Of a stretch of 64,000 nt of DNA, positions 1-64,000 are shown piece after piece. The notes beneath the pieces were generated by a model. It was not told the DNA's origin. It worked only from the letters and a program-made list of their open reading frames with translations, and made no database searches. The translations under genes were made by a program, and so were the position numbers. How positions within the stretch are numbered: the first letter of the stretch is position 1; each line of letters opens with the position of its first letter. Source of the stretch: Planctomyces sp. (lineage in GTDB: Bacteria > Planctomycetota > Planctomycetia > Planctomycetales > Planctomycetaceae); NCBI GenBank assembly GCA_019636235.1, contig JAHBXW010000003.1, forward strand, positions 250,001 through 314,000. The letters are read 5' to 3'.

Positions 1-2311
1 CGCGCCAGTTCGAATTGCCGCCGAACATCGACGTATCCGATTCGGCCGGCAGATAGGCCACGCGGTATTCCTGGCCGCCCGCCGCGAACACGTAGGGATT
101 CCGCTCGTGGAATTTCGACAGCGAGCGGATGCCGTAGTCGCTGAGAAACTCATTCTCATCGAGCATTTTCTCCAGAACGCGGCGCAAACGGGTCTCGTTC
201 AGGATCGCGGCCAGCCGCCGTCCCTCGATCCCGTCAATGCGCGGGTCATGGATCGACTGGACGAGTTCCGGTCGCGCCTGAATGAATCGGGCCAGCCGTT
301 CCCCGAGTTCCGGACGCTTACGAATCAGAGCCCCGTCAAAAACCGTCGTGGCGCACATGGGCAGCAGGCCGACCATCGAGCGGACCTTCAACCGTTCGGA
401 CCGGCCGTCCGGCAGCTTCAGGACGTCATAGAAGAAGCCGTCCTCCTCGTCCCACATGCCCCCCTGCGGCCCCACGTTCGCCATCGACGAGGCAATCCAC
501 AGATAGTGCTCGACGAACTTGATGGCCATGTCCGAGTAGTCGTCTTCGGTCAGGGCCAGTTCGCTGGCGATCTCCAGCATGTTCTGGCAGAAGAGCGCCA
601 TCCAGGCGGTGCCGTCCGCCTGCTCGAGGCAGCCCCCCGTCGGCAGGGGAGCGCTGCGATCGAATACGCCGATGTTGTCCAGGCCCAGGAACCCTCCTTC
701 GAAGACGTTCCGCCCCTCGCGGTCTTTGCGGTTCACCCACCAGGTGAAATTCAGCAACAGCTTCTGGAAGGAACTCTTCAGCCAGTCCTTGTCGCCCACG
801 CCTGTCCGCCCTTTCTCCAGCCGGTAGGTGAAGATCGTGGACCAGGCGTGCACTGGCGGATTGACGTCCCCGAAGTTCCATTCGTAGGCGGGGATCTGCC
901 CGTTGGGATGCATGTACCGTTCGCGGAGCATCAGCCGCAGTTGCTGCTTGCCGAAATCGGGATCGACGAGCGTCAGCGCCAGGACATGAAACGCGAGGTC
1001 CCAGGCGGCGTACCAGGGATACTCCCACTTGTCGGGCATCGAGATCACATCGCCGTTGTACATGTGATGCCAGTGGTCGTTGCGGGGGGCCTGCTTGCGC
1101 ATCGGCTTGAACGGGTCGGACCCCCGCTCCTCGAGCCACTTGTCGACGTCGTAGTGGTAGAACTGCTTGCTCCAAAGCATTCCCGCGCAGGCCTGCCGGA
1201 ACACGCGGGCCTCGTCCTCGGAAAACGAGTCCGGCACGATTCCGGCGTAAAAGGCGTCCGCCTCCGCGCGGCGCGCAGCCAGGGTCGCATCGAACTCCGA
1301 TCCGAACGGTTCCCGAGGATTCCCGTTGGTCTTGGCCGCGGGGCCCGCGACGCGCACCAGCCGCAGCCGGATGGACCGGCTTTCCCCGGCCGGCACGATC
1401 AACGTCCGCCGGGCCGCGGCCTTCGTTCCGCGGCGGTCGGGATTTACGGCCCCCGGCTCCCCGTGGACGACATGCCGATGGAAGCTGTCCTTCACGTACG
1501 GCGTCCGGTTGGGCACGCCGAACACGCGCTCCACGTTCGTCTCATTCTCGGTGAACAGCAGCTCCGGTTCGCCTTCGCACCACAGGTCATATTCGCCGAC
1601 CTTCGCATGCGACGCGTGAATCACGGCCGGCCGCCCCGGGGACGACTGGTCGGACAGTTCGGGACGAGGCTCCTTCAGGTCCCAGGACCACTCGTTGCGG
1701 AACCACAGCGTCGGCAGAATGTCGATCCGCGCCTCGTCCGGCCCGCGGTTCGCCGCCTCGATGCGGATCAGCAGGTCCTCCGGCGCGGCCTTCGCATACT
1801 CGATGAACACGTCAAAATAGCGGTTGTCGTCAAACACCCCCGTATCGAGCAGCTCGTATTCGAACTCGGTCCGGCTGCGGGCCCGGTTCGTCAGCACCAG
1901 TTGTTCGTACGGAAACGCGGCCTGCGGGTACTTGTACAGCAGCCGCATGTACGAATGCGTGGGCGTGCTGTCGAGGTAGAAGTAGTACTCCTTGACGTCT
2001 TCGCCGTGGTTCCCTTCGCTGTTCGTGAGGCCGAACATGCGTTCCTTGAGGATCGGATCGCGTCCGTTCCAGAGGGCGACGGCGAAGCACAGCCGCTGCT
2101 TGTCGTCGGAGAGCCCGGCGATGCCGTCCTCGCCCCAGCGGTAGGCGCGGGACCGGGCCTGGTCGTGCGAAAAGTAGTTCCAGGCGTCGCCCCCCTCGCT
2201 GTAGTCCTCCCGGACCGTGCCCCATTGGCGCTCGCTGAGATACGGACCCCACTTCTTCCAGGGGACGTCCTGCGCACGGGCCTCGTCCAACCTTGAGATT
2301 TCCGCCGTCAT
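1..2311 (-). CDS. GH63-type (MGH1-like) glycoside hydrolase, C-terminus beyond window edge
   Basis: The reading frame is open from an ATG at 2311 down to base 1 (about 770 codons) and leaves the window without a stop, so the C-terminus is missing. The N-terminal half is rich in beta-strand-like, Trp/Tyr-dense segments typical of the beta-sandwich that precedes the (alpha/alpha)6 barrel of GH63/glucosidase-like enzymes. The barrel holds a WYAAWDLAFH segment in which Asp at about residue 438 matches the usual catalytic acid position of the family. No signal peptide is evident, so a cytoplasmic alpha-glucosidase acting on oligosaccharides or compatible-solute glycosides is likely; the substrate cannot be read. 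GAGGCGGACC precedes the start. The gene lies 14 bp behind the 68-aa ORF on the same strand, suggesting co-transcription. Confidence 0.85.
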   Translation of the reverse strand, partial: MTAEISRLDEARAQDVPWKKWGPYLSERQWGTVREDYSEGGDAWNYFSHDQARSRAYRWGEDGIAGLSDDKQRLCFAVALWNGRDPILKERMFGLTNSEGNHGEDVKEYYFYLDSTPTHSYMRLLYKYPQAAFPYEQLVLTNRARSRTEFEYELLDTGVFDDNRYFDVFIEYAKAAPEDLLIRIEAANRGPDEARIDILPTLWFRNEWSWDLKEPRPELSDQSSPGRPAVIHASHAKVGEYDLWCEGEPELLFTENETNVERVFGVPNRTPYVKDSFHRHVVHGEPGAVNPDRRGTKAAARRTLIVPAGESRSIRLRLVRVAGPAAKTNGNPREPFGSEFDATLAARRAEADAFYAGIVPDSFSEDEARVFRQACAGMLWSKQFYHYDVDKWLEERGSDPFKPMRKQAPRNDHWHHMYNGDVISMPDKWEYPWYAAWDLAFHVLALTLVDPDFGKQQLRLMLRERYMHPNGQIPAYEWNFGDVNPPVHAWSTIFTYRLEKGRTGVGDKDWLKSSFQKLLLNFTWWVNRKDREGRNVFEGGFLGLDNIGVFDRSAPLPTGGCLEQADGTAWMALFCQNMLEIASELALTEDDYSDMAIKFVEHYLWIASSMANVGPQGGMWDEEDGFFYDVLKLPDGRSERLKVRSMVGLLPMCATTVFDGALIRKRPELGERLARFIQARPELVQSIHDPRIDGIEGRRLAAILNETRLRRVLEKMLDENEFLSDYGIRSLSKFHERNPYVFAAGGQEYRVAYLPAESDTSMFGGNSNWR

Positions 2312-2325
2312 GGTCCGCCTCAGTT

Positions 2326-2532
2326 CTAAAATGGCAGTCCCAGCATGGTTCGGTAGTGCGCCGGCACGGGTTCGAGGTGATCGCTCTTGTCGGCGTCGTA
2401 GGGTTGCCGTCGGCGCCAGCCGTCCGCCGCCGACGGCAGAATCCAGAAGTTGCCGTCCGGATCGCGAACGATCCAGCTCTGCGAGCAGCGATCGACGAAC
2501 ACGGCGCCCATGCGTCTGGCCACTTGAGTCAT
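2326..2532 (-). CDS. Small conserved planctomycete-type protein, 68 aa
   Basis: A 68-aa protein of unknown function. The ATG at 2532 follows a strong purine-rich ribosome binding site (GAGGGGGGAGA), which is why I prefer it over a longer in-frame extension to 2628 that is Arg-rich and looks untranslated. The sequence contains RDPDGNFWILP in the middle and ends HYRTMLGLPF. I recall short planctomycete proteins with this kind of ending, but the match is from memory. It has no signal peptide or membrane segment. It sits immediately upstream of the GH63-type gene and is probably co-transcribed with it. The RDPDGN stretch resembles the end of glyoxalase-fold proteins, but the protein is too short for that fold alone. 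Confidence 0.65.
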   Translation of the reverse strand: MTQVARRMGAVFVDRCSQSWIVRDPDGNFWILPSAADGWRRRQPYDADKSDHLEPVPAHYRTMLGLPF

Positions 2533-3080
2533 TCTCCCCCCTCGCGGTTCCTCAGTCGCTGCGCATCGGTCGATCCTTGTCGCTGGCTTCACTGTTGCCG
2601 TCTCGTCGTTCGCCGATCTCCTGCGCACGTCTCAATGCAAAGAGGGTTCCCAATCCCGGCGCGGACGACTTGGCCATTGCACGCTGGCTGCGGCACGACA
2701 GCCGGAACCCAAGAAAATCCTGAGGATTCACGCAGGCTGACGAAGTCGAAGGCAGACGCCGAGTCCGGCGTCCGCGAGCCGGAGCCGGGACGCCCGGAGC
2801 GCGCGAGCCTGTGTCAGGGACGCGCGCCCGGGCTGACCGGGCTGTCGCAATCCGCACATCACAGCTGGTCGGAAAAGGGCATCTCGCGCGCTGGGCGAAC
2901 CGGTTTTGAGCACGCCGACGCCCCCAGGCGATGTCGGATGTTGTTCCGGAAATCGTGGCACGCGAACTGCTTTTAATCCGAGGGCGCGCACTTGATTTCT
3001 CCCGGCCGGGGCGATTGACTGTCCGTCAGCTCGCCCCCTCCACTGCGTTCGCAACAAGTTTCGTCTCAAGGCCAGTCGCC
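2533..3080. other. Intergenic region, no supported gene
   Basis: About 550 bp between the leftward GH63 unit and the rightward efflux genes, so promoters for both directions should lie here. No convincing -35/-10 pair, tRNA or terminator is visible. Several open frames cross it on both strands, but all are Arg/Pro/Ser-rich and lack recognisable motifs or ribosome binding sites. Confidence 0.5.
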
Positions 3081-4277
3081 ATGTCGATTGCTGCACGTGT
3101 CGGCGTCGCTGCCGCTGTGGGGGCGCTGCTGCTGGGCCTGTCCGGCTGTGGACCGGAGGTCGCCGCTGCGAAGCCGGAGCCCCCCAAGGTGACGGTCCGC
3201 CGCCCCGAAATCCGCGAGGTCACGGACTTCAAGGAGTACAACGGCACGACGGCCGCTTCGGCCACCGTCGAAGTGCGTTCCCGCGTCCGGGGGCACATCG
3301 CCGACGTGCGCTTCACGGATGGCCAGCAGGTGAACGCCGGAGACTTGCTGTTCGAACTCGACGCCCGGCCCTTCCAGCTCGAGATCGAAGCCGCCAAAGA
3401 GCAGTTGAACCTCGACCAGGCCCAGCTCGAGGCGGCCACGCAGGACGAGATCCGACAAAAGGACCTGTACGATCAGCAGGCCGCCCGCAAGGTCGATCTC
3501 GACAAGGCCATCGCCGCCCGCAAGAGCTGGGACGCGCGGATCGAAATCGCCCGCCAGGCGATCAGCACCAAGGAACTGGATCTGGAGTATTCGCGGATCA
3601 CGGCCCCGATCGCCGGCCAGATCGGCCGGGCGCTGCTCACCAAGGGCAACCTGGTGAACGCCGGCGGCAGCGATCCGCTGCTGACGACGATCGTTTCCAT
3701 CGACCCCATCTATGTGTTCTTCAACGTCGATGAGCGGTCGCTGCTGGAGTATCGCGCGTACCGAAAATCCCAGGCTGGCGAGGGCTCGGAGCTGCCGCCG
3801 ATCAACGCAGCCAAAGTGCCCTTCCACTTCGGCCTGGAGACGGACGAGGGATATCCCAATGAAGGGCTCATCGATTTCGCGGAGAACCGCATCGAATCGA
3901 CGACCGGCACCATTGAACTGCGCGGCTCGGCGTCGAATTCCGAGCGCCGATACGTTCCCGGCTCGCGGGTTCGGGTGCGGGTGCCGGTCAGCGAGCCGTA
4001 CCAGGCCGTCGTCGTTCCAGACAGCGCCATCCTCAGCGATCAGGATCGCAAGTACGTACTGCTGTTGAATGAAAAGAACGTCGTCGTCCGCCGCGATGTG
4101 AAGCGCGGCAAGCTGCTGGAGGACGGCATGCGGGTCGTTCAGGCCGCGACCGAGGGCGCCGAGGCGCTGTCGCCGGAGGATCTGGTGATCACGGTCGGAC
4201 TGCAGCGGGCGCGGGTGAATTATCCCGTCGAGCCGATGGACGATGCTGGAAACGCGCTGGCATCGGCGGCGCCCTGA
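3081..4277 (+). CDS. RND efflux periplasmic adaptor (membrane fusion protein, AcrA/MexA family)
   Basis: A 398-aa adaptor linking an inner-membrane RND pump to an outer-membrane channel. The ATG at 3081 gives a classic lipoprotein signal, a hydrophobic run ending LLLGLSGCG with Cys at about residue 23, so I reject the upstream in-frame start at 2931. Family features follow in order: a biotinyl/lipoyl-like half motif (VEVRSRVRGHI at about 70), a long alpha-helical hairpin at about 105-160 rich in Glu/Gln/Lys/Arg, the second lipoyl half with YSRITAPIAGQIGR at about 170-190, then beta-barrel and membrane-proximal domains. The pump gene follows 83 bp downstream. No outer-membrane factor gene is in the window. 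The cargo cannot be deduced. Confidence 0.92.
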   Translation: MSIAARVGVAAAVGALLLGLSGCGPEVAAAKPEPPKVTVRRPEIREVTDFKEYNGTTAASATVEVRSRVRGHIADVRFTDGQQVNAGDLLFELDARPFQLEIEAAKEQLNLDQAQLEAATQDEIRQKDLYDQQAARKVDLDKAIAARKSWDARIEIARQAISTKELDLEYSRITAPIAGQIGRALLTKGNLVNAGGSDPLLTTIVSIDPIYVFFNVDERSLLEYRAYRKSQAGEGSELPPINAAKVPFHFGLETDEGYPNEGLIDFAENRIESTTGTIELRGSASNSERRYVPGSRVRVRVPVSEPYQAVVVPDSAILSDQDRKYVLLLNEKNVVVRRDVKRGKLLEDGMRVVQAATEGAEALSPEDLVITVGLQRARVNYPVEPMDDAGNALASAAP

Positions 4278-4360
4278 CGACCAATCGGCGGGCGGCCCGG
4301 CGCGGGACGGGCCGTTCGCGAGGAGTTTGCGACGACGCCCCGTGCGCAGGACCGCGCGAC

Positions 4361-7300
4361 ATGATTTCCCACTTCTTCATCGACCGACCGATCTTCGCGA
4401 CTGTGCTGTCGATCGTGATCGTGATCGTCGGCGGCATCGCGCTCGTCGGGCTGCCGATCGCCCAGTATCCGGACGTCGCCCCGCCGACGGTGCAGGTGAC
4501 GGCGAATTATCCCGGGGCCAACGCCGTCACCGTCGCGGAGACCGTCGCCACGCCCATCGAGCTGGAGATCAACGGCGTCGAGCGAATGCTGTACATGAGC
4601 TCCAAGTCGACGAATGACGGCCAGATGAACCTGGACGTGACGTTCGAGCTGGGGACGAACCTGGACACAGCCCAGGTGCTGGTGCAGAACCGCGTGGCGG
4701 TCGCCGAGGCCAAGCTGCCGGAAGAGGTCAAACGCACGGGGGTGACGACGAAGAAGAAGTCCCCCAGCATCCTGATGTGCGTGAACCTGATTTCCCCGGG
4801 GAATGTGTACGACCAGCTGTACCTCAGCAACTATTCAGCGCTGAACGTGAAGGACGAGTTGGCGCGGATCAACGGCGTCGGCGACGTGGCCTATCTGGGT
4901 CCCCGCGATTACAGCATGCGGATCTGGCTGGATCCGACGAAACTGGCGACACGGCAGATGACCGTTGCGGAAGTCATCAAAGCCATCCAGGAGCAGAACG
5001 TGCAGGTTGCCGCCGGACGGCTGGGCGCGCCGCCGCTTCCGGCCGGCTCGAACCTGGCGTTTCAGATGCCGATTTCCACACAGGGCCGTCTGAGCGCCGT
5101 CGAGGATTTCGAGAAGATCGTTGTCCGCTCGGCCGACCAGGGACGGCTCGTCTACCTCCGCGATGTCGTCCGCGACCGGAACGGCGTCGAGCTCGGCGCC
5201 AAAAGCTACGACGTCAACAGCTACCTCGACGGCCAGCCCAGCGTGACGCTGGCCGTCTTCCAGCTGCCCGGGTCGAACGCGCTGGCCACCGCCGGGGCGA
5301 TCCGCGCGAAGATGGAGGAGCTCAAGACGCGGTTTCCCGAGGGAGTCGAGTACCGCATCGAGTACGACACCACGGTGTTCGTCGATGAATCCATCAAGAG
5401 CGTGTACCACACGCTCTTCGAGGCCATCGTGCTGGTGTTCATCGTGGTGCTCGTGTTCCTGCAGAACTGGCGGGCGACGGTGATTCCGATGGTGGCCGTG
5501 CCGGTCTCGCTGATCGGCACATTCGCGGCGATGTCGCTGCTGGGATTCTCGCTGAACAACCTGTCGTTATTCGGCCTGGTGCTGGCGATCGGCATTGTCG
5601 TGGACGATGCGATCGTGGTGGTGGAGAACGTGGAGCGGCTGATGGCGATGGGCCTGTCGCCCAGGGAGGCCAGCCGCCGGGCGATGGAGGAGGTGACGGG
5701 GCCGGTCATCGCCATCGCCCTGGTGCTGTGCGCGGTGTTCGTGCCGACGGCCTTCATGGCCGGCATCAGCGGCCAGTTCTACCGGCAGTTCGCGCTGACG
5801 ATCGCCGCCTCGACCGTCATCTCCGCGTTCAACTCGCTGACGCTCAGCCCGGCGCTGTGCGCCCTGTTGCTCAAGCCGCACGCCCACGGCGAGCATGCGC
5901 ACCGTCCCGAGCCGTTGCCGCGCCTGGCGCTGGTGGTCATCGGGGCGCTGGTCGCGCACCTGTTTCTGGGGCCGTGGCTGGCGCCGCTGCTGGGATACGA
6001 GGTCGCGGCGCACGGAGGCGAATCGCACAACCCGCCGCCGGCGTGGTTCGCCCCTGTGGTGCTGTTGGCCGGCGCCATCCTGGGCTGGATCATTTCCCGG
6101 CTCGTCAACGCGCTGCTGTCGGCGTTCTTCATGCTGTTCAACAAGGCGTTCGACGTGTCGATCGCCGCCTACGGCTGGATTGTGCGGATGCTGCTGCGGC
6201 TGGCGGTCATTGTGCTGGCGATCTACGGCGGGCTGATGGCGGCCACCGGCTATGCCATCGTCAAGGTGCCTCAGGGCTTCATTCCCGAGCAGGACAAGGG
6301 GTATCTGATCGTCAACGTGCAGCTCCCGGACGGGGCGAGCCTGGAGCGGACGGATGAACTGATCCGCCGGCTGAGCGTCGTCGTCCGAGAAACCGAGGGG
6401 GTGGCCCACACGATCGACCTGCCCGGCTACTCGACCGTGCTCAGCACGAACCTCAGCAACGCGGGGGGCATGTTCGTCATTTTGACTCCGTTCGAGGAAC
6501 GGGCCGGGAACCCGGAACTCGGCGCCCCGGCGATTTTGCAGCGGCTGCGGGCCGCGTTCCGGGAGTTCCCCGAGGCGCAGATCGCCATTTTCGGCGCCCC
6601 GCCGGTCGAGGGCTTGGGCAGCACCGGCGGCTTCAAGATGCAGATTCAGGACCGCCGCAACGCCGGACTGGCCGCCCTGCAGGGGGGCGTCCAGAACCTC
6701 GCCGAACAGGGGCTGACGCAGCACGGCGACCAGCTCAGCGGGCTGTTCAGCACGTTCAGCGTCAGCCAGCCGCAGATCTTCCTGGAGATCGACCGGGAAA
6801 AGGCCAAGACCGAAGGCGTGTCGCTGGACGACATCAACCTGACGCTGCAGACGTTCCTCGGCAGCGCGTACGTCAATGACTTCTCCTACGAGGGGCGCAG
6901 CTGGCAGGTGAACGTGCAGGCCGACGGCGCCTTCCGGCGGGAGCCCGCGGACATCGGGCGGCTGGAAGTCCGCAACGCCTCCGGCGACCGCGTTCCGTTG
7001 AGCACGCTCGTCCGGGCGCGGGACATCACCGGCCCGCCGATCGTCAATCGCTACAAGCTGTATCCGTCCGCGGAACTGTCGGGCAACACCCAGCCCGGAG
7101 TCAGTTCCGGGCAGTCAATCGCGCTGATGGAAGCGCTGGCCGATGAGCAGTTGCCAGACACGCTGGGCTACGAGTGGACGGAGCTCACGTATCAGCAGAT
7201 TCTCGCGTCGCAGGACGTGTTGACCAAGCTGGTGTTTCCGCTGGCGGTGGTCTTCGTGTTTCTGGTGCTGTCGGCGCAGTACGAGAGCTGGACGCTGCCG

Positions 7301-7822
7301 GCGTCGATTCTGCTGATCGTGCCGATGTGCATTCTGGCGGCGCTGGCGGGGGTGGTGATCGCGAAGTTGGACAACAACATTTTCGTGCAGATCGGCCTGG
7401 TGGTGCTGGTGGGTCTGGCGGCGAAGAACGCAATTCTGATCGTCGAGTTCGCCAAGCAGTTGCAGGACCAGGGACAGCCGCTGTTGGAAGCGACGGTCGA
7501 GGCCTGCAAGCTGCGGTTGCGGCCGATTCTGATGACGTCATTCGCGTTCATTCTGGGCGTGGTTCCGCTGGTCCTCGCCAAGGGGGCCGGGGCGGAGATG
7601 CGGGCGACGCTGGGCATTGCGGTGTTCAGCGGGATGTTGGGCGTGACGGTATTCGGCGTGCTGTTCACGCCCGTGTTTTACTACGTGATCCGCAGGTTCA
7701 GCCGGAACGCGGCCCCCGCGGGGCCTCCTGCGGGGAGTCCCGGCGCCGCATCCGCCTCTGCGGCTGTGCCTGCCGGCAGCGATGGCCACGGCGCACCGGC
7801 GCTCCAGTCGGCGCATCCTTGA
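4361..7822 (+). CDS. RND multidrug efflux permease, AcrB/HAE1 family, enlarged
   Basis: An inner-membrane proton-driven drug or amphiphile exporter of 1153 aa, about 100 residues longer than AcrB. The N-terminus MISHFFIDRPIFATVLSI is typical of the family. The TM4 proton relay is present as GIVVDDAIVVVENVER (two adjacent Asp at about 412-413) and the TM10 Lys as GLAAKNAILIVEFA. The extra length is concentrated at about residues 506-590, between the sixth and seventh canonical membrane segments. There a His-rich linker (HAHGEHAHRPE) is followed by two added hydrophobic stretches. The Pro/Ala/Gly-rich C-terminal tail is non-conserved. It is paired with the adaptor upstream; glgX starts 27 bp downstream, so read-through into the glycogen cluster is possible. 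Confidence 0.95.
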   Translation: MISHFFIDRPIFATVLSIVIVIVGGIALVGLPIAQYPDVAPPTVQVTANYPGANAVTVAETVATPIELEINGVERMLYMSSKSTNDGQMNLDVTFELGTNLDTAQVLVQNRVAVAEAKLPEEVKRTGVTTKKKSPSILMCVNLISPGNVYDQLYLSNYSALNVKDELARINGVGDVAYLGPRDYSMRIWLDPTKLATRQMTVAEVIKAIQEQNVQVAAGRLGAPPLPAGSNLAFQMPISTQGRLSAVEDFEKIVVRSADQGRLVYLRDVVRDRNGVELGAKSYDVNSYLDGQPSVTLAVFQLPGSNALATAGAIRAKMEELKTRFPEGVEYRIEYDTTVFVDESIKSVYHTLFEAIVLVFIVVLVFLQNWRATVIPMVAVPVSLIGTFAAMSLLGFSLNNLSLFGLVLAIGIVVDDAIVVVENVERLMAMGLSPREASRRAMEEVTGPVIAIALVLCAVFVPTAFMAGISGQFYRQFALTIAASTVISAFNSLTLSPALCALLLKPHAHGEHAHRPEPLPRLALVVIGALVAHLFLGPWLAPLLGYEVAAHGGESHNPPPAWFAPVVLLAGAILGWIISRLVNALLSAFFMLFNKAFDVSIAAYGWIVRMLLRLAVIVLAIYGGLMAATGYAIVKVPQGFIPEQDKGYLIVNVQLPDGASLERTDELIRRLSVVVRETEGVAHTIDLPGYSTVLSTNLSNAGGMFVILTPFEERAGNPELGAPAILQRLRAAFREFPEAQIAIFGAPPVEGLGSTGGFKMQIQDRRNAGLAALQGGVQNLAEQGLTQHGDQLSGLFSTFSVSQPQIFLEIDREKAKTEGVSLDDINLTLQTFLGSAYVNDFSYEGRSWQVNVQADGAFRREPADIGRLEVRNASGDRVPLSTLVRARDITGPPIVNRYKLYPSAELSGNTQPGVSSGQSIALMEALADEQLPDTLGYEWTELTYQQILASQDVLTKLVFPLAVVFVFLVLSAQYESWTLPASILLIVPMCILAALAGVVIAKLDNNIFVQIGLVVLVGLAAKNAILIVEFAKQLQDQGQPLLEATVEACKLRLRPILMTSFAFILGVVPLVLAKGAGAEMRATLGIAVFSGMLGVTVFGVLFTPVFYYVIRRFSRNAAPAGPPAGSPGAASASAAVPAGSDGHGAPALQSAHP

Positions 7823-7848
7823 ACCGCGATCCATTCGGGGGCCGAACG

Positions 7849-9960
7849 ATGCCCGTCTGGCCGGGTCGACCATATCCCCTGGGAGCCCACTGGGATGGCG
7901 GGGGGGTGAACTTCGCGCTGTTCTCCGAACGGGCGACCGGCGTGGAGCTATGCCTGTTCGAGCGGGACGGCGGCTGGACCGAAACCTCGCGGATTCCGCT
8001 GCGCGAGAAGACGTTTCAGGTGTGGCATGGGTACGTGCCGGACATCGGTCCGGGTCAGGCTTACGGGTATCGCGTCGATGGCCCTCACGAGCCGCACAAC
8101 GGGCTGCGATTCAATCGCCATAAGCTGCTGCTGGATCCTTATGCGCGGGCGATCGTCCGCGACCTGATGTGGGACGACGCCCTGTACGGAGTTCGGAACG
8201 CCGACGGCCGTCCGGAATTCAACGATCGCGACAGCGGCGGCTGCGCGCCGCTCGGCCAGGTGATCGACAACGCGTTCGACTGGGGCGGCGACGCGCACCC
8301 GCGGATCGCGTGGCATGAAACAGTAATCTACGAACTGCACGTCAAGGGCTTCAGTCAGCGGCATCCGGACGTGCCGGAGCGGCTGCGGGGCACGTATGCC
8401 GGACTCGCCTCGCCGGCCTGCGTTCGCCATTTCCAGGAGCTGGGGGTGACGGCCATCGAGTTGTTGCCCGTGCACTACCACGTCGATGAACGCTTCCTCG
8501 TGAACCGGGGGCGGACGAATTACTGGGGCTACAACACTCTGGGGTTTTTCGCGCCGCATCCGCGGTATGCGGCCGACGCGGCGGACGGCGCGGTTCGCGA
8601 ATTCAAGGCGATGGTCCGCACGCTGCACGCGGCGGGGATCGAAGTCATTCTGGACGTGGTCTACAACCACACGGGCGAAGGGAGCGCGGACGGCCCGACG
8701 CTGTGCCTGCGGGGCATCGACAACCCGGCCTACTATCGGCTCGCGGCCGATCAGGCCGCGTACATCGACGTCACCGGTTGCGGCAACTCGCTGCGCGTCG
8801 CGCATCCCCGCTGCCTGCAGATGATCATGGACAGTCTGCGGTACTGGGTGCAGGAGATGCGCGTCGATGGCTTCCGGTTCGACCTGGCCAGCGCGCTGGC
8901 CCGCGAGACGGATCATGTCGACACGCTGAGCGCGTTCTTCAACGCCATGCACCAGGACCCCGTGCTGTCGCAGGTGAAACTCATCGCCGAGCCGTGGGAC
9001 GTTGGCGGCGGCGGCTACAAGGTCGGCGAGTTCCCGGTGATCTGGACCGAATGGAACGACCGCTATCGCGACTGCGTCCGCCGGTTCTGGAAGGGCGACA
9101 GCGGCACGCTCGGAGAGTTCGCGACGCGCCTCGCCGGCAGCAGCGACCTGTACAGCGACGACGGCCGGTCGCCCAGCGCCAGCATCAACTTCATCACCGC
9201 GCATGACGGCTTCACGCTGCGCGATCTGGTCAGCTATGACCACAAGCACAACGAAGCGAACGGAGAACACAACGCTGACGGCTCCAACAACAACCACAGT
9301 TGGAACTGCGGCGCCGAAGGCCCGACCGACGACCAGGCCATCAACGATCTCCGAGCCCGGCAACAACGCAATTTCCTCGCGACGCTGCTGCTCTCGCAGG
9401 GCGTCCCCATGCTGCTGGCGGGCGATGAACTCGGCCAGACCCAGCAGGGAAACAACAACGCCTACTGCCAGGACAACGAACTCGCGTGGCTCAACTGGGA
9501 TTTGTCGGACGATCAGCGGCGGCTGCTGGACTTCGTCAAGCACGTCGCGCGGCTGCGGAAGTCGCAGCCCGTGTTCCGGCGCCGGCACTTTTTCTTCGGC
9601 CGGCCGATCCACGGGGAGGACGCCAAGGACCTGTACTGGGTCCGACCCGCTTCCGGAGAAATGACGCTCGACGACTGGCGGGCGGATCATGTCCGCAGCC
9701 TGGGGATGGGCCTGATCGGCAATCAGCTGGATGACGTCGACGATCAGGGGCGGCCGATCGTCGGCGACACGTACCTGCTGCTGTTCAACGCCCGGCACGA
9801 CCCGATCGAGTTCCACTCAGGCGAGCGCATGCGCCACCGCAGCTGGGAGGTCGTCGTCGACACCGGCGAGCCCGAACTGCGATCGCGCCTGTTGGCCGAG
9901 GCGTCGCAGCTCACGCTCGCGCCCAGGTCGCTGACCGCATTGCGTTTGATTCCCTTGTGA
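7849..9960 (+). CDS. glgX: Glycogen debranching enzyme GlgX (isoamylase family)
   Basis: A 703-aa GH13 enzyme that removes alpha-1,6 branches from phosphorylase-limited glycogen. The N-terminal CBM48-like module begins at the start (PLGAHWDGGGVNFALFSE). The GH13 barrel contains DVVYNHTGEG (region I), DGFRFDLASAL (region II, nucleophile Asp), IAEPWD (region III, acid/base Glu) and FITAHDGFTLRDLVSYDHKHN (region IV). The last is followed by the long GlgX-type loop rich in Asn. Upstream codons in the same frame overlap the RND gene and are not family-like, so I use the ATG at 7849. It is the first gene of a same-strand cluster glgX-ackA-glgP-xfp, with 42 bp to ackA, consistent with joint use in glycogen breakdown. 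Confidence 0.94.
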   Translation: MPVWPGRPYPLGAHWDGGGVNFALFSERATGVELCLFERDGGWTETSRIPLREKTFQVWHGYVPDIGPGQAYGYRVDGPHEPHNGLRFNRHKLLLDPYARAIVRDLMWDDALYGVRNADGRPEFNDRDSGGCAPLGQVIDNAFDWGGDAHPRIAWHETVIYELHVKGFSQRHPDVPERLRGTYAGLASPACVRHFQELGVTAIELLPVHYHVDERFLVNRGRTNYWGYNTLGFFAPHPRYAADAADGAVREFKAMVRTLHAAGIEVILDVVYNHTGEGSADGPTLCLRGIDNPAYYRLAADQAAYIDVTGCGNSLRVAHPRCLQMIMDSLRYWVQEMRVDGFRFDLASALARETDHVDTLSAFFNAMHQDPVLSQVKLIAEPWDVGGGGYKVGEFPVIWTEWNDRYRDCVRRFWKGDSGTLGEFATRLAGSSDLYSDDGRSPSASINFITAHDGFTLRDLVSYDHKHNEANGEHNADGSNNNHSWNCGAEGPTDDQAINDLRARQQRNFLATLLLSQGVPMLLAGDELGQTQQGNNNAYCQDNELAWLNWDLSDDQRRLLDFVKHVARLRKSQPVFRRRHFFFGRPIHGEDAKDLYWVRPASGEMTLDDWRADHVRSLGMGLIGNQLDDVDDQGRPIVGDTYLLLFNARHDPIEFHSGERMRHRSWEVVVDTGEPELRSRLLAEASQLTLAPRSLTALRLIPL

Positions 9961-10002
9961 TCCGTTGCAGACCGCCCCGACGTTGCGAGGAGCAGCCCGT
10001 TC

Positions 10003-11196
10003 ATGCCGGCCCACGTCCTGACGATCAACAGCGGCTCGTCGAGCATCAAGTTCGCGCTGTTCGCGGCGGGCGCCGTTCCGCAAAGGGTTCTGCACGGCCA
10101 GCTCGAACGGATCGGCCTGCCGCAGGCGCGGCTGCGCGTTGCGGCGTCGTCCGGGGAACTGGCGACCGACGAAGTCGTGCCGGCCGTCGATCACCAGGAG
10201 GCCGTCGGCCGGATTCTCGACTGGCTGTCGCGGACCGTCGACGTGGATTCGATCGCCGCGGTCGGCCACCGCGTCGTGCATGGCGGCGACCGTTGCACGC
10301 AGTCGACGCGTATCGACGATGACGTGCTGCGTCACCTGCGGGAGATCATCCCGCTGGCCCCCAATCATCTGCCCGGGGAGATCGCGGCCCTCGAGGCCGT
10401 TCAGCGTCGTTGCCCCGGGATGGCCCAGTACGCGTGCTTCGACACGGCCTTTCATCACGAATTGCCGGTCGTGGCACGAGTCCTGCCGCTGCCTCGCCAA
10501 TGCCGCGAGATGGGCCTTCGACGCTACGGCTTTCACGGCCTGTCCTATGCCTATCTGCTGCGCGCGCTGTCGCGCGAAGCGGGTCCGGCGGCCGCACAGG
10601 GGCGTGTCATCCTCGCACACTTGGGGGCGGGCTGCAGCCTGGCCGCCGTGCAGGGCGGGCGGTGCATCGACACGACGATGTCCTTCACCCCCACGGCCGG
10701 ACTGGTCATGGCGACCCGCACCGGGGACCTCGACCCCGGCGTGCTGATTCACCTGCTGCGCACGCAGGAGCTGTCGGCCGACGCCCTGGAACGGCTGGTG
10801 AACCGCGAATCCGGCCTGATCGGGCTGTCTGAAACGAGTTCCGACGTGCGCGATCTGCTGGCGTGCGAGGACCGCGAACCACGGGCGAAGCTGGCGCTGG
10901 ATGTGTTTTGCTACCAGGCGCGGAAGTGGATCGGCGCGCTGGCGGCGGCGCTGGAGGGGCTGGATGTGATCGTCTTCTCCGCCGGCATCGGCGAGAATTC
11001 TCCGACAATCCGGACCCGGATTTGCAAAAGGTTGCGACATCTGGGCGTCGCCCTCGACGAACAGCGCAACGGCCGGAACGACTCGCTGATTTCCGCGCCG
11101 GAAGCGACTGTCGCGGTCCGGGTGATCCCCACGGATGAAGAGTCCATGATTGCCGCGGACGTCGCCGAACTGGCGGGCGTTCCAAGGGCCAACTAA
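10003..11196 (+). CDS. ackA: Acetate kinase
   Basis: Interconverts acetyl phosphate plus ADP and acetate plus ATP in the cytoplasm. The 397-aa length is normal for the family. Signatures are all present: the N-terminal TINSGSSSIKFALF, the active-site GHRVVHGG, FDTAFH, the adenosine-loop HLGAGCSLAAV, and [27 protein letters not shown] ribosome binding site precedes the ATG. It lies between glgX (42 bp upstream) and glgP (12 bp downstream) and upstream of a phosphoketolase. The usual partner phosphotransacetylase is absent from the window. The context therefore points to acetyl phosphate supplied by phosphoketolase rather than from acetyl-CoA. Confidence 0.95.
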   Translation: MPAHVLTINSGSSSIKFALFAAGAVPQRVLHGQLERIGLPQARLRVAASSGELATDEVVPAVDHQEAVGRILDWLSRTVDVDSIAAVGHRVVHGGDRCTQSTRIDDDVLRHLREIIPLAPNHLPGEIAALEAVQRRCPGMAQYACFDTAFHHELPVVARVLPLPRQCREMGLRRYGFHGLSYAYLLRALSREAGPAAAQGRVILAHLGAGCSLAAVQGGRCIDTTMSFTPTAGLVMATRTGDLDPGVLIHLLRTQELSADALERLVNRESGLIGLSETSSDVRDLLACEDREPRAKLALDVFCYQARKWIGALAAALEGLDVIVFSAGIGENSPTIRTRICKRLRHLGVALDEQRNGRNDSLISAPEATVAVRVIPTDEESMIAADVAELAGVPRAN

Positions 11197-11208
11197 GGAG
11201 TCCGTCAG

Positions 11209-13707
11209 GTGAGCGTCACTCGTCAAAACCGCACGCCGTCCGCCGCGGACGTGTCCGGGCTGCTCGCACGATTCGGCTGCGGCCCCGTGGAATTCACGGA
11301 CACGCACAATGGACTCTACGAGCGGCACCTGACGTTCGATCATGTCGTGCCGATGGCGACGGCGGACGCCTGGGACCGCTTTGACGCCGTGGCGCGGTCG
11401 GTGCGGGACATCCTGTCACAGCGGTGGATTCTCACGGAGCAGACGTACGAACGGGAGAGATCGAAACGCGTCTATTACCTGTCGATGGAGTACCTGATCG
11501 GGCGGTCGCTGGCGAACAACGTCTCGAATCTGCTGCTGGACCCCCTGGTTCGCGAGGCGGCCCGACAACGGGATCTGGACTGGGTGTCGCTGCTCGAGGA
11601 GGAGCCCGACGCCGGTCTGGGCAACGGCGGGCTGGGGCGGCTGGCCGCGTGCTTTCTGGATTCGATGGCCACGATGCGACTGCCGGCGATGGGCTACGGA
11701 CTGCGGTACGAATACGGCATGTTCCGCCAGACCATCGAGGACGGGTGGCAGCGGGAGCAGCCGGACAATTGGCTGCGGCGTCCCGATCCCTGGGAAGTCG
11801 CCCGGCCGTCGGAGGCGGTTCCCGTGCGCCTCAACTGTTCGTTCGAGCTGCGGGAAGGGATCGTGCGAGTGGTTCCGGACCGCCCGATGACGCTGATCGG
11901 CATTCCCTTTGATCGTCCGGTCGTGGGCTACGGAGGCAGGACCGTCAACACGCTGCGGCTGTGGGCGGCTTCGGCTTCCAACTTTTTTGATTTCCAGCGG
12001 TTCAGCAGCGGAGATTTCGTCGGAGCGTTGACGGGGACTTTGGCGGCGGAATCGCTGACGCGCGTGTTGTACCCGGACGATTCAACGAGTTTCGGGCAGG
12101 GCCTGCGTCTGATCCAGGAGTATTTCCTGGTCGCCTGCTCCGTGGGGGACCTGGTTCGCCGTTTCCGCCGGCGCAACGCGGACTGGCAGGCGTTTCCCGC
12201 GCAGGTCGCGATCCAGATGAACGACACGCATCCGGCGCTGGCCGTTCCGGAGCTGATGCGGATTCTCCTGGACGATGCGGGACTGCCGTGGGAGGAGGCC
12301 TGGGACATCACCACCCGGTCGCTGGCCTACACCAACCACACGCTGTTGCCGGAGGCGCTGGAGAAATGGAATGTCGACTGGCTGCAGCTGATCCTCCCCC
12401 GGATTCACGAGATCGTCACGGAGATCAACCGCCGGCTGTTGAACGACGTGCGGGCCCGCTTTCCCGGCGACGAGGCGCGGGCCCGGGCCATCAGCCTGTA
12501 CGAAGGCGGCAGCCCGGAACGCGTCCGCATGGCGAACCTGGCGATCGTCGGTTCGCACAGCACGAATGGCGTGGCCGCCATCCATTCCCGGCTGCTTAAA
12601 GAGCGCACGGTCCGCGACCTCGCGGCGCTGCTTCCGGAGCGCTTCAACAACAAGACGAATGGCGTCACGCCGCGGCGCTGGCTGCTGTCGGCCAACCCCG
12701 CGCTGGCGGGCGCGATCACCAGCGCCATCGGCGACGGCTGGATCAGCGATCTCCTGCAGTTGCGGAAGCTCGCGCCGCTGGCCGACGACGCCTCGTTCCG
12801 GAACGCGGTCCGCGCGGCGAAGGCCGAATCGAAGTCCGCGTTCGCACGGTGGCTGAAGGAGACGACTCGACTCGAGGTCTCTCCGGACACGGTCTTCGAC
12901 TGCCAGGTGAAGCGGATCCACGAGTACAAGCGGCAGTTGCTGAACGTGCTGCGGATCATCGTCCTGTACAACCGGCTGCGCACGAATCCGAACCAGGCGT
13001 TCGCGCCGACGACCTATCTGTTCGCGGGCAAGGCGGCGCCGGCCTACCGGATCGCCAAGCTGATCATCAAGCTGATCAACAACGTGGCCGGGACGATCGA
13101 TGGCGACCCGGCCGTCCGCGACCGGTTGCGGGTGGTCTTTCTGCCGGACTACCGCGCGACGCTCGCCGAGCGGCTGATCCCCGCCAGCGACGTCTCGAAC
13201 CAGATTTCCACCGCCGGTTACGAGGCCAGCGGCACCAGCAACATGAAGTTCATGATGAACGGCGCGCTGACGATCGGCACCCGGGACGGGGCGACCGTGG
13301 AAATGGCCGAAGAGGCCGGCGAGGAGAATCTGTTCCTGTTCGGGCTGACGGCCCAGGAGGTCGAACAGAGCCGCGGCTGGTACGACCCCCACTGGCACTA
13401 CGGGCACGAACCCGAGACGCGCGACGCGCTCGACCTGTTGGCCTCAGATCATTTCAGCCGCTACGAGCCCGGCGTGTTCGCACCCCTGCGGGACCTCCTG
13501 CTGCAGGGAGATTTCTACATGCATCTGGCCGACCTGACGTCCTACCTCGACGCGGACCGCCGGCTGCGAGAACTCTGGAGCCGTCCCGACGACTGGACCC
13601 GCATGGCGATCCGCAACATCGCGGCCTCCGGCAAGTTTTCCAGCGACCGGACGATCGCCGAATACGCCGCGGACATCTGGCGCGTGGAGCCCTGTCCGAT
13701 CCCCTGA
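11209..13707 (+). CDS. glgP: Glycogen/maltodextrin phosphorylase
   Basis: An 832-aa GT35 phosphorylase releasing glucose-1-phosphate from alpha-1,4-glucan ends. The pyridoxal-phosphate region EASGTSNMKFMMNGALTIGT carries the cofactor Lys near residue 680. The N-terminal family block VYYLSMEYLIGRSLANN and GNGGLGRLAACFLDS are intact. Translation starts at a GTG (11209) preceded by TAAGGAG, which overlaps the end of ackA; the 12-bp gap implies translational coupling. N-terminal phosphorylation-site residues of animal enzymes are not recognisable, as expected for a bacterial enzyme. Its product feeds glycolysis or, via fructose-6-phosphate, the phosphoketolase encoded next. Confidence 0.96.
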   Translation: MSVTRQNRTPSAADVSGLLARFGCGPVEFTDTHNGLYERHLTFDHVVPMATADAWDRFDAVARSVRDILSQRWILTEQTYERERSKRVYYLSMEYLIGRSLANNVSNLLLDPLVREAARQRDLDWVSLLEEEPDAGLGNGGLGRLAACFLDSMATMRLPAMGYGLRYEYGMFRQTIEDGWQREQPDNWLRRPDPWEVARPSEAVPVRLNCSFELREGIVRVVPDRPMTLIGIPFDRPVVGYGGRTVNTLRLWAASASNFFDFQRFSSGDFVGALTGTLAAESLTRVLYPDDSTSFGQGLRLIQEYFLVACSVGDLVRRFRRRNADWQAFPAQVAIQMNDTHPALAVPELMRILLDDAGLPWEEAWDITTRSLAYTNHTLLPEALEKWNVDWLQLILPRIHEIVTEINRRLLNDVRARFPGDEARARAISLYEGGSPERVRMANLAIVGSHSTNGVAAIHSRLLKERTVRDLAALLPERFNNKTNGVTPRRWLLSANPALAGAITSAIGDGWISDLLQLRKLAPLADDASFRNAVRAAKAESKSAFARWLKETTRLEVSPDTVFDCQVKRIHEYKRQLLNVLRIIVLYNRLRTNPNQAFAPTTYLFAGKAAPAYRIAKLIIKLINNVAGTIDGDPAVRDRLRVVFLPDYRATLAERLIPASDVSNQISTAGYEASGTSNMKFMMNGALTIGTRDGATVEMAEEAGEENLFLFGLTAQEVEQSRGWYDPHWHYGHEPETRDALDLLASDHFSRYEPGVFAPLRDLLLQGDFYMHLADLTSYLDADRRLRELWSRPDDWTRMAIRNIAASGKFSSDRTIAEYAADIWRVEPCPIP

Positions 13708-13851
13708 ACTCGCTGCATCCGATGGCCGTTTCGGCCTCCCCATACCTGAATCCGACAATCTGCATCCGACAAACTGACTCGACATTCGGCTGACGGCCGC
13801 CCGAGTTCCGGCGTCGTGGTCAGCCCCGAATGGTTCCTGAAAGCCCCGCAT

Positions 13852-16299
13852 ATGCCCTCCGTCACGAAGTCCAAGGCCTCCCCCGCGAAGACCTCACAGG
13901 GTCCCCTGTCCGCCGAGGAGCTTCGCAAGCTCGACGCCTACTGGCGCGCTTCGAACTACCTCTCCGTCGGCCAGATCTACCTGCTCGACAACCCGCTGCT
14001 CCGCGAGCCGCTCCGCAAGGAGCACATCAAGCCCCGACTCCTCGGCCACTGGGGGACGTCGCCCGGGTTGAACATGCTCTGCGTGCACCTGAACCGGGTC
14101 ATCCAGCGCGACGACCTGGACATGATTTACATCATCGGGCCGGGGCATGGCGGACCGTCCCTGGTCGCCCACGCCTGGCTGGAGGGGACCTACAGCGAGC
14201 TGTACCCCAACGTCAGCCAGGACGAGGACGGCATGCGGGTGCTGTTCAAGCAGTTCAGCTTTCCGGGAGGCATTCCCAGCCACGTCGCGCCGGAGACCCC
14301 CGGCTCGATCCATGAAGGGGGCGAGCTGGGCTATGCGCTCAGCCACGCGTACGGTGCGGCGTTCGACAATCCCAACCTGATCGTGGCCTGCGTCGTCGGG
14401 GATGGCGAAGCGGAGACGGGGCCGCTGGCGACCGGCTGGCATGGCAACAAGTTCCTGAACCCCGCGCGGGACGGCGCGGTGCTGCCCATCCTGCACCTCA
14501 ACGGCTACAAGATCGCCAATCCCTGCTTCCTGGCCCGCATCCCCCGGGACGAGCTGCAGAAGTATTTCGAGGGCATGGGCTATCGGCCGCACTTTGTCGA
14601 GGGGCACGACCCCGCGGAAGTGCATCAGCAACTGGCCGGCGTGCTGGACGACGTCGTCCTCGAAATCCGCCAGATTCAGACGGAGGCCCGCGCCAACGGC
14701 CACGTCCAGCGCCCGCTGTGGCCGATGATCGTGTTCCGCACGCCTAAGGGCTGGACCTGCCCGGCGGAAATCGACGGCAAGAAATGCGAGGACTACTGGC
14801 GCAGCCACCAGGTCCCGATGGGGGAGATGGGCAAGCCGGAACACATCCGCATTCTTGAAGAGTGGATGAAGAGCTACCGGCCCGAGGAGCTGTTCGACGA
14901 CCAGGGGCGGCTGGTTCCGGAACTCGCCGAACTGGCGCCGAAAGGGCATCGCCGGATGAGCGACAATCCGCACGCCAACGGCGGGCTGCTGCTTCGCGAT
15001 CTCAAGCTGCCCGACTTCCGCAAGTACGCCGTCAACGTCTCCAGTCCGGGCAACTCAAACGCCGAATCGACCCGCGTCATGGGCACGTTCCTGCGGGACG
15101 TGATGCAGCGGAATCTCGACGCGCAAAACTTCCGTCTGTTCAGCCCCGATGAGAACAACTCCAACCGCTGGCAGGACGTGCTGGAGGTCACCAACCGCTG
15201 CTACATGGCGGAGATTTATCCCGAGGACGACCACCTCAGCCCGGACGGCCGCGTGATGGAGGTGCTCAGCGAGCATCAGTGCCAGGGCTGGCTGGAGGGC
15301 TACCTGCTGACCGGGCGGCACGGCTTCTTCTCGTGCTACGAGGCCTTCATCCACATCATCGATTCGATGTTCAACCAGCACGCCAAGTGGCTGAAGGTGT
15401 GCAACGACATCCCGTGGCGGCGGCCGATCGCCTCGCTGAACTACCTGCTGTCGAGCCACGTCTGGCGGCAGGACCACAACGGGTTCAGCCATCAGGATCC
15501 CGGCTTCATCGACCACGTCGTCAACAAGAAGGCGGAGGTCATCCGGGTCTACCTGCCGCCGGACGCGAACTGCCTGCTGTCGGTCACCGATCACTGCCTG
15601 CGGAGCCGCAACTACATCAATGTCGTCGTCGCCGGGAAGCAGCCCGCCCCGCAGTGGCTGACGATGGACCAGGCCGTCAAGCACTGCACGGCGGGGATCG
15701 GCATCTGGGAGTGGGCCAGCAACGACAAGGGGTCCGAACCCGACGTCGTCATGGCCTGCTGCGGGGACGTCCCCACGCTCGAAACGCTGGCGGCCGTCGA
15801 CCTGCTTCGCAAGCATCTGCCGGAACTCAAGGTCCGGGTCGTGAACGTTGTGAACCTGATGAAGCTTCAGCCTCAGAAGGAGCATCCGCATGGCCTGTCC
15901 GACCACGAGTTCGACGTCCTGTTCACCACGGACAAGCCGATCATCTTCGCCTTCCACGGCTATCCGTGGCTGATCCACCGCCTGACCTATCGGCGGACGA
16001 ATCACAAGAACCTGCACGTCCGCGGCTACAAGGAGGAAGGCACGACGACGACCCCCTTCGACATGTGCGTGCTCAATGAAATCGACCGCTTCAGCCTCGT
16101 GGGAGACGTCATCGACCGGCTGCCGCAACTGGGCGCCCGCGCGGCCTACGCCAAGCAGGCCATCCGCGACCGGCTGATCGACCACAAGCACTACATCGAG
16201 GAGCACGGCGAGGACCACCCGGACATCACCGGGTGGCGCTGGGGGGCCAGCGGCGCCGCGGGACCGGCCAAGACCTCGACCGAAGGGGACAACGTGTGA
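13852..16299 (+). CDS. xfp: Phosphoketolase (xylulose-5-phosphate/fructose-6-phosphate)
   Basis: A thiamine-diphosphate enzyme of about 815 aa that splits xylulose-5-P or fructose-6-P with phosphate to acetyl phosphate. The family N-terminus ([20 protein letters not shown]) follows a short basic leader. [10 protein letters not shown] and [19 protein letters not shown] (TPP/Mg-binding) and the central [10 protein letters not shown] block are intact. An in-frame GTG at 13816 would add 12 residues; the ATG at 13852 fits the family better, although its ribosome binding site is weak. The 144-bp gap after glgP leaves room for a separate promoter, but gene order and strand put it in the same functional unit. 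The acetyl phosphate it makes is the substrate of AckA. Confidence 0.95.
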
Positions 16300-16342
16300 C
16301 GCGCGGCCGCGCCGCAGCGACGGCCCACGCCGTGGACCCGGT

Positions 16343-17014
16343 TCAGACGGTCGAACCGGCCGCCCGCTCCCGGGCCCGCTCGCGACGCGCCTTCAGCACC
16401 TCGTACGCCAGCGGCAGCACCGACACCACGACGATCCCGTAAATCACGATCTTCAGGTTGCTCTTGAACGTCGAGCCCAGCCAGTACCCCGCCCACAGGA
16501 AGCCCGTCACCCACAGCGCGCCGCCCACCACGTTGTACGCGGCGAACCGCCCGTAGCTCATCCTGCCGATCCCCGCCACGAACGGCGCGAACGTCCGCAC
16601 GATCGGCACGAAGCGGGCCAGCACAATCGTCTTGGCCCCGTACTTCTCGTAGAACTTCTGCGCCTCGATCAGGTGCCGCTTGTTCCACCACCGCGAATTG
16701 CTGCTGCTGAACACGACCGGCCCCAGCCGCTTCCCGATCGCGTAATTGACGCCATCCCCCAGCACGGCCGCCGCGAACAGCACCAGCGTCATCAGGGGCA
16801 GATTGATCGTCGAACCGGCCAGGCCGGCCACCGCCCCCACCAGGAACAGCAGCGAGTCCCCGGGCAGGAACGGCGTCGCCACCAGACCCGTCTCGCAGAA
16901 GATCACCGCGAACAGCACGGCATACAGCCACGGGCCGCACCAGGTCGCCAGTTCGCTGACCTTCTCGGCGGACAGGTGGACCGTCCAGTCCCAGATGAGC
17001 TGCAGAATTTCCAT
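16343..17014 (-). CDS. DedA/SNARE-associated family membrane protein
   Basis: A 223-aa polytopic inner-membrane protein. DedA hallmarks are visible in order: an FCETG segment followed by PFLPGDSLLF at about 40-57, GDGVNYAIGKRLGP in the first half, and RFVPIVRTFAPFVAG (the conserved Arg/Pro region) past the middle. The C-terminus is Arg-rich and cytoplasmic. Members are implicated in phospholipid (undecaprenyl phosphate or PE) flipping and membrane homeostasis; which lipid is handled here cannot be told. The gene converges with xfp (43 bp between stops). Confidence 0.92.
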   Translation of the reverse strand: MEILQLIWDWTVHLSAEKVSELATWCGPWLYAVLFAVIFCETGLVATPFLPGDSLLFLVGAVAGLAGSTINLPLMTLVLFAAAVLGDGVNYAIGKRLGPVVFSSSNSRWWNKRHLIEAQKFYEKYGAKTIVLARFVPIVRTFAPFVAGIGRMSYGRFAAYNVVGGALWVTGFLWAGYWLGSTFKSNLKIVIYGIVVVSVLPLAYEVLKARRERARERAAGSTV

Positions 17015-17093
17015 GATGCCTGAGTCCGGTTGGGCGGGCGATCGGCGAAGAACCGGCTCGCCGCGGCGACCACCGCCGACGGCAGCGGTCCGT

Positions 17094-17204
17094 TCAACGG
17101 CCCCGCACCCAGATGACCGCCAGCCAGCACAGCAGCGGCAACACCACGAACATTAGCACAACGATGGTCGCGTTGGACCGCCAGTTGTCAGGCCACCGCG
17201 CCAT
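17094..17204 (-). CDS. Possible 36-aa single-pass membrane protein
   Basis: A short ORF starting at ATG 17204 and ending TGA at 17094. The translation has a Trp/Arg-containing N-terminus (MARWPDNWRS) followed by one clear hydrophobic segment (IVVLMFVVLPLLCWLAVIW) and a basic end (VRGR), a normal topology for a tiny membrane protein. GGGGACGGCGAGTCCGGGAA precedes the start. It lies 80 bp upstream of the DedA gene on the same strand. The hydrophobic pattern is better than chance, but the ORF is short and unsupported by homology, so it may be non-coding. Confidence 0.4.
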   Translation of the reverse strand: MARWPDNWRSNATIVVLMFVVLPLLCWLAVIWVRGR

Positions 17205-17320
17205 TTCCCGGACTCGCCGTCCCCTGGTTACACTCCCGCCGTCCGCACGCCGGCAGGCGCGGCACGGCCCTCACAACTGCTGCGTCCGGACCCGTGGCGA
17301 CCGCCGCACTCCGGACGCGT

Positions 17321-17629
17321 TCACCGCTGGACCCAGGAATCGAACACGCGCACGTGGCGCCAGTTCGGCTTGTTCTCCTCGATGAACTTCACGTGCTCCT
17401 CGGCGGCCTGGTACTTGTCGTGGGCCGCCTTGTCGGTGAAGTACACATGCAGCGCGACATGGTAGGTGCGGTCGTTCACCGGCCGCGCGAACTCCTCGCC
17501 CACCGTGCCGGCCGCGAAGAACTCCACGCCGGGATGATCCTTGAGATACTTGTGACAGGCCGCCACCAGACCGTCGACCTTGGCCGGGGACGCGTCCTGC
17601 AGCGTGAAAAACACATTATGGGCGAGCAT
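17321..17629 (-). CDS. Dabb (stress-responsive A/B barrel) domain protein
   Basis: A 102-aa protein matching the ferredoxin-like dimeric alpha/beta-barrel (Dabb) family. It opens with a strand (MLAHNVFFTL), then a helix, and has the diagnostic YHVALHVYFTDKAAHDKY block near residue 60-75 ending in HVKFIEEN. The ATG at 17629 is chosen because the upstream extension is Arg/Pro-rich and overlaps the divergent inositol-monophosphatase leader. Such proteins are usually small cytosolic dimers; the reaction, if any, is unknown. Confidence 0.88.
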   Translation of the reverse strand: MLAHNVFFTLQDASPAKVDGLVAACHKYLKDHPGVEFFAAGTVGEEFARPVNDRTYHVALHVYFTDKAAHDKYQAAEEHVKFIEENKPNWRHVRVFDSWVQR

Positions 17630-17855
17630 GGATCTTCCGTCGCAAACGAGGGGACGCCAACGTTGGGAGAATAGCCGACCCGCGCTCCCCTGTCCCCCGG
17701 ACGGTTTCCGATTCCAGTCCCTGAGACGCCCCCGTTCCCGCCGGACGGACTCCGCCGCCGCTGCTGGATGCTCCCGGGTGAGAGGATCGCATGGGGGCTG
17801 GCGGTCGCCTATCCTGCGTCGCGCTCGCGGAATCCACGCAGTCGAACGGACGGAC

Positions 17856-18632
17856 ATGAGAACTCTGGGTGTTGCCCGGCAGGCCGCGCGCCGCGCCGGC
17901 GAAGTCATTTCCCGCTACTACCGCGATGGCGTCGAGATCCGGGAGAAGTCGGAGGGAAATCTCGTCTCCGCCGCCGACGTCGAAGCCGAACAGGCCATCG
18001 CCGAAGTGATTCGCGACGCCTTCCCCGGCCACGCGATCCTCGGGGAAGAATGTCATTCGGACCCCGCGGAATCCGAGCACCTGTGGCTGGTCGACCCGCT
18101 CGACGGCACGACGAACTTCGCGCACGGCATTCCGCACTTCGCGACATCCATCGCCTATTACGAGCGGGGCGTCCCGCTGTGCGCGGTCATCCACAACCCC
18201 ATCCGCGGCGACTGGTTCACCGCCGTTCGGGGCGAGGGTGCGATCGCCAACGGCCGGCCCGCACGGGTCAATGCGCACGCCGGCGTCGAACAGACCCTTG
18301 TCGCCTCGGGCTTTTTCTACGACCGCGGCCCGCTGATGGAATCCACGTTCGAGGTCATGCAGGAGTTCTGCCGGGCCGGGGCGCACGGCATCCGGAGATT
18401 CGGTTCCGCGGCGCTCGATCTGTGCGGCGTGGGCTGCGGCTACTATGGAATCTACTTCGAGTTCCAGCTGCATCCCTGGGACTTCGCGGCCGGCCGGTTG
18501 TTCGTCGAGGAAGCTGGCGGTCAGGTCACCACGACAACCGGCGCGCCGCTGCCGATCGCGCTGTCCAGCGTCCTGGCGACGAACGGCGCGCTGCACGCAA
18601 CGGCCACCGGACTGACGCGCCGCTACGGGTGA
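17856..18632 (+). CDS. Inositol monophosphatase family protein
   Basis: A 258-aa Mg-dependent phosphomonoesterase of the IMPase/SuhB/CysQ superfamily. The metal-binding motifs are intact: GEE at about 66, DPLDGTTNFAHG at about 83-94 and the C-terminal HPWDFAAG at about 210. No signal peptide is seen. Substrate could be inositol-1-phosphate, histidinol phosphate or PAP; sequence alone does not decide. It is divergent from the Dabb gene. The in-frame upstream extension to 17580 overlaps that gene and is not family-like, so the ATG at 17856 is used. Confidence 0.92.
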   Translation: MRTLGVARQAARRAGEVISRYYRDGVEIREKSEGNLVSAADVEAEQAIAEVIRDAFPGHAILGEECHSDPAESEHLWLVDPLDGTTNFAHGIPHFATSIAYYERGVPLCAVIHNPIRGDWFTAVRGEGAIANGRPARVNAHAGVEQTLVASGFFYDRGPLMESTFEVMQEFCRAGAHGIRRFGSAALDLCGVGCGYYGIYFEFQLHPWDFAAGRLFVEEAGGQVTTTTGAPLPIALSSVLATNGALHATATGLTRRYG

Positions 18633-18838
18633 CGCGATCCGGGCCGGGCGCTCCGTCGCAAAGCTGCGGCGGCCCTCTTGAGACTCGGGGCGCTCGCGAG
18701 GGTCCGCAACCGGTGTGGCGTTTTGTTGCCGCTTGTGTTCTATTTCATGCAAATCCCTGGACGGGCGATGGCGCGGCTGGATGGTCGCCCCGCAGAAATC
18801 AGGGATGAGTCCGCTGCGTGGCGTTCCAAGGGGTAGCC

Positions 18839-19459
18839 ATGTCAAAGCAGTGGTTTTACCAGGCGATGGGCGCCGCCGTCGGACCCATGACGTCCGCGGA
18901 ACTGAAGCACAAGGTCCAGCACGGCGCGATTCAGCCCGACACGCTGGTGCGGCTCGGAACCGATGGCAAATGGCTGCCTGCTGATCGGGTCAAAGGGCTG
19001 CTCGATCCGGGCCCTGCTCCGCAACCTGCGGCAAAGACAGGCGCCGCGGCGAAGGCCCCCGCGACGATTCCCGCTGCGCCCTCACCCGCGCCCGCCGCCG
19101 CAGCGCTCGCCGCGACGCCGCCCGCACACGGGCACGACCACGCGCGCACCTACCGCATCGTGGGCGAGGCGGCGCATGACGACGACATCGACGAAGAGGA
19201 CTCCGGCGAGTACGACTTCTTCCGCTTCGTGGGGTTCGAGCAGGCGATTGGCGAACGGCTGTATCGCGTCTTCTGCGAATACTGCCACAAACACCATCTG
19301 ACGATGACCGAGGCGACGCGAATGGCGATCGCCAGCCTGCTCGGCCGCACCGACCTGCTTGCCGGAACGACGACCGCGGCTGCGGAAACGCAGACGGAAT
19401 TGTCCGCCTCCGACACCTCGGAGGGACTGCCGCTGCAGAAACCGGCTCCACCCGCGTGA
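18839..19459 (+). CDS. GYF_2 (DUF4339) domain protein
   Basis: 206 aa. The N-terminus is a GYF_2 domain (WFYQAMGAAVGPMTSAEL, then QPDTLVRLGTDGKWLPADR), a fold common in planctomycete proteins and thought to bind proline-rich peptides. An Ala/Pro-rich linker (about 60-100) leads to an acidic stretch and a helical C-terminal region with many His/Tyr. The ATG at 18839 follows AAGGGGTAGCC, a good ribosome binding site; a GTG 21 bp upstream is possible. Function unknown. Confidence 0.82.
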   Translation: MSKQWFYQAMGAAVGPMTSAELKHKVQHGAIQPDTLVRLGTDGKWLPADRVKGLLDPGPAPQPAAKTGAAAKAPATIPAAPSPAPAAAALAATPPAHGHDHARTYRIVGEAAHDDDIDEEDSGEYDFFRFVGFEQAIGERLYRVFCEYCHKHHLTMTEATRMAIASLLGRTDLLAGTTTAAAETQTELSASDTSEGLPLQKPAPPA

Positions 19460-19493
19460 CGCGGCGCGCCTGGCGAATGCGCCGCGGCGGTCG

Positions 19494-20486
19494 TCAGGAC
19501 TTGTCCCAGCGCCAGCCCGTCACGCCCTTCAGGTTCTGAATCCGTTCCGCCGGCCAGCGCCCCTCCCGCAACGCGATGATCGTGTCGGCGATCATCAGCA
19601 TCGCATCCCGCTGAGATTCCAGGTCCTGACCGGCGAGGTGGCCGGCCAGCAGGACGTTCGGCAACGTCAGCAGCGGTGAATCGAGCGGCAGCGGTTCGAC
19701 CTCGAACACATCGAGGCCCGCGCCGCGCAAGTGCCCCGATTTGAGCGCCTCGTACAGCGCCGCCTCGTCGACCAGCGCGCCTCGGGCCGTGTTCAGAAAC
19801 ACCGAACCCGGCTTCATTTTCGCGAACCGCTCCGCGTTCATCATCCGCCGGGATTCCGGCGTGGCCGGGTTATGCATGCTGACGTAGTCCGACCGCGCCA
19901 GCAGTTCGTCGAGGGACGCGACCTCGACGCCCCATTTGGTGACGAACTCCGGATTCGGGAACGGCTCGCAGGCGATCACCTTCATTCCCAGGCCGATCGC
20001 CCGGGTGGCCACCGCCTGCCCGATCCGTCCCAGACCGATCAAGCCGATCGTGCTGCCCATCACGCGGGGTCCGATCGGCCGGACCCATTTCCCGGCGCGG
20101 ACCGCCTGGTCCTGTCCGGGGAAGAAGCGGGCGACGCCCATCAGCAGGGCGATTGTCTGTTCCGCCACGGAGTGATGATTCACGCCGGGAGTCGTGGCCA
20201 CGACAATCCCCAGCCGGTCGCAGCTCGGCAGGTCGACGGCGTCGAACCCCACACCGCAGCGGGCGATGACCCGCAACTCGGGCAATGCCTCGAGGACCCG
20301 CGGCGGATAAGGTTCGGACCCGGCGACGATGGCGCAGCAGCCCCTTAGCTCATCGATCAGCTCGTCCGAATTCCAGAGGTTCCGGCTGCGGTCGCCGGGA
20401 AGCACGTCGAAGCCCGCCTTTCCGAGGACGTCGAAATGCGGCCCTTCATCCGACCCCAGCGCAGTGACTCGCACGCGAGGCTTCAT
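19494..20486 (-). CDS. D-2-hydroxyacid dehydrogenase (phosphoglycerate dehydrogenase-like)
   Basis: A 330-aa NAD-dependent dehydrogenase. The Rossmann motif GLIGLGRIGQAVA lies near 150, CGVGFDAVDL near 77, the catalytic Arg in NTARGALVDE near 235, the Glu in DVFEVEP near 262 and the His in LAGHLAG near 284. It lacks the C-terminal ACT domain of biosynthetic SerA, so an alternative 2-hydroxyacid substrate is as likely as 3-phosphoglycerate. It is convergent with the GYF_2 gene (34 bp between stops) and divergent from the M50 protease gene. Confidence 0.92.
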   Translation of the reverse strand: MKPRVRVTALGSDEGPHFDVLGKAGFDVLPGDRSRNLWNSDELIDELRGCCAIVAGSEPYPPRVLEALPELRVIARCGVGFDAVDLPSCDRLGIVVATTPGVNHHSVAEQTIALLMGVARFFPGQDQAVRAGKWVRPIGPRVMGSTIGLIGLGRIGQAVATRAIGLGMKVIACEPFPNPEFVTKWGVEVASLDELLARSDYVSMHNPATPESRRMMNAERFAKMKPGSVFLNTARGALVDEAALYEALKSGHLRGAGLDVFEVEPLPLDSPLLTLPNVLLAGHLAGQDLESQRDAMLMIADTIIALREGRWPAERIQNLKGVTGWRWDKS

Positions 20487-20763
20487 CCACTCACCCGATC
20501 ATCAGGCTGCCCAGGCCGGAGGCCCCGTCAATCGGAGGCTGGCCGCGCGGTCGATTCCGCACGGCAGGACAGGAACGCGGCTGGCTGGAGGGCGAACTCT
20601 AGCAACCGGCAACGACGACAGCCAAGGAGCGCCCGTGAACGACTGGGGACCAGCGTGCGGCGGGCCTGCGTCGACGCGTCCGCGTTGGCGATCCGCGGTC
20701 GCGGCGCACCAGCCTGTGTGCAACAATCCCGAACTCCGCATCGCACCCTGATCCGCTTTCGTC

Positions 20764-21432
20764 ATGCTCAATCCCAACGCCGACCACCTGCAGATCATCA
20801 TCGTCTGGATCCTGCTGGTCGTCTCCCTCACGATTCACGAGTGGGCGCACGCCTACACCGCGTGGAAGCTGGGAGATGACACGGCCGCGCAGATGGGCCG
20901 GATGACGTTCAATCCGATCGTCCATCTGGACATTTTCGGCACGGTCCTGCTGCCGCTTTTGGGCGTGCCCTTCGGCTGGGCGAAGCCGGTGCCCGTCGAC
21001 CCCAGCCGTTTTCGACATGGGATTTCGCCGCAGTTCGGCATGTTCGTGACGGCGATCGCCGGACCGATTTCGAACATCGTTCAGGCCGTGACGGGCATGT
21101 CGCTGCTGATCGTGCTGCTGAAATTCGACCTGTTTTCCAATCCCGACCTGCAGATCGCGCTCCTGAACGTCCTGTACATTTACATCTCGATGAATGTGCT
21201 GCTGGCCGTATTCAACATGGTGCCCATCGTCCCGCTGGACGGCAGCCGTGTGGCGGACTTCTTCATGCCGCGGGCGTTCCGTCCGGCCTGGGAGGCCTGG
21301 GTCAACCTGGGCCCGCTGCCGCTGATTCTGTTGATCCTGCTGCCGCGGATGACGGGCGTCAGCCCGGTCCAGTCGGCGACGCAGTGGGTCATGGGGCACG
21401 TGCTGGCGATCGTGACCTGGTTCCTGGTGTGA
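20764..21432 (+). CDS. M50 (site-2 protease) family membrane metalloprotease
   Basis: A 222-aa intramembrane zinc protease of the compact S2P type. Zinc motif HEWAH is at residues 25-29 within the first hydrophobic segment, and the second signature NMVPIVPLDG lies near residue 150. About five hydrophobic segments are visible, and there is no PDZ or CBS domain, which places it with the short M50 group (FtsH-unrelated). Substrate unknown; it might act in signal-peptide remnant clearance. bioB starts 107 bp downstream on the same strand. Confidence 0.92.
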   Translation: MLNPNADHLQIIIVWILLVVSLTIHEWAHAYTAWKLGDDTAAQMGRMTFNPIVHLDIFGTVLLPLLGVPFGWAKPVPVDPSRFRHGISPQFGMFVTAIAGPISNIVQAVTGMSLLIVLLKFDLFSNPDLQIALLNVLYIYISMNVLLAVFNMVPIVPLDGSRVADFFMPRAFRPAWEAWVNLGPLPLILLILLPRMTGVSPVQSATQWVMGHVLAIVTWFLV

Positions 21433-21539
21433 CGCAGCGGGGGAAACGCCGGCCGGCGTGTTGTCAGTCCGCGCCGGCGGCCGATACACTCCCCGCCGTT
21501 CCACGTGTGGTTCCCAATAATTTGCCCGGGTGTTGGCGG

Positions 21540-22622
21540 ATGACGGCAATGCAGGTCTCGGAGGCGGGGCATTCCCAGGACGCGCTGCGCTGGCATCGAC
21601 TGGCGGACCGCGTGCTGCAGGGCGCGGAGCTGACGCGCGGGGAAGCCCGCGAGATCCTGGACTGCCCGGACCTCGACCTCCCCGATCTGCTCGCCGCCGC
21701 GTTCCGGATTCGCCGGGCGCACTTCGGCGTGCAGGTTCAGCTGTACTATCTGAAGAACGCGAAAAGCGGCCTCTGTCCTGAAGACTGCAGCTACTGCTCG
21801 CAGTCGGTCATCTCCGACGCGCCGATCGATCGCTACGTCCTCGCCAACGAGCGGGTCCTCATGGAAGGCGCCCGGCAGGCGAAGGACCAGAAGGCCCGCA
21901 CGTACTGCATCGTGGCCAGCGGCCGCGGCCCCACCGACCGCGAGGTCGACCATGTCTGCAGCGTCGTCCGCAAGATCAAGGACGAGCTCGGCATGCACAT
22001 CTGCGTGTGCCTGGGCCTGCTGAAGCCGGAACAGGCGCAGCGGCTGGCCGAGGCGGGCGTCGACCGCGTGAACCACAACCTGAACACCAGCCGCAAGTTC
22101 TACGACGAAATCTGCACCACTCACTCCTACCAGGACCGCGTCGACACGCTGAACGTCGTCCGCGACAGCGGCATGGAACTGTGTTCCGGGCTGATCGTCG
22201 GGATGGGCGAGACGCCGGAGGATCTGGTCGACGTGGTGATGGACCTGAGGGGCCTGAAGGTCGAGTCGATTCCCGTGAATTTCCTGCACCCGATCGACGG
22301 GACGCCGCTGGCGCAGAAGGCGGACCTGAATCCGCGCGACTGCCTGAAGGTGCTGTGCCTGCTGCGGTTCGCGCATCCCCGCACGGAAATCCGGATCGCC
22401 GGCGGCCGGGAACTCAACCTCCGCTGGCTGCAGCCGTTGGGGCTATATCCCGCGAACTCGATGTTCGTCAGCGACTATCTGACGACGAAGGGGCAGTCGC
22501 CGGAGGACGACGAGCGGATGATTCGCGACCTCGGGTTCGAGATTGTCGCGGCCCCATGCGTGGATTCGCCGGTCGAAGCCGCGGCTCCCCCGGAACCCGC
22601 CGCAGTCTGCGGGTCCGCCTGA
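21540..22622 (+). CDS. bioB: Biotin synthase
   Basis: A radical SAM enzyme inserting sulfur into dethiobiotin. The [4Fe-4S]-binding Cys triad is CPEDCSYC near residue 80, and the core contains GLIVGMGETPEDLVD and NFLHPIDGTPL as in BioB. Length is 360 aa; an extra N-terminal 40 residues and an Ala/Pro-rich tail are unremarkable. I use the ATG at 21540; a second ATG three codons later is equally usable. No other biotin gene is near, so the pathway is dispersed, or the cell takes up dethiobiotin. The gene sits 28 bp upstream of an MBL-fold hydrolase gene. Confidence 0.95.
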   Translation: MTAMQVSEAGHSQDALRWHRLADRVLQGAELTRGEAREILDCPDLDLPDLLAAAFRIRRAHFGVQVQLYYLKNAKSGLCPEDCSYCSQSVISDAPIDRYVLANERVLMEGARQAKDQKARTYCIVASGRGPTDREVDHVCSVVRKIKDELGMHICVCLGLLKPEQAQRLAEAGVDRVNHNLNTSRKFYDEICTTHSYQDRVDTLNVVRDSGMELCSGLIVGMGETPEDLVDVVMDLRGLKVESIPVNFLHPIDGTPLAQKADLNPRDCLKVLCLLRFAHPRTEIRIAGGRELNLRWLQPLGLYPANSMFVSDYLTTKGQSPEDDERMIRDLGFEIVAAPCVDSPVEAAAPPEPAAVCGSA

Positions 22623-22650
22623 GACAGCCGCACCAGTCCGGGAGGCCGCC

Positions 22651-23406
22651 ATGCGAATCCTGCTCCTCGGCACGGGTGGCTATCATCCCAGCGAGCGGCG
22701 GCACACCGCCTGCCTGTTGCTGCCGGAGCTGGGCATCCTGCTCGACGCCGGCACCGCGACATTCCGCGTCATGCCGGCCCTGCCCGGCCGAACGCTCGAC
22801 GTGTTCTTGTCGCACGCCCATCTCGACCACGTCGTCGGCCTGACTTATCTGCTGGCTCCGCTGGCGCTGGGGGAGCTGGAAGCCGTTCGCGTCCACGCCG
22901 CTCCCGAAACGCTCGACGCCGTGCGGACGCACCTGTTCTCGCAACCGCTTTTTCCAGTCCTGCCGCCGTTCGACTTCCGTCCGCTGGATGCGTCGCCCGT
23001 CCAACTGGCCAGCGGCGCTGCGGTCGCCTGGCGGCGTCTGGACAACCACCCTGGGGGATCAATCGCTTATCGAGTCGACGCGCCCGACGACGACGGAGGG
23101 ATGCGGCGGATCGCCTATGTGACCGACACGACGGTGGACGGCAGCTACGCCGATTTCGTCCAGGGCGTCAACCTGTTGATCCATGAATGCTACTTCCCCG
23201 ACGACGAACACGGCTGGGCATCGAAGACCGGCCACAGCCATACGCGTCCTGTGCTGGAGTTGGCGCGGGACGCGGGCGTTCGCCGCTTGCTGCTGACGCA
23301 TGTCGATCCTCGGAACGCGAACGCCGATCCGGCGGAGCTGTCGCGGTTTCCGGGCGTGTTCGCGGACGTCGCGATCGCCGAGGACGGCATGGACGTTCAA
23401 ATCTGA
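22651..23406 (+). CDS. MBL-fold metallohydrolase (ribonuclease Z-like)
   Basis: A 251-aa metallo-beta-lactamase-fold hydrolase. The metal motif is SHAHLDHVVG (HxHxDH), with later ligands in VTDTTVDG, LLIHECYFP, GHSHTRP and LTHVDPR. GGGAGGCCGCC precedes the ATG. Overall layout resembles RNase Z/arylsulfatase-type phosphodiesterases, but the long exosite arm of tRNase Z is not evident, so the substrate is open. It is flanked by bioB (28 bp) and a CYTH gene (23 bp), giving a likely three-gene operon. Confidence 0.88.
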   Translation: MRILLLGTGGYHPSERRHTACLLLPELGILLDAGTATFRVMPALPGRTLDVFLSHAHLDHVVGLTYLLAPLALGELEAVRVHAAPETLDAVRTHLFSQPLFPVLPPFDFRPLDASPVQLASGAAVAWRRLDNHPGGSIAYRVDAPDDDGGMRRIAYVTDTTVDGSYADFVQGVNLLIHECYFPDDEHGWASKTGHSHTRPVLELARDAGVRRLLLTHVDPRNANADPAELSRFPGVFADVAIAEDGMDVQI

Positions 23407-23429
23407 AGACCGGGGGACAGGACAGGCGA

Positions 23430-23990
23430 ATGATTGAAGTCGAACTGAAATTCCGGCTGCGCGAGCCCGAAGACCTGCTGGCCCGGCTGATCGCTCGGGG
23501 CGCCGTGGCCCGGGACGCGGAGCTGGAGCAGGACGTGTACTTCGCCCATCCTGGCCGGGACTTTTCGCAATCGGGCGAGGCGCTGCGTCTGCGTCAGTCC
23601 GGCGGCGAAGCGATTCTGACGTACAAGGGGCCGTATCTGGACCGTGTGTCGAAGAGCCGCGAAGAGCGTGAAGTGCGGCTGGCGGGAGTCGGGGAGGTCG
23701 ATGGCGCGCGGACGGTTCTCGAACGGCTGGGGTTTCAGCCGGTCCGCGGCGTGTCCAAGCGGCGAACGACGTTTCAAATTCCGTCAGAGGACCTCGAGAT
23801 CCTGCTGGTCCTCGACGACGTGGAGGGACTGGGCCTGTTCGTCGAGCTGGAGACGCTGGCGGAGGACGCCGTGTGGGAAGCGGCGCGAGAGCGGCTCAAC
23901 GGGCTGGCCTGCGAGCTGGGGTTGAGCGATCCGGAGCGCCGGTCCTATTTGGAGCTGCTGCTGCTTGCGGACTCCGAGGGGCGAACCTGA
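23430..23990 (+). CDS. cyaB: CYTH-domain protein (class IV adenylate cyclase/thiamine triphosphatase type)
   Basis: 186 aa. The N-terminal EVELKFRL is the ExExK signature that coordinates metal and triphosphate. Basic residues follow in strands (ALRLRQSG, LTYKGPY, REEREV), and acidic LVLDDVEGLGLFVELE completes the tunnel fold. The family includes class IV adenylate cyclases, thiamine triphosphatases and inorganic triphosphatases; the triphosphate substrate cannot be fixed by eye. The CyaB symbol reflects family resemblance only. It is the last gene of the apparent bioB-MBL-CYTH unit. Confidence 0.87.
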   Translation: MIEVELKFRLREPEDLLARLIARGAVARDAELEQDVYFAHPGRDFSQSGEALRLRQSGGEAILTYKGPYLDRVSKSREEREVRLAGVGEVDGARTVLERLGFQPVRGVSKRRTTFQIPSEDLEILLVLDDVEGLGLFVELETLAEDAVWEAARERLNGLACELGLSDPERRSYLELLLLADSEGRT

Positions 23991-24131
23991 AAACGGAGTT
24001 GAAGGCGTCAAGCACCGGTGATGAATGACCGAAACATCGGCGGGCGGCCATTGACGGCGAAAACTGACCAAGCTGCGTAGGGATCGAGCGTTGCGGCGCT
24101 CAGGAATCTCCGTAGCGAGCGCATTTTCCTG

Positions 24132-24160
24132 TTGACAATGCGTTAATTCGCCTCAAAAAT
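24132..24160 (+). promoter_or_regulatory. Candidate promoter with consensus -35 for the small acidic protein gene
   Basis: TTGACA at 24132-24137, a 17-bp spacer, then AAAAAT at 24155-24160 in a locally AT-rich stretch of a GC-rich genome. The -35 and spacing are ideal; the -10 is poor. It would produce a leader of roughly 230 nt before the ATG at 24401. Confidence 0.35.
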
Positions 24161-24201
24161 CGCCTCACGCGACCAACCTCAGTACGTCCCTCCCCGACGA
24201 C

Positions 24202-24222
24202 GGTCTGCCACCCTGGCAGGCC
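24202..24222 (+). promoter_or_regulatory. Leader hairpin upstream of the small acidic protein gene
   Basis: A 9-bp stem (one G-T pair) with a CCC loop: GGTCTGCCA / CCC / TGGCAGGCC. It would lie near the 5' end of the transcript from the candidate promoter at 24132. It has no T-tract, so it is a poor intrinsic terminator and may instead stabilise or regulate the leader. Confidence 0.4.
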
Positions 24223-24400
24223 GTGTTTCTCCGAAGGAATCGGACCCAGACCGCTGCAATTCCGGCACACGGCTTGGCTGCTGTGCGGATTGTCAGAGTC
24301 TCTTCGCGCACGGATTCGCGCGGGCGGTCGAAGGCGATGGTCCATCCGAGACTGGTGCGTTCCTGGAACCATCCTCGGGTTCGATGCACGGAGAGAGCTT

Positions 24401-24685
24401 ATGGACTTTCATTTTGAAGTTGATCCGGATGTTGATGTTGCGATCGGCACGGAATTGAGCTTTGAAGACGCTGCCGGCGAATTCGAGTTCGAGTCTTACG
24501 AGGGGATCGACCCTCTGTGTCCGACGCACGCCAAGCCGGGTTCGGATGACAAGGTGCGGATGCTGGCTGCCCGTTATGCAGCGGGCGTGCCGCTGTGGCA
24601 CAACGAAGACTGCTACGACCATGGTCCGACCGACGTGACCTTCACCGGCACGACGAGCTACACCGACGACGAAGACGATCTGTAA
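24401..24685 (+). CDS. Small very acidic conserved planctomycete-type protein, 94 aa
   Basis: A 94-aa cytosolic-looking protein with a strongly acidic N-terminal half and an Asp/Glu-rich C-terminus (TDDEDDL). The central core CPTHAKPGSDDKVRML, then ARYAAGVPLWHNEDCYDHGP, holds Cys and His residues spaced in a way that could bind metal. GGAGAGAGCTT precedes the ATG. The long leader and the strong terminator at 24724 show that it is an independent transcription unit. I believe similar short proteins are widespread in planctomycetes, but have no function to offer. Confidence 0.8.
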   Translation: MDFHFEVDPDVDVAIGTELSFEDAAGEFEFESYEGIDPLCPTHAKPGSDDKVRMLAARYAAGVPLWHNEDCYDHGPTDVTFTGTTSYTDDEDDL

Positions 24686-24723
24686 TCCGTTATTCCGGGG
24701 CCGCGGAATCGACGCATCACAGG

Positions 24724-24771
24724 CTCGGGCTTCCGTCCCCCGCGCGGGAACGGGAGCCCGAGTTCGTTTTC
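24724..24771 (+). terminator. Rho-independent terminator after the small acidic protein gene
   Basis: Thirteen-bp stem (left arm 24724-24736, right arm 24750-24762, one G-T pair) around a GC-rich loop, followed by TTCGTTTTC. It is placed 38 bp after the stop codon of the 94-aa gene and before hisH. Confidence 0.78.
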
Positions 24772-24859
24772 TGACGCGCCCCCCGGCCACTGAACCTGCC
24801 GCCGGATTCCGGGCTCCTGCTGGTGGATGGCCAAGCACCTCGGAGGAAGAACGGACGCC

Positions 24860-25483
24860 ATGGCGGTCGGTCGGACGCACATCATCGACTACGGCATGGG
24901 CAATCTGCGCAGCGTGCAGAAAGCCTTCGAGCATCTCGGCTGCGAAGCCGTCATCTGCCGGTCGCCGTCGGAGGTCCGGGGCGCCGAGCGGCTGATTCTG
25001 CCCGGCGTCGGCGCGTTTCGCGACGCCATCGCCGAACTGCGGCGGCATGACTTCGTGGGTCTGATCCAGGACCATGTCGCCGCGGGTCGCCCCTTTCTGG
25101 GCATCTGCCTGGGCCTGCAGCTGCTGTTCGACGTGAGCTACGAGGACGGCGAATACGCGGGCCTGGGGCTGGTGCGGGGAAAAGTGGTGCGGTTCGAATC
25201 GGCGCCGGGGCTGAAGATCCCGCACATGGGCTGGAACACGCTGAACATCGTCACGCCGAACGCGCTGACGGCCGGGCTGCCGGCGACGCCCTCGGTGTAC
25301 TTCGTTCACAGTTACCACGTCGTGCCGGACGACGACTCGGTGATCGCGACGACGACGGAGCACGGCCGCCCGTTCACGTCGATGATCGCCCGCGGCCCGC
25401 TGTTCGCCACGCAGTTCCATCCGGAAAAGAGCCAGCGCACGGGATTGCAACTGCTGCGCAGTTTCGCAAAGCTCAAAGTCTGA
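24860..25483 (+). CDS. hisH: Imidazole glycerol phosphate synthase glutaminase subunit
   Basis: A 207-aa class I glutamine amidotransferase that supplies ammonia to HisF in histidine and AICAR synthesis. The start region contains [14 protein letters not shown]. The nucleophile Cys lies in [12 protein letters not shown] near 84, and the His/Glu of the triad in [10 protein letters not shown] near 190. The ATG at 24860 has GGAGGAAGA upstream, better than the earlier in-frame ATG at 24827. hisF and hisA are not in the window, so the histidine pathway is dispersed, as usual in planctomycetes. Confidence 0.95.
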
Positions 25484-25593
25484 ACGTGTCAGCCGCGGCC
25501 CCGCGAACGGTCGGAGCCGATCAGCCGAACTTCGCCGCACCGCGCGGAGTTCGGCAGGACCGCATCTGGCGAAATGGAAAGGCGTGTGCTGAG

Positions 25594-25836
25594 ATGCAGC
25601 GGACGTTGGGAGCAGCAGCGGCAATGCTGGCCGGCGCGCCGGCGGCGGCTTGGGCGCATCCGGGACACGGTTCGACCGATCCCGCGACGGTGACGCATTT
25701 CCTGCTCGAACCCGAGCATTTGCTGCCGCTGGTTCTGCTGGGGCTGGCCGGAGCGCTGGGCATCGCGATCAAGCGGAAACGCGACAAGGCACCGCCCGAC
25801 GACCTGGCCCGCGAAGTCGTCCGCAAAAAGCCCTGA
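25594..25836 (+). CDS. Small exported/membrane protein with HupE-like AHPGHG start
   Basis: An 80-aa protein with a signal peptide (MQRTLGAAAAMLAGAPAAAWA) whose mature end begins AHPGHG, the typical mature N-terminus of HupE/UreJ metal-permease relatives. Only one further hydrophobic segment (LLPLVLLGLAGALGIAI) follows, then a basic cytoplasmic tail. It is therefore too short to be a transporter and may be a minimal membrane anchor. A longer in-frame start (25486) adds a non-conserved leader. Confidence 0.65.
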   Translation: MQRTLGAAAAMLAGAPAAAWAHPGHGSTDPATVTHFLLEPEHLLPLVLLGLAGALGIAIKRKRDKAPPDDLAREVVRKKP

Positions 25837-25909
25837 TCGCCACGCACATCGGCTGTTCGCCCGGGACCGATCGTCCCCGCCGCTTTCGTGCCCCAATTGC
25901 GCTGCTGGC

Positions 25910-26725
25910 TTACTCGATGGCGATCTTCTGGCCGTCGTGAGACAGCCGGACTCCCGGCGGCAGCTCCGCGTTCGTGCGGCTGTAGTCCAGCCGGTGCGAG
26001 ACGTGCGTCAGGAACGTCTCCTTCGGACGCACCCGCGACACCACTTCCAGCGCCTGAGCGATGTTGAAGTGCGTCGGATGCGGCTCCTTCCAAAGCGCGT
26101 CCAGCACCAGCGTGTCCAGCCCCTCCAGGAGCGGCCAACTGTCGTCCGGGATGCAGCTGCAGTCTGTGCAGAAGGCGACGTTCCGGATCCGGAAGCCCAG
26201 CACCGGCAACCGGCCATGCAGCAGCCGGATCGGATGCACCGTCAGCCCCAACAGCGGAATCGGCTCGAGGCCGATCGTCCGGAATTCGAGATTCGGATAG
26301 GAATGCCACGTGTCGCGTTTCGTCTCCTCCAGGAACGCGTAGGAGAAGGCCTGCCGCAGCGTGGCCTCAACAGGCGGCTCGCAATACAGCGGCACCGGCC
26401 CCTTCCGCTTGAAGCCGAACACCCGCAGATCGTCCAGCCCGAGGATGTGATCCGCGTGCGCGTGCGTGTACAGCACCGCGTCGACGCTCGTGATTCGTTC
26501 CCTGATCAACTGCACACGGAGCTCGGGGGACGTGTCGATGAGGACGCCCCCCTGCGGGGCCGAGATGTGCACGCCGGTGCGCGTCCGCTGATTGTGGGGG
26601 TCGTCCGACATGCAGACGTCGCATTGGCAGCCGATCATCGGGACGCCCATGCTGGTGCCGGTTCCGAGAAGCGTCATCCAGGCGGTGGGCAGCGCTTCGG
26701 CAGTGGGCAGCGCTTCGTCGGGCAT
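25910..26725 (-). CDS. MBL-fold hydrolase, PhnP/cyclic phosphodiesterase-like
   Basis: A 271-aa metallo-beta-lactamase-fold protein of the PhnP-like group. The motif GTGTSMGVP is followed by the Cys-rich structural site GCQCDVC. The metal motif is YTHAHADHILGLDD, and further ligands lie in CTDCSCIPDD and LTHVSHRLDY. Known relatives hydrolyse cyclic phosphodiesters. The extreme N-terminus contains a perfect 6-residue duplication (ALPTAEALPTA) from an 18-bp repeat; a downstream ATG at codon 17 could be the ancestral start. It is convergent with the HupE-like ORF. Confidence 0.88.
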   Translation of the reverse strand: MPDEALPTAEALPTAWMTLLGTGTSMGVPMIGCQCDVCMSDDPHNQRTRTGVHISAPQGGVLIDTSPELRVQLIRERITSVDAVLYTHAHADHILGLDDLRVFGFKRKGPVPLYCEPPVEATLRQAFSYAFLEETKRDTWHSYPNLEFRTIGLEPIPLLGLTVHPIRLLHGRLPVLGFRIRNVAFCTDCSCIPDDSWPLLEGLDTLVLDALWKEPHPTHFNIAQALEVVSRVRPKETFLTHVSHRLDYSRTNAELPPGVRLSHDGQKIAIE

Positions 26726-26812
26726 GTGCGCGGTTGTCGGTCTTCAGTGACGTGCCGGCGACGGGCGCTGCCGGCGGCGAGGAGGACAAGCGCCGGGGTC
26801 CGGCAACGCAGG

Positions 26813-28111
26813 TTACTCGTCGTGGAACGGCCCGTCATCCGCGCCCTCGATGGGCAGCTCGCTGACGCCGTCGGCGCTGACCAGCAGCATCCGGTCGGTG
26901 AGAGGGTGGTCCATCTGCGCGTAGTCTTCGCGGACCTTGCGGCGGACGTGATCGACCATCCGCTGCGATTTCAGGCTGACCACGACGAAGAAGTCCCGGC
27001 CCGGCAGCCCGACGGCGAAATTGCCGCCGACGACCTCGCGCAGCCGCGTCACGAACGTCTCAGACAGCAGCCGCGACGAGTTGTAAGAATCGGCGCGACC
27101 CGGCATGAGCATCGTCGGTCCGTCCATTTCCGATCCGGCGACGGCCATTTCCATGGGTTGCTTCTCGAAGTACTGCTGCAGGTTGTCCATCGCGATCCCG
27201 TGGATGTCGTCCGCGGAGATTCGCCAGCTGTCGAGCAGTCCCTCGCGGATGTACCAGTAGGCCTGCGATTCGTCGATGACGTACAGGATCACCAGGCCGG
27301 CGATCCAGGGAGTGCCGATGAAGTTCGGAAACCGCGATTTCCAGACCGACTCGGGGTACAGCATCGGCATGATGCGTTCGCGGACGGCATCCAGCGGCGG
27401 CTCGGTTTGCCGTTCCCCCCATTCCTGAACCTGGACCACGGTGGTCAGCGCTGGCAGCAGGATCTCCTCAAACCGTTCCGGCGAACGGATGTAGGTGCGG
27501 TACATGTTGAACAGGTTGACCGCCGATTCGCCGATGCGGATCTGGAAGTCGTCGGTCCGCGCGCTGGGAATCAGCGGGAACTTGCGACGCGCGAGGTCCA
27601 GCACGCGTTTGGCGAAGACGTCCGGCGGATCGGCGGGCGTCTCGGCGATCTCCAGCGTGCCCAGCGCCATCCGGACCAGCGAAGCGACTTCCTGATCGAA
27701 TTCGCGCCCATGGACCAGCGTCGCCACGATGAGCAGATCCCCGCGATGGAACGCCCAGATCGACCACTTCCGCCAGTCGGACCGGACGAAGGGCCGCATC
27801 CACCAGCGGGGCGCGGTCTTGAGATCCGCCTCTCCTTCCATTGCCTCATGCAGAAATTCGAGCCGCTCGCGGTTCAGCCGGACGATCCGCCGGGCACGTG
27901 GAAACAGGCGGACCACCTGCATCAGATCGGGCGGCGTGCCCCCATTTTTCGCATCCAGCGAGCAGTGCAGCGCGAGAAACCCGTCGCCGGGAAGCTGCAG
28001 CGTCGTCGCGCCGCTCCGCTCGGAGACCGCCCACTGCGGAGGATGCCACAACTGATACCAGTTGGCGGTTCCTTGAAGCAGTTCCCAGTGATCGGGATGA
28101 TTCGCGGGCAA
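26813..28111 (-). CDS. DUF1444-like protein
   Basis: About 432 aa, no signal peptide. The C-terminal two thirds resemble DUF1444 proteins: FNMYRTYIRSPERF near the middle, YNSSRLLSETFV, then VGLPGRDFFVVVS near the end. The N-terminal part (WHPPQW, YLR-poor, alpha/beta) is an added domain of unknown type. No ATG gives a sensible N-terminus; the open frame reaches 28261 but the first ~50 codons are Arg/Ser/Pro-rich. I place the start at a TTG (28111), just upstream of the first protein-like stretch NHPDHWELLQ; this is an inference. The gene is divergent from the PEP-hydrolase-like gene. Confidence 0.75.
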   Translation of the reverse strand: MPANHPDHWELLQGTANWYQLWHPPQWAVSERSGATTLQLPGDGFLALHCSLDAKNGGTPPDLMQVVRLFPRARRIVRLNRERLEFLHEAMEGEADLKTAPRWWMRPFVRSDWRKWSIWAFHRGDLLIVATLVHGREFDQEVASLVRMALGTLEIAETPADPPDVFAKRVLDLARRKFPLIPSARTDDFQIRIGESAVNLFNMYRTYIRSPERFEEILLPALTTVVQVQEWGERQTEPPLDAVRERIMPMLYPESVWKSRFPNFIGTPWIAGLVILYVIDESQAYWYIREGLLDSWRISADDIHGIAMDNLQQYFEKQPMEMAVAGSEMDGPTMLMPGRADSYNSSRLLSETFVTRLREVVGGNFAVGLPGRDFFVVVSLKSQRMVDHVRRKVREDYAQMDHPLTDRMLLVSADGVSELPIEGADDGPFHDE

Positions 28112-28320
28112 TCGAACACCTGCACTCGCTGAACAGCGGGGCCGGACAGGCCGGCGACGCGATCCAGAGCCTCGGGAGCGCGCTGCGCCGAAGACCTTTC
28201 CGCGAGGCCCGCAGCACGTGCAGCGCATCGTATGCCGTCGCCACGGCGGGGCAAAGTCCATGCCTGTTCGCGCGAATTCCCCCCTGACGCCACCGGCCCC
28301 CTGACCAAACTGAAAACGCC

Positions 28321-29157
28321 ATGCACGCCCCGACCCGCGAATCGATTCTCAACCGCCTGCACGCCAAGGTCGCCTCGGGCCGGCCGATCCTGGGAGGGGG
28401 CGCGGGAACAGGCATCAGCGCCAAAATGGAGGAAGCCGGCGGCATCGACCTGATCGTGATCTACAACTCCGGCCGGTTCCGCATGGGGGGCCGCGGATCG
28501 CTGGCTGGCATGATGCCCTACGGCGACGCCAATGGCATCGTCATGGACATGGCCCGCGAGGTGCTCCCCGTCGTGCAGGACGTGCCCGTCCTGGCGGGCG
28601 TCTGTGGGACCGATCCCTTCCGCGTCATTCCCCGGTTTCTGCGCGACGTGCAGGCCGCCGGCTTCGCAGGCGTGCAGAACTTCCCCACCGTCGGGCTGAT
28701 CGATGGCACGTTCCGCCAGGGGCTGGAGGAGACCGGCATGGGGTTCGGCCTGGAGGTCGACATGATCCATCACGCGCACGACATGGGCCTGTTGACGACC
28801 CCCTACTGCTTCAACCCGGAGGAGGCCGCCGCCATGACGGGCGCCGGCTGCGACATCCTGATCCCGCATCTGGGTCTGACGACGAAAGGGGCGATCGGCG
28901 CCTCGACGGCCGTGACTCTGGAGGAGGGGGCAAAACGCGTGCAGGCGATGCACGACGCCGCGAAGCGGATCAATCCGCATGTGCTGGTGCTCTGCCACGG
29001 CGGACCGATCGCCGAGCCCGCGGACGCGCAGTACATTCTGGATCACACCCAGGGGATCGTCGGCTTCTACGGGGCCAGCAGCATGGAGCGGCTGCCGGTG
29101 GAGCCCGCGATCCGCGAACGGACCGAGGAATTCGGGCGGCTGAAGCTGCGGAAGTGA
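28321..29157 (+). CDS. PEP-hydrolase-like TIM-barrel protein
   Basis: A 278-aa TIM-barrel protein of the phosphoenolpyruvate hydrolase/Tm-1-associated family. It starts with [20 protein letters not shown], which is characteristic, and contains [18 protein letters not shown] and CHGGPI. The fold and the GxGTG start are typical of class I PEP-mutase/hydrolase relatives; the reaction in this branch is not established. Usually such genes neighbour a Tm-1-like ATP-binding gene, which is absent here. The protein is cytosolic. Confidence 0.85.
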
Positions 29158-29182
29158 GGTCGGCGGCCAGCGGCCAGCCGTC

Positions 29183-30421
29183 TCAGGGCAGAGCCCGCAC
29201 CGTGACGTCGTCCGTCCACAGCACGCCCGCCGCGCCGTTCAGCCCCAACTGGATGATGGCCTCGCGGGCCTGCGTCGGGACGTTGACCGTCTTCGTCGTC
29301 GCCTGCCACTGGTCCTGCGTCGTCATCCAGGGGCCAATTGCCGTTTGCGCGATCGGCAGCCGCTGCGCATCGAAGTAATGGATGACGATGCCGGGCTGTT
29401 CCCCCTTCTGGCCGCCGGCGCGGATGTTCCGCTGCCGGTGTGCGGCCCGCACCTCAAGCGACCTGACCTTCGACCCGTCGATGGGAAAGCCCTGCAGCAC
29501 ATGCGCGGCTCGTGAGGGCGTGTCGTTCTCGAACCGCAGCGAGCGGCTTCCCGTGTAGGCGATCGAGTCATCCAGCGTCGCCCGCCGGTGGTAATGCCAG
29601 CCGTCGGCCTGGCCGTTCTCGTCCTCGTCCTCTTCGAAACCGGTGTTCACCAGCCGGGGATTCAACGGATCGGGCAGGACGCTGCGCGCGTCCTCGGCCC
29701 GGCCCGTCATGGGGACGAACAGCGTCGGCAGCAGCCGGGTCTGCTCCAGTTGCCCGTCGCGCTTCTCCAGCAGGTAGAACACCTGCTGGTATCGCTCGCC
29801 GAGCGGAATCACCATTCGGCCCCCTTCGCGGAGCTGGGCGACCAGCGGCTCGGGGACGTTCTCCGGCGAGCAGGTGACGATGATCTTGTCGAAGGGCGCG
29901 TGCTCCGGCCAGCCCTGGTAGCCATCGCCGACCTTCACATGCACATTGTCGTACTTGAGGCTCTTGAGCAGCGTTTCCGCACGCTTCCCAAGCGGCTCGA
30001 CGATCTCGATCGTGTACACATTCGCCACCAGCGGAGACAGCACGGCGGCCTGGTACCCGCTGCCCGTGCCGATCTCGAGCACGCGATCCTCCGGCTGGGG
30101 ATCGAGGACTTCGGTCATGTAGGCCACGATGAACGGGGGGGAGATCGTCTGCCGATGCCCGATGTCGAGAGCCTGGTCGAGGTAGGCCATGGGGCGCATC
30201 GCGGGTCGCACGAACAAATGCCGCTGCGTGGCGCGGAGCGATGCCAGAACCCGTTCGTCCGTGATGCCCTCCGCGGCGATCAGGTCATCGACCATCTTGT
30301 TGCGGGAAGCGGAGTATTGGTCGCGGGCCTGGGCGCGGGCGTCGTCGCAGCACAGCACGAGCAGGGCTGATGCGACAATGGCGGACGCGAGGACCGGGGG
30401 CAGCGGGCGGAGGCATCGCAT
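29183..30421 (-). CDS. pcm: Exported protein-L-isoaspartate O-methyltransferase with extra C-terminal domain
   Basis: 412 aa, about twice the length of typical PCMT. A signal peptide is evident (LPPVLASAIVASALLVL, then ARAQA), so I use the ATG at 30421; an upstream ATG at 30472 only adds a polar leader. The methyltransferase core has the SAM motif VLEIGTGSGYQAAVL, preceded by GHRQTISPPFIVAYM, and is complete by about residue 240. From about 265 a beta-rich module (NPRLVNTGFEE, GSRSLRFENDT, ending VLWTDDVTVRALP) resembles a carbohydrate-binding/jelly-roll domain. It would repair isoaspartyl residues in exported or cell-surface proteins, with an unresolved SAM supply. Convergent with the PEP-hydrolase gene. 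Confidence 0.88.
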   Translation of the reverse strand: MRCLRPLPPVLASAIVASALLVLCCDDARAQARDQYSASRNKMVDDLIAAEGITDERVLASLRATQRHLFVRPAMRPMAYLDQALDIGHRQTISPPFIVAYMTEVLDPQPEDRVLEIGTGSGYQAAVLSPLVANVYTIEIVEPLGKRAETLLKSLKYDNVHVKVGDGYQGWPEHAPFDKIIVTCSPENVPEPLVAQLREGGRMVIPLGERYQQVFYLLEKRDGQLEQTRLLPTLFVPMTGRAEDARSVLPDPLNPRLVNTGFEEDEDENGQADGWHYHRRATLDDSIAYTGSRSLRFENDTPSRAAHVLQGFPIDGSKVRSLEVRAAHRQRNIRAGGQKGEQPGIVIHYFDAQRLPIAQTAIGPWMTTQDQWQATTKTVNVPTQAREAIIQLGLNGAAGVLWTDDVTVRALP

Positions 30422-30633
30422 GGCGCTGGGGGCTTCCGGCATTGAGGAACGCGGAATGGTCCGATGTCGCATTTTTTCAAAAACGGCCGGGCCGGACCAC
30501 AGCGGTTTCGCCGCAGGCGCCGCAATCCCGAAGAATCCCTGTGCGAGCGGGTTGGACCCAATCGCAAGAGAAAGGTCTGTCAGCGTTTGGGAGTCCGCCG
30601 TAAGATTCGCCGGGCTGGAAAGGGAGTCTGCAG

Positions 30634-32745
30634 ATGGCGGAACGATTGGTCACCTCGCCCGACGCCGGATCGGCGGACCAGGCGACTGAATCGCGTCCTG
30701 CCCCGCGCCGTCGCCGCCGGGGCTGGATGGCGCTGACGCTGCTGTTGCTGCTGGGAGGCGGAGCCTGGCTGTTGCCGTGGTTCGTCGGCAGCTCAGATCT
30801 GAAGAAATCTGTGACTTATGCGGTGATGCCCTGGCTGCCTCCAGGAGTCGAGTTCGAATCGCCGTCGCTGGGCTGGATGTCGCCCGTGAATCTGTCTCGG
30901 TTCGAGCTGCTGGACGACCAGGGGCGCGTGCTGTTCCGCTGCAGCCATATCACGTCCCGCAAGTCACTGTGGGAGATGGCGATGTCGCCGCGCTCTCCCG
31001 GCGGGTGGGATCTTGAGGACCCCGAACTGTTCATTCGCGTCGGCCCTCAGGGGACGAATCTGCAGCCGATGCTCGACCGCCTGAAAGCCCGGAAAGGTCG
31101 GGGCCGGCTGTTGAGTCTCGCCGTCGGCTTTTCCAACGGGCGCGTCCATGTGCTGGACAATGAGGAACAGCCGCTGACGGAGATTGAGAACGTGACGCTC
31201 GATTACTCGAACGCGGGGCTGAACGGCCGCGTTGAGGTGAACGGGCTCGTCAAACATGCGCAGGCGGAAGGGGAGCTGAACCTGTACGGCGCGTGGGAAC
31301 AGCCGACGCCCGACGCGGTGCCTTCGGTGCTGATCAGCGGCGTGCTGCCGCACTGGCCGGTCGCATCGGCGGCGCCCTGGTTGACGGCGAACACCGAACT
31401 GCAATCCGTGTCGGGGATGGTGTCGACGGAGCTGTCGCTCGAGGTGCGGCCCGGCGAAGAGGGCTCGTCCGCGGTGCAGGGACGGATTCAGGTGACGCCC
31501 GAGGGCATCCGGTACGTCCGGGCCCGGACGCCCGGCGAACAGCGGCTGGCCAACGATCCGCTGGCCGCCGAAGTCGACGGCCACTGGCATGCCGCGACGG
31601 ACACGATCTCGCTGACGCAGTTCGCCCTCCGCGCCGGCGAGATGGGACTTTCCGGCGAAGGCGTCATTCGCGAACCGCGCGGCGCCTGCATCGTCGATCT
31701 GCAGGCCGAGACGGCTCAGGACCTGTCGTTCCTGTCCGAGTTCCTGCCCTTGAACATGCAGCGGCAAGTCGTTTCCGAAGGCCTGCGACTGGAGCGCTGG
31801 GCCGTGGTCGGCGCGTTGCGTCCGGCGTTGATCGGCTCGCGGTCCGAGGAGGACCGAGTGCGGCCCGCGGCCGTCGCAGGCGTCGTCACCTGGGATCGGC
31901 TGTCGGCGTTCGGCATCGATGCCGTTCCCGGATCGCTGACGGCAGCCTGGAACGGCGTGCGCCTGTCGCTGACGCCGGACGACGTGCAGGTCAGCGGCGG
32001 GACGCTGGTCGCCCTGCCTTCCATCGCCCCCGGGACGCCGCCGCGCGTCATCGCGAGTCCTGGTCCGCTGCTGACCGATGCCACGCTGACTCCCGAGCAG
32101 TGCCGGACCTGGATGCGCTACCTGTCGCCCATCATGGCGAACGCGACCAGCGCCGATGGGCGCTTTTCGCTGTCGGTGGACAGCGCGGACATGCCGCTCG
32201 ACAGCCCCGAGCGCATCGTCGCAGGGGGAGAGCTGCAGGTGCATGCCGCGCGGATCGGCCCCGGACCGCTGGCCTCGCAGGTGCTGGGCGCCGTCGCCAG
32301 TCTGTCCGAGATGATCCAGCAACGGCCGCTTGATCGGAGAGGCGCCGAGACCTGGCTGGAACTGCCCGAGCAGTCGGTGCGGTTTGATGTCCGAGAGGGT
32401 CGCGTGCATCACGAGGCGCTGCGGTTCCAAGCCGGCGATGTGGCCATCCTGTCGTCCGGCTCGGTGGGCTTCGACGACACGCTCGATCTGCGAGTGTCGA
32501 TTCCCCTGCCCTCGTCCTGGCTGGACCGCGGACCGTTGCTGGGCAGCTTGCGGGGCGAGTCCGTCGAGATCCAGGTGACGGGCACGCTGGATGCGCCGCG
32601 CGTCAGCACGCGCTCGCTGACCGAGCTGGGACAGCGGATCGGGGGCAAGGCCGCGGGCGGGCTCCTGCAGAAACTGCTGGACCGCGGTCGGGAGAAAGCG
32701 GCAGAAAACGGCGTGAAGACGCCCTTCCTGCAGGGCGTTCCTTGA
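30634..32745 (+). CDS. AsmA/TamB-like membrane-anchored protein
   Basis: A 703-aa protein with a cytoplasmic Arg-rich N-terminus and one membrane helix (about 31-52, MALTLLLLLGGGAWLLPWF). The rest is a long beta-rich periplasmic region with AsmA-like repeats. Typical phrases are GVEFESPSLGW, LDYSNAGLNGRVEVNG and LDLRVSIPLPSSW near the end. Such repeats form lipid-transport bridges between membranes in well-studied bacteria. No known partner (TamA/BamA) is in the window, so the role here is inferred. The Arg at the C-terminus is followed by a normal stop. Confidence 0.72.
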   Translation: MAERLVTSPDAGSADQATESRPAPRRRRRGWMALTLLLLLGGGAWLLPWFVGSSDLKKSVTYAVMPWLPPGVEFESPSLGWMSPVNLSRFELLDDQGRVLFRCSHITSRKSLWEMAMSPRSPGGWDLEDPELFIRVGPQGTNLQPMLDRLKARKGRGRLLSLAVGFSNGRVHVLDNEEQPLTEIENVTLDYSNAGLNGRVEVNGLVKHAQAEGELNLYGAWEQPTPDAVPSVLISGVLPHWPVASAAPWLTANTELQSVSGMVSTELSLEVRPGEEGSSAVQGRIQVTPEGIRYVRARTPGEQRLANDPLAAEVDGHWHAATDTISLTQFALRAGEMGLSGEGVIREPRGACIVDLQAETAQDLSFLSEFLPLNMQRQVVSEGLRLERWAVVGALRPALIGSRSEEDRVRPAAVAGVVTWDRLSAFGIDAVPGSLTAAWNGVRLSLTPDDVQVSGGTLVALPSIAPGTPPRVIASPGPLLTDATLTPEQCRTWMRYLSPIMANATSADGRFSLSVDSADMPLDSPERIVAGGELQVHAARIGPGPLASQVLGAVASLSEMIQQRPLDRRGAETWLELPEQSVRFDVREGRVHHEALRFQAGDVAILSSGSVGFDDTLDLRVSIPLPSSWLDRGPLLGSLRGESVEIQVTGTLDAPRVSTRSLTELGQRIGGKAAGGLLQKLLDRGREKAAENGVKTPFLQGVP

Positions 32746-32884
32746 CCCCCGCCAGCGACTTTGCCGATAAGCGGGTTCAGGAAGTTCTGGAAAGTCGGAG
32801 CGTTCGCGGCAAGATTGCCGCCGGACCTCCGTGCCCGGAACGGCCAACGCCGGCCGACGTCCCGCTGGCCGCCTTCGCATTGCC

Positions 32885-33853
32885 ATGGCACGGATGCCCG
32901 CCACGTCCCAGTATCGATCGCTCGCCGCCGCGGCGCTGGCGTTCATTGCTGCCGGCCCGACTTCGGCCGCCGACCCCGTGAACGCGGCGATCCCCAGCTC
33001 GTCCGGGCACAACCTCGACATCCACGCGCCTCAGGCTTCCGCAGCAACCAGGCGGCGCTCCTCGTTCCGCGGCGCCGACACGCTGGCTGAAGCCGCAACA
33101 GCGACGGCCACGGACATCGTGCTGGGCGACGACCGCCGGCTTCGCGGCCGGTTCGTCGATGTCCGGGGCCAGCCGATCGATGGAGCTCTGGTGCGCCTGG
33201 CGACTGGGGCGCAGATCCTGCGAACGACGACGAACGCCGACGGCGAATTCACGTTCGACGAGGTCCCGTCGGGCGTGCATCAACTGACGTGCGGCTCCGC
33301 AGGGGGCTGGGTCCGCTGCTGGACGCCGTCCTCGGCGCCGCCGAACGCCCTGAGCGGCGGCCTGACGTTCCAGGACGGTCTGGTGCGCGGGCAGGCGGGG
33401 CTGCTTGCTCCCGCGATGTCCTCGACGGTGTTGATGTCGACCGCCGCGGCCTCCGGCGCCATTGTAGGAGGAGCGACGCTGGCCAGCGACGGGGGGAGCC
33501 GTACCCGATCCGGATCCGTTCCCGCGCCGGAAGCGCCCGAATCCGAGCCTCCGGCGTTCGTCGGGACGGATACGCAGAATCGCAATGCGCTGCACGACGC
33601 TTACGGCCGGTTGCCTCCGATGCTGGGCTCGGGCAATCCGCTCGATCCGCGCGTGGAGTTCCGGGAAATCAACGGCCAGAAGGTGCGGTACCTGCTGCCG
33701 GCATCCGAGGTGCGTGACCCGTTCGGCAGCCACTTTGGCGACCCGCGGGACCAGCCGGGACAACTGTCGCCTCCGCCATCAGGTACGGAATTCCGGGGCC
33801 TGATATTCCCCACCGCTGCGCTGCCGCCCGAGCTGCGGCCCGCCAGTCCCTGA
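32885..33853 (+). CDS. Exported protein with carboxypeptidase-regulatory-like domain
   Basis: 322 aa. A signal peptide (LAAAALAFIAAGPTSAA) opens the protein, then a Cna-B/transthyretin-like carboxypeptidase regulatory domain (LRGRFVDVRGQPIDGALV, ending GEFTFDEVPSG) at about 80-130. The remainder is low-complexity Ala/Gly/Pro with a short hydrophobic run (TVLMSTAAASGAIVGGATL). This architecture is common for planctomycete cell-envelope proteins of unknown function. The ATG at 32885 is 140 bp after the AsmA-like gene. Confidence 0.7.
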   Translation: MARMPATSQYRSLAAAALAFIAAGPTSAADPVNAAIPSSSGHNLDIHAPQASAATRRRSSFRGADTLAEAATATATDIVLGDDRRLRGRFVDVRGQPIDGALVRLATGAQILRTTTNADGEFTFDEVPSGVHQLTCGSAGGWVRCWTPSSAPPNALSGGLTFQDGLVRGQAGLLAPAMSSTVLMSTAAASGAIVGGATLASDGGSRTRSGSVPAPEAPESEPPAFVGTDTQNRNALHDAYGRLPPMLGSGNPLDPRVEFREINGQKVRYLLPASEVRDPFGSHFGDPRDQPGQLSPPPSGTEFRGLIFPTAALPPELRPASP

Positions 33854-34214
33854 CGCCGGGCGCCGCCGGTCGGCTTGTCGGGCCGTCTTTCGTTCCGCCA
33901 GGTCCATTCGGCTTGTCCGCCCGTGTCGAAATCATGGTGACCGGTCGGATGGGATCCGGCTGCAGTCCCGCAGAAACCCACTCCATGAGACATGGCCAAG
34001 TCGTACAGGCTGTTCGTGCATCGGCCGCAGCCCAGCCAACGCGGTTCGGATAAGGCACGCCGTGGGTGACCGCTGGACCGAATCAGCCGCTGGAGCGGAC
34101 CGCGGTCGCCAGCGCAACTCGCGTCCGCGTCGCCAGATGGCCTTGTGGAACGGGCGACCCGAGGCACAATCAGTGCATTCTCCCAGCCCCGCAGCCCGTA
34201 GCGGAACTCCGCCC
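33854..34214. other. Intergenic region, nothing recognised
   Basis: About 360 bp between the regulatory-like domain gene and the Tat-exported phosphatase gene. No promoter, hairpin, tRNA or small gene could be supported. Open frames here lack ribosome binding sites and motifs. Confidence 0.5.
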
Positions 34215-35426
34215 ATGATGCAGCGACGGTCCTTTCTCAAGTCCACGCTCGCCGCCGGCGCCGGCGTTTCCGCACTCTCCCTTCAGGCCGCTGCGGAGGA
34301 CGCCCCTCAGACCGCAACCGGTTCGGTCTTCTCCGGCAAAGCCGTCGTCTGCGGACCCGCGCCCGATTCGCTGACGATCCTCCAGCCCGTGCATGGCCCC
34401 GCTACCGGGTTCCTCGAAATCGCCGTCGCGGGCGGACCGTTTCAGCGCATCGAGGCCGAAGCCGCCGGCCTGCTGCCCTATGCCCAGCACGTCCTTAAGT
34501 TTCGGCTGCCTCCTGTTCCCGGCGGCGTCGAGCTGCGGTATCGCGTCACTGCCCGGCCGGTCGACTTTCAGAACGCCTACAAGATTCTGCCGGGAGAGCC
34601 CGAGGCGATAGAGCCCGTCGCCATCCGGACGCTCGATCCCGCCAGCGCGTCCACGCGGTTCCACATCTGGAACGACACGCACGAGAATCTCGAAACGCTG
34701 CAGCTGCTGCACGCACGGACGGCCGAGGCCCGCCCCGATTTCCTGGTCTGGAACGGCGACCAGACGAACGACATCTACGATGAAACTCTGATGACGGGGC
34801 AGTTTCTGGCTCCCGGCGGCCTGCCGATCGCCGCGGAGTGGCCGCTGGCCTATGCCCGGGGGAATCACGATGTTCGGGGACCGGCGGCCCGCAAGCTGGC
34901 CGAGTTCACCGGTTCGCCCGACGACCGCTATTACTGCGCGTTCCGCAGCGGTCCCGTCGCTGTGCTGGTGATGGACACGGGCGAGGACAAGCCGGACGAC
35001 CACCCGGTGTTTGGCGGACTGGCCGCGTTCGAGCCGATGCGCCGCCGCCAGCAGGCCTGGCTGGCGGAGACCATTCAGGCTGCGTGGTTCTCCGAGGCGC
35101 CGTTCAAGGTGCTGTGCTGCCACATCCCGCTGTGGTGGAAAGATGAGGTGACGGACGTCGGGCATTGGCGGTTCAGCCGCGTCTGCCGGGACGCGTGGCT
35201 GCCGCTGCTGGTTGAAGGCGGCGTGCAACTGGTCGTTTCCGGTCACACGCACGAGCCGGCCTGGCTGCCCCCGGGGGCGGAGCGTCCCATCGGTCAGTTG
35301 ATTGGCGGGGCGCCGCGGCCTCAGCAGGCGACGCTGATCGAAGGCGTCGCCGACGACTCGCGGCTGACGCTGACGATGCGGCGCCTGGATGGACGGGCGC
35401 TGGAGACGGTGGAGCTGACGGCGTGA
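34215..35426 (+). CDS. Tat-exported metallophosphatase (calcineurin-like)
   Basis: 403 aa. The start MMQRRSFLKS carries a twin-arginine motif followed by a hydrophobic run (STLAAGAGVSALSL) and an AxA-type cleavage, so the enzyme is exported folded. An N-terminal Fn3/purple-acid-phosphatase-like sandwich (to about residue 145) precedes the metallophosphoesterase core: IWNDTHENLE (D-x-H), VWNGDQTND (GD), YARGNHD (GNH), CCHIPLWW (H) and SGHTHEPAW (GHxH). It would hydrolyse phosphomono- or diesters in the periplasm; substrate unknown. No gene with a related role lies next to it. Confidence 0.9.
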   Translation: MMQRRSFLKSTLAAGAGVSALSLQAAAEDAPQTATGSVFSGKAVVCGPAPDSLTILQPVHGPATGFLEIAVAGGPFQRIEAEAAGLLPYAQHVLKFRLPPVPGGVELRYRVTARPVDFQNAYKILPGEPEAIEPVAIRTLDPASASTRFHIWNDTHENLETLQLLHARTAEARPDFLVWNGDQTNDIYDETLMTGQFLAPGGLPIAAEWPLAYARGNHDVRGPAARKLAEFTGSPDDRYYCAFRSGPVAVLVMDTGEDKPDDHPVFGGLAAFEPMRRRQQAWLAETIQAAWFSEAPFKVLCCHIPLWWKDEVTDVGHWRFSRVCRDAWLPLLVEGGVQLVVSGHTHEPAWLPPGAERPIGQLIGGAPRPQQATLIEGVADDSRLTLTMRRLDGRALETVELTA

Positions 35427-35463
35427 TCTCAGGCGGCGTGCCCGGCCGCCGCCGCTGCGCCCG

Positions 35464-36495
35464 TCAAACGCTGAACCGCACGACGATTTCGTCGCCGTCC
35501 TGGACGATGTAGTCCTTCCCCTCGATGCGATACAGCCCGGCCGCCTTGACCTCCTTCTCCGATCCCAGCCGCAGCAGGTCGTCGACCGACATGACTTCCG
35601 CGCGGATGAAGCCCCGCGCCAGGTCGCTGTGGATCGTCCCCGCCGCTTCGACGGCGTGGGAGCCGCGTTTCAGCAGCCAGGCGTGCACTTCCTTCTCGTC
35701 CGACGTGAAGAACGTGATGTAGTCGGTCAGCCGGAAAATCGCCGTGACGACCCGCTCCTTCGACGAGCCGGTCAGACCCATCTCGCGGGCGAACTCCTCG
35801 CGCTCCTCCTCCGGCAGTTGAGCGACCTCCAGTTCCAGTCCCAGCGGCCCGGAGACAACGATGTATCCCAGGTCCTCGATCCGCTTCACGACCGCCGCAT
35901 CCACCGAAGAATCGGTCGTGTTCAGCAGCACGAGATGCCGCTTGCGGGTCAGCAGCGAGTAGGACCGCGTCGCTTTCTCCTGGTTCTCGTCGAACGTCAT
36001 GTCGTGCAGCGTGGCCCCGCCGCTGAGCCGTTCCTCGATCGGCAACAGGGCTTCGAGTTCGGCTTTCAACTGGTCGCGGTTGGGCACCGGCTTGGCAGCG
36101 TCCTTCTTGAGGCGTTCGATGCGGTTGGAAATGATCTGCAGATCGGCCAGGACCAGGTCTTCCACGAACGATTCCACTTCGGCGACGGGATCGCCGCCGA
36201 GGAATGCGCCGACGACCTGCACGAGGGCCGTCGATTCCCGAATCACGCCCAGCCGCTGCGGATTCGACTGCGGTTCTCCGCGGCTGAGGCCGGGGGTGTC
36301 GAACAGGTCGATCTTGGCGGGCGTTTCCTTCTTGGGCTGGAACATTTTGACCAGTCCATGAAACCGGTCATCAGGCACGATGGTGACGCCGGCCTGACCC
36401 TGGTGGGCTTTCGACAGGTCCGGCTTTGCGCCCGTCAACAGTTCGAAGACGGTGCTTTTCCCGGTGCCCTGATATCCAACAATTCCGATCCGCAT
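35464..36495 (-). CDS. ychF: YchF-type GTP/ATP-binding protein
   Basis: 343 aa. Family features: Walker-A GYQGTGKSTVFELLTG at the start, DTPGL (G3) at about 78, VLLNTTDSS in the G4 position and a C-terminal TGS domain (AAGLYRIEGKDYIVQDGDEI). YchF proteins bind the ribosome and prefer ATP. This copy departs from the usual GLPNVGKST P-loop and lacks the standard NxxE nucleotide-specificity motif, so it may be a lineage paralogue (TGS-domain GTPase) rather than the canonical YchF. The ATG at 36495 is chosen because the frame upstream is Pro/Arg-rich. It is convergent with the phosphatase gene. Confidence 0.82.
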   Translation of the reverse strand: MRIGIVGYQGTGKSTVFELLTGAKPDLSKAHQGQAGVTIVPDDRFHGLVKMFQPKKETPAKIDLFDTPGLSRGEPQSNPQRLGVIRESTALVQVVGAFLGGDPVAEVESFVEDLVLADLQIISNRIERLKKDAAKPVPNRDQLKAELEALLPIEERLSGGATLHDMTFDENQEKATRSYSLLTRKRHLVLLNTTDSSVDAAVVKRIEDLGYIVVSGPLGLELEVAQLPEEEREEFAREMGLTGSSKERVVTAIFRLTDYITFFTSDEKEVHAWLLKRGSHAVEAAGTIHSDLARGFIRAEVMSVDDLLRLGSEKEVKAAGLYRIEGKDYIVQDGDEIVVRFSV

Positions 36496-36957
36496 GTCGT
36501 GTGCCTGGGTTGGCGAAGTCGTCAGGAGAGCGGCCTCCCGCGGGGCCGGCTGAACGCTCAAGGGAGCGAAAGATAGCCGTTCGTCCGGAGAGGGGGTACT
36601 GCGTGACGCCGCCGGCGCTCGACGCCCTGCGGTCCGCATGCCGCAGGCGGTCCCCGCCGGTCGAAACATGAGCGATTCTTGATGTTTGCGGGAGTTCGGC
36701 GGCTGGTTCGGCCGTCGCGCGGGGACGACAGGCAATTCTCTCCGAACTTCAATCGAAAATCATCGCGATCGTCTCAAAGGCAATCGCGATCGTCTCTCCG
36801 TTGGGGACGCTCGTTGAGTCGATTCGGACTGCGGCCGTAGGGTCCGGCGAACATCGTCCAGATTGTCCGCCGGTCGTGCGCACGGGCTTCAGCCGCGTCC
36901 GATCATGGCCTGCGGACTGGCAGATTCGCAGCGGAAGTTCAATTCCCAGGGACTGTT
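36496..36957. other. Divergent promoter region between ychF and the inverse autotransporter gene
   Basis: About 460 bp that must contain the promoters of both divergent genes. The only striking element is the pair of 14-bp direct repeats at 36762-36796. No terminator, tRNA or small gene is recognisable. Confidence 0.5.
36762..36796. repeat. Two 14-bp direct repeats, 21-bp period (possible operator)
   Basis: ATCGCGATCGTCTC occurs at 36762-36775 and again at 36783-36796, identical, with a 7-bp spacer. The 21-bp period equals two DNA helical turns, so both copies face the same side. TCGCGA/CGATCG within them is self-complementary. Placement is between two divergent genes, about 160 bp from the autotransporter start. 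Confidence 0.5.
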
Positions 36958-39900
36958 ATGACCGGCGCCCGGCCACACCGCATCTCACCGCGACACACGC
37001 CTCGGACGTCACGCTCCGCCGGCGCGACCTCCCCAACGAGGTCCTCACGGCTTCGCCGCTGGGCCGCCGCCACGGTCGCCGCGTGCGTCGCTCTGCAGTC
37101 GCAAGCGGCCTTGGCCCAGGAAGGCCCCTCCTCCGCCCGCAAGCCACAGGAAAGCACGCTCGGCGCTGTCGGCCGCATCGGGCACCTTGCGTTTCCCACA
37201 TTCGGTCGCGACTCCTCAATCACCCCGCTGGAAATCCGGCCGTACGTCATCTCCGACGCTCATTTCGTGTTCGGGGACGCCCGCGGGTTCGTTTCCAACC
37301 ACGGCCAGTTCGGCGGCAACTTCGGACTCGGCTACCGCTATCTCGATGAAGGCCTGATGTCCTGGTACGGCGGCAGCTTCTGGTACGACGTCGACGACAC
37401 GTCGGACCTGTTGTTCCACCAGGTCGGTCTGAGCTTCGAGGCGATGATTGAAGGCTGGGAGGTCCGCTCGAACATGTACCTGCCGGTGGGCGACACGCGG
37501 AAGGCCCACGGAGCGGCGGTGCTGGACGCGCGGTTTGTCGGCAACCAGATCCTGTTCGACTCCACGCGCAGCTTCGGCACGGCCATGAAGGGCGTGGACA
37601 TTGAACTCGGCTACGGCGTGCCCCTGGACGTCCTGGGCTGGGACAGCACGGTCCGCGGGTTCGTCGGCGGCTACTTTTTCGACGGGAGTTCGGTCGACAA
37701 CATCAACGGTTTCAAGACGCGCGGCGAGCTGGTCCTCAACAATTTCGTGACGACGCAGATCGCGTATACAACCGACCAGACGTTCGGCGACAACGTGATG
37801 GTGGGGATGCAGTTTGAATTCCCGTGGGGCGCTTCGCACCCGAGTTCAAGCTGGCGCCGCCGGATGCCCTCGCCGTACCGGGCCGTCGAAAGGAACTACA
37901 ACGTCATCGTCAGCCAGTCGCGGATCGAGGAGCGCGACCTCGTGGCCATCAACCCCGAAACCGGACAGGCCTGGGAGGTCCAGCACGTGTCGGGCGGCGG
38001 AAGCAGCGGCGCCGGGGGGACGTATGCCGATCCGTTCGCGACCGTCGCCCAGGCGCAGGCGGCCGGAGCGGACCTGATTTACGTGCACGGCAACACGGTG
38101 CTGGGAGACGCCATCACCCTGTCCGACGGGCAGCACCTGATGGGCGAGGGGGCGGGCAACTTCCTGCGCGATCTGAATCGTGGCACGTTCGCGCTGCCGA
38201 ACACGCTGGCGGCTGGCGCGCAGACGCCACGGCTCACCGGCGTCGCGGGACCGGCCATCACGCTGGGCGACAATTCCTCGGTGTCCAACTTTGTGATCGA
38301 CGGCATCACTGGGGACGGCATCGTCGGGAACGGGGCGTCCGGCGCAGCGGTCACGAATGTGCGGTTTTCGGGCATTACCGGGGACGCGCTGCGGCTGACC
38401 AATGCCGGAGGCACGGTGTCGCTGGCCGGACTGCAGTTCCTGAACACCCCGGGGCGCGGCGTCGTCGTCGACGGCGGCAATGCGAACGTCACGCTCACGG
38501 GCAGCTTCACGAACGTCGGCGGGGACGCCGTGACGTTCTCCAATATGACGGGCGGCTCGATCCAAATGGGCCAACTGGGCATCATCGGCGGCGGGGATCG
38601 CGGCGTCGTGATGTCCGGACTCGCGGCCGACGTGACGATCCGCGACCTGACCGTGCGGGACAGCCAGGGGGACGCCGTCGTCATTGAAGGCAGCAGCGGC
38701 AACGTCTTTCTCGAAGGGCTGACCCGCATCGAGAACTCGCTGGCACGCGGGCTGGTGCTGGAAAACCTGACGGGCGAAAAGGTGTCGATCAAGGACATCG
38801 GCGTCACTTCGACGGCGGCCGCCGACGCCATCCACATCGACAACGTCGACGGCGAAATCGCGATCGACAAGCTGACGCTCGACCTGCAGAACGGGCGGGG
38901 GCTGGTCGCCGACGACGCGGAATCCCTGATTGTCAAAGCCGGTTCGATCAAGACGACCAACGCCGCGGCAGTGGATATCGAGGATTCCACGATCCAGGTC
39001 CAGTTGTCGTCGCTGAGCGTCGACGGCGGCCCGGTCGGCATCCGGCTGAACGACGTCGAAGGCAGCTTCGCACTGGCCGGCGCGCTGAACACAAGCGTCA
39101 TCAAGAATGCGGTGACGGCCGTGCTGCTGGAGGACACCGGCACCGTGGTGCTGCAGGGCGTGAACCTGACGGACAACACGCATGGCATCGTGTCCCGCGG
39201 AACCGACTACCTGGTGCTGGACCGGGCGCAGGTCACCGGCACGACGCAGTACGCGCTGGACTCCATGAACGACCGGCTGGTGTCGATCACGAACTCCCTG
39301 ATTCAGAACAATGGCTCGATCGGCGGCGGCAGCGTACGGATCGCCGCGGACACGTTCGGGACGTATCAGACGCAGATTCTGCGCACGACGATCACCGACG
39401 CCAACGGCACGCCCGTGCTGTTCGAATCGCTGGCGGGCGCCGAGGGGTCGACGCTGGGCGTGCTGATGCAGAACTCGGTCATCAATGCCAACCGCGGAGG
39501 GGCTTCGGCGCTGAAGATCGACTGGAACGGTCCGATCGGCCTGACGATGGACGCCAACCAGATCACGCTGACCGAGAGCAACATGACGGCGGTCGATGTT
39601 CGGGGCACGTCGGCGACGGACAAGCTGACCGCGCTGATCATTGGCACGGCCGTGAATGTCGACGGCGCCAACGGCCGCGGGTTCCACATCGACGCAGCCT
39701 CGACGTCGTCGCTGAACTTCGTCGGCAACGCCATGGGGTTCAACGGCGGCAACGGCGTCGGCTATCACATGAAACTCAATGGCGTCGCCGAGGTGGCCCT
39801 GTCCGGCAACTACCTGGTGGACAACGCGTTCGGCGGCACGGGCGTGCTCGTCGATTCGATCGCCGCGAACTCCAGCTTCGCGTTCAACAACAATAACTTC

Positions 39901-40074
39901 GAGTTCAAGTCGACCGGTCTGCTCGTGGATCGCGGCATCGTGTTTTCCTCGGCGGGAGAGACGATCCAGCTCAGCGGTTCGAGCAACTCGATCTCCGGGG
40001 CGACGACGATCTTCACCGCCCCGGCCGGAAAGACGACGGGCAGGATCCGGATCAACGGCACGGATCACCCGTAA
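36958..40074 (+). CDS. Inverse autotransporter: N-terminal beta-barrel with C-terminal parallel beta-helix passenger
   Basis: 1038 aa. A 54-residue basic signal sequence ends [11 protein letters not shown]. Residues about 65-290 match the inverse autotransporter (intimin/invasin-type) beta-barrel: alternating aromatic strands such as [30 protein letters not shown] and [12 protein letters not shown], closing with [11 protein letters not shown]. Residues about 345-1038 are a passenger of many short repeats in which Gly/Asp turns alternate with beta strands ([31 protein letters not shown] and similar), as in right-handed parallel beta-helix adhesins. Known family members export Ig-like domains; a helix passenger is less usual. 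The gene is single, divergent from ychF, with CCCAGGGACTGTT before the ATG. An adhesin or surface-layer role is inferred. Confidence 0.88.
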
Positions 40075-40199
40075 GCCGGGGGCCTCCCCAGGGCGAACGC
40101 CGTCCGGACGCCCGGGGCGGGCCGCTGACTCCATTCTCCCGCCGCCGCGCGATACATTCGCCCCGTGGAAACGTGCTTTGTTTCATGGGGACGTTCGAT

Positions 40200-41087
40200 A
40201 TGTCGCGGAAGGGTGAACTGTTTGCGGGTCTCACGGTGGCGCTCGTCACGCCGTTCAAGGACGGCAAGGTCGACGAGGCCGGTCTGCGGCGACTCGTCGA
40301 TTTTCAGATTGAGGCCGGAACCGACTGCGTCAGCCCCGTCGGCACGACCGGCGAAAGTCCGACCCTGACCCACGACGAACACGAGCGCGTCATCTCCGTC
40401 GTCTGCGAGCAGGCCGCCGGCAGGATCAAGGTCATGGCCGGGACCGGCTCGAACAGCACGGCCGAGGCTGTCCGGCTGACCCGCGCCGCGCGCAAGGCCG
40501 GCGCCACCGGCGCCCTGATGGTCACCCCCTATTACAACAAGCCGACGCAGGAAGGCTTTTACCAGCACTACCGGGCCGTCGCCGAGGCCGTCGACCTGCC
40601 GATCGTGCTGTACAACATTCCCGGCCGCACCGCCAAGAACATGGAGCCGGAAACGATCTGCCGGCTGGCCGAACTGCCGACGATCGTGGCCATCAAGGAA
40701 TCGACGGGCTCGATGGACCAGGCCTCGCAGGTCCTGAACGGCAGCGATCTGACGCTGCTTTCCGGAGACGACAGCCTGACGCTGCCGCTGATGTCGCTGG
40801 GGGGCAGCGGCGTGGTGTCGGTCGTCGGCAACATCGTGCCGCAGGATGTGAAAGCGATGATCGCCGCTTGGAACTCCGGCGACGTCCGCGAAGCTCAGTC
40901 GCGACATCACCGGCTGTTCCCGCTCTGCCGGGACCTGCTGGGACTGGCGACGAACCCGATCCCGATCAAGGCGGCGATGCGGGAACTTGGCCGCGACGCG
41001 GGGGACGTCCGACTGCCGCTGACGCCCCTGACCGACAGCGAACTGCAGAAGCTCCGCGCGTCGCTGCGCGATTATGGCCTGCTGTAA
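40200..41087 (+). CDS. dapA: 4-hydroxy-tetrahydrodipicolinate synthase
   Basis: A 295-aa aldolase-class enzyme condensing pyruvate and aspartate semialdehyde on the lysine/diaminopimelate path. The Schiff-base Lys lies in [10 protein letters not shown] near 164, the Tyr in LYNIPGRT near 137, and the Thr pair in [10 protein letters not shown] near 45. I place the start at 40200 because GGGGA stands 8 bp upstream; earlier in-frame ATGs at 40173 and 40185 have no ribosome binding site. No other dap gene is nearby. Confidence 0.95.
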
Positions 41088-41139
41088 TCGCAGCAAGCGC
41101 CGGCCCGGTCGCCGATCGAATCGGTGAGATCCGGGGCCA

Positions 41140-42111
41140 TTACGGCTGCGCCGGCGCGTCGGGTTTCTGAGCCGCCTGTTTGTCGTCGTCCATTGCCGCC
41201 GGCCTGAGCTCGACGACGACCGGCGTCCCCAGCGGCGGCACGCGCTCGGTCCAGGGTTCGAACGAGGCCTCGGAGTTGACGTCGCTGGACCGGATCGACA
41301 CGTCAATCATCGCATCGCCGAAGTTGGCCACGCAGATCAGGTTGCCGGCCTCCGCCTGATACCACTTCGTGCCGTCCTGCGATTCGTGGAATCCGCTGCC
41401 GGCGAACACAAAGTCCGCCTCCATGCCCCGCACCTGGCTGTCGGCGTGCATCGCCCGAATCGCCTTCTGATAGGCCTCGCCCGTGGACAGCTTCAGCAGT
41501 TCATCCCGCTTCGCATCCGTCATCGGCCCGAACCAGATCAGCTCCTGCTCGGCCGCGTCGTACTTCAGATCCGACTCCTTTGGCAGCTTCAGCCCCTGCG
41601 GCAGCGGCCCGATCTTCTCCACGTAGTACCGCCGGGTCAGCCCGCGGACCCATTGCTGAGCCTCGATCCGCTGCGCCTTCCCGGACTCGTCGACCCAGTT
41701 CAGCCAGACTTCGAGCGCGTCCCCTTGCGGCGGCTGGAAGTCGGGCTGAAACCGCACCGGCGTCCCCGACTTCGCGCCAATCGCCAGCAACCCGGCGTGA
41801 ATCACATAGGCGTCGCTGTCGACGGTCAGGATCGATTCGTGCTCCTTCGTCCGCGACTTGCAGAGCAGCATCTCCAGCAGGCCTTCGCGGAGGCACACAC
41901 GAGTCTTCAGCAGCACGCGGCCCTCCTGCTTGTCGAGCGCCACAGTCCCCTGCGGATTCAGGGAGGTCGTCCCTTTGAACAGCGGCTGCAGCGGTTCCGG
42001 CAACGCGAATTCCTTCGGCGGCGCGGCCTCGTCCCCGTGGGCGCGGAACGCGAATGCAGCCAGCGGAATCAGCGCCAGAATGACCAGACGGCGGGAGAGG
42101 ACGAGCGGCAT
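41140..42111 (-). CDS. YdjY-domain exported protein
   Basis: 323 aa with a signal peptide (LVILALIPLAAFAFRAHG). The YdjY-like core begins at about residue 50 (GTVALDKQEGRVLLKTRVCL) and includes LREGLLEMLLCKSRTKEHES and VDSDAYVIHAGLLAIGAKSG. Planctomycetes carry many copies of this exported domain, often near cytochrome-like proteins; function is unknown. The C-terminus is Pro/Asp/Gln-rich. It is convergent with dapA. Confidence 0.85.
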   Translation of the reverse strand: MPLVLSRRLVILALIPLAAFAFRAHGDEAAPPKEFALPEPLQPLFKGTTSLNPQGTVALDKQEGRVLLKTRVCLREGLLEMLLCKSRTKEHESILTVDSDAYVIHAGLLAIGAKSGTPVRFQPDFQPPQGDALEVWLNWVDESGKAQRIEAQQWVRGLTRRYYVEKIGPLPQGLKLPKESDLKYDAAEQELIWFGPMTDAKRDELLKLSTGEAYQKAIRAMHADSQVRGMEADFVFAGSGFHESQDGTKWYQAEAGNLICVANFGDAMIDVSIRSSDVNSEASFEPWTERVPPLGTPVVVELRPAAMDDDKQAAQKPDAPAQP

Positions 42112-42259
42112 CGGAAACCTCCGGCACGCTGACCGCCCCGGCTCGATCGGCGCGGGACGTTAGCGCTTCCTGAATGATACGGTTCCCGACGCCTCCGAAC
42201 AGCACACGAACTTCCGGGCGAAAACTTCGTCGCGGGACGAGAAATGCAACAGGTCCCAG

Positions 42260-42278
42260 CCGACGGCTTTGCCGTCGG
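42260..42278. repeat. Perfect 8-bp inverted repeat
   Basis: CCGACGGC / TTT / GCCGTCGG: a perfect 8-bp stem with a 3-nt loop, 149 bp upstream of the YdjY start codon and outside any gene. It lacks a T-tract, so it is a repeat or binding site rather than an intrinsic terminator. Confidence 0.55.
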
Positions 42279-42455
42279 ACGCGGTTCGTGGCATGAGCCG
42301 GATGCGTCAAGCGTCGACCGTGAAGCCGTAGGGTGCGGTCGAGCCGCGAGACCTAGAGGTCGAGGTGGCGATGACCCACCACGAAGCGCCGCGCGGGCGC
42401 CACGGCCGGCTTCCCGCCGTGATTCCGCAGGAGCCGCTCGGCCGGAATCACAACC

Positions 42456-42476
42456 CCGAGGGGATCACCCCCTCGG
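42456..42476. repeat. Hairpin element (copy A) shared with 50560-50582
   Basis: CCGAGGGG / ATCAC / CCCCTCGG: perfect 8-bp stem, 5-nt loop, followed by TTTGGG. A nearly identical hairpin occurs 8 kb away at 50560; both are accompanied by CGCTGCGCTC-type sequence nearby. Confidence 0.6.
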
Positions 42477-42494
42477 TTTGGGTGCGCTCGATGC

Positions 42495-42519
42495 GCGATC
42501 ATCGACCGCGATCATCGAC
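42495..42519. repeat. Short tandem repeat, 13-bp unit
   Basis: GCGATCATCGACC at 42495-42507 is followed directly by a second copy (12 of 13 bases, to 42519). It lies within the repeat-rich intergenic region upstream of the first PSD1 gene. Confidence 0.5.
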
Positions 42520-42716
42520 AATGCCCCGGGGCTTCCCTCGCTGCGCTCGGTCCAGCCCCGGCCACACGGCCGTCGGCCACACAGCACGTCAGTTTCCTGA
42601 ACCGCACGTGCGGGGCCGAGTGATGTCCCGTAAACTGAAGTACGGCGTCCGCGCCGACGCGCGGACCGACAAGGATTCTCGCCCGCCGTCATTCGTTTCC
42701 GGGAGACGCGTCGACG

Positions 42717-45122
42717 ATGTGCCTGGCCCGACATGCCATCTGCGGACTGCTGGCGCTGTGTCTGGCGGGACCACTGAACGCCGAGGAATCCGCCGCTCCG
42801 GACTTTCAGCGGGACATTCGCCCGATTCTTTCGGATAAGTGTTTCCACTGCCACGGGCCGGATGCGCACACACGCGAAGCCGACCTGCGGCTTGACGACT
42901 CCGAAGACGCGATGCGCGACCGGGATGGGCGCAGGGCCGTGGATCCGGAGCGCCCTCAGGCGAGCCTGCTGCTGGAACGGATCTCAAGCTCCGGCGATGA
43001 CCGGATGCCGCCGCCGGATTCGCACAAGGAACTCACGGGGGATGAACGGGACGTGCTGCAGCGCTGGATCCTGGCGGGGGGGCGGTTTGATCGCCACTGG
43101 GCGTGGATCGCGCCCGGCCGTCCCGATCCGCCGGCGGTTCACGACGCCGCCTGGCCAGCGAACGACATCGACCGGTTCGTGCTCGCGGCCCTCGAACGGC
43201 AGGGTCTGACGCCCTCGCCGGAGGCCGATCCGGCGACGCTCGTGCGCCGCGTGACGTTCGACCTGACCGGCCTGCCCCCCGAGCCGGCCGACGTCGACGC
43301 GTTTGTCCGCGACCCTTCCCCCGCCGCCTGGGAGGCGCTTGTCGACCGGCTGCTCGCCTCGGACGCCTCCGCCGAGCGCCTGGCCATGTGGTGGCTGGAC
43401 CTTGTCCGCTACGCCGACACGGTCGGATATCACGGCGATCAGGACCAGAACATCTCCCCCTACCGGGACTATGTGATCGACGCGTTCAGCCGCAACCTGC
43501 CGCTGGACGTGTTCTCGCGCGAACAGCTCGCCGGCGATCTGGTTCCCGACTCGGGCGACGATCAGAAGATCGCCTCGGGCTACAACCGCATGCTGCAGAC
43601 GTCGCACGAAGGCGGCGTCCAGCCCCGGGAGTACCTGACGATTTACGCTGCGGATCGGGTCCGCAATTTTTCAACGGTCTGGCTGGGAGGGTCGCTGGGC
43701 TGTGCGCAGTGCCATGACCACAAGTACGACCCGTTCACGCAGGCCGATTTCTACGCGACGGTCGCATTCTTCGCAGACATTGACGAGTCGAAGCACTTCA
43801 CGCAGTCGAGCGACACGGTTCCCGCGCCGCGTCCGCCGGAGGCGCGGCTGTTGACGCGACGCGAGCGGGAACGGCTGGCCGAACTCCGCGCGGCGCGGAA
43901 CGCCCTGGCGCCCGCGGGAGGGGCTCCCGAGGGATCGGACGATGCTGTCACTAAAGCCGCCGCCAGCTCCGCTGGGGATCGGGCGAGGTTGCTTGACGAC
44001 GAGATCCAGGCCATCGAGTCCGCGGCCCGTTTGACGCAGATCACCGTGACGGTCGAGCCCCGGGAGATTCGGCTGCTGCCGCGCGGCAACTGGCTGGACG
44101 ATTCCGGGCCGGTGATGCAGCCCGCGATTCCTGCATTCCTCGGCGCGCTGGACGTCGGCCCCCGCAGGGCGAACCGCCTGGACCTCGCGGACTGGCTGTT
44201 TGACGTCGAGCGGGGATACGGGCTGCACTCGGCGCGCGTGTTCGCGAATCGCTTATGGTCGCATTGCTTTGGCGAGGGGTTGTCGCGGTCGATGGAAGAC
44301 TTCGGCGGGCAGGGAGAGCCGCCCACGCATCCCGAGCTGCTGGATCATCTGTCGGTCGCGTTCGCGGACAGCGGCTGGGACGTGCGAGCGCTCCTGAAAC
44401 GGATCGTCATGTCGCGGACGTATCGGCAGTCGTCCGACGCTTCGCCGGAGCTGCTGCGAGGTGATCCGGAGAACCGGCGGCTCGCGCGTCAGGGGCGGTT
44501 TCGCGTGCCGGCCGAATCGGTTCGGGACTCGGCGCTGGCGATCAGCGGCCTGCTGGTGCGGGACGTCGGCGGGGGCAGTGTGAAGCCGTATCAGCCCGCG
44601 AAATACTACGAGCATCTGAATTTTCCGACGCGCGAGTACCGGCCGCATCACGACCAGCGGCAATGGCGCCGCGGCGTCTACATGCACTGGCAGCGGCAGT
44701 ACCTGCATCCGATGCTCAAGGCCTTCGACGCTCCCTCGCGCGAGGAATGCACCGCGCAGCGCCAACGGTCGAACACGCCGCTGACCGCGCTCGTCCTGCT
44801 GAACGACCCCACGTTTCTGGAGGCGGCCCGGGTCTTCGCGGCGCGGATCCAGCGGGAGGGGAGCGGCGAGGACGGCGCCCGGCTCGAGTTCGCGTTCCGG
44901 CGCGCGCTGTCGCGCGAACCGGATCAGGTCGAGCGGGACACATTGCTGGCCCTGTTGACGGCTGCCCGCCGCGAGTTTGCCGAGGAACCGGACAGCGCCG
45001 CGGCGCTGCTCGCCGTCGGGGATGCCCCGCAGGACGACGATCTCGACCCGCTGGAAACCGCGGCCTGGATGACGGTCGCCCGGGCGATCCTCAACCTCGG
45101 CGAGACCTACCTCCGCCGCTGA
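42717..45122 (+). CDS. PSCyt1-DUF1549-DUF1553 protein (planctomycete cytochrome-like), 801 aa
   Basis: An exported protein with a signal peptide (CGLLALCLAGPLNAE), a PSCyt1 cytochrome c-like domain with heme site CFHCH near residue 43, then DUF1549 with a second CAQCH near 327, and a C-terminal DUF1553. The MPPP and GCAQCHDHKYDPF motifs are those of the family. It is shorter than its neighbour at 46632 because it lacks the large central beta domain. The protein should bind heme in the periplasm; electron-transfer partners are not known. GGGAGACGCG precedes the ATG. The DUF1501 gene starts 26 bp after its stop. Confidence 0.92.
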   Translation: MCLARHAICGLLALCLAGPLNAEESAAPDFQRDIRPILSDKCFHCHGPDAHTREADLRLDDSEDAMRDRDGRRAVDPERPQASLLLERISSSGDDRMPPPDSHKELTGDERDVLQRWILAGGRFDRHWAWIAPGRPDPPAVHDAAWPANDIDRFVLAALERQGLTPSPEADPATLVRRVTFDLTGLPPEPADVDAFVRDPSPAAWEALVDRLLASDASAERLAMWWLDLVRYADTVGYHGDQDQNISPYRDYVIDAFSRNLPLDVFSREQLAGDLVPDSGDDQKIASGYNRMLQTSHEGGVQPREYLTIYAADRVRNFSTVWLGGSLGCAQCHDHKYDPFTQADFYATVAFFADIDESKHFTQSSDTVPAPRPPEARLLTRRERERLAELRAARNALAPAGGAPEGSDDAVTKAAASSAGDRARLLDDEIQAIESAARLTQITVTVEPREIRLLPRGNWLDDSGPVMQPAIPAFLGALDVGPRRANRLDLADWLFDVERGYGLHSARVFANRLWSHCFGEGLSRSMEDFGGQGEPPTHPELLDHLSVAFADSGWDVRALLKRIVMSRTYRQSSDASPELLRGDPENRRLARQGRFRVPAESVRDSALAISGLLVRDVGGGSVKPYQPAKYYEHLNFPTREYRPHHDQRQWRRGVYMHWQRQYLHPMLKAFDAPSREECTAQRQRSNTPLTALVLLNDPTFLEAARVFAARIQREGSGEDGARLEFAFRRALSREPDQVERDTLLALLTAARREFAEEPDSAAALLAVGDAPQDDDLDPLETAAWMTVARAILNLGETYLRR

Positions 45123-45148
45123 CCGGCTCCGCACGCACCCCATTTTCG

Positions 45149-46576
<1,428 letters not shown>

Positions 46577-46631
46577 AACGACACGCACCCTGGTCGGCAC
46601 GGGTCAATGCTCACCGCCCGGGGCTCCGGCC

Positions 46632-49600
46632 TCACTTCGTCACGAACTCATCCAGGTTCATCACCGCCCGGGCCACGGCCGTCCACGTCGCCGCTTCCAC
46701 GGCCGACTCCCCTTCGATTCCCGCCGCCTGCGCCGCCTGCTCGGGAGCGGACTGGAACCGCGACCGCGTCCGCGCGGCGAACGCCGCCAGACGGTCCAGC
46801 TCGTCCGGCTCCGCCCCGCGCGACAGGCATCGCCGGATCAGGCCCGCCGCCCGCTCGCGGTCCGGAGAGTCCCCATCGGACGGCATCCCGGCCATCTCCC
46901 GCCCCAGCGCCTGCGCCGCCTCCAGCAGCGCGACGTCGTTCAACAGCGTCAGCGCCTGCAGCGGCGTGTTCGAAATGTCCCGCCGCGCCAGGCAGGCCTC
47001 GCCGCTGGGGCCGTCGAATGTCGCGAACATCGCGTATGGCGCCGTCCGCTTCATGAACGTGTACAGCCCGCGGCGATGCCGGTCCTCGCCTTCGCTGACT
47101 GTCCACGCGAGCTGGCCGTAGGCCCCCTCCGTCGTGATCGACGCCGGCTGCGGCGGGTACACGCTGGGACCATACATCCGGTCGGACAACAGCCCGGCGG
47201 CGGCGAGCGCGGAATCGCGCAGCGCCTCGGCATCGATCCGCACGCGCGGGCCGCGCGCCAGCAGCCGATTCTCGGGATCGCGCAGCCGCTGTGCCTCCGT
47301 CGCTGTCGAGGACCGCCGATACGCGCCGCTCGTCACGATCAGCCGGTGCAGCCGCTTCACCGACCAGTCCCGCATGAAGTCCACCGCCAGCCAGTCCAGC
47401 AGCTCCGGATGCGAAGGCAGCTCCCCCTGATAGCCGAAGTCGTCTGTCGTCCGCACCAGGCCCGTCCCGAAAAGCATCTGCCAGTGACGGTTCGCCGTGA
47501 CCCGCGCCGCCAGCGGGTTCTGACGATCGACCAGCCACTCCGCGAACCGCAGCCGGTCCAACGGCGACTCCCCGGCCACGGGATGCAGCACTTCGGGCGT
47601 CCCGGGCGTGACTTCCTCCGTTGGCGTCAGGAACTCCCCTCGCCGGTAGACGTGTGTCGGACGCGGGTCGTCCGCCGGACGCTCCCGCAGCACCAGCGTC
47701 GTCGGAAACTCGGGAACGCGCTTGCGAAGCTCGGCGAGTTCCGCCCGGGCCTCCGCCAGCTCCGGCGCCAGCAGCGCGAACGCCCGGACGACCCGTTCGC
47801 GATCGGCCTCGCTCCATGACGACTCCGGCCGCAGCAGCAGCTCTTCGACATCCGCTTCATACGGCCGGGCTGCGATGGCCTGCTCCGCTGCCGTCAGCGA
47901 AATTCGAAACCGACCCAGCGCCGCGGCGTAATACCGCTCGAAGATCAGTTCCACTTCGAGCGCCGTCGCGCCCTGGAGCGGTTCGCGGAGCCGGAAGACC
48001 GCGTGCCGCGGTTCGCCGAAGCGGCCGTTCGTGGACCAGCCCGTCTGCGGATCGCCATCGACCGCGAACCGGGCGTCCGAACCGGGGTTCTCCGCGGTCG
48101 GCGTCTGATCGGACGTGCCGCCGTCATCGAGCTGCACCCGCCGCCGTTCGCCATCCGGCAGCACCGCATGCGCGATCACCTCGCTGAGGAAGAACTCTCC
48201 CTCCGGCCCCTCGTAATGCGTGCGGCCCGGACCGCGACGCGGCAGGCTGTCGTGCGGCAGCGCCTCCAGCCGCAGCGCGGTCGCCCCCGCCAGACCCTCC
48301 GTCAAACGCAGCGAGTAGACGTCCCGCTTCGTCTGGTCGCCGCGGGCCAGCACCGAACCATCCGCCAGCAGATCGAGCTTCGGCAGGTTCGACTCCAGCT
48401 GTGCCGGTTGACGGATCGTCCATTCGACCGCCTGCGACCGCTCGCGTTCGATCCACGCCTGCAGCGCCGCCTGGAAAGCGCGCTCCCGGCGCTGCGGCTC
48501 GGAAAGGTCCGGCGCCTCCGCTTCAGGAACCGCCGGGAACCGGGAGGGCAGCGCCGCCTCCAGCGCGGCGAGCTCGGCCTGCAGCCGTTCCCGCTCCGCC
48601 GCGATGGCGGGATCGGGGACCGGCAGCTTGAGCTCATCCGCGTTGTTCAGACACGCGAACACCTCGTAATACTCGGTGTGCAACAGCGGATCGAACTTGT
48701 GCGTGTGGCATTGCGCGCACATCAGCGTCAGCCCCAGCCAGACGGCGCCCGTCGTGCCGACGCGGTCGGTCATGGCATGGAATCGGAACTCGAGCGGATC
48801 GATGCCTCCCTCTTCGTTGATCATTGTGTTGCGGTGGAATCCCGTCGCCACGAGCTGCTCAAGCGACGCGTTCGGCCGCAGGTCCCCGGCGATCTGATCG
48901 ATCGTGAACTCATCGAAGGGCTGGTCGGCGTTGAGCGCCCGGATCACCCAGTCGCGCCAGGGCCACATCGATCGCGGGCGGTCCTTTTCGTAGCCGTTCG
49001 TATCGGCGTACCGCGCGAGGTCCAACCAGCGCCGCGCCCAGCGCTCGCCATAGCGCGGCGAGGCCAGCAGCCGGTCGACCAGCGCCTCGTAGGCGTCCGG
49101 CCGGGGATCATCCAGAAACGCCTGCAGCTCGGCTTCCGTCGGCGGCAGGCCGATCAGGTCGAGCGACGCCCGCCGGATCAGCGCAGCGCGGTCCGCTTCC
49201 GGCGAAGGCGCCAGGCCTTCGGTCTCGAGTCGCGCCTGCAGGAACCGGTCGATCGGGTTCCGGACCTGCGATGCGTCCCGGACGGCCGGCGGAGACGCGG
49301 CGCGGGGCGGCTGGAACGCCCAGTGCTCCTCGTACTCCGCGCCGGATGCGATCCAGCGACGGAGGATGTCGATCTGGTCCTCGCTGAGAGGCATTTTCGC
49401 CGAGGGGGGCGGCATCTGCTCCGCTTCGTCCTCGGACGTGATGCGGCGGATCAGCTCGCTTTCCTCAGGCCGGTGCGGCACGACGGGAAACCGTCCGGAA
49501 TCCCCTTCGGCGACGGCGCCGTCGAAGACATCGAACCGCACGCCGCCTTCGCGGCGCGCCTCGTCCGGCCCGTGGCATTTCAGGCAATGCCGGGCGAGGA

Positions 49601-49682
49601 TCGGCCGCACTTCCGAGGAAAAATCGGGCGTTCCCGCTTCCGAAGCGGACAGCAGCAACACCGCCAGCAGTTCCACAACCAT
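46632..49682 (-). CDS. PSCyt1-DUF1549-DUF1553 protein with central beta domain, 1016 aa
   Basis: A second large cytochrome-like protein. The ATG at 49682 (AGGGAG ribosome binding site 10 bp upstream) gives a short signal sequence ending SASEAG, so the longer frame to 49814 is rejected. Heme sites: CLKCH near 33 and CAQCH near 325. DUF1549 and DUF1553 flank an inserted beta-rich module of about 200 residues (GRTHYEGPEGEFFLSE, DGDPQTGWSTNGRFGE), which resembles a discoidin/galactose-binding domain. The protein would bind glycan and heme outside the cytoplasm. It is convergent with the DUF1501 gene (55 bp between stops). Confidence 0.92.
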   Translation of the reverse strand: MVVELLAVLLLSASEAGTPDFSSEVRPILARHCLKCHGPDEARREGGVRFDVFDGAVAEGDSGRFPVVPHRPEESELIRRITSEDEAEQMPPPSAKMPLSEDQIDILRRWIASGAEYEEHWAFQPPRAASPPAVRDASQVRNPIDRFLQARLETEGLAPSPEADRAALIRRASLDLIGLPPTEAELQAFLDDPRPDAYEALVDRLLASPRYGERWARRWLDLARYADTNGYEKDRPRSMWPWRDWVIRALNADQPFDEFTIDQIAGDLRPNASLEQLVATGFHRNTMINEEGGIDPLEFRFHAMTDRVGTTGAVWLGLTLMCAQCHTHKFDPLLHTEYYEVFACLNNADELKLPVPDPAIAAERERLQAELAALEAALPSRFPAVPEAEAPDLSEPQRRERAFQAALQAWIERERSQAVEWTIRQPAQLESNLPKLDLLADGSVLARGDQTKRDVYSLRLTEGLAGATALRLEALPHDSLPRRGPGRTHYEGPEGEFFLSEVIAHAVLPDGERRRVQLDDGGTSDQTPTAENPGSDARFAVDGDPQTGWSTNGRFGEPRHAVFRLREPLQGATALEVELIFERYYAAALGRFRISLTAAEQAIAARPYEADVEELLLRPESSWSEADRERVVRAFALLAPELAEARAELAELRKRVPEFPTTLVLRERPADDPRPTHVYRRGEFLTPTEEVTPGTPEVLHPVAGESPLDRLRFAEWLVDRQNPLAARVTANRHWQMLFGTGLVRTTDDFGYQGELPSHPELLDWLAVDFMRDWSVKRLHRLIVTSGAYRRSSTATEAQRLRDPENRLLARGPRVRIDAEALRDSALAAAGLLSDRMYGPSVYPPQPASITTEGAYGQLAWTVSEGEDRHRRGLYTFMKRTAPYAMFATFDGPSGEACLARRDISNTPLQALTLLNDVALLEAAQALGREMAGMPSDGDSPDRERAAGLIRRCLSRGAEPDELDRLAAFAARTRSRFQSAPEQAAQAAGIEGESAVEAATWTAVARAVMNLDEFVTK

Positions 49683-49963
49683 GACGCATGCACTCCCTGT
49701 CGCCGCGATCGACCGCCGCGGACATCTCCAGAGTCCATGAGACCGCCTCCGCCGCGGGAGGGCAAGCGGGGCGCAAGGTTTGGCCGGATGATCCTCGCGG
49801 AATGGCCCATCCACATCGTCGCCCGCAGGCGAATGGTTTCATCGACGCCGGACCAGGTCGACGAATCTCGCGTGGAACACCCGCCAGCGGAGCCAGCCCA
49901 CGGAACGTCTGTTCTGGCAGTCAGGGGATGGTTATGATTGGAACATCGCGAAGGAACACCAAA

Positions 49964-50395
49964 ATGCCGCGAAATGTGCTGCGATGGGGCGGTGCAATGG
50001 CCTTGCTCGGACTGGCCGCACTGGGGGTGGCCAGCGAATTTCGCCATGCCGCCGTCACTGCGACCAGATCGACGATTTCGTCGGCAACGTCCGCATTGAA
50101 TGATGGCCGAATGCCCACTCCCTTACTGTCGGATAAAGGCTGGGTCCTGCTGAGTGACTCGGAGGCGTCTGCCCTGATGCGCACGGCGTCGAGCACCAAC
50201 CAAGGCGAGTGGGAGCAGGGCTCGGTTGCCAGGGACCACTGGGGCCATCGGTTGATGATATCATCAAGGTCGCGTAATGGAGGGACCGAGCACTTCGTCT
50301 GGTCGGTCGGGCCGGACGGCAGGGACGGGACTTCGGACGACGTGTTTCTGATTGGACGGGAACGTCCGCCCGGCCTCGAAAAAGGGGCCAACTGA
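49964..50395 (+). CDS. Exported protein with GspG-like C-terminal motif, 143 aa
   Basis: A 143-aa protein with an N-terminal hydrophobic anchor (GGAMALLGLAALGVASEF). The C-terminal half contains DHWGHRLMISSR and VWSVGPDGRDGTSDDV, which resembles the calcium-binding end of type II secretion major pseudopilins (WGxP...SxGxDGxxGTxDDI). The prepilin cleavage and methylation motif is absent. The ATG at 49964 follows AAGGAACACCAAA; two earlier in-frame ATGs (49928, 49934) lack such a site. Base composition is somewhat lower in GC than neighbours. Possibly an orphan pseudopilin-derived surface protein; function unknown. Confidence 0.65.
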   Translation: MPRNVLRWGGAMALLGLAALGVASEFRHAAVTATRSTISSATSALNDGRMPTPLLSDKGWVLLSDSEASALMRTASSTNQGEWEQGSVARDHWGHRLMISSRSRNGGTEHFVWSVGPDGRDGTSDDVFLIGRERPPGLEKGAN

Positions 50396-50447
50396 CGTAG
50401 GTATACCGGGCCTTGGCGCTACACCCTGTGACGTCCCCCGCTCGCCA

Positions 50448-50517
50448 CTTCAATTCGCACTTTGCAATAGCCGTTTTGCAATTTGCAATGACCGATTGCT
50501 GTTGACCAATGACCAAT
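50448..50517. repeat. Degenerate heptanucleotide tandem array (10 units in 7-bp phase)
   Basis: Read in steps of seven from 50448 the units are CTTCAAT, TCGCACT, TTGCAAT, AGCCGTT, TTGCAAT, TTGCAAT, GACCGAT, TGCTGTT, GACCAAT, GACCAAT. TTGCAAT occurs three times and GACCAAT twice (plus GACCGAT), all in phase, with intervening units diverged. GACCAAT repeats read TTGGTCA on the other strand. This resembles the heptanucleotide short tandem repeats known from filamentous cyanobacteria. Confidence 0.6.
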
Positions 50518-50559
50518 CCTGTTCGCCGGGCCGAGGCCATCGCTGCGCTCCGTGTCGTT

Positions 50560-50582
50560 GCCGAGGGGATCAACCCTTCGGC
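50560..50582. repeat. Hairpin element (copy B) related to 42456-42476
   Basis: GCCGAGGGG / ATCAA / CCCTTCGGC: a 9-bp stem with one G-T pair, 5-nt loop. It shares the left arm and four of five loop bases with the hairpin at 42456 and is preceded by CGCTGCGCTCCGTG, which is also similar to sequence near the first copy. There is no T-tract. Confidence 0.6.
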
Positions 50583-50748
50583 TCAGGCGCGGTCGGCGTA
50601 TGAACGTCGGCCGCCGTCGCCCACGCTTCCGGCTCGAGCTGCGTAAATCGCCGGGGCATCGCCGGGGCCACGCCCAGCGAACGCAGCCATTGCTCGCGGC
50701 TGCCAGATAGGCAATTCCATCAACCTGCGAATTGGCTGAAACAGCGCC

Positions 50749-51762
<1,014 letters not shown>

Positions 51763-51811
51763 GAAACAATCTCCTGGAATGCCGGTACGGCGCCGGCGGC
51801 CATCGTCCGGA

Positions 51812-53275
51812 TCACTCCTCGACACCCGCTTCCGGCTTCGGTTCGGGCAGGAACTGCGTCAGCACGAAGCCGAGCAATCCATAGACGGCCGCCACACACG
51901 CGCCCATGAAGGCCATTTTTCCCGGATCGGGTTTGTCCGACGCGGCCAGCGTGATCGTGATGAAGGCCGCCATCGTGCCCAGCACGCGGCCGCCGATATT
52001 CGCCGCGAAGCTCTCGCCGGTCCCGCGGAGGTGCACCGGGAATACGAGCGGAATGTAGTTCCCCCAGAAGCTCATCTGGGCGATCACGAACACGCCCGCC
52101 ACGAACATGCCCGCGCGGATCAGGCTCAGGCTCCCCTCGGTTTCAATGTTGTTCGACATCCACCAGTAGAACAGCGGCACGAAGATCAGCGCCGGAATCT
52201 GGAACACCCGGAACAGGTTCCGGCGGCTGAGAATCATTACGGCGATGTACGCGAAGACCAGCCGTCCCACGAGTCCGCCGACTTCCTGAAACGTCTGGAC
52301 GTTCGCCGCGACCTTGTCGATTTCGTTGGCGCGGGCCTGTCCGCGAATCCGGTCGGTGATCTCCGTTCCCCCGGCCGCGGCTTCTTCCTCGGCCTTCGTG
52401 ACCGCGGCTGCGGCCGATTTCTGGACGTCGACGTGACGCGAAATGATCTGCGGCGTCTGCTGGATCGCGCCGAACGCGAGTCCGAACGTCGAGGCGAACG
52501 CCAGCGTGGTGACGATGGTCGTCAGCCTCAATTCCGGGCTGAACAACTGCATCAGACTGGGCCGTCGCAGCGTGCCGGCCGCGCGCTTCGCCTCCCATGC
52601 CGGGGATTCCGGCAGAAAGGGGCGAATCACCAGCAGCGGGATCGCAGGAATCAGGCCGGAGATCAGCGTGTACCGCCAGGCCTCGTGCCCGCCATGGATG
52701 GCCGGCAGCGCCTGCCGCTGCGCAAAAACCGCCGCCAGGCCCGCCATCACGGCGACCAGCAACCCGCCAAACGACGAGAACGCCTGCGTGTAGCCCAGCA
52801 CTTTCTCGCGCCGCTTGGGCTCGGGAAACAGCTCCGCCAGCCACGCGACGGCCGCCACGAACTCCACGCACACGCCGATGAACACCAGGCAGCGGAAGAA
52901 CAGCAGTTGCCACAGGTTCGTCGAAAAGCCCGCCGCCGTCGCCGAAAACGCGTACAGCAGGATGCTCCAGGTGAGGACCCGGCGGCGGCCGAGCAGGTCT
53001 GTCAGGTAGCCCCCCAGGAGGCCGAACACGCCGCCCGCGATCGCCGGGACGAAGAACAGCGTCCGCGCCCATTTGACGTACTCGGCGCCTGTCGGCGGAA
53101 TCCAGGCCGGGTCCCCGGGCGTCGCCCCGCTCAAAGCGGCCACGGCCGGCTTGACGATCAGCGGCAGCATCAGCAGTTCGTAAATGTCGAACGCGAAGCC
53201 GATTGCCGCCATGATGCAGATCAGCCACTGCGTCGTCGTCAGACGGGCGGGCTCGGAGGACAGGTCGTCGGTCAT
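51812..53275 (-). CDS. MFS transporter (sugar porter-like)
   Basis: 487 aa, twelve predicted membrane segments. MFS motif [14 protein letters not shown] lies between the second and third segments and [16 protein letters not shown] between the fourth and fifth. An unusually long, acidic, helical loop ([19 protein letters not shown]) is inserted in the second half, around 290-345, ahead of segments 8-9. Substrate unknown; sugar porter resemblance and the divergent RbsD/FucU mutarotase suggest a monosaccharide. Confidence 0.85.
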
Positions 53276-53525
53276 GGAGTCGTCTGGGTGGGGGCCGCCA
53301 CGGCGGATGCCGCTGCAGCCGGTGTCGAGGAAGGACGCTCAGGATACCGGCCTGCGCGGCGCTCTCCAAACGCTCGCGGGAATTCCAGCCCTCCGCAACG
53401 CATCAGTCGGCCCGCGACTCGCAGTGATTTGGGCGACCAGGCTGCAGCGCATCCCATTCCCGCGTCTCTCCGGGACGATATGATCGGCCCTCGCTGACCC
53501 GAAGTCTTCAGACCCGACAGGCTCC

Positions 53526-53978
53526 ATGCTCAAGCATTCTCTGATCCACCCGCAGATCAATCAGCTCCTCGGCCGCGCCGGACATCATTCCAAGGTGCTC
53601 ATCGCCGACGGGAATTATCCGGCCTGGAACACCCTCGGCCCGAACGCCGAGCTGGTGAGCCTGAACCTGTCGCCGGGCGTCGTGAGCTGCACCGACGTCC
53701 TCAAGGCGCTCGCGTCGGCGATCCCCATTGAAGCCGCCCACACAATGGGCATACCCGCGGACGACCCTTACGCGCTGCACGGCGATCCGCCCATCTGGGG
53801 CCAGTATCGGGAAATCCTCAGCGACTCCGGGCTGTCGATTGAGCTGCAGCCCATTCCCAAATGGGAGTTCTACGACGCTGTCGCCTCGCGGGACCACGTT
53901 CTGACGATCCAGACCGCCGAGCAGGCGCTGTGGGCCAACCTGCTGCTGACGATCGGCGTCCGCAAGCCGGGCGAATGA
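53526..53978 (+). CDS. RbsD/FucU family sugar mutarotase
   Basis: 150 aa. The N-terminus MLKHSLIHPQINQLLGRAGHHSKVLIADGNYPAWN carries the catalytic His of the family (GHxSxVLIADxNYP); the C-terminal Tyr/Trp region WEFYDAV matches the sugar-binding pocket. Family enzymes convert the alpha and beta anomers of pyranoses such as ribose or fucose. It is divergent from the MFS transporter (250 bp), consistent with sugar uptake, and convergent with a small membrane gene. Confidence 0.9.
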   Translation: MLKHSLIHPQINQLLGRAGHHSKVLIADGNYPAWNTLGPNAELVSLNLSPGVVSCTDVLKALASAIPIEAAHTMGIPADDPYALHGDPPIWGQYREILSDSGLSIELQPIPKWEFYDAVASRDHVLTIQTAEQALWANLLLTIGVRKPGE

Positions 53979-54037
53979 CGGGCGCCGTCCGTCCGTCATC
54001 GCTCAGGCATCGGACGAGCGTCACGTCGCCCGGCCGC

Positions 54038-54265
54038 TCAGCCCTCTTTGCGGACCGCGCCGCTTTGACCGGCGTTCAGCACGCGCTCGATGTCCTCGGC
54101 CGACATCCCCATGTCGACCATCCGCATCTTCATGGAGGCTTCCAGCTCGGCCTGCCGGGAACGGGACCAAGCCCCCGCCGCCATCGCGCACACGCCTGGA
54201 ATGATGGCCATCGCTGCGATCGCCACCCAGAAGATGGCCACGTCGTTCTGGAAGAAGGACTGCAT
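54038..54265 (-). CDS. Small membrane protein, 75 aa
   Basis: 75 aa with one N-terminal membrane segment (FWVAIAAMAIIPGVCAMAAG) followed by a cytoplasmic basic-acidic helix (RSRQAELEASMKMRMVDMG) and a UBA-like ending (SAEDIERVLNAG). The ATG at 54265 is used; upstream in-frame sequence is Arg-rich. I know no function; similar short proteins occur widely in this phylum. Confidence 0.75.
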   Translation of the reverse strand: MQSFFQNDVAIFWVAIAAMAIIPGVCAMAAGAWSRSRQAELEASMKMRMVDMGMSAEDIERVLNAGQSGAVRKEG

Positions 54266-54467
54266 GTCTGCGCCCCCTGCGGAAGGATCCCCTCGGTTTC
54301 GGCAGGTGTTCGCCGTGGCCGAAGGAATCTGACGGAGATTCTTCCCGATCCAGACAGTTTCCGCGAGATCGCGACCCGGCGGCGGCTCGCGGAGGGCGCC
54401 GCGTCGCTGCCTCACGGGACAGGAACGGCGAGGCCGAATCGTCCGACCGGAACGCCGCACGCGGGTC

Positions 54468-56210
54468 CTACGACGACGGATCCGTCTCGATCGGCAACAG
54501 TTCGGGGACGTAGGTCGAAGCCCCGCTCGGTGCGGGAACCGGCCGCGGCGTTCCCCCCCGATCCGGCGAACGCACGCTCGCAAACGACAGCCGTTTCTCG
54601 CCGACCTCGATCGTCGACAGCCGCAGCGTCGGGGGAGCCGTCGGACCGCGAAACGCCGTCATTCGCGTCGACGGGGACCGCTGCGGTTCCGGGTCCAGAG
54701 TCAGACGCAGCGAAACCGTCGTCGCATCGGGATACGTCAGGTCCAGAGACAGGTCCCACTCCTGCGTCCCCTGACCCAGCGGATTCCCCAGGTCGCCTCG
54801 CGCGGCCAGCCGCAGTTCATGGCCGCCGCTGACCGTCGACGCGTGCGCCGGCGACAGCTCCCGGCCGTTCAACCGCCCCTTGAGCTGCGCCAACGGCAAC
54901 TGCCAGGCGTCGGACGCCCGGAGCACCACCTCGTCCGGCCCGAAGGCGATCCGCGGATGGGCGTCGATCGACGCGGCCACCTGCTGGAGAATCTGAGGCG
55001 GGGTCTGCTCCGGCCCCAGCAGCGCGGCGCAACGAATCAGCGCCGGCGTCGGCAGGTTTGCGAAATGCGGATCGGACAGCGTGCGGGCCAGCTTGCCCCG
55101 CTCCTCGGCGTGGTAATAGACCGACACCAGGAACACCCGGCTCTGATCGTGCTCCAGGCCGACGTCCAGGTTCCGCAGCACCGCGTCTTCCGCTTCCGCG
55201 AACCGGCGATGACGTTGCAGCACGCGGGCACAGATCAGGTTCGCTTCCCAGACGTCCGTCGAGAACGCCAGCGCGCGATTCGCCGTCTCCACCGACCCTG
55301 GATCGTTCTGGAACTCCTGAATGGCGGCCTTGTTCGCCAGGCCGGTGGCCAGCATGTCGTCCTTGCGGAAGTGCCTGTCCCCCAGCTCGACAAGCTGCTC
55401 GTAGGTCGCCTTGGCCTCGGCGAGTTGACCCAGCTCCTGCTGGGTGCGGCCCAGGTAGTACCAGTACGGGGGATAGGCCTCCATGAAGCCTGCCATCCGC
55501 CGCATGACGCGCAGCCGGACCTGCGGATCGGGCTCGCGGACGGCCGCGTCGAGGGCGTCCAGATCATCCCCCCGGATCAGCCAGCGATCGGGAATCTGCT
55601 TCTTCTGCGCCAGCTTCCAGAACGTGTCCAGAAACTGCGACGACTTCTGGACGACGGTCGTCATGCGGGCCTTGTCGACGCGCAGCAGGTCCACATCGCG
55701 CTGCAACGTCGTCGTGCGGTAGTCCCACCAGCTGTTCGCGCCCGAGCGGACCGCGTTGCCGAACTGGGCGGTGGCCAGGTCGGTGCCGAACGCGACGGCG
55801 TCCCAGGTCATCTTGCGGCTGACGTTCTGCTTGTAGGTGTCGCGAAGCAGCTTACGCTCGTAATCGGCGAGCCCGACCTGGTTGATCTCGTCCAGGACCG
55901 AGGTGTACAGCGCGACGACCTCCGGCTCGGGAATGGAGGTCAGATTCAGATTGTTGAGGATCTTCTCCTGCTCCTGGTGGAGCACGGCTTTGGAGGGATT
56001 CTGGCGGATGCGGTGAAAGGCCGTCCGGCAGTAGTTCAATGCCACGGCCGTGGATTTGACGGACGGGTCCAGCTCGGGGTGGCCGGCGACGGGAGCATTC
56101 GTGGGCGGCGCGTTCGCGGCCGGAGTTTCCCCAAACGCGACGGAAACGGCGGCGAAGGCCCACCAGGCCAGCGACCATTGAACGGCCAGACGTCGATGCG
56201 GTCGTGTCAT
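54468..56210 (-). CDS. TPR-repeat protein, exported
   Basis: 580 aa with a signal peptide (LAWWAFAAVSVAFGE). Tetratricopeptide-like helical pairs span about 260-420 (for example YYLGRTQQELGQLAEAKATYEQL and AEAEDAVLRNLDVG), and the N-terminal part is helical. The C-terminus (about 440-570) is beta-rich. The ATG at 56210 gives a clean signal; the longer frame to 56291 does not. It likely mediates protein-protein interactions in the cell envelope; no partner is indicated by the context. Confidence 0.75.
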   Translation of the reverse strand: MTRPHRRLAVQWSLAWWAFAAVSVAFGETPAANAPPTNAPVAGHPELDPSVKSTAVALNYCRTAFHRIRQNPSKAVLHQEQEKILNNLNLTSIPEPEVVALYTSVLDEINQVGLADYERKLLRDTYKQNVSRKMTWDAVAFGTDLATAQFGNAVRSGANSWWDYRTTTLQRDVDLLRVDKARMTTVVQKSSQFLDTFWKLAQKKQIPDRWLIRGDDLDALDAAVREPDPQVRLRVMRRMAGFMEAYPPYWYYLGRTQQELGQLAEAKATYEQLVELGDRHFRKDDMLATGLANKAAIQEFQNDPGSVETANRALAFSTDVWEANLICARVLQRHRRFAEAEDAVLRNLDVGLEHDQSRVFLVSVYYHAEERGKLARTLSDPHFANLPTPALIRCAALLGPEQTPPQILQQVAASIDAHPRIAFGPDEVVLRASDAWQLPLAQLKGRLNGRELSPAHASTVSGGHELRLAARGDLGNPLGQGTQEWDLSLDLTYPDATTVSLRLTLDPEPQRSPSTRMTAFRGPTAPPTLRLSTIEVGEKRLSFASVRSPDRGGTPRPVPAPSGASTYVPELLPIETDPSS

Positions 56211-56696
56211 TCCCTGGGTCTGTCGATCGAGGCCGGAGGCGGTTCGCCGCCACGGGGGACGGAAAAACGCCTTTCGCCCGCGGCGCTCCACATCGTGCGA
56301 TGAGCGGCTGCAGGCGTCGGATGTCCTGGTGCGAATCAGCCCCGCAACCGGGACGGATGGGGACCGCGAGAGAGCCGATCCGTGGTCTCGTCGAGGAGAT
56401 TGTGCGCGACAGATGCAACGCGTGCGCCAGCCCTGCCTGGCCAGGGCCGGTTTTCGAGGGCGGCGGTCGCTTTCTGCCGATCAGCGAAGCAGCCCGGCCC
56501 CGGCGCCTCCGGCGCCACCCGGAGAGCTGCTCCGGATCGCCCCGCCTGCCCCGCCGATCGGAGCGCGACAGTTGCCCCGGCGGGCGCTTTCCGGCAGATT
56601 CTGCCGGTCCGCCGTCCGGACGTTTGCAGACTTTCCCGGTGGGATGTGTGCATTTGACAATCGCCTTTTGCATCCGTGAGCGGCACTGGAAAGTTC
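56211..56696. other. Intergenic region upstream of pyrD, nothing clear
   Basis: About 490 bp between the divergent TPR gene and pyrD. A GGCGCC / TCC / GGCGCC element lies at 56502-56516, but GGCGCC is itself palindromic and common in GC-rich DNA. TTGACA occurs at 56654 without a -10 partner. No gene, tRNA or terminator is supported. Confidence 0.45.
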
Positions 56697-57698
56697 ATGC
56701 TGTACAAGGCTCTTCGCCCGCTGCTTTTCTCCCTCGAGGCGGAGACCGCGCACCACGTGGCGCTGCGCGCCGCCCGCTGCCTGTCAGCGCTGCCCCCCGT
56801 CGCGCGCTGGTTGCGTCGGAACGTCGCCCGTCCGGCCGACGTCCCACTTGAACGGCTGGGGCTGACGTTTCCGCATCGAGTCGGCCTGGCCGCCGGCCTC
56901 GATAAGAACGCCGTCGCCCCCTGGGCCTGGTGGGGCTTCGGATTCGGCTTTCTGGAACTCGGCACGATCACTCCCCGCCCCCAGGCCGGGAATCCCCGCC
57001 CCCGGATGTTCCGGATCCGCCAGCAGTCGGCCCTCGTCAACCGCATGGGCTTCAACAACGACGGCGCCGAGGCCGTCGCCGCGCGGCTGTCGAAACTTCG
57101 TTCCCGCGGAGCGCCGCCGTTCCCGATCGCCATCAGCGTCGGCAAGAACGCGACGACGCCCATCGAACAGGCGGAAGACGACTATCGATCCGCGGCCCGC
57201 ATCCTGGCCCCGCTTGCGGACCTTGTGAGCGTCAACATCAGCTCGCCGAACACTCCCGGGCTGCGCTCGCTGCAAACCCCCGGCCAGGCGGCCCGGCTGG
57301 TCGAAGCGATCCGCGAAGTCTGCCAGGGGCGGCCCGTGCTCGTGAAGTTCGCCCCCGAGCTGGAGGGGCCCGAACTCGACGCCGTGGTCCGGGCCTGTCT
57401 GGACGCGGGGGCGGCGGGCTTCATCGCCACGAACACGCTGTCCACGCGGGGGCGGGACGACCTGCCCGAAGGGGGGCTCAGCGGTCTGCCGCTGAAGGAC
57501 ATTGCGCGCGAGCGGATCGCCGCCATCCGGCGCGCGGCCGGAGATGCCGCGCTCGTCGTCGGCTGCGGCGGCGTCGATGACGCGGCGTCCGCCCAGACGC
57601 TCCTCGACGCCGGCGCGGACCTCGTCCAGCTCTATACGGCCCTCGTCTACAAGGGGCCGTTCCTGGCTGCCGCGATCTCGCGCGGACTGCGACGATGA
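56697..57698 (+). CDS. pyrD: Dihydroorotate dehydrogenase, class 2 (quinone-linked)
   Basis: 333 aa. FMN-binding and catalytic features: GLAAGLDKNA, GFNNDG, and VNISSPNTPGLRSLQ, in which Ser (not Cys) is the base expected of class 2 membrane-associated enzymes. The N-terminus contains the amphipathic helical lead (MLYKALRPLLFSLE) used for quinone access. CTGGAAAG precedes the ATG at 56697; an in-frame GTG at 56676 is possible. The stop overlaps the start of gluQRS (ATGA), so these two genes are translationally coupled. Confidence 0.95.
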   Translation: MLYKALRPLLFSLEAETAHHVALRAARCLSALPPVARWLRRNVARPADVPLERLGLTFPHRVGLAAGLDKNAVAPWAWWGFGFGFLELGTITPRPQAGNPRPRMFRIRQQSALVNRMGFNNDGAEAVAARLSKLRSRGAPPFPIAISVGKNATTPIEQAEDDYRSAARILAPLADLVSVNISSPNTPGLRSLQTPGQAARLVEAIREVCQGRPVLVKFAPELEGPELDAVVRACLDAGAAGFIATNTLSTRGRDDLPEGGLSGLPLKDIARERIAAIRRAAGDAALVVGCGGVDDAASAQTLLDAGADLVQLYTALVYKGPFLAAAISRGLRR

Positions 57699-58690
57699 CC
57701 CCCGCCGCGAACGACATCGTCGGACGGCTGGCCCACTCTCCCACTGGAGCCCAGCACGTCGGCAATGCCCGGACGTATCTGATCGCGTGGCTGTCAGCCC
57801 GTTCCCAGGGAGGCCGGCTCATTTTCCGAATGGAGGACATCGACTCGCCGCGCGTGAAACCCTGGGCTGCACAGCAGGCGCTGGATGATCTTCGCTGGCT
57901 GGGGCTCGACTGGGACGAAGGGCCGGACTGCGGCGGGCCATACGCCCCTTACATCCAGACAGAGCGCCTTCCCCGGTACTCCGCGCTGCTCGAGGAACTC
58001 CGCCGCGCGAACGCGATCTATCCCTGCACGTGCACACGGAGCGACATCGAATCCGCGGCCAGCGCTCCGCACGCCGGTCACGAGGGGCCGATCTACCCCG
58101 GGACATGCGCCGGCCGATCGGCCGCGGAGGCCGACGAGCTCTCCGGCCGCCCCTTCTGCTGGCGGTTCCGGATGTCGTTCGGGATCTCGGAGGCTGACTC
58201 GGCTGTGACGTTCGACGACCTGCTGCGCGGTCGGGAGACCTGCCGACCCGCCGCGGACCTGGGCGATTTCGTGATCGCCAAAGGGAATGGAACGCCGGCG
58301 TACCAGCTGGCCGTGGTCGCCGACGATCACGCCATGGGAGTCACCGAGGTCGTGCGGGGCGATGACCTGATTCCCAGCACATTTCGCCAGCTGGCCCTGC
58401 TTCGATTCTTCGGCTGGACGGCCCCGCGCTACGTCCACCTTCCGCTGGTTGTCGGCCCGGATGGCCGGCGACTGGCGAAACGTCACGGGGACACGCGAAT
58501 CGCGCTGCTCAGGGAACGGGGCATTCCGCCCGAGCGGCTGATTGGACGGCTGGCTCACTCGTGCGGACTGACCGACTCCCCGGCCCCGATCGCCGCACGG
58601 GATCTCATGGCGGAGTTCGACGTCGCGCGGTTGAACCGAGAGCCATGGGTGTTCACCGCGCGCGACTGGGAGTCGCTGGCGGCGCGTTGA
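57695..58690 (+). CDS. gluQ: Glutamyl-Q tRNA(Asp) synthetase
   Basis: 331 aa, a class I aminoacyl-tRNA synthetase paralogue that attaches glutamate to the queuosine base of tRNA(Asp) in bacteria where studied. HIGH-like SPTGAQHVGNART at the start, the ATP-binding LAKRHGDTR (KMSKS-like) near 250, and the zinc ligands CTCTRSD and YPGTC. It lacks the anticodon-binding domain of GltX, consistent with GluQRS. The 4-bp overlap with pyrD and 17-bp gap to the next gene mark an operon. Its physiological substrate was not tested here. Confidence 0.9.
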   Translation: MTPAANDIVGRLAHSPTGAQHVGNARTYLIAWLSARSQGGRLIFRMEDIDSPRVKPWAAQQALDDLRWLGLDWDEGPDCGGPYAPYIQTERLPRYSALLEELRRANAIYPCTCTRSDIESAASAPHAGHEGPIYPGTCAGRSAAEADELSGRPFCWRFRMSFGISEADSAVTFDDLLRGRETCRPAADLGDFVIAKGNGTPAYQLAVVADDHAMGVTEVVRGDDLIPSTFRQLALLRFFGWTAPRYVHLPLVVGPDGRRLAKRHGDTRIALLRERGIPPERLIGRLAHSCGLTDSPAPIAARDLMAEFDVARLNREPWVFTARDWESLAAR

Positions 58691-58707
58691 CCGGAGGAGG
58701 AACTGCC

Positions 58708-59625
58708 GTGCGGGTGTGCGTCATCGCCAATTCGAACGCGGGGCGCGGCCGGGTCCGCCGCTGGATGCGGTCGCTGGAGTCCGCCGCGGCCCCTGACGTG
58801 AACTGGAGGCGCACCGCCGGTCCCCGGCACGCGACTCAACTCACGCGGGATGCCATCGCCGAAGGGTGCGATGTGATCGCCGCGGCCGGCGGGGACGGGA
58901 CGATTCACGAGGTCGTTCAGGCGCTGATGCAGGTCCCCGATCCGCCCGTCCTGGCGGTGTTGCCCGGCGGCTCGGCGAACGACTTCGTGCATTCCGTCCA
59001 ACGGCAGTTCGGGTGGCGTTCCCTGCGGGACGGGACATCCGACGCCGTCGATGTGGGCGAAGTCCGCACTGCGGACGGCGGCGTCCGGTGGTTTATCAAC
59101 AGTCTGGGATTCTCACTGTCCGCCGCCGTGGGGCGCGAGTCCGCGCGGCTCGCCGGATGGCCCGGATGGGTGCGCTACGGACTCGCGACCTGGAGGGCGC
59201 TGCGGACAACGTCCGTGGTTGAACTCGCGATGGCGGCGGACGCGGCGCCGTCGGATGTCCGGGGGACGCTGCTCCTCGCGCTGCTTCTGGGACGACGGGA
59301 GGGGGGCTTCACGATGGCGCCGGACGCGTCCTTGAATGACGGCTGGTTCGACGTGGTTCACGCGGGACCACTCTCGCGGCTGCGCGCCGTCTCGATGCTG
59401 CCGCGCCTTCTGGTCAGCGGCCCGCCGCGGCACGACCCCGCGATTCAGCTGAGCCGCTGCCGCCGCCTCCGCGTGACGAGCGCTGAGGTCATCCCCCTGC
59501 ACGCCGATGGCGAACTGCTGACGACCAGTCCGCAGTCGCCGCTGAATGCGGACATCACACTTCTTCCGGCCCGGTTGCGGGTGAAGGCGTGTCGGCTGTC
59601 GGCGGAGGCGTGGCCGCTCCGGTGA
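58708..59625 (+). CDS. Diacylglycerol kinase-like lipid kinase
   Basis: 305 aa of the DAGK catalytic (YegS/DgkB-type) fold. N-terminal IANSNAGRG, ATP-binding AAAGGDGTIHEV and LPGGSANDFVHS are family marks. Start is GTG 58708 behind GGAGGAGGAAC. Substrate could be diacylglycerol, ceramide or another lipid alcohol; a basic pocket is seen but not diagnostic. The last 71 bp overlap the end of the convergent hydroxylase gene. Third gene of the pyrD operon. Confidence 0.88.
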   Translation: MRVCVIANSNAGRGRVRRWMRSLESAAAPDVNWRRTAGPRHATQLTRDAIAEGCDVIAAAGGDGTIHEVVQALMQVPDPPVLAVLPGGSANDFVHSVQRQFGWRSLRDGTSDAVDVGEVRTADGGVRWFINSLGFSLSAAVGRESARLAGWPGWVRYGLATWRALRTTSVVELAMAADAAPSDVRGTLLLALLLGRREGGFTMAPDASLNDGWFDVVHAGPLSRLRAVSMLPRLLVSGPPRHDPAIQLSRCRRLRVTSAEVIPLHADGELLTTSPQSPLNADITLLPARLRVKACRLSAEAWPLR

Positions 59626-60784
59626 CCCCGTCCCGTTGAGCCCGACGGAAGGGATGCAGGAACTGCCGCAGCCAGCCCTCCGGCATGCGGCGTCCGCCGG
59701 CCAGTCCGTAAGCGGCCGGCCATGCATCGGGCAGAAAGTACGTTCCGAACAGCCGGTCCCACACTGGCGTATGCACGGCGAAGTTCTTGTCGACGGCGGC
59801 ACGGTCCGCGCTATGGTGCCAGTGATGAAAGGCGGGCGTGGCAATCAACTTTCGCAACGGACGGAAAGTCCACCGAACGTTCGCGTGGATGAACGTCGCC
59901 TGAACCGCGACGATCACGACATACACGGCGAGTGCCGTCCGGGAGAACCCCAGCACGTAAATCGGCACGTAGGTCAAAGCCCGCGTCGCCACCGCGTCCA
60001 CCACATGCAGCCGGGATCCCGCCAGCCAGTCCATCGCTTCCGCCGAGTGATGCACCGCATGGAACCGCCACAGCACCGGGAACACGTGGAACGCCCGGTG
60101 CACCCAGTATTGCGTGAAATCCGCGACCAGCAGCACCAGCGGAACCTGCACCAGCACCGGCAGCGATTCCGCGATCCGCGTCACCACGGGAAGCCTGGCC
60201 CAATCGAACAACGTCATCGCCGGCGTCAATGTCATCAGCGTCGTAATCTGAATCAGCAGGCTGTTCACGAAGAAGTAGCTGAGATCGGTCCTCCACGACG
60301 GACGAAACACGGCCTGGTCGCGATGCAGGCCGAACAGCCGTTCCAGCGGAATATAGATGGCCGAGTACAGAATCATGTTCAGCAGAAACCAGTCCAGCCC
60401 CAGGATGCCTCCCGTGCCGGATGCGTCGCCAATGCGCACCTGCGAGCCCCCCAGGAGAGCCGCGATGAGCGTCAACGCCATGCCGGTCAATCCCAGCGCC
60501 TTGTTCGACCTCAGGCAGACGCTGAGCACGCCCAGCAGATAGGCCGCCACCAGGACCAGATGCAGTAGCGCGCGGACCACGGCAATCGGGTACAGCCGAC
60601 GCAGCTCGGGCATCGTCAGCACGTCCGGATAGTGAAAGCACAACACGGCGCCGAGTCCCAATGCCCCCAGCGCGACGGATGCGGCGCCGCTGATCCAGCC
60701 GTGGCCGAAATCGCGGCTTTGCGTGCTCTGCAGCGAGATGTGCGCGCCTCGCGGCCGCGGGTCTTCAGGCGTTTCCATCGGCAT
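59555..60784 (-). CDS. Fatty acid hydroxylase/sterol desaturase superfamily protein
   Basis: 409 aa, multi-pass membrane, di-iron. The three His clusters are intact: HRAFH at 229-233, HAVHH at 242-246 and HHWHH at 320-324, with DKNFAVHTPVWDRLFGTY after the last. This superfamily includes sterol C-5 desaturase and alkylglycerol monooxygenase. The C-terminus is Pro/Thr-rich. The start at 60784 overlaps the upstream CarF-type gene by 20 bp. The combined context points to ether- or sterol-lipid metabolism; the actual substrate is not readable. Confidence 0.9.
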   Translation of the reverse strand: MPMETPEDPRPRGAHISLQSTQSRDFGHGWISGAASVALGALGLGAVLCFHYPDVLTMPELRRLYPIAVVRALLHLVLVAAYLLGVLSVCLRSNKALGLTGMALTLIAALLGGSQVRIGDASGTGGILGLDWFLLNMILYSAIYIPLERLFGLHRDQAVFRPSWRTDLSYFFVNSLLIQITTLMTLTPAMTLFDWARLPVVTRIAESLPVLVQVPLVLLVADFTQYWVHRAFHVFPVLWRFHAVHHSAEAMDWLAGSRLHVVDAVATRALTYVPIYVLGFSRTALAVYVVIVAVQATFIHANVRWTFRPLRKLIATPAFHHWHHSADRAAVDKNFAVHTPVWDRLFGTYFLPDAWPAAYGLAGGRRMPEGWLRQFLHPFRRAQRDGVTGAATPPPTADTPSPATGPEEV

Positions 60785-61520
60785 CGGGTCTGTCCGGCGG
60801 GTTCAGCAATGCGGATGGTTCGAAGACCTGGCGAAACGATTCGTCGTCCGATCGCGGCTGCAATCCGGTCCAGCGGGTCACCGCGCGTTCCAGCCGTCGA
60901 AAGAACTGGATGCGTTCCAGGAACGGATTGCACCACCCCGTCGCGATGCAGTAGTTCGCGGCGTGCGGCGCGCGATGATGCCTCAGATGCGCGGGTCGGC
61001 TGAGAATCAGACCCAGGCGCTGCAGCCGCGCGACCCACCGCGGCGGAGCCGACTGGTGCGCCCATTGGTGAACCTGATTCGTCGGCAGGATCGTCGCGCA
61101 GAAGCCCGCGACCCCCGCGGCGAGCAACTGCCCCGTCGCGCCGCGCATCGGCAGACAATGCGCCAGCGCCAGGATCGGCGCCGTGAGCATGGCCACGTCC
61201 CCATTGACGTCCAGGAACCGGCGACGCAGAAAGTCGTCGGGGTTCACGTGGTGCACGCGAAATGGCCTCAGGAACCGGCGGCCGAAGACCGGCATCGTTT
61301 CGTGTCCCCACGTATCGGCGATCCAGTGGACAATGCCGGAAACAAAGTCCGCCGCGAATGCGCCGCCCGCCGCCACCGCGAGGACGGCCAGCGGCGGCGC
61401 CTGCAGCTCGCTTCCCCAAAGTCGCCAGACGAGCGCCCCCAGCAACCCGCCCGCCGCCGCAAGCGCGACGGCCTCCAGAGCCTGGCGACGTTCGCTGATG
61501 TCATCATGGGCTGGCAGCAT
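60765..61520 (-). CDS. CarF/TMEM189 (Kua)-type lipid desaturase
   Basis: 251 aa. The His/Asp pattern is that of CarF/PEDS1: VHWIADTWGH (H65, D69, H73), RVHHVNPDD (H90-H91), NGD at 106-108, HQWAH (H151, H155), HHRAPH (H181, H182, H186), and YCIATGWCNP near 190-199. About four membrane segments are evident. In myxobacteria and animals this enzyme makes the vinyl ether bond of plasmalogens. A plasmalogen role here is inference. It overlaps the hydroxylase gene downstream by 20 bp; no ribosome binding site is clear at 61520. Confidence 0.88.
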   Translation of the reverse strand: MLPAHDDISERRQALEAVALAAAGGLLGALVWRLWGSELQAPPLAVLAVAAGGAFAADFVSGIVHWIADTWGHETMPVFGRRFLRPFRVHHVNPDDFLRRRFLDVNGDVAMLTAPILALAHCLPMRGATGQLLAAGVAGFCATILPTNQVHQWAHQSAPPRWVARLQRLGLILSRPAHLRHHRAPHAANYCIATGWCNPFLERIQFFRRLERAVTRWTGLQPRSDDESFRQVFEPSALLNPPDRPDADGNA

Positions 61521-61654
61521 GCCGCATCCGCCGAATCGCGCGAGGCGTCTCAGAGTCCTCTGGCCGACTGCAGAACAGGCGAAAGAACTCAGCGAATGTC
61601 ACGCCGGAATTTCCGCAGCGGCCAGGTCCGCCAGGCGCCCTGTCCCGCCGGCCC

Positions 61655-62572
61655 TCAACCTCCAAACGTCAGCGTCAGCGTCTGTGATTCGTCCAGCAGC
61701 TTCGAACGGAGCTCGATCGTGTCCTCGACCAGACGGTCCCCGCCCGGCACCGCGACGATCAACTCGACCACGCCGTTCTTCGCCGGCAGCGTGCCGGTCT
61801 CCGGCGTCTTGACGAGCTTTCCCCGCCGCCCTTTGATGAACACGTCGCGAGGAATCCGCTGCCGATAGTCGTCCGTCCCGACCACCGACCCCGTCAGGTC
61901 CGACAGCGAGTAGGACCCGTTGTTCTTCGGCAGCCGGATCTGGATTGTGATGTGATACATCTCTCGCGGCTCGGGAGCCTCTCCGGGTTCGCCCGGCGGC
62001 TTGATCCGGCGGCCCAGGTTGTCCAGCCCCTGCGGCGTCGTCCACGCCGCGAAGCTTCCCGCGCGGACCGCGTTCTTCGGCAGGTTGAAAAACCCATCCT
62101 CCGCGCCGAGTCCTCCGCTGCCCGATCCCTCAATCGAGCCCAGCCCCTCCGCCGCCACATCCAGCGGAGCATCCGCCAGCGCCGTCAGCGGGGAGTGCAA
62201 AGTGCTGACGTCGGCCGTCGGCAACAGCGGCGTCAGATCGACGGAGATCATCTCTCCCACGCCGGCGCCGCCGTCGTCGCCGGTCTGCACCAATGTGTCG
62301 ATGGCCGATTCCGAGCGTCCCCCGCCGACAATGTGCAGCGCGAAAATCGCCAGCAGGACGCAGTGCGCCAGCAGCGAGGCCGCCAGCGCCATGCCACGGC
62401 TCGGCGACCTGGAATCAGCACTCGCCACGGTTTGGGCGGGCGGAGCTGAGGCGCCGTTCGCGGGCAGTGGCGCCGCCGCTGGCGGAATGGACGGAGTGCG
62501 AGCGCCGAGGAGGCTGCTGATGGCGGCAGCCGTCGGGACGATGGGTTCTCGAAGCTGTGGAACTCGCGACAT
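61655..62572 (-). CDS. Membrane-anchored protein of unknown function, 305 aa
   Basis: A low-complexity Ala/Pro/Ser N-terminal cytoplasmic region of about 60 residues is followed by one membrane segment (LAASLLAHCVLLAIFALHIV). The large outer domain of about 200 residues is beta-rich, with Gly-rich (GSIEGSGSGGLGAED) and polar stretches, and ends TLTLTFGG. No catalytic motif is recognisable. The shape resembles planctomycete 'TonB-like' proteins, but the TonB signature is missing. Not assigned a function. Confidence 0.7.
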   Translation of the reverse strand: MSRVPQLREPIVPTAAAISSLLGARTPSIPPAAAPLPANGASAPPAQTVASADSRSPSRGMALAASLLAHCVLLAIFALHIVGGGRSESAIDTLVQTGDDGGAGVGEMISVDLTPLLPTADVSTLHSPLTALADAPLDVAAEGLGSIEGSGSGGLGAEDGFFNLPKNAVRAGSFAAWTTPQGLDNLGRRIKPPGEPGEAPEPREMYHITIQIRLPKNNGSYSLSDLTGSVVGTDDYRQRIPRDVFIKGRRGKLVKTPETGTLPAKNGVVELIVAVPGGDRLVEDTIELRSKLLDESQTLTLTFGG

Positions 62573-62781
62573 GCGGCCTGCCCCGAACGGGGATCATCCC
62601 AACTATAGCGGCGTCCGGCCCATCGCAGTAGAGGGGTCGTGCGGTCGATGGGAAATCGACAACTGACCAGTTCGTTCCGCAGCGTCGTGAATTCCCGCCG
62701 GACGAATCGAGTCCGCATCCTCCTGCGTCTGCCTGGGGACGCGAACTCTCCCGATCGCCGCTACAAAAGTTCCCACGCATG

Positions 62782-62809
62782 TTGACGGGGGCGGACGTTC
62801 CGATATCAT
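62782..62809 (+). promoter_or_regulatory. Candidate sigma-70-type promoter
   Basis: TTGACG at 62782-62787, 16-bp spacer, TATCAT at 62804-62809. It is a close match to consensus in a GC-rich genome. It lies inside the first 10 codons of the longer frame that begins at 62779, which argues that translation actually starts later, at the GTG at 62878. Confidence 0.4.
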
Positions 62810-62877
62810 CGGGGCTGCTGACTGGTCGGGTCAGGCAAAGTCTGCGCGAGGCCTTGCGCAGCGGGTTCGTCAGTTTT

Positions 62878-63342
62878 GTGCCCCAACGCCTGATCATCTT
62901 CGTCCTGTGCGTCGCGTATGGCCTGCCGGCCGTCGTGGGTCAGGGTCTGCACGGGCTGCTGCACAGTCTATCCGTTCCGTGCGGCGGTTGCGCGCACGGT
63001 CATTGCGAAGACGCTGTCGCCCCCCCAGCCGATCGATCCGCCGGCCGCATCGCTGCACACAGCTGCGGTCACGAGCATGACCATTCGCACGATTGCGCGA
63101 CGCGGACTGCCGAGGAGACAGCGAAGCCGCAGTTTCCAACAGGCCACCGGGTTCATCGTCCGCTGCATGACCCGCATGCGTGCGCGGTCTGCAAGTACCA
63201 GCGTTCCGCCCAATCGCCCGCGCCGCCGCCCGCCGAACTCGCGGGGGCGATGCTCGCCCTGGGCGTCTCGAACGTGTCTCCCGCCGCGCCGCCGCAGCGA
63301 TGCCTGCGGTGGTTCGATACGCGCGGCCCTCCTCCGGGGTGA
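62878..63342 (+). CDS. Cys/His-rich exported protein (DUF2946-like)
   Basis: 154 aa from GTG 62878 (187 aa if read from ATG 62779). A hydrophobic leader (LIIFVLCVAYGLPAVVG) is followed by LHSLSVPCGGCAHGHC, then CGHEHDHSHDC and HACAVCKYQRS. The protein ends with RGPPPG. The Cys-x-x-Cys and His clusters suggest metal binding outside the membrane. The C-terminal CAVCKYQ...RGPP arrangement recalls DUF2946-type proteins. The promoter at 62782 favours the later start. Function is inferred only. Confidence 0.65.
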   Translation: MPQRLIIFVLCVAYGLPAVVGQGLHGLLHSLSVPCGGCAHGHCEDAVAPPADRSAGRIAAHSCGHEHDHSHDCATRTAEETAKPQFPTGHRVHRPLHDPHACAVCKYQRSAQSPAPPPAELAGAMLALGVSNVSPAAPPQRCLRWFDTRGPPPG

Positions 63343-63764
63343 ATCCGCCCGCCGGCACGCGCCGCAGTCCATGCGCGGCTGAGAACGACGACGCCCGTCT
63401 GACGCCCGGAGACTGAACCCTCCTGGCGATAACGCGGTCGGCCGCTCCTCAGCCGTCGCCTGCCGCATCGCTCGCCGGCCAGGGGAAGCGGCTTGCCCGC
63501 GCGCTGCCCGACGGACGCTCTGCGCCGCGGCCCGGAACGCTGGAGTTCGCTTCGCCCGGAACATTCACGCCCTGTCGCGCGCCTCAACCGCGCGCACGAA
63601 GACCCCCGTTGCGGTCAGATCCTTCGGCAATCTGACCCGACCAGTCGGTGGCCGGATCGGCCGCAGCGGGTTCTTGACGTCCAGCGGCAGCTGCGCTCCC
63701 GGTCTGCGCCGGCGGCGCCGCGCGCCCGCACTTCATCGCACACCCGACCCGAAAGGGGACGCTC
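63343..63764. other. Intergenic region, nothing recognised
   Basis: About 420 bp between the Cys/His-rich gene and the DUF1559 gene. No promoter, hairpin, tRNA or small gene could be supported; open frames across it are Arg/Pro-rich shadows. Confidence 0.45.
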
Positions 63765-64000
63765 ATGACGCTTCAGAACCTCCTGCAGAAACTGGCGCCG
63801 CCGCGCCGCCGCGGTTTCACGCTCATCGAACTGCTTGTCGTCATCGCCATCATCGCCATCCTGGTATCGCTGCTGCTGCCGGCCGTTCAGCAGGCCCGCG
63901 AAGCCGCGCGCCGCACGCAGTGCAAGAACCATCTCAAGCAGCTCGGCCTGGCGCTGCACAACTACGAAAGCACGTATCGCTGCCTGCCCGGCCTGGGAAC
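63765..64000 (+). CDS. DUF1559 prepilin-like protein, N-terminal part only
   Basis: The first 78 codons of a DUF1559 protein; the rest lies beyond the window. A prepilin-type leader [20 protein letters not shown] has the Gly-Phe cleavage and Glu-5 of type IV pilins. The DUF1559 start [29 protein letters not shown] follows. AAAGGGGACGCTC precedes the ATG. Planctomycetes carry dozens of such proteins, thought to form surface pilin-like structures. Confidence 0.92.

Follow-up and report, generated by a model that had tools for sequence, protein, structure and literature searches.

A conserved pair of CarF-like desaturase and long di-iron hydroxylase genes as a candidate lipid-modifying module in a planctomycete

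In a planctomycete genome, the gene for a CarF-like desaturase overlaps that for a long di-iron hydroxylase. Both products carry di-iron histidine patterns, their partnership recurs in four phyla, and the desaturase belongs to a clade that is separate from CarF. Our best explanation is that the two enzymes constitute a conserved oxidative module acting on an intact glycerolipid of the membrane, with an ether-linked lipid as the likeliest substrate, and we give this reading about an even chance of being correct. The genes lie in a stretch of 64,000 nucleotides from Planctomyces sp. (here called the window), with the following features:

58708..59625, plus strand: convergent YegS/DAGK-type lipid kinase, after pyrD and gluQRS (DAGK_cat, 83 bits)
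59555..60784, minus strand: long-form di-iron hydroxylase, 409 aa, with an N-terminal membrane region (FA_hydroxylase, PF04116)
60765..60784, minus strand: 20-bp overlap of the desaturase stop (60765-60767) with the hydroxylase start (first base of ATG at 60784)
60765..61520, minus strand: R-type CarF-like desaturase, 251 aa (Lipid_desat, PF10520)
61221..61223, minus strand: Arg100 codon, where CarF and mouse PEDS1 encode their ninth histidine (alignments; PMC9131029, PMC8960569; coordinates by arithmetic from the start of the reading frame)

The two minus-strand reading frames and their overlap had been reported in a preliminary description and are confirmed here. It is possible that the overlap couples translation of the pair. 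Among 11 codirectional relatives, a candidate hydroxylase start overlaps the desaturase stop by 4 or 8 bp in nine, while L081 has larger overlaps only (29 and 41 bp) and L077 a 3-bp gap. A scan for promoters and terminators gave nothing above shuffled sequences.

The window desaturase and the R-type clade

PEDS1 is the enzyme that forms the vinyl ether of human plasmalogens. The proposed kinship of the window desaturase with CarF and PEDS1 (TMEM189) holds: the protein matches Lipid_desat (PF10520, Pfam) at 188.9 bits (cut-off 26.4), M. xanthus CarF is 36% identical to it over the alignment (41% in the best segment), and its residues H65, H90, H91, H151, H155, H178, H181 and H182 align with the eight essential histidines that correspond to mouse PEDS1 positions 96, 121, 122, 187, 191, 215, 218 and 219 (PMC8960569). 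D69 and F87 likewise align with mouse D100 and F118 (PMC8960569). The histidine and aspartate pattern had, however, been called complete, and here the alignments disagree, with Arg100 standing in place of the ninth histidine (CarF H113, mouse H131). As a numbering control, the residue of the 281-aa M. xanthus CarF from L103 that aligns with Arg100 is His113. The ninth histidine is essential in CarF and conserved in PEDS1 but not in FAD4 (PMC9131029), whereas the mouse PEDS1 variant H131A retains about 7% activity (PMC8960569), so that its loss need not abolish the reaction. The AlphaFold2 model (mean pLDDT 92.6) predicts four long helices, matching the known topology of CarF; its top match among solved structures is the yeast hydroxylase Scs7p (Z 8.9, rmsd 4.5 over 184), and the next unrelated row follows at Z 4.8. 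Searching the PDB with phmmer returned nothing relevant for the desaturase or the hydroxylase (best E 0.037, to an unrelated enzyme, for one query and no match for the other), and a search of plasmids for desaturase relatives usable as named references found none.

Kinship does not extend to identity with CarF or PEDS1. On the CarF equivalog model of NCBIfam (NF045946, cut-off 500 bits), the window desaturase reaches 197.2 bits, whereas M. xanthus AM003 CarF reaches 570.4. Phylogeny, one of the checks originally suggested, places it outside the CarF clade and within a separate R-type clade of 21 sequences (support 99/94). This tree contains 61 sequences, cut down from a first tree of 87 that remained after removing duplicates and near-copies, and was built from an alignment from which the Arg100 column had been removed. 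The AU test rejects a grouping of the window protein with eight myxobacterial CarF sequences (p 6.8e-8) as well as a grouping of all 21 R-type sequences with these eight (p 0.001). In the trees, which contain no FAD4 sequence, the R clade adjoins two threonine-bearing proteins and then histidine-bearing CarF-like ones; given these neighbours, the arginine looks derived. Histidine-bearing CarF-like proteins occur in Planctomycetota too.

Might the desaturase resemble FAD4, the plant chloroplast phosphatidylglycerol desaturase, instead? Both belong to the same Pfam family, and arginine is usual at the ninth position of FAD4 (PMC9131029), a comparison made by description only. An enzyme of this kind would desaturate an ester-bound acyl chain close to its carboxyl end, with the hydroxylase oxidising the same phospholipid and no ether lipid taking part; the absence of the tested ether-lipid genes from the host is consistent with this. 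Against it, the window clade adjoins CarF-like bacterial proteins among the sequences used (FAD4 not being one of them), its arginine looks derived, and a PlsA/Ger-like reductase is found in the gene row of two relatives (see below). We deem this FAD4-like reading without an ether lipid unlikely.

The partner hydroxylase and its association with the desaturase

The hydroxylase matches FA_hydroxylase (PF04116, Pfam) over residues 215-348 at 109.9 bits (cut-off 31). Together with PF10520 in its partner and the recurrence of the pair, this bears out the original proposal of coupled lipid-acting di-iron enzymes in a planctomycete. Compared with the essential positions of human AGMO (TMEM195; PMC7911779), the protein has nine histidines in AGMO spacing (H229, H233, H242, H245, H246, H300, H320, H323 and H324) and, judged by spacing rather than by alignment, keeps four of six further essential residues, namely the equivalents of D233, N235, W243 and D244 in human numbering; Q162 is replaced by Leu259, and Y236 by phenylalanine. 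Unlike AGMO, it has hydrophobic stretches before and inside the catalytic domain and none after it. Hydropathy identifies segments 31-49, 73-91, 96-114, 127-145, 204-222 and 275-293 only, the AlphaFold2 model (mean pLDDT 85.6) has only short helices beyond residue 300, and the AGMO-type C-terminal transmembrane block (helices 6-9) is absent by both. Foldseek found no match of this model to solved structures at E <= 0.001 (best 1.9), and the matches listed by VIA-align (Z up to 5.1), most of them within residues 1-134, are membrane proteins of different types. The sole curated NCBIfam model matched at E <= 0.01 is that of OlsE, the ornithine lipid hydroxylase (NF052566), at 123.8 bits and thus far under its cut-off of 475. 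Taken together, these differences do not sustain an identification of the hydroxylase as AGMO.

A true PEDS1 activity that forms plasmalogens might nevertheless be opposed by an AGMO-like ether cleaver in a make-and-break pair. The shared superfamilies, the retained residues in both proteins, the residual activity of H131A and the PlsA/Ger-like gene rows of two relatives would all be in line with such a scheme. It is contradicted by Arg100, the low score on the CarF model and both AU tests, by the altered Q162 and Y236 equivalents and the missing C-terminal block, and by a host genome in which neither an AGPS ortholog nor a PlsA/Ger family gene was found. We consider the scheme improbable, and a PEDS1/AGMO pair is not proven. 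The OlsE match raises another alternative, in which the substrate of the hydroxylase is the headgroup of an amino-acid lipid or another non-glycerol lipid (OlsE-like, sphingolipid, hopanoid or carotenoid) and the desaturase belongs to the same pathway. Apart from the sub-threshold score, the match covers residues 177-382 and leaves the long N-terminal membrane region of the window protein outside; a Pfam scan of 30 neighbour proteins revealed none clearly pointing to sterol, hopanoid or carotenoid synthesis, and the lipid kinase is the sole family that neighbour clustering placed beside more than two pair loci. This alternative appears very unlikely to us.

The association of the two genes is widespread. 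The same long hydroxylase is present at 17 of the 18 informative named R-type loci, which span four phyla (20 loci were named; L067 and L068, whose contigs break off at the desaturase, were set aside). Its position varies between three gene orders: it lies downstream of the desaturase in Planctomycetota and Acidobacteriota, is transcribed divergently in Verrucomicrobiota and lies upstream in Gemmatimonadota. Beside non-R desaturases it was found at none of 60 loci, 43 of which have more than 1.5 kb on both sides (17/18 versus 0/43, Fisher p 3e-14, taking loci as independent and ignoring kinship), and no myxobacterial CarF locus of the set has it in the flanks covered. The pair is also present in G057, G100 and G101. 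The G101 desaturase, with glutamine at the ninth place, falls outside the R clade on a long branch in a quick desaturase tree, and its hydroxylase falls outside the R-paired groups, implying that pairing occurs outside the R clade as well. Both G057 and G100 have a broken desaturase next to an intact hydroxylase, and the latter may therefore also work alone. Long hydroxylases without a visible desaturase neighbour occur at 15 loci, at least four of which are cut by a contig end.

Ether-lipid genes and the lipid kinase

The ether-lipid theme of the preliminary description is indirectly supported in relatives but not by the gene content of the host. PF09989, the family of PlsA and Ger (anaerobic plasmalogen synthase and glycerol ester reductase), has no match in the host genome, and a search there for an AGPS ortholog found partial matches only. 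The match to the M. xanthus AGPS query (31% over 174-394 of 643, 83.6 bits) scores no higher than two other M. xanthus proteins (91.4 and 85.7 bits), at the level of the other FAD-linked oxidases of M. xanthus. Nor was an ElbD-like fusion found in the host, where the best FAR-type hit lies in a frame of 384 aa devoid of an AMP-binding or acyltransferase domain. By the tests used, 17 of the 24 genomes that carry an R-type gene or the Gln-type pair have none of the three ether-lipid markers. ElbD domain order was checked in the two frames of more than 1400 aa outside the myxobacteria; the G474 frame, at 1024 aa, is below this size. The FAR-type frame of G475, with its 1429 aa, resembled ElbD in size but was rejected, as it has PKS-type domains. 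G476/L072 has an AGPS-like gene on the contig of the pair, some 8 kb away; it belongs to another gene row and was not counted as gene-row evidence.

In two planctomycete relatives (L068/G008 and L069), a gene row begins with a PlsA/Ger-type reductase and includes the R-type desaturase, followed in L069 by the hydroxylase; the L069 reductase has an apparent gap. In L068/G008 the reductase is split: its large protein contains two BcrAD_BadFG stretches together with DUF2229, whereas the product of the next gene (534 aa) aligns with fused PlsA/Ger-like proteins in their C-terminal part, at 22.5-26.3% identity over 367-412 residues. In a 2026 paper, two activation domains are tied to alkyl-ether formation, and Ger and PlsA are described as not distinguishable by primary sequence alone (PMC13274423). 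Since PF09989 is common in the host's phylum (117 of 392 genomes), co-occurrence at the genome level was dropped as evidence, and only the two gene rows count.

The convergent lipid kinase, which had been thought to add to the lipid theme, is indeed present and is possibly an accessory of the pair. The host genome encodes three such kinases, this one included. Of the 20 R-type pair loci, 5 have a kinase of this kind as a neighbour (the window and L071 confirmed by Pfam; L074, L077 and L164 called by BLAST only), which makes this the only family beside more than two pair loci upon neighbour clustering; the chance estimate for this adjacency presumes a genome of 5,000 genes and independence of the loci, and serves only as a rough guide. 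With mutual identities of only 24-36%, except for L071/L164 (83%), these kinases do not represent one clear orthologous third gene. Moreover, a similar kinase adjoins a histidine-bearing desaturase at L157, so this association extends beyond the R type. A phosphatidylserine decarboxylase gene is a neighbour at one R-type pair locus. The host genome has one match to this enzyme, and phosphatidylethanolamine is therefore probably made by the host.

Proposed activity and its implications

How might the module act on its lipid? In the glycerolipid reading that we favour, the R-type desaturase would use O2 and its di-iron centre to desaturate a lipid chain close to its glycerol end, either at the CarF position (Delta1' of an alkyl ether) or at a neighbouring one, as in FAD4. 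The hydroxylase might then oxygenate the same lipid, so that the chain ends up hydroxylated or cleaved. In gene rows with a PlsA/Ger-type reductase, this enzyme would supply the alkyl-ether substrate, and it is because such a reductase opens the row in two relatives that we favour ether lipids; the host's own substrate may be an ester lipid. More speculatively, and with considerable doubt on our part, one gene row might encode a third, hybrid route to plasmalogens or oxidised ether lipids, whereby the PlsA/Ger-type reductase converts an ester to an alkyl ether, the O2-dependent R-type desaturase turns this into a vinyl ether, and the dedicated hydroxylase finally oxidises or cleaves the vinyl ether.

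According to a 2022 review, true CarF homologues outside myxobacteria had been reported only in Leptospira (PMC9131029). The present analysis adds the histidine-bearing CarF-like proteins of Planctomycetota and the related arginine clade coupled to a hydroxylase. The latter offers natural enzymes for asking what the ninth histidine does, and what sets Delta1' versus other positions, and its gene rows bear on the question of whether ester reduction and O2-dependent steps are combined within a single bacterial pathway to ether lipids. If the hybrid route were true, it would connect the 'anaerobic' and 'aerobic' routes that are otherwise treated separately, and the R type would represent a PEDS1-superfamily enzyme in which the ninth histidine has become arginine and whose product is tied to a hydroxylase partner.

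A conserved desaturase-hydroxylase pair

Desaturase and hydroxylase make up a genuine, conserved module of two di-iron enzymes acting on lipids, and in the window the module faces a lipid kinase gene:

Genes of the pair and its convergent neighbour
60765-61520, reverse strand: desaturase, 251 aa (Pfam Lipid_desat PF10520, 188.9 bits)
59555-60784, reverse strand: hydroxylase, 409 aa (Pfam FA_hydroxylase PF04116, 109.9 bits)
58708-59625, forward strand: YegS/DAGK-type lipid kinase, converging on the pair; pyrD and gluQRS precede it on that strand

The 20 bp common to desaturase and hydroxylase genes and the convergent kinase are as the preliminary description had them. On the strand of the desaturase, 134 bp upstream of it, lies the gene of a 305-aa protein (61655-62572, reverse) with zero matches in Pfam and NCBIfam at E <= 0.01.

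PF10520 is patchily distributed (6/101 genomes of the window's family, 34/392 of its phylum). To gather relatives, a 13-row alignment was scanned against named genomes and the best 80 of 285 were kept, weaker ones lying outside this set; 20 of the 80 (L067-L086) carry Arg at the position of the ninth CarF His, and we refer to these and the window protein as R-type. Two of these loci (L067 and L068) end at the desaturase and were left out of the pairing count; a long hydroxylase adjoins the desaturase in 17 of the other 18, L086 being the sole exception, and a hydroxylase match was found within the flanking DNA of none of the 60 non-R loci among the same best 80 (L087-L146, many from Myxococcota). 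For the 43 non-R loci with more than 1.5 kb on both sides, Fisher's test of 17/18 versus 0/43 gives p = 3e-14, uncorrected for relatedness. The hydroxylase lies downstream of the desaturase in Planctomycetota and Acidobacteriota, divergent from it in Verrucomicrobiota and upstream in Gemmatimonadota. Further pairs occur in two genomes of the window's family (G057, G100), and a third genome, G101, has the pair with Gln at the ninth position. At 15 loci, of which four or more are cut by a contig end, a long hydroxylase of the same kind has no desaturase seen adjoining; at L157 the distance to a His-bearing desaturase is about 7 kb.

In G057 (L163, 7412-8131) a broken desaturase, with an internal stretch holding five of the eight His gone, stands beside an intact hydroxylase, and in G100 (L164, 6912-7767) the desaturase has a frame change, again beside an intact hydroxylase; gene loss or assembly error may account for both. 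Two record titles are doubtful: L071, 'Kuenenia stuttgartiensis', is an 8.2-Mb genome, and L102 is titled 'Comamonas' while its CarF ranks among myxobacterial ones. The pair is undescribed in the titles and abstract openings of the literature searched on CarF/TMEM189, PF10520, AGMO, plsA and planctomycete ether lipids, a search with most subscription journals outside its scope.

The desaturase as a CarF relative

How close is the desaturase to CarF? The relevant parts of PMC8960569 and PMC9131029 list as key residues of plasmanylethanolamine desaturase (PEDS1) eight His also present in plant FAD4, plus D100 and F118; a ninth His (CarF H113, mouse H131) is conserved in PEDS1 and not in FAD4, and is essential in CarF, whereas the mouse His-to-Ala protein keeps about 7% activity. 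In alignments, all ten shared residues are kept in the window desaturase as in CarF, but CarF His113 is replaced by Arg100, so that the complete CarF-type His/Asp pattern claimed earlier holds for the shared set and fails at the ninth position. As a numbering control, residue 113 of 281 in Myxococcus xanthus AM003 CarF (L103) is His. In keeping eight His and lacking the ninth, the window protein resembles FAD4 as those papers describe it. Against the CarF equivalog model (cut-off 500) it scores 197 bits, and M. xanthus CarF 570 bits.

A tree built after taking out the Arg100 column unites the window and L067-L086, 21 R-type rows in all, with support 99/94; their nearest neighbours are two Thr-bearing Gemmataceae proteins (joint group of 23, 100/99), and the CarF rows stand apart. 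In the phylogeny against CarF that the preliminary description proposed, the desaturase thus lies outside the CarF clade: constraining it to group with eight CarF rows from myxobacteria was rejected (p = 6.8e-8), and so was a constraint that joined CarF to every R row (p = 0.001). A quick 87-row tree gave the same picture of the R group and placed the G101 Gln-type desaturase outside it on a long branch. The structure model (mean pLDDT 92.6; four long helices, 10-36, 43-70, 102-120 and 128-144) is best matched among solved structures by Scs7p, a fatty acid hydroxylase from yeast (Z 8.9, rmsd 4.5, 184 aligned; Foldseek E 0.1, probability 0.99); the next unrelated row reaches Z 4.8, and arrangement alone can give helical models middling Z. 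Judged from its sequence, the window desaturase is a CarF relative and at most a putative PEDS1.

CarF-like proteins with all nine His (e.g. TRHDFIETNG) occur in Planctomycetota (L011, L012, L013, L016, L017, L133), outside the myxobacteria and Leptospira named for CarF homologues in the pertinent section of a 2022 review (PMC9131029); they are candidate plasmalogen makers. A separate PF10520 group of the window's phylum (L004, L024, L030-L036) carries Asn in place of Phe118 and lacks the ninth His.

The hydroxylase and its superfamily

The hydroxylase had been described as a di-iron enzyme of the superfamily containing alkylglycerol monooxygenase (AGMO). The superfamily stands, and the nine-His spacing of AGMO is matched exactly (H229, H233, H242, H245, H246, H300, H320, H323, H324; essential positions from the portion of PMC7911779 that gives them). 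Judged by spacing, four of six further AGMO-essential residues are kept, but the Q162 and Y236 equivalents are Leu and Phe. In AGMO, four membrane helices follow the catalytic domain, whereas the hydrophobic stretches here lie before and inside it. OlsE, an ornithine lipid hydroxylase, is the only curated NCBIfam model matched (123.8 bits, cut-off 475). Given these residue, topology and model results, the protein is assigned to the superfamily, and identity with AGMO is only putative. Its structure model (mean pLDDT 85.6) had no clear match among solved structures. A 33-row tree splits the paired hydroxylases by phylum, Planctomycetota with Acidobacteriota (14 rows, 97/97) and Verrucomicrobiota with Gemmatimonadota (5 rows, 100/100), with no support for a sister relation of the two groups; the G101 hydroxylase falls apart from both.

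Neighbouring genes and the putative substrate

What might the pair act upon? A YegS/DAGK-family kinase adjoins it at 5 of the 20 R-type pair loci (window, L069-L085, G057 and G100), namely the window and L071, called by Pfam, and L074, L077 and L164, called by BLAST. Orientations differ and the kinases are mostly just 24-36% identical; another, the sixth, neighbours the His-bearing desaturase at L157, and the host genome has three. Phosphatidylserine decarboxylase adjoins the pair at L080; the host's single copy lies away from it. The remaining neighbours are variable.

Two gene rows point to ether lipids. In G008 (the L068 contig), the R-type desaturase is preceded by a 534-aa gene and by a frame of 1549 aa containing DUF2229 and two BcrAD_BadFG stretches. 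Likeness of the frame to proteins of the same kind begins around residue 297, and the true protein may therefore be shorter. The 534-aa protein aligns with the C-terminal portion of PlsA/Ger-like fusions (22.5-26.3% over 367-412 residues), so the two genes look like a split PlsA/Ger-type enzyme. In the literature, plsA and plsR are two genes in Clostridium perfringens and a single gene elsewhere (PMC12838417, in part). The row recurs in L069, where the counterpart of the 534-aa protein is 67% identical and is followed by desaturase and hydroxylase in that order. The large reductase gene of L069 is reduced in length and spread over two frames, hence broken or misassembled. Passages of a 2026 paper (PMC13274423) tie alkyl-ether formation to PlsA-like proteins that have two activation domains, and state that primary sequence alone does not assign Ger versus PlsA.

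Each of the 24 genomes that carry an R-type gene or the Gln-type pair was surveyed for PF09989 (the PlsA/Ger marker), AGPS and an ElbD-like domain order. PF09989 occurs in five (G008, G474, G485, G488, G101), the match in G474, the L069 genome, being a 36-bit fragment. The AGPS query was an M. xanthus gene adjoining a FAR and acyltransferase gene and an epimerase-type gene, a neighbourhood fitting the description of MXAN_1676-1674 in the section cited from PMC9131029; a near full-length AGPS-like protein was found in one genome, G476 (L072; 32% over 89-625 of 643, 272 bits), about 8 kb from the pair on the same contig. The ElbD-like order was likewise found once, in G491 (L086), a planctomycete with an unpaired R-type desaturase:

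L234:2496-6965 (G491): ElbD-like fusion of FAR, AMP-binding, carrier and acyltransferase domains

At least one of the three markers is thus present in 7 of the 24 genomes and, by the tests used, none in the other 17, the window's included. The earlier proposal that the pair makes or edits ether lipids therefore gains from the gene rows of two relatives and loses from the host genome: the guess is weaker for the window's own host because the tested ether-lipid synthesis genes are missing there. Across the R-type group, those two rows make ether lipids the leading guess at the substrate.
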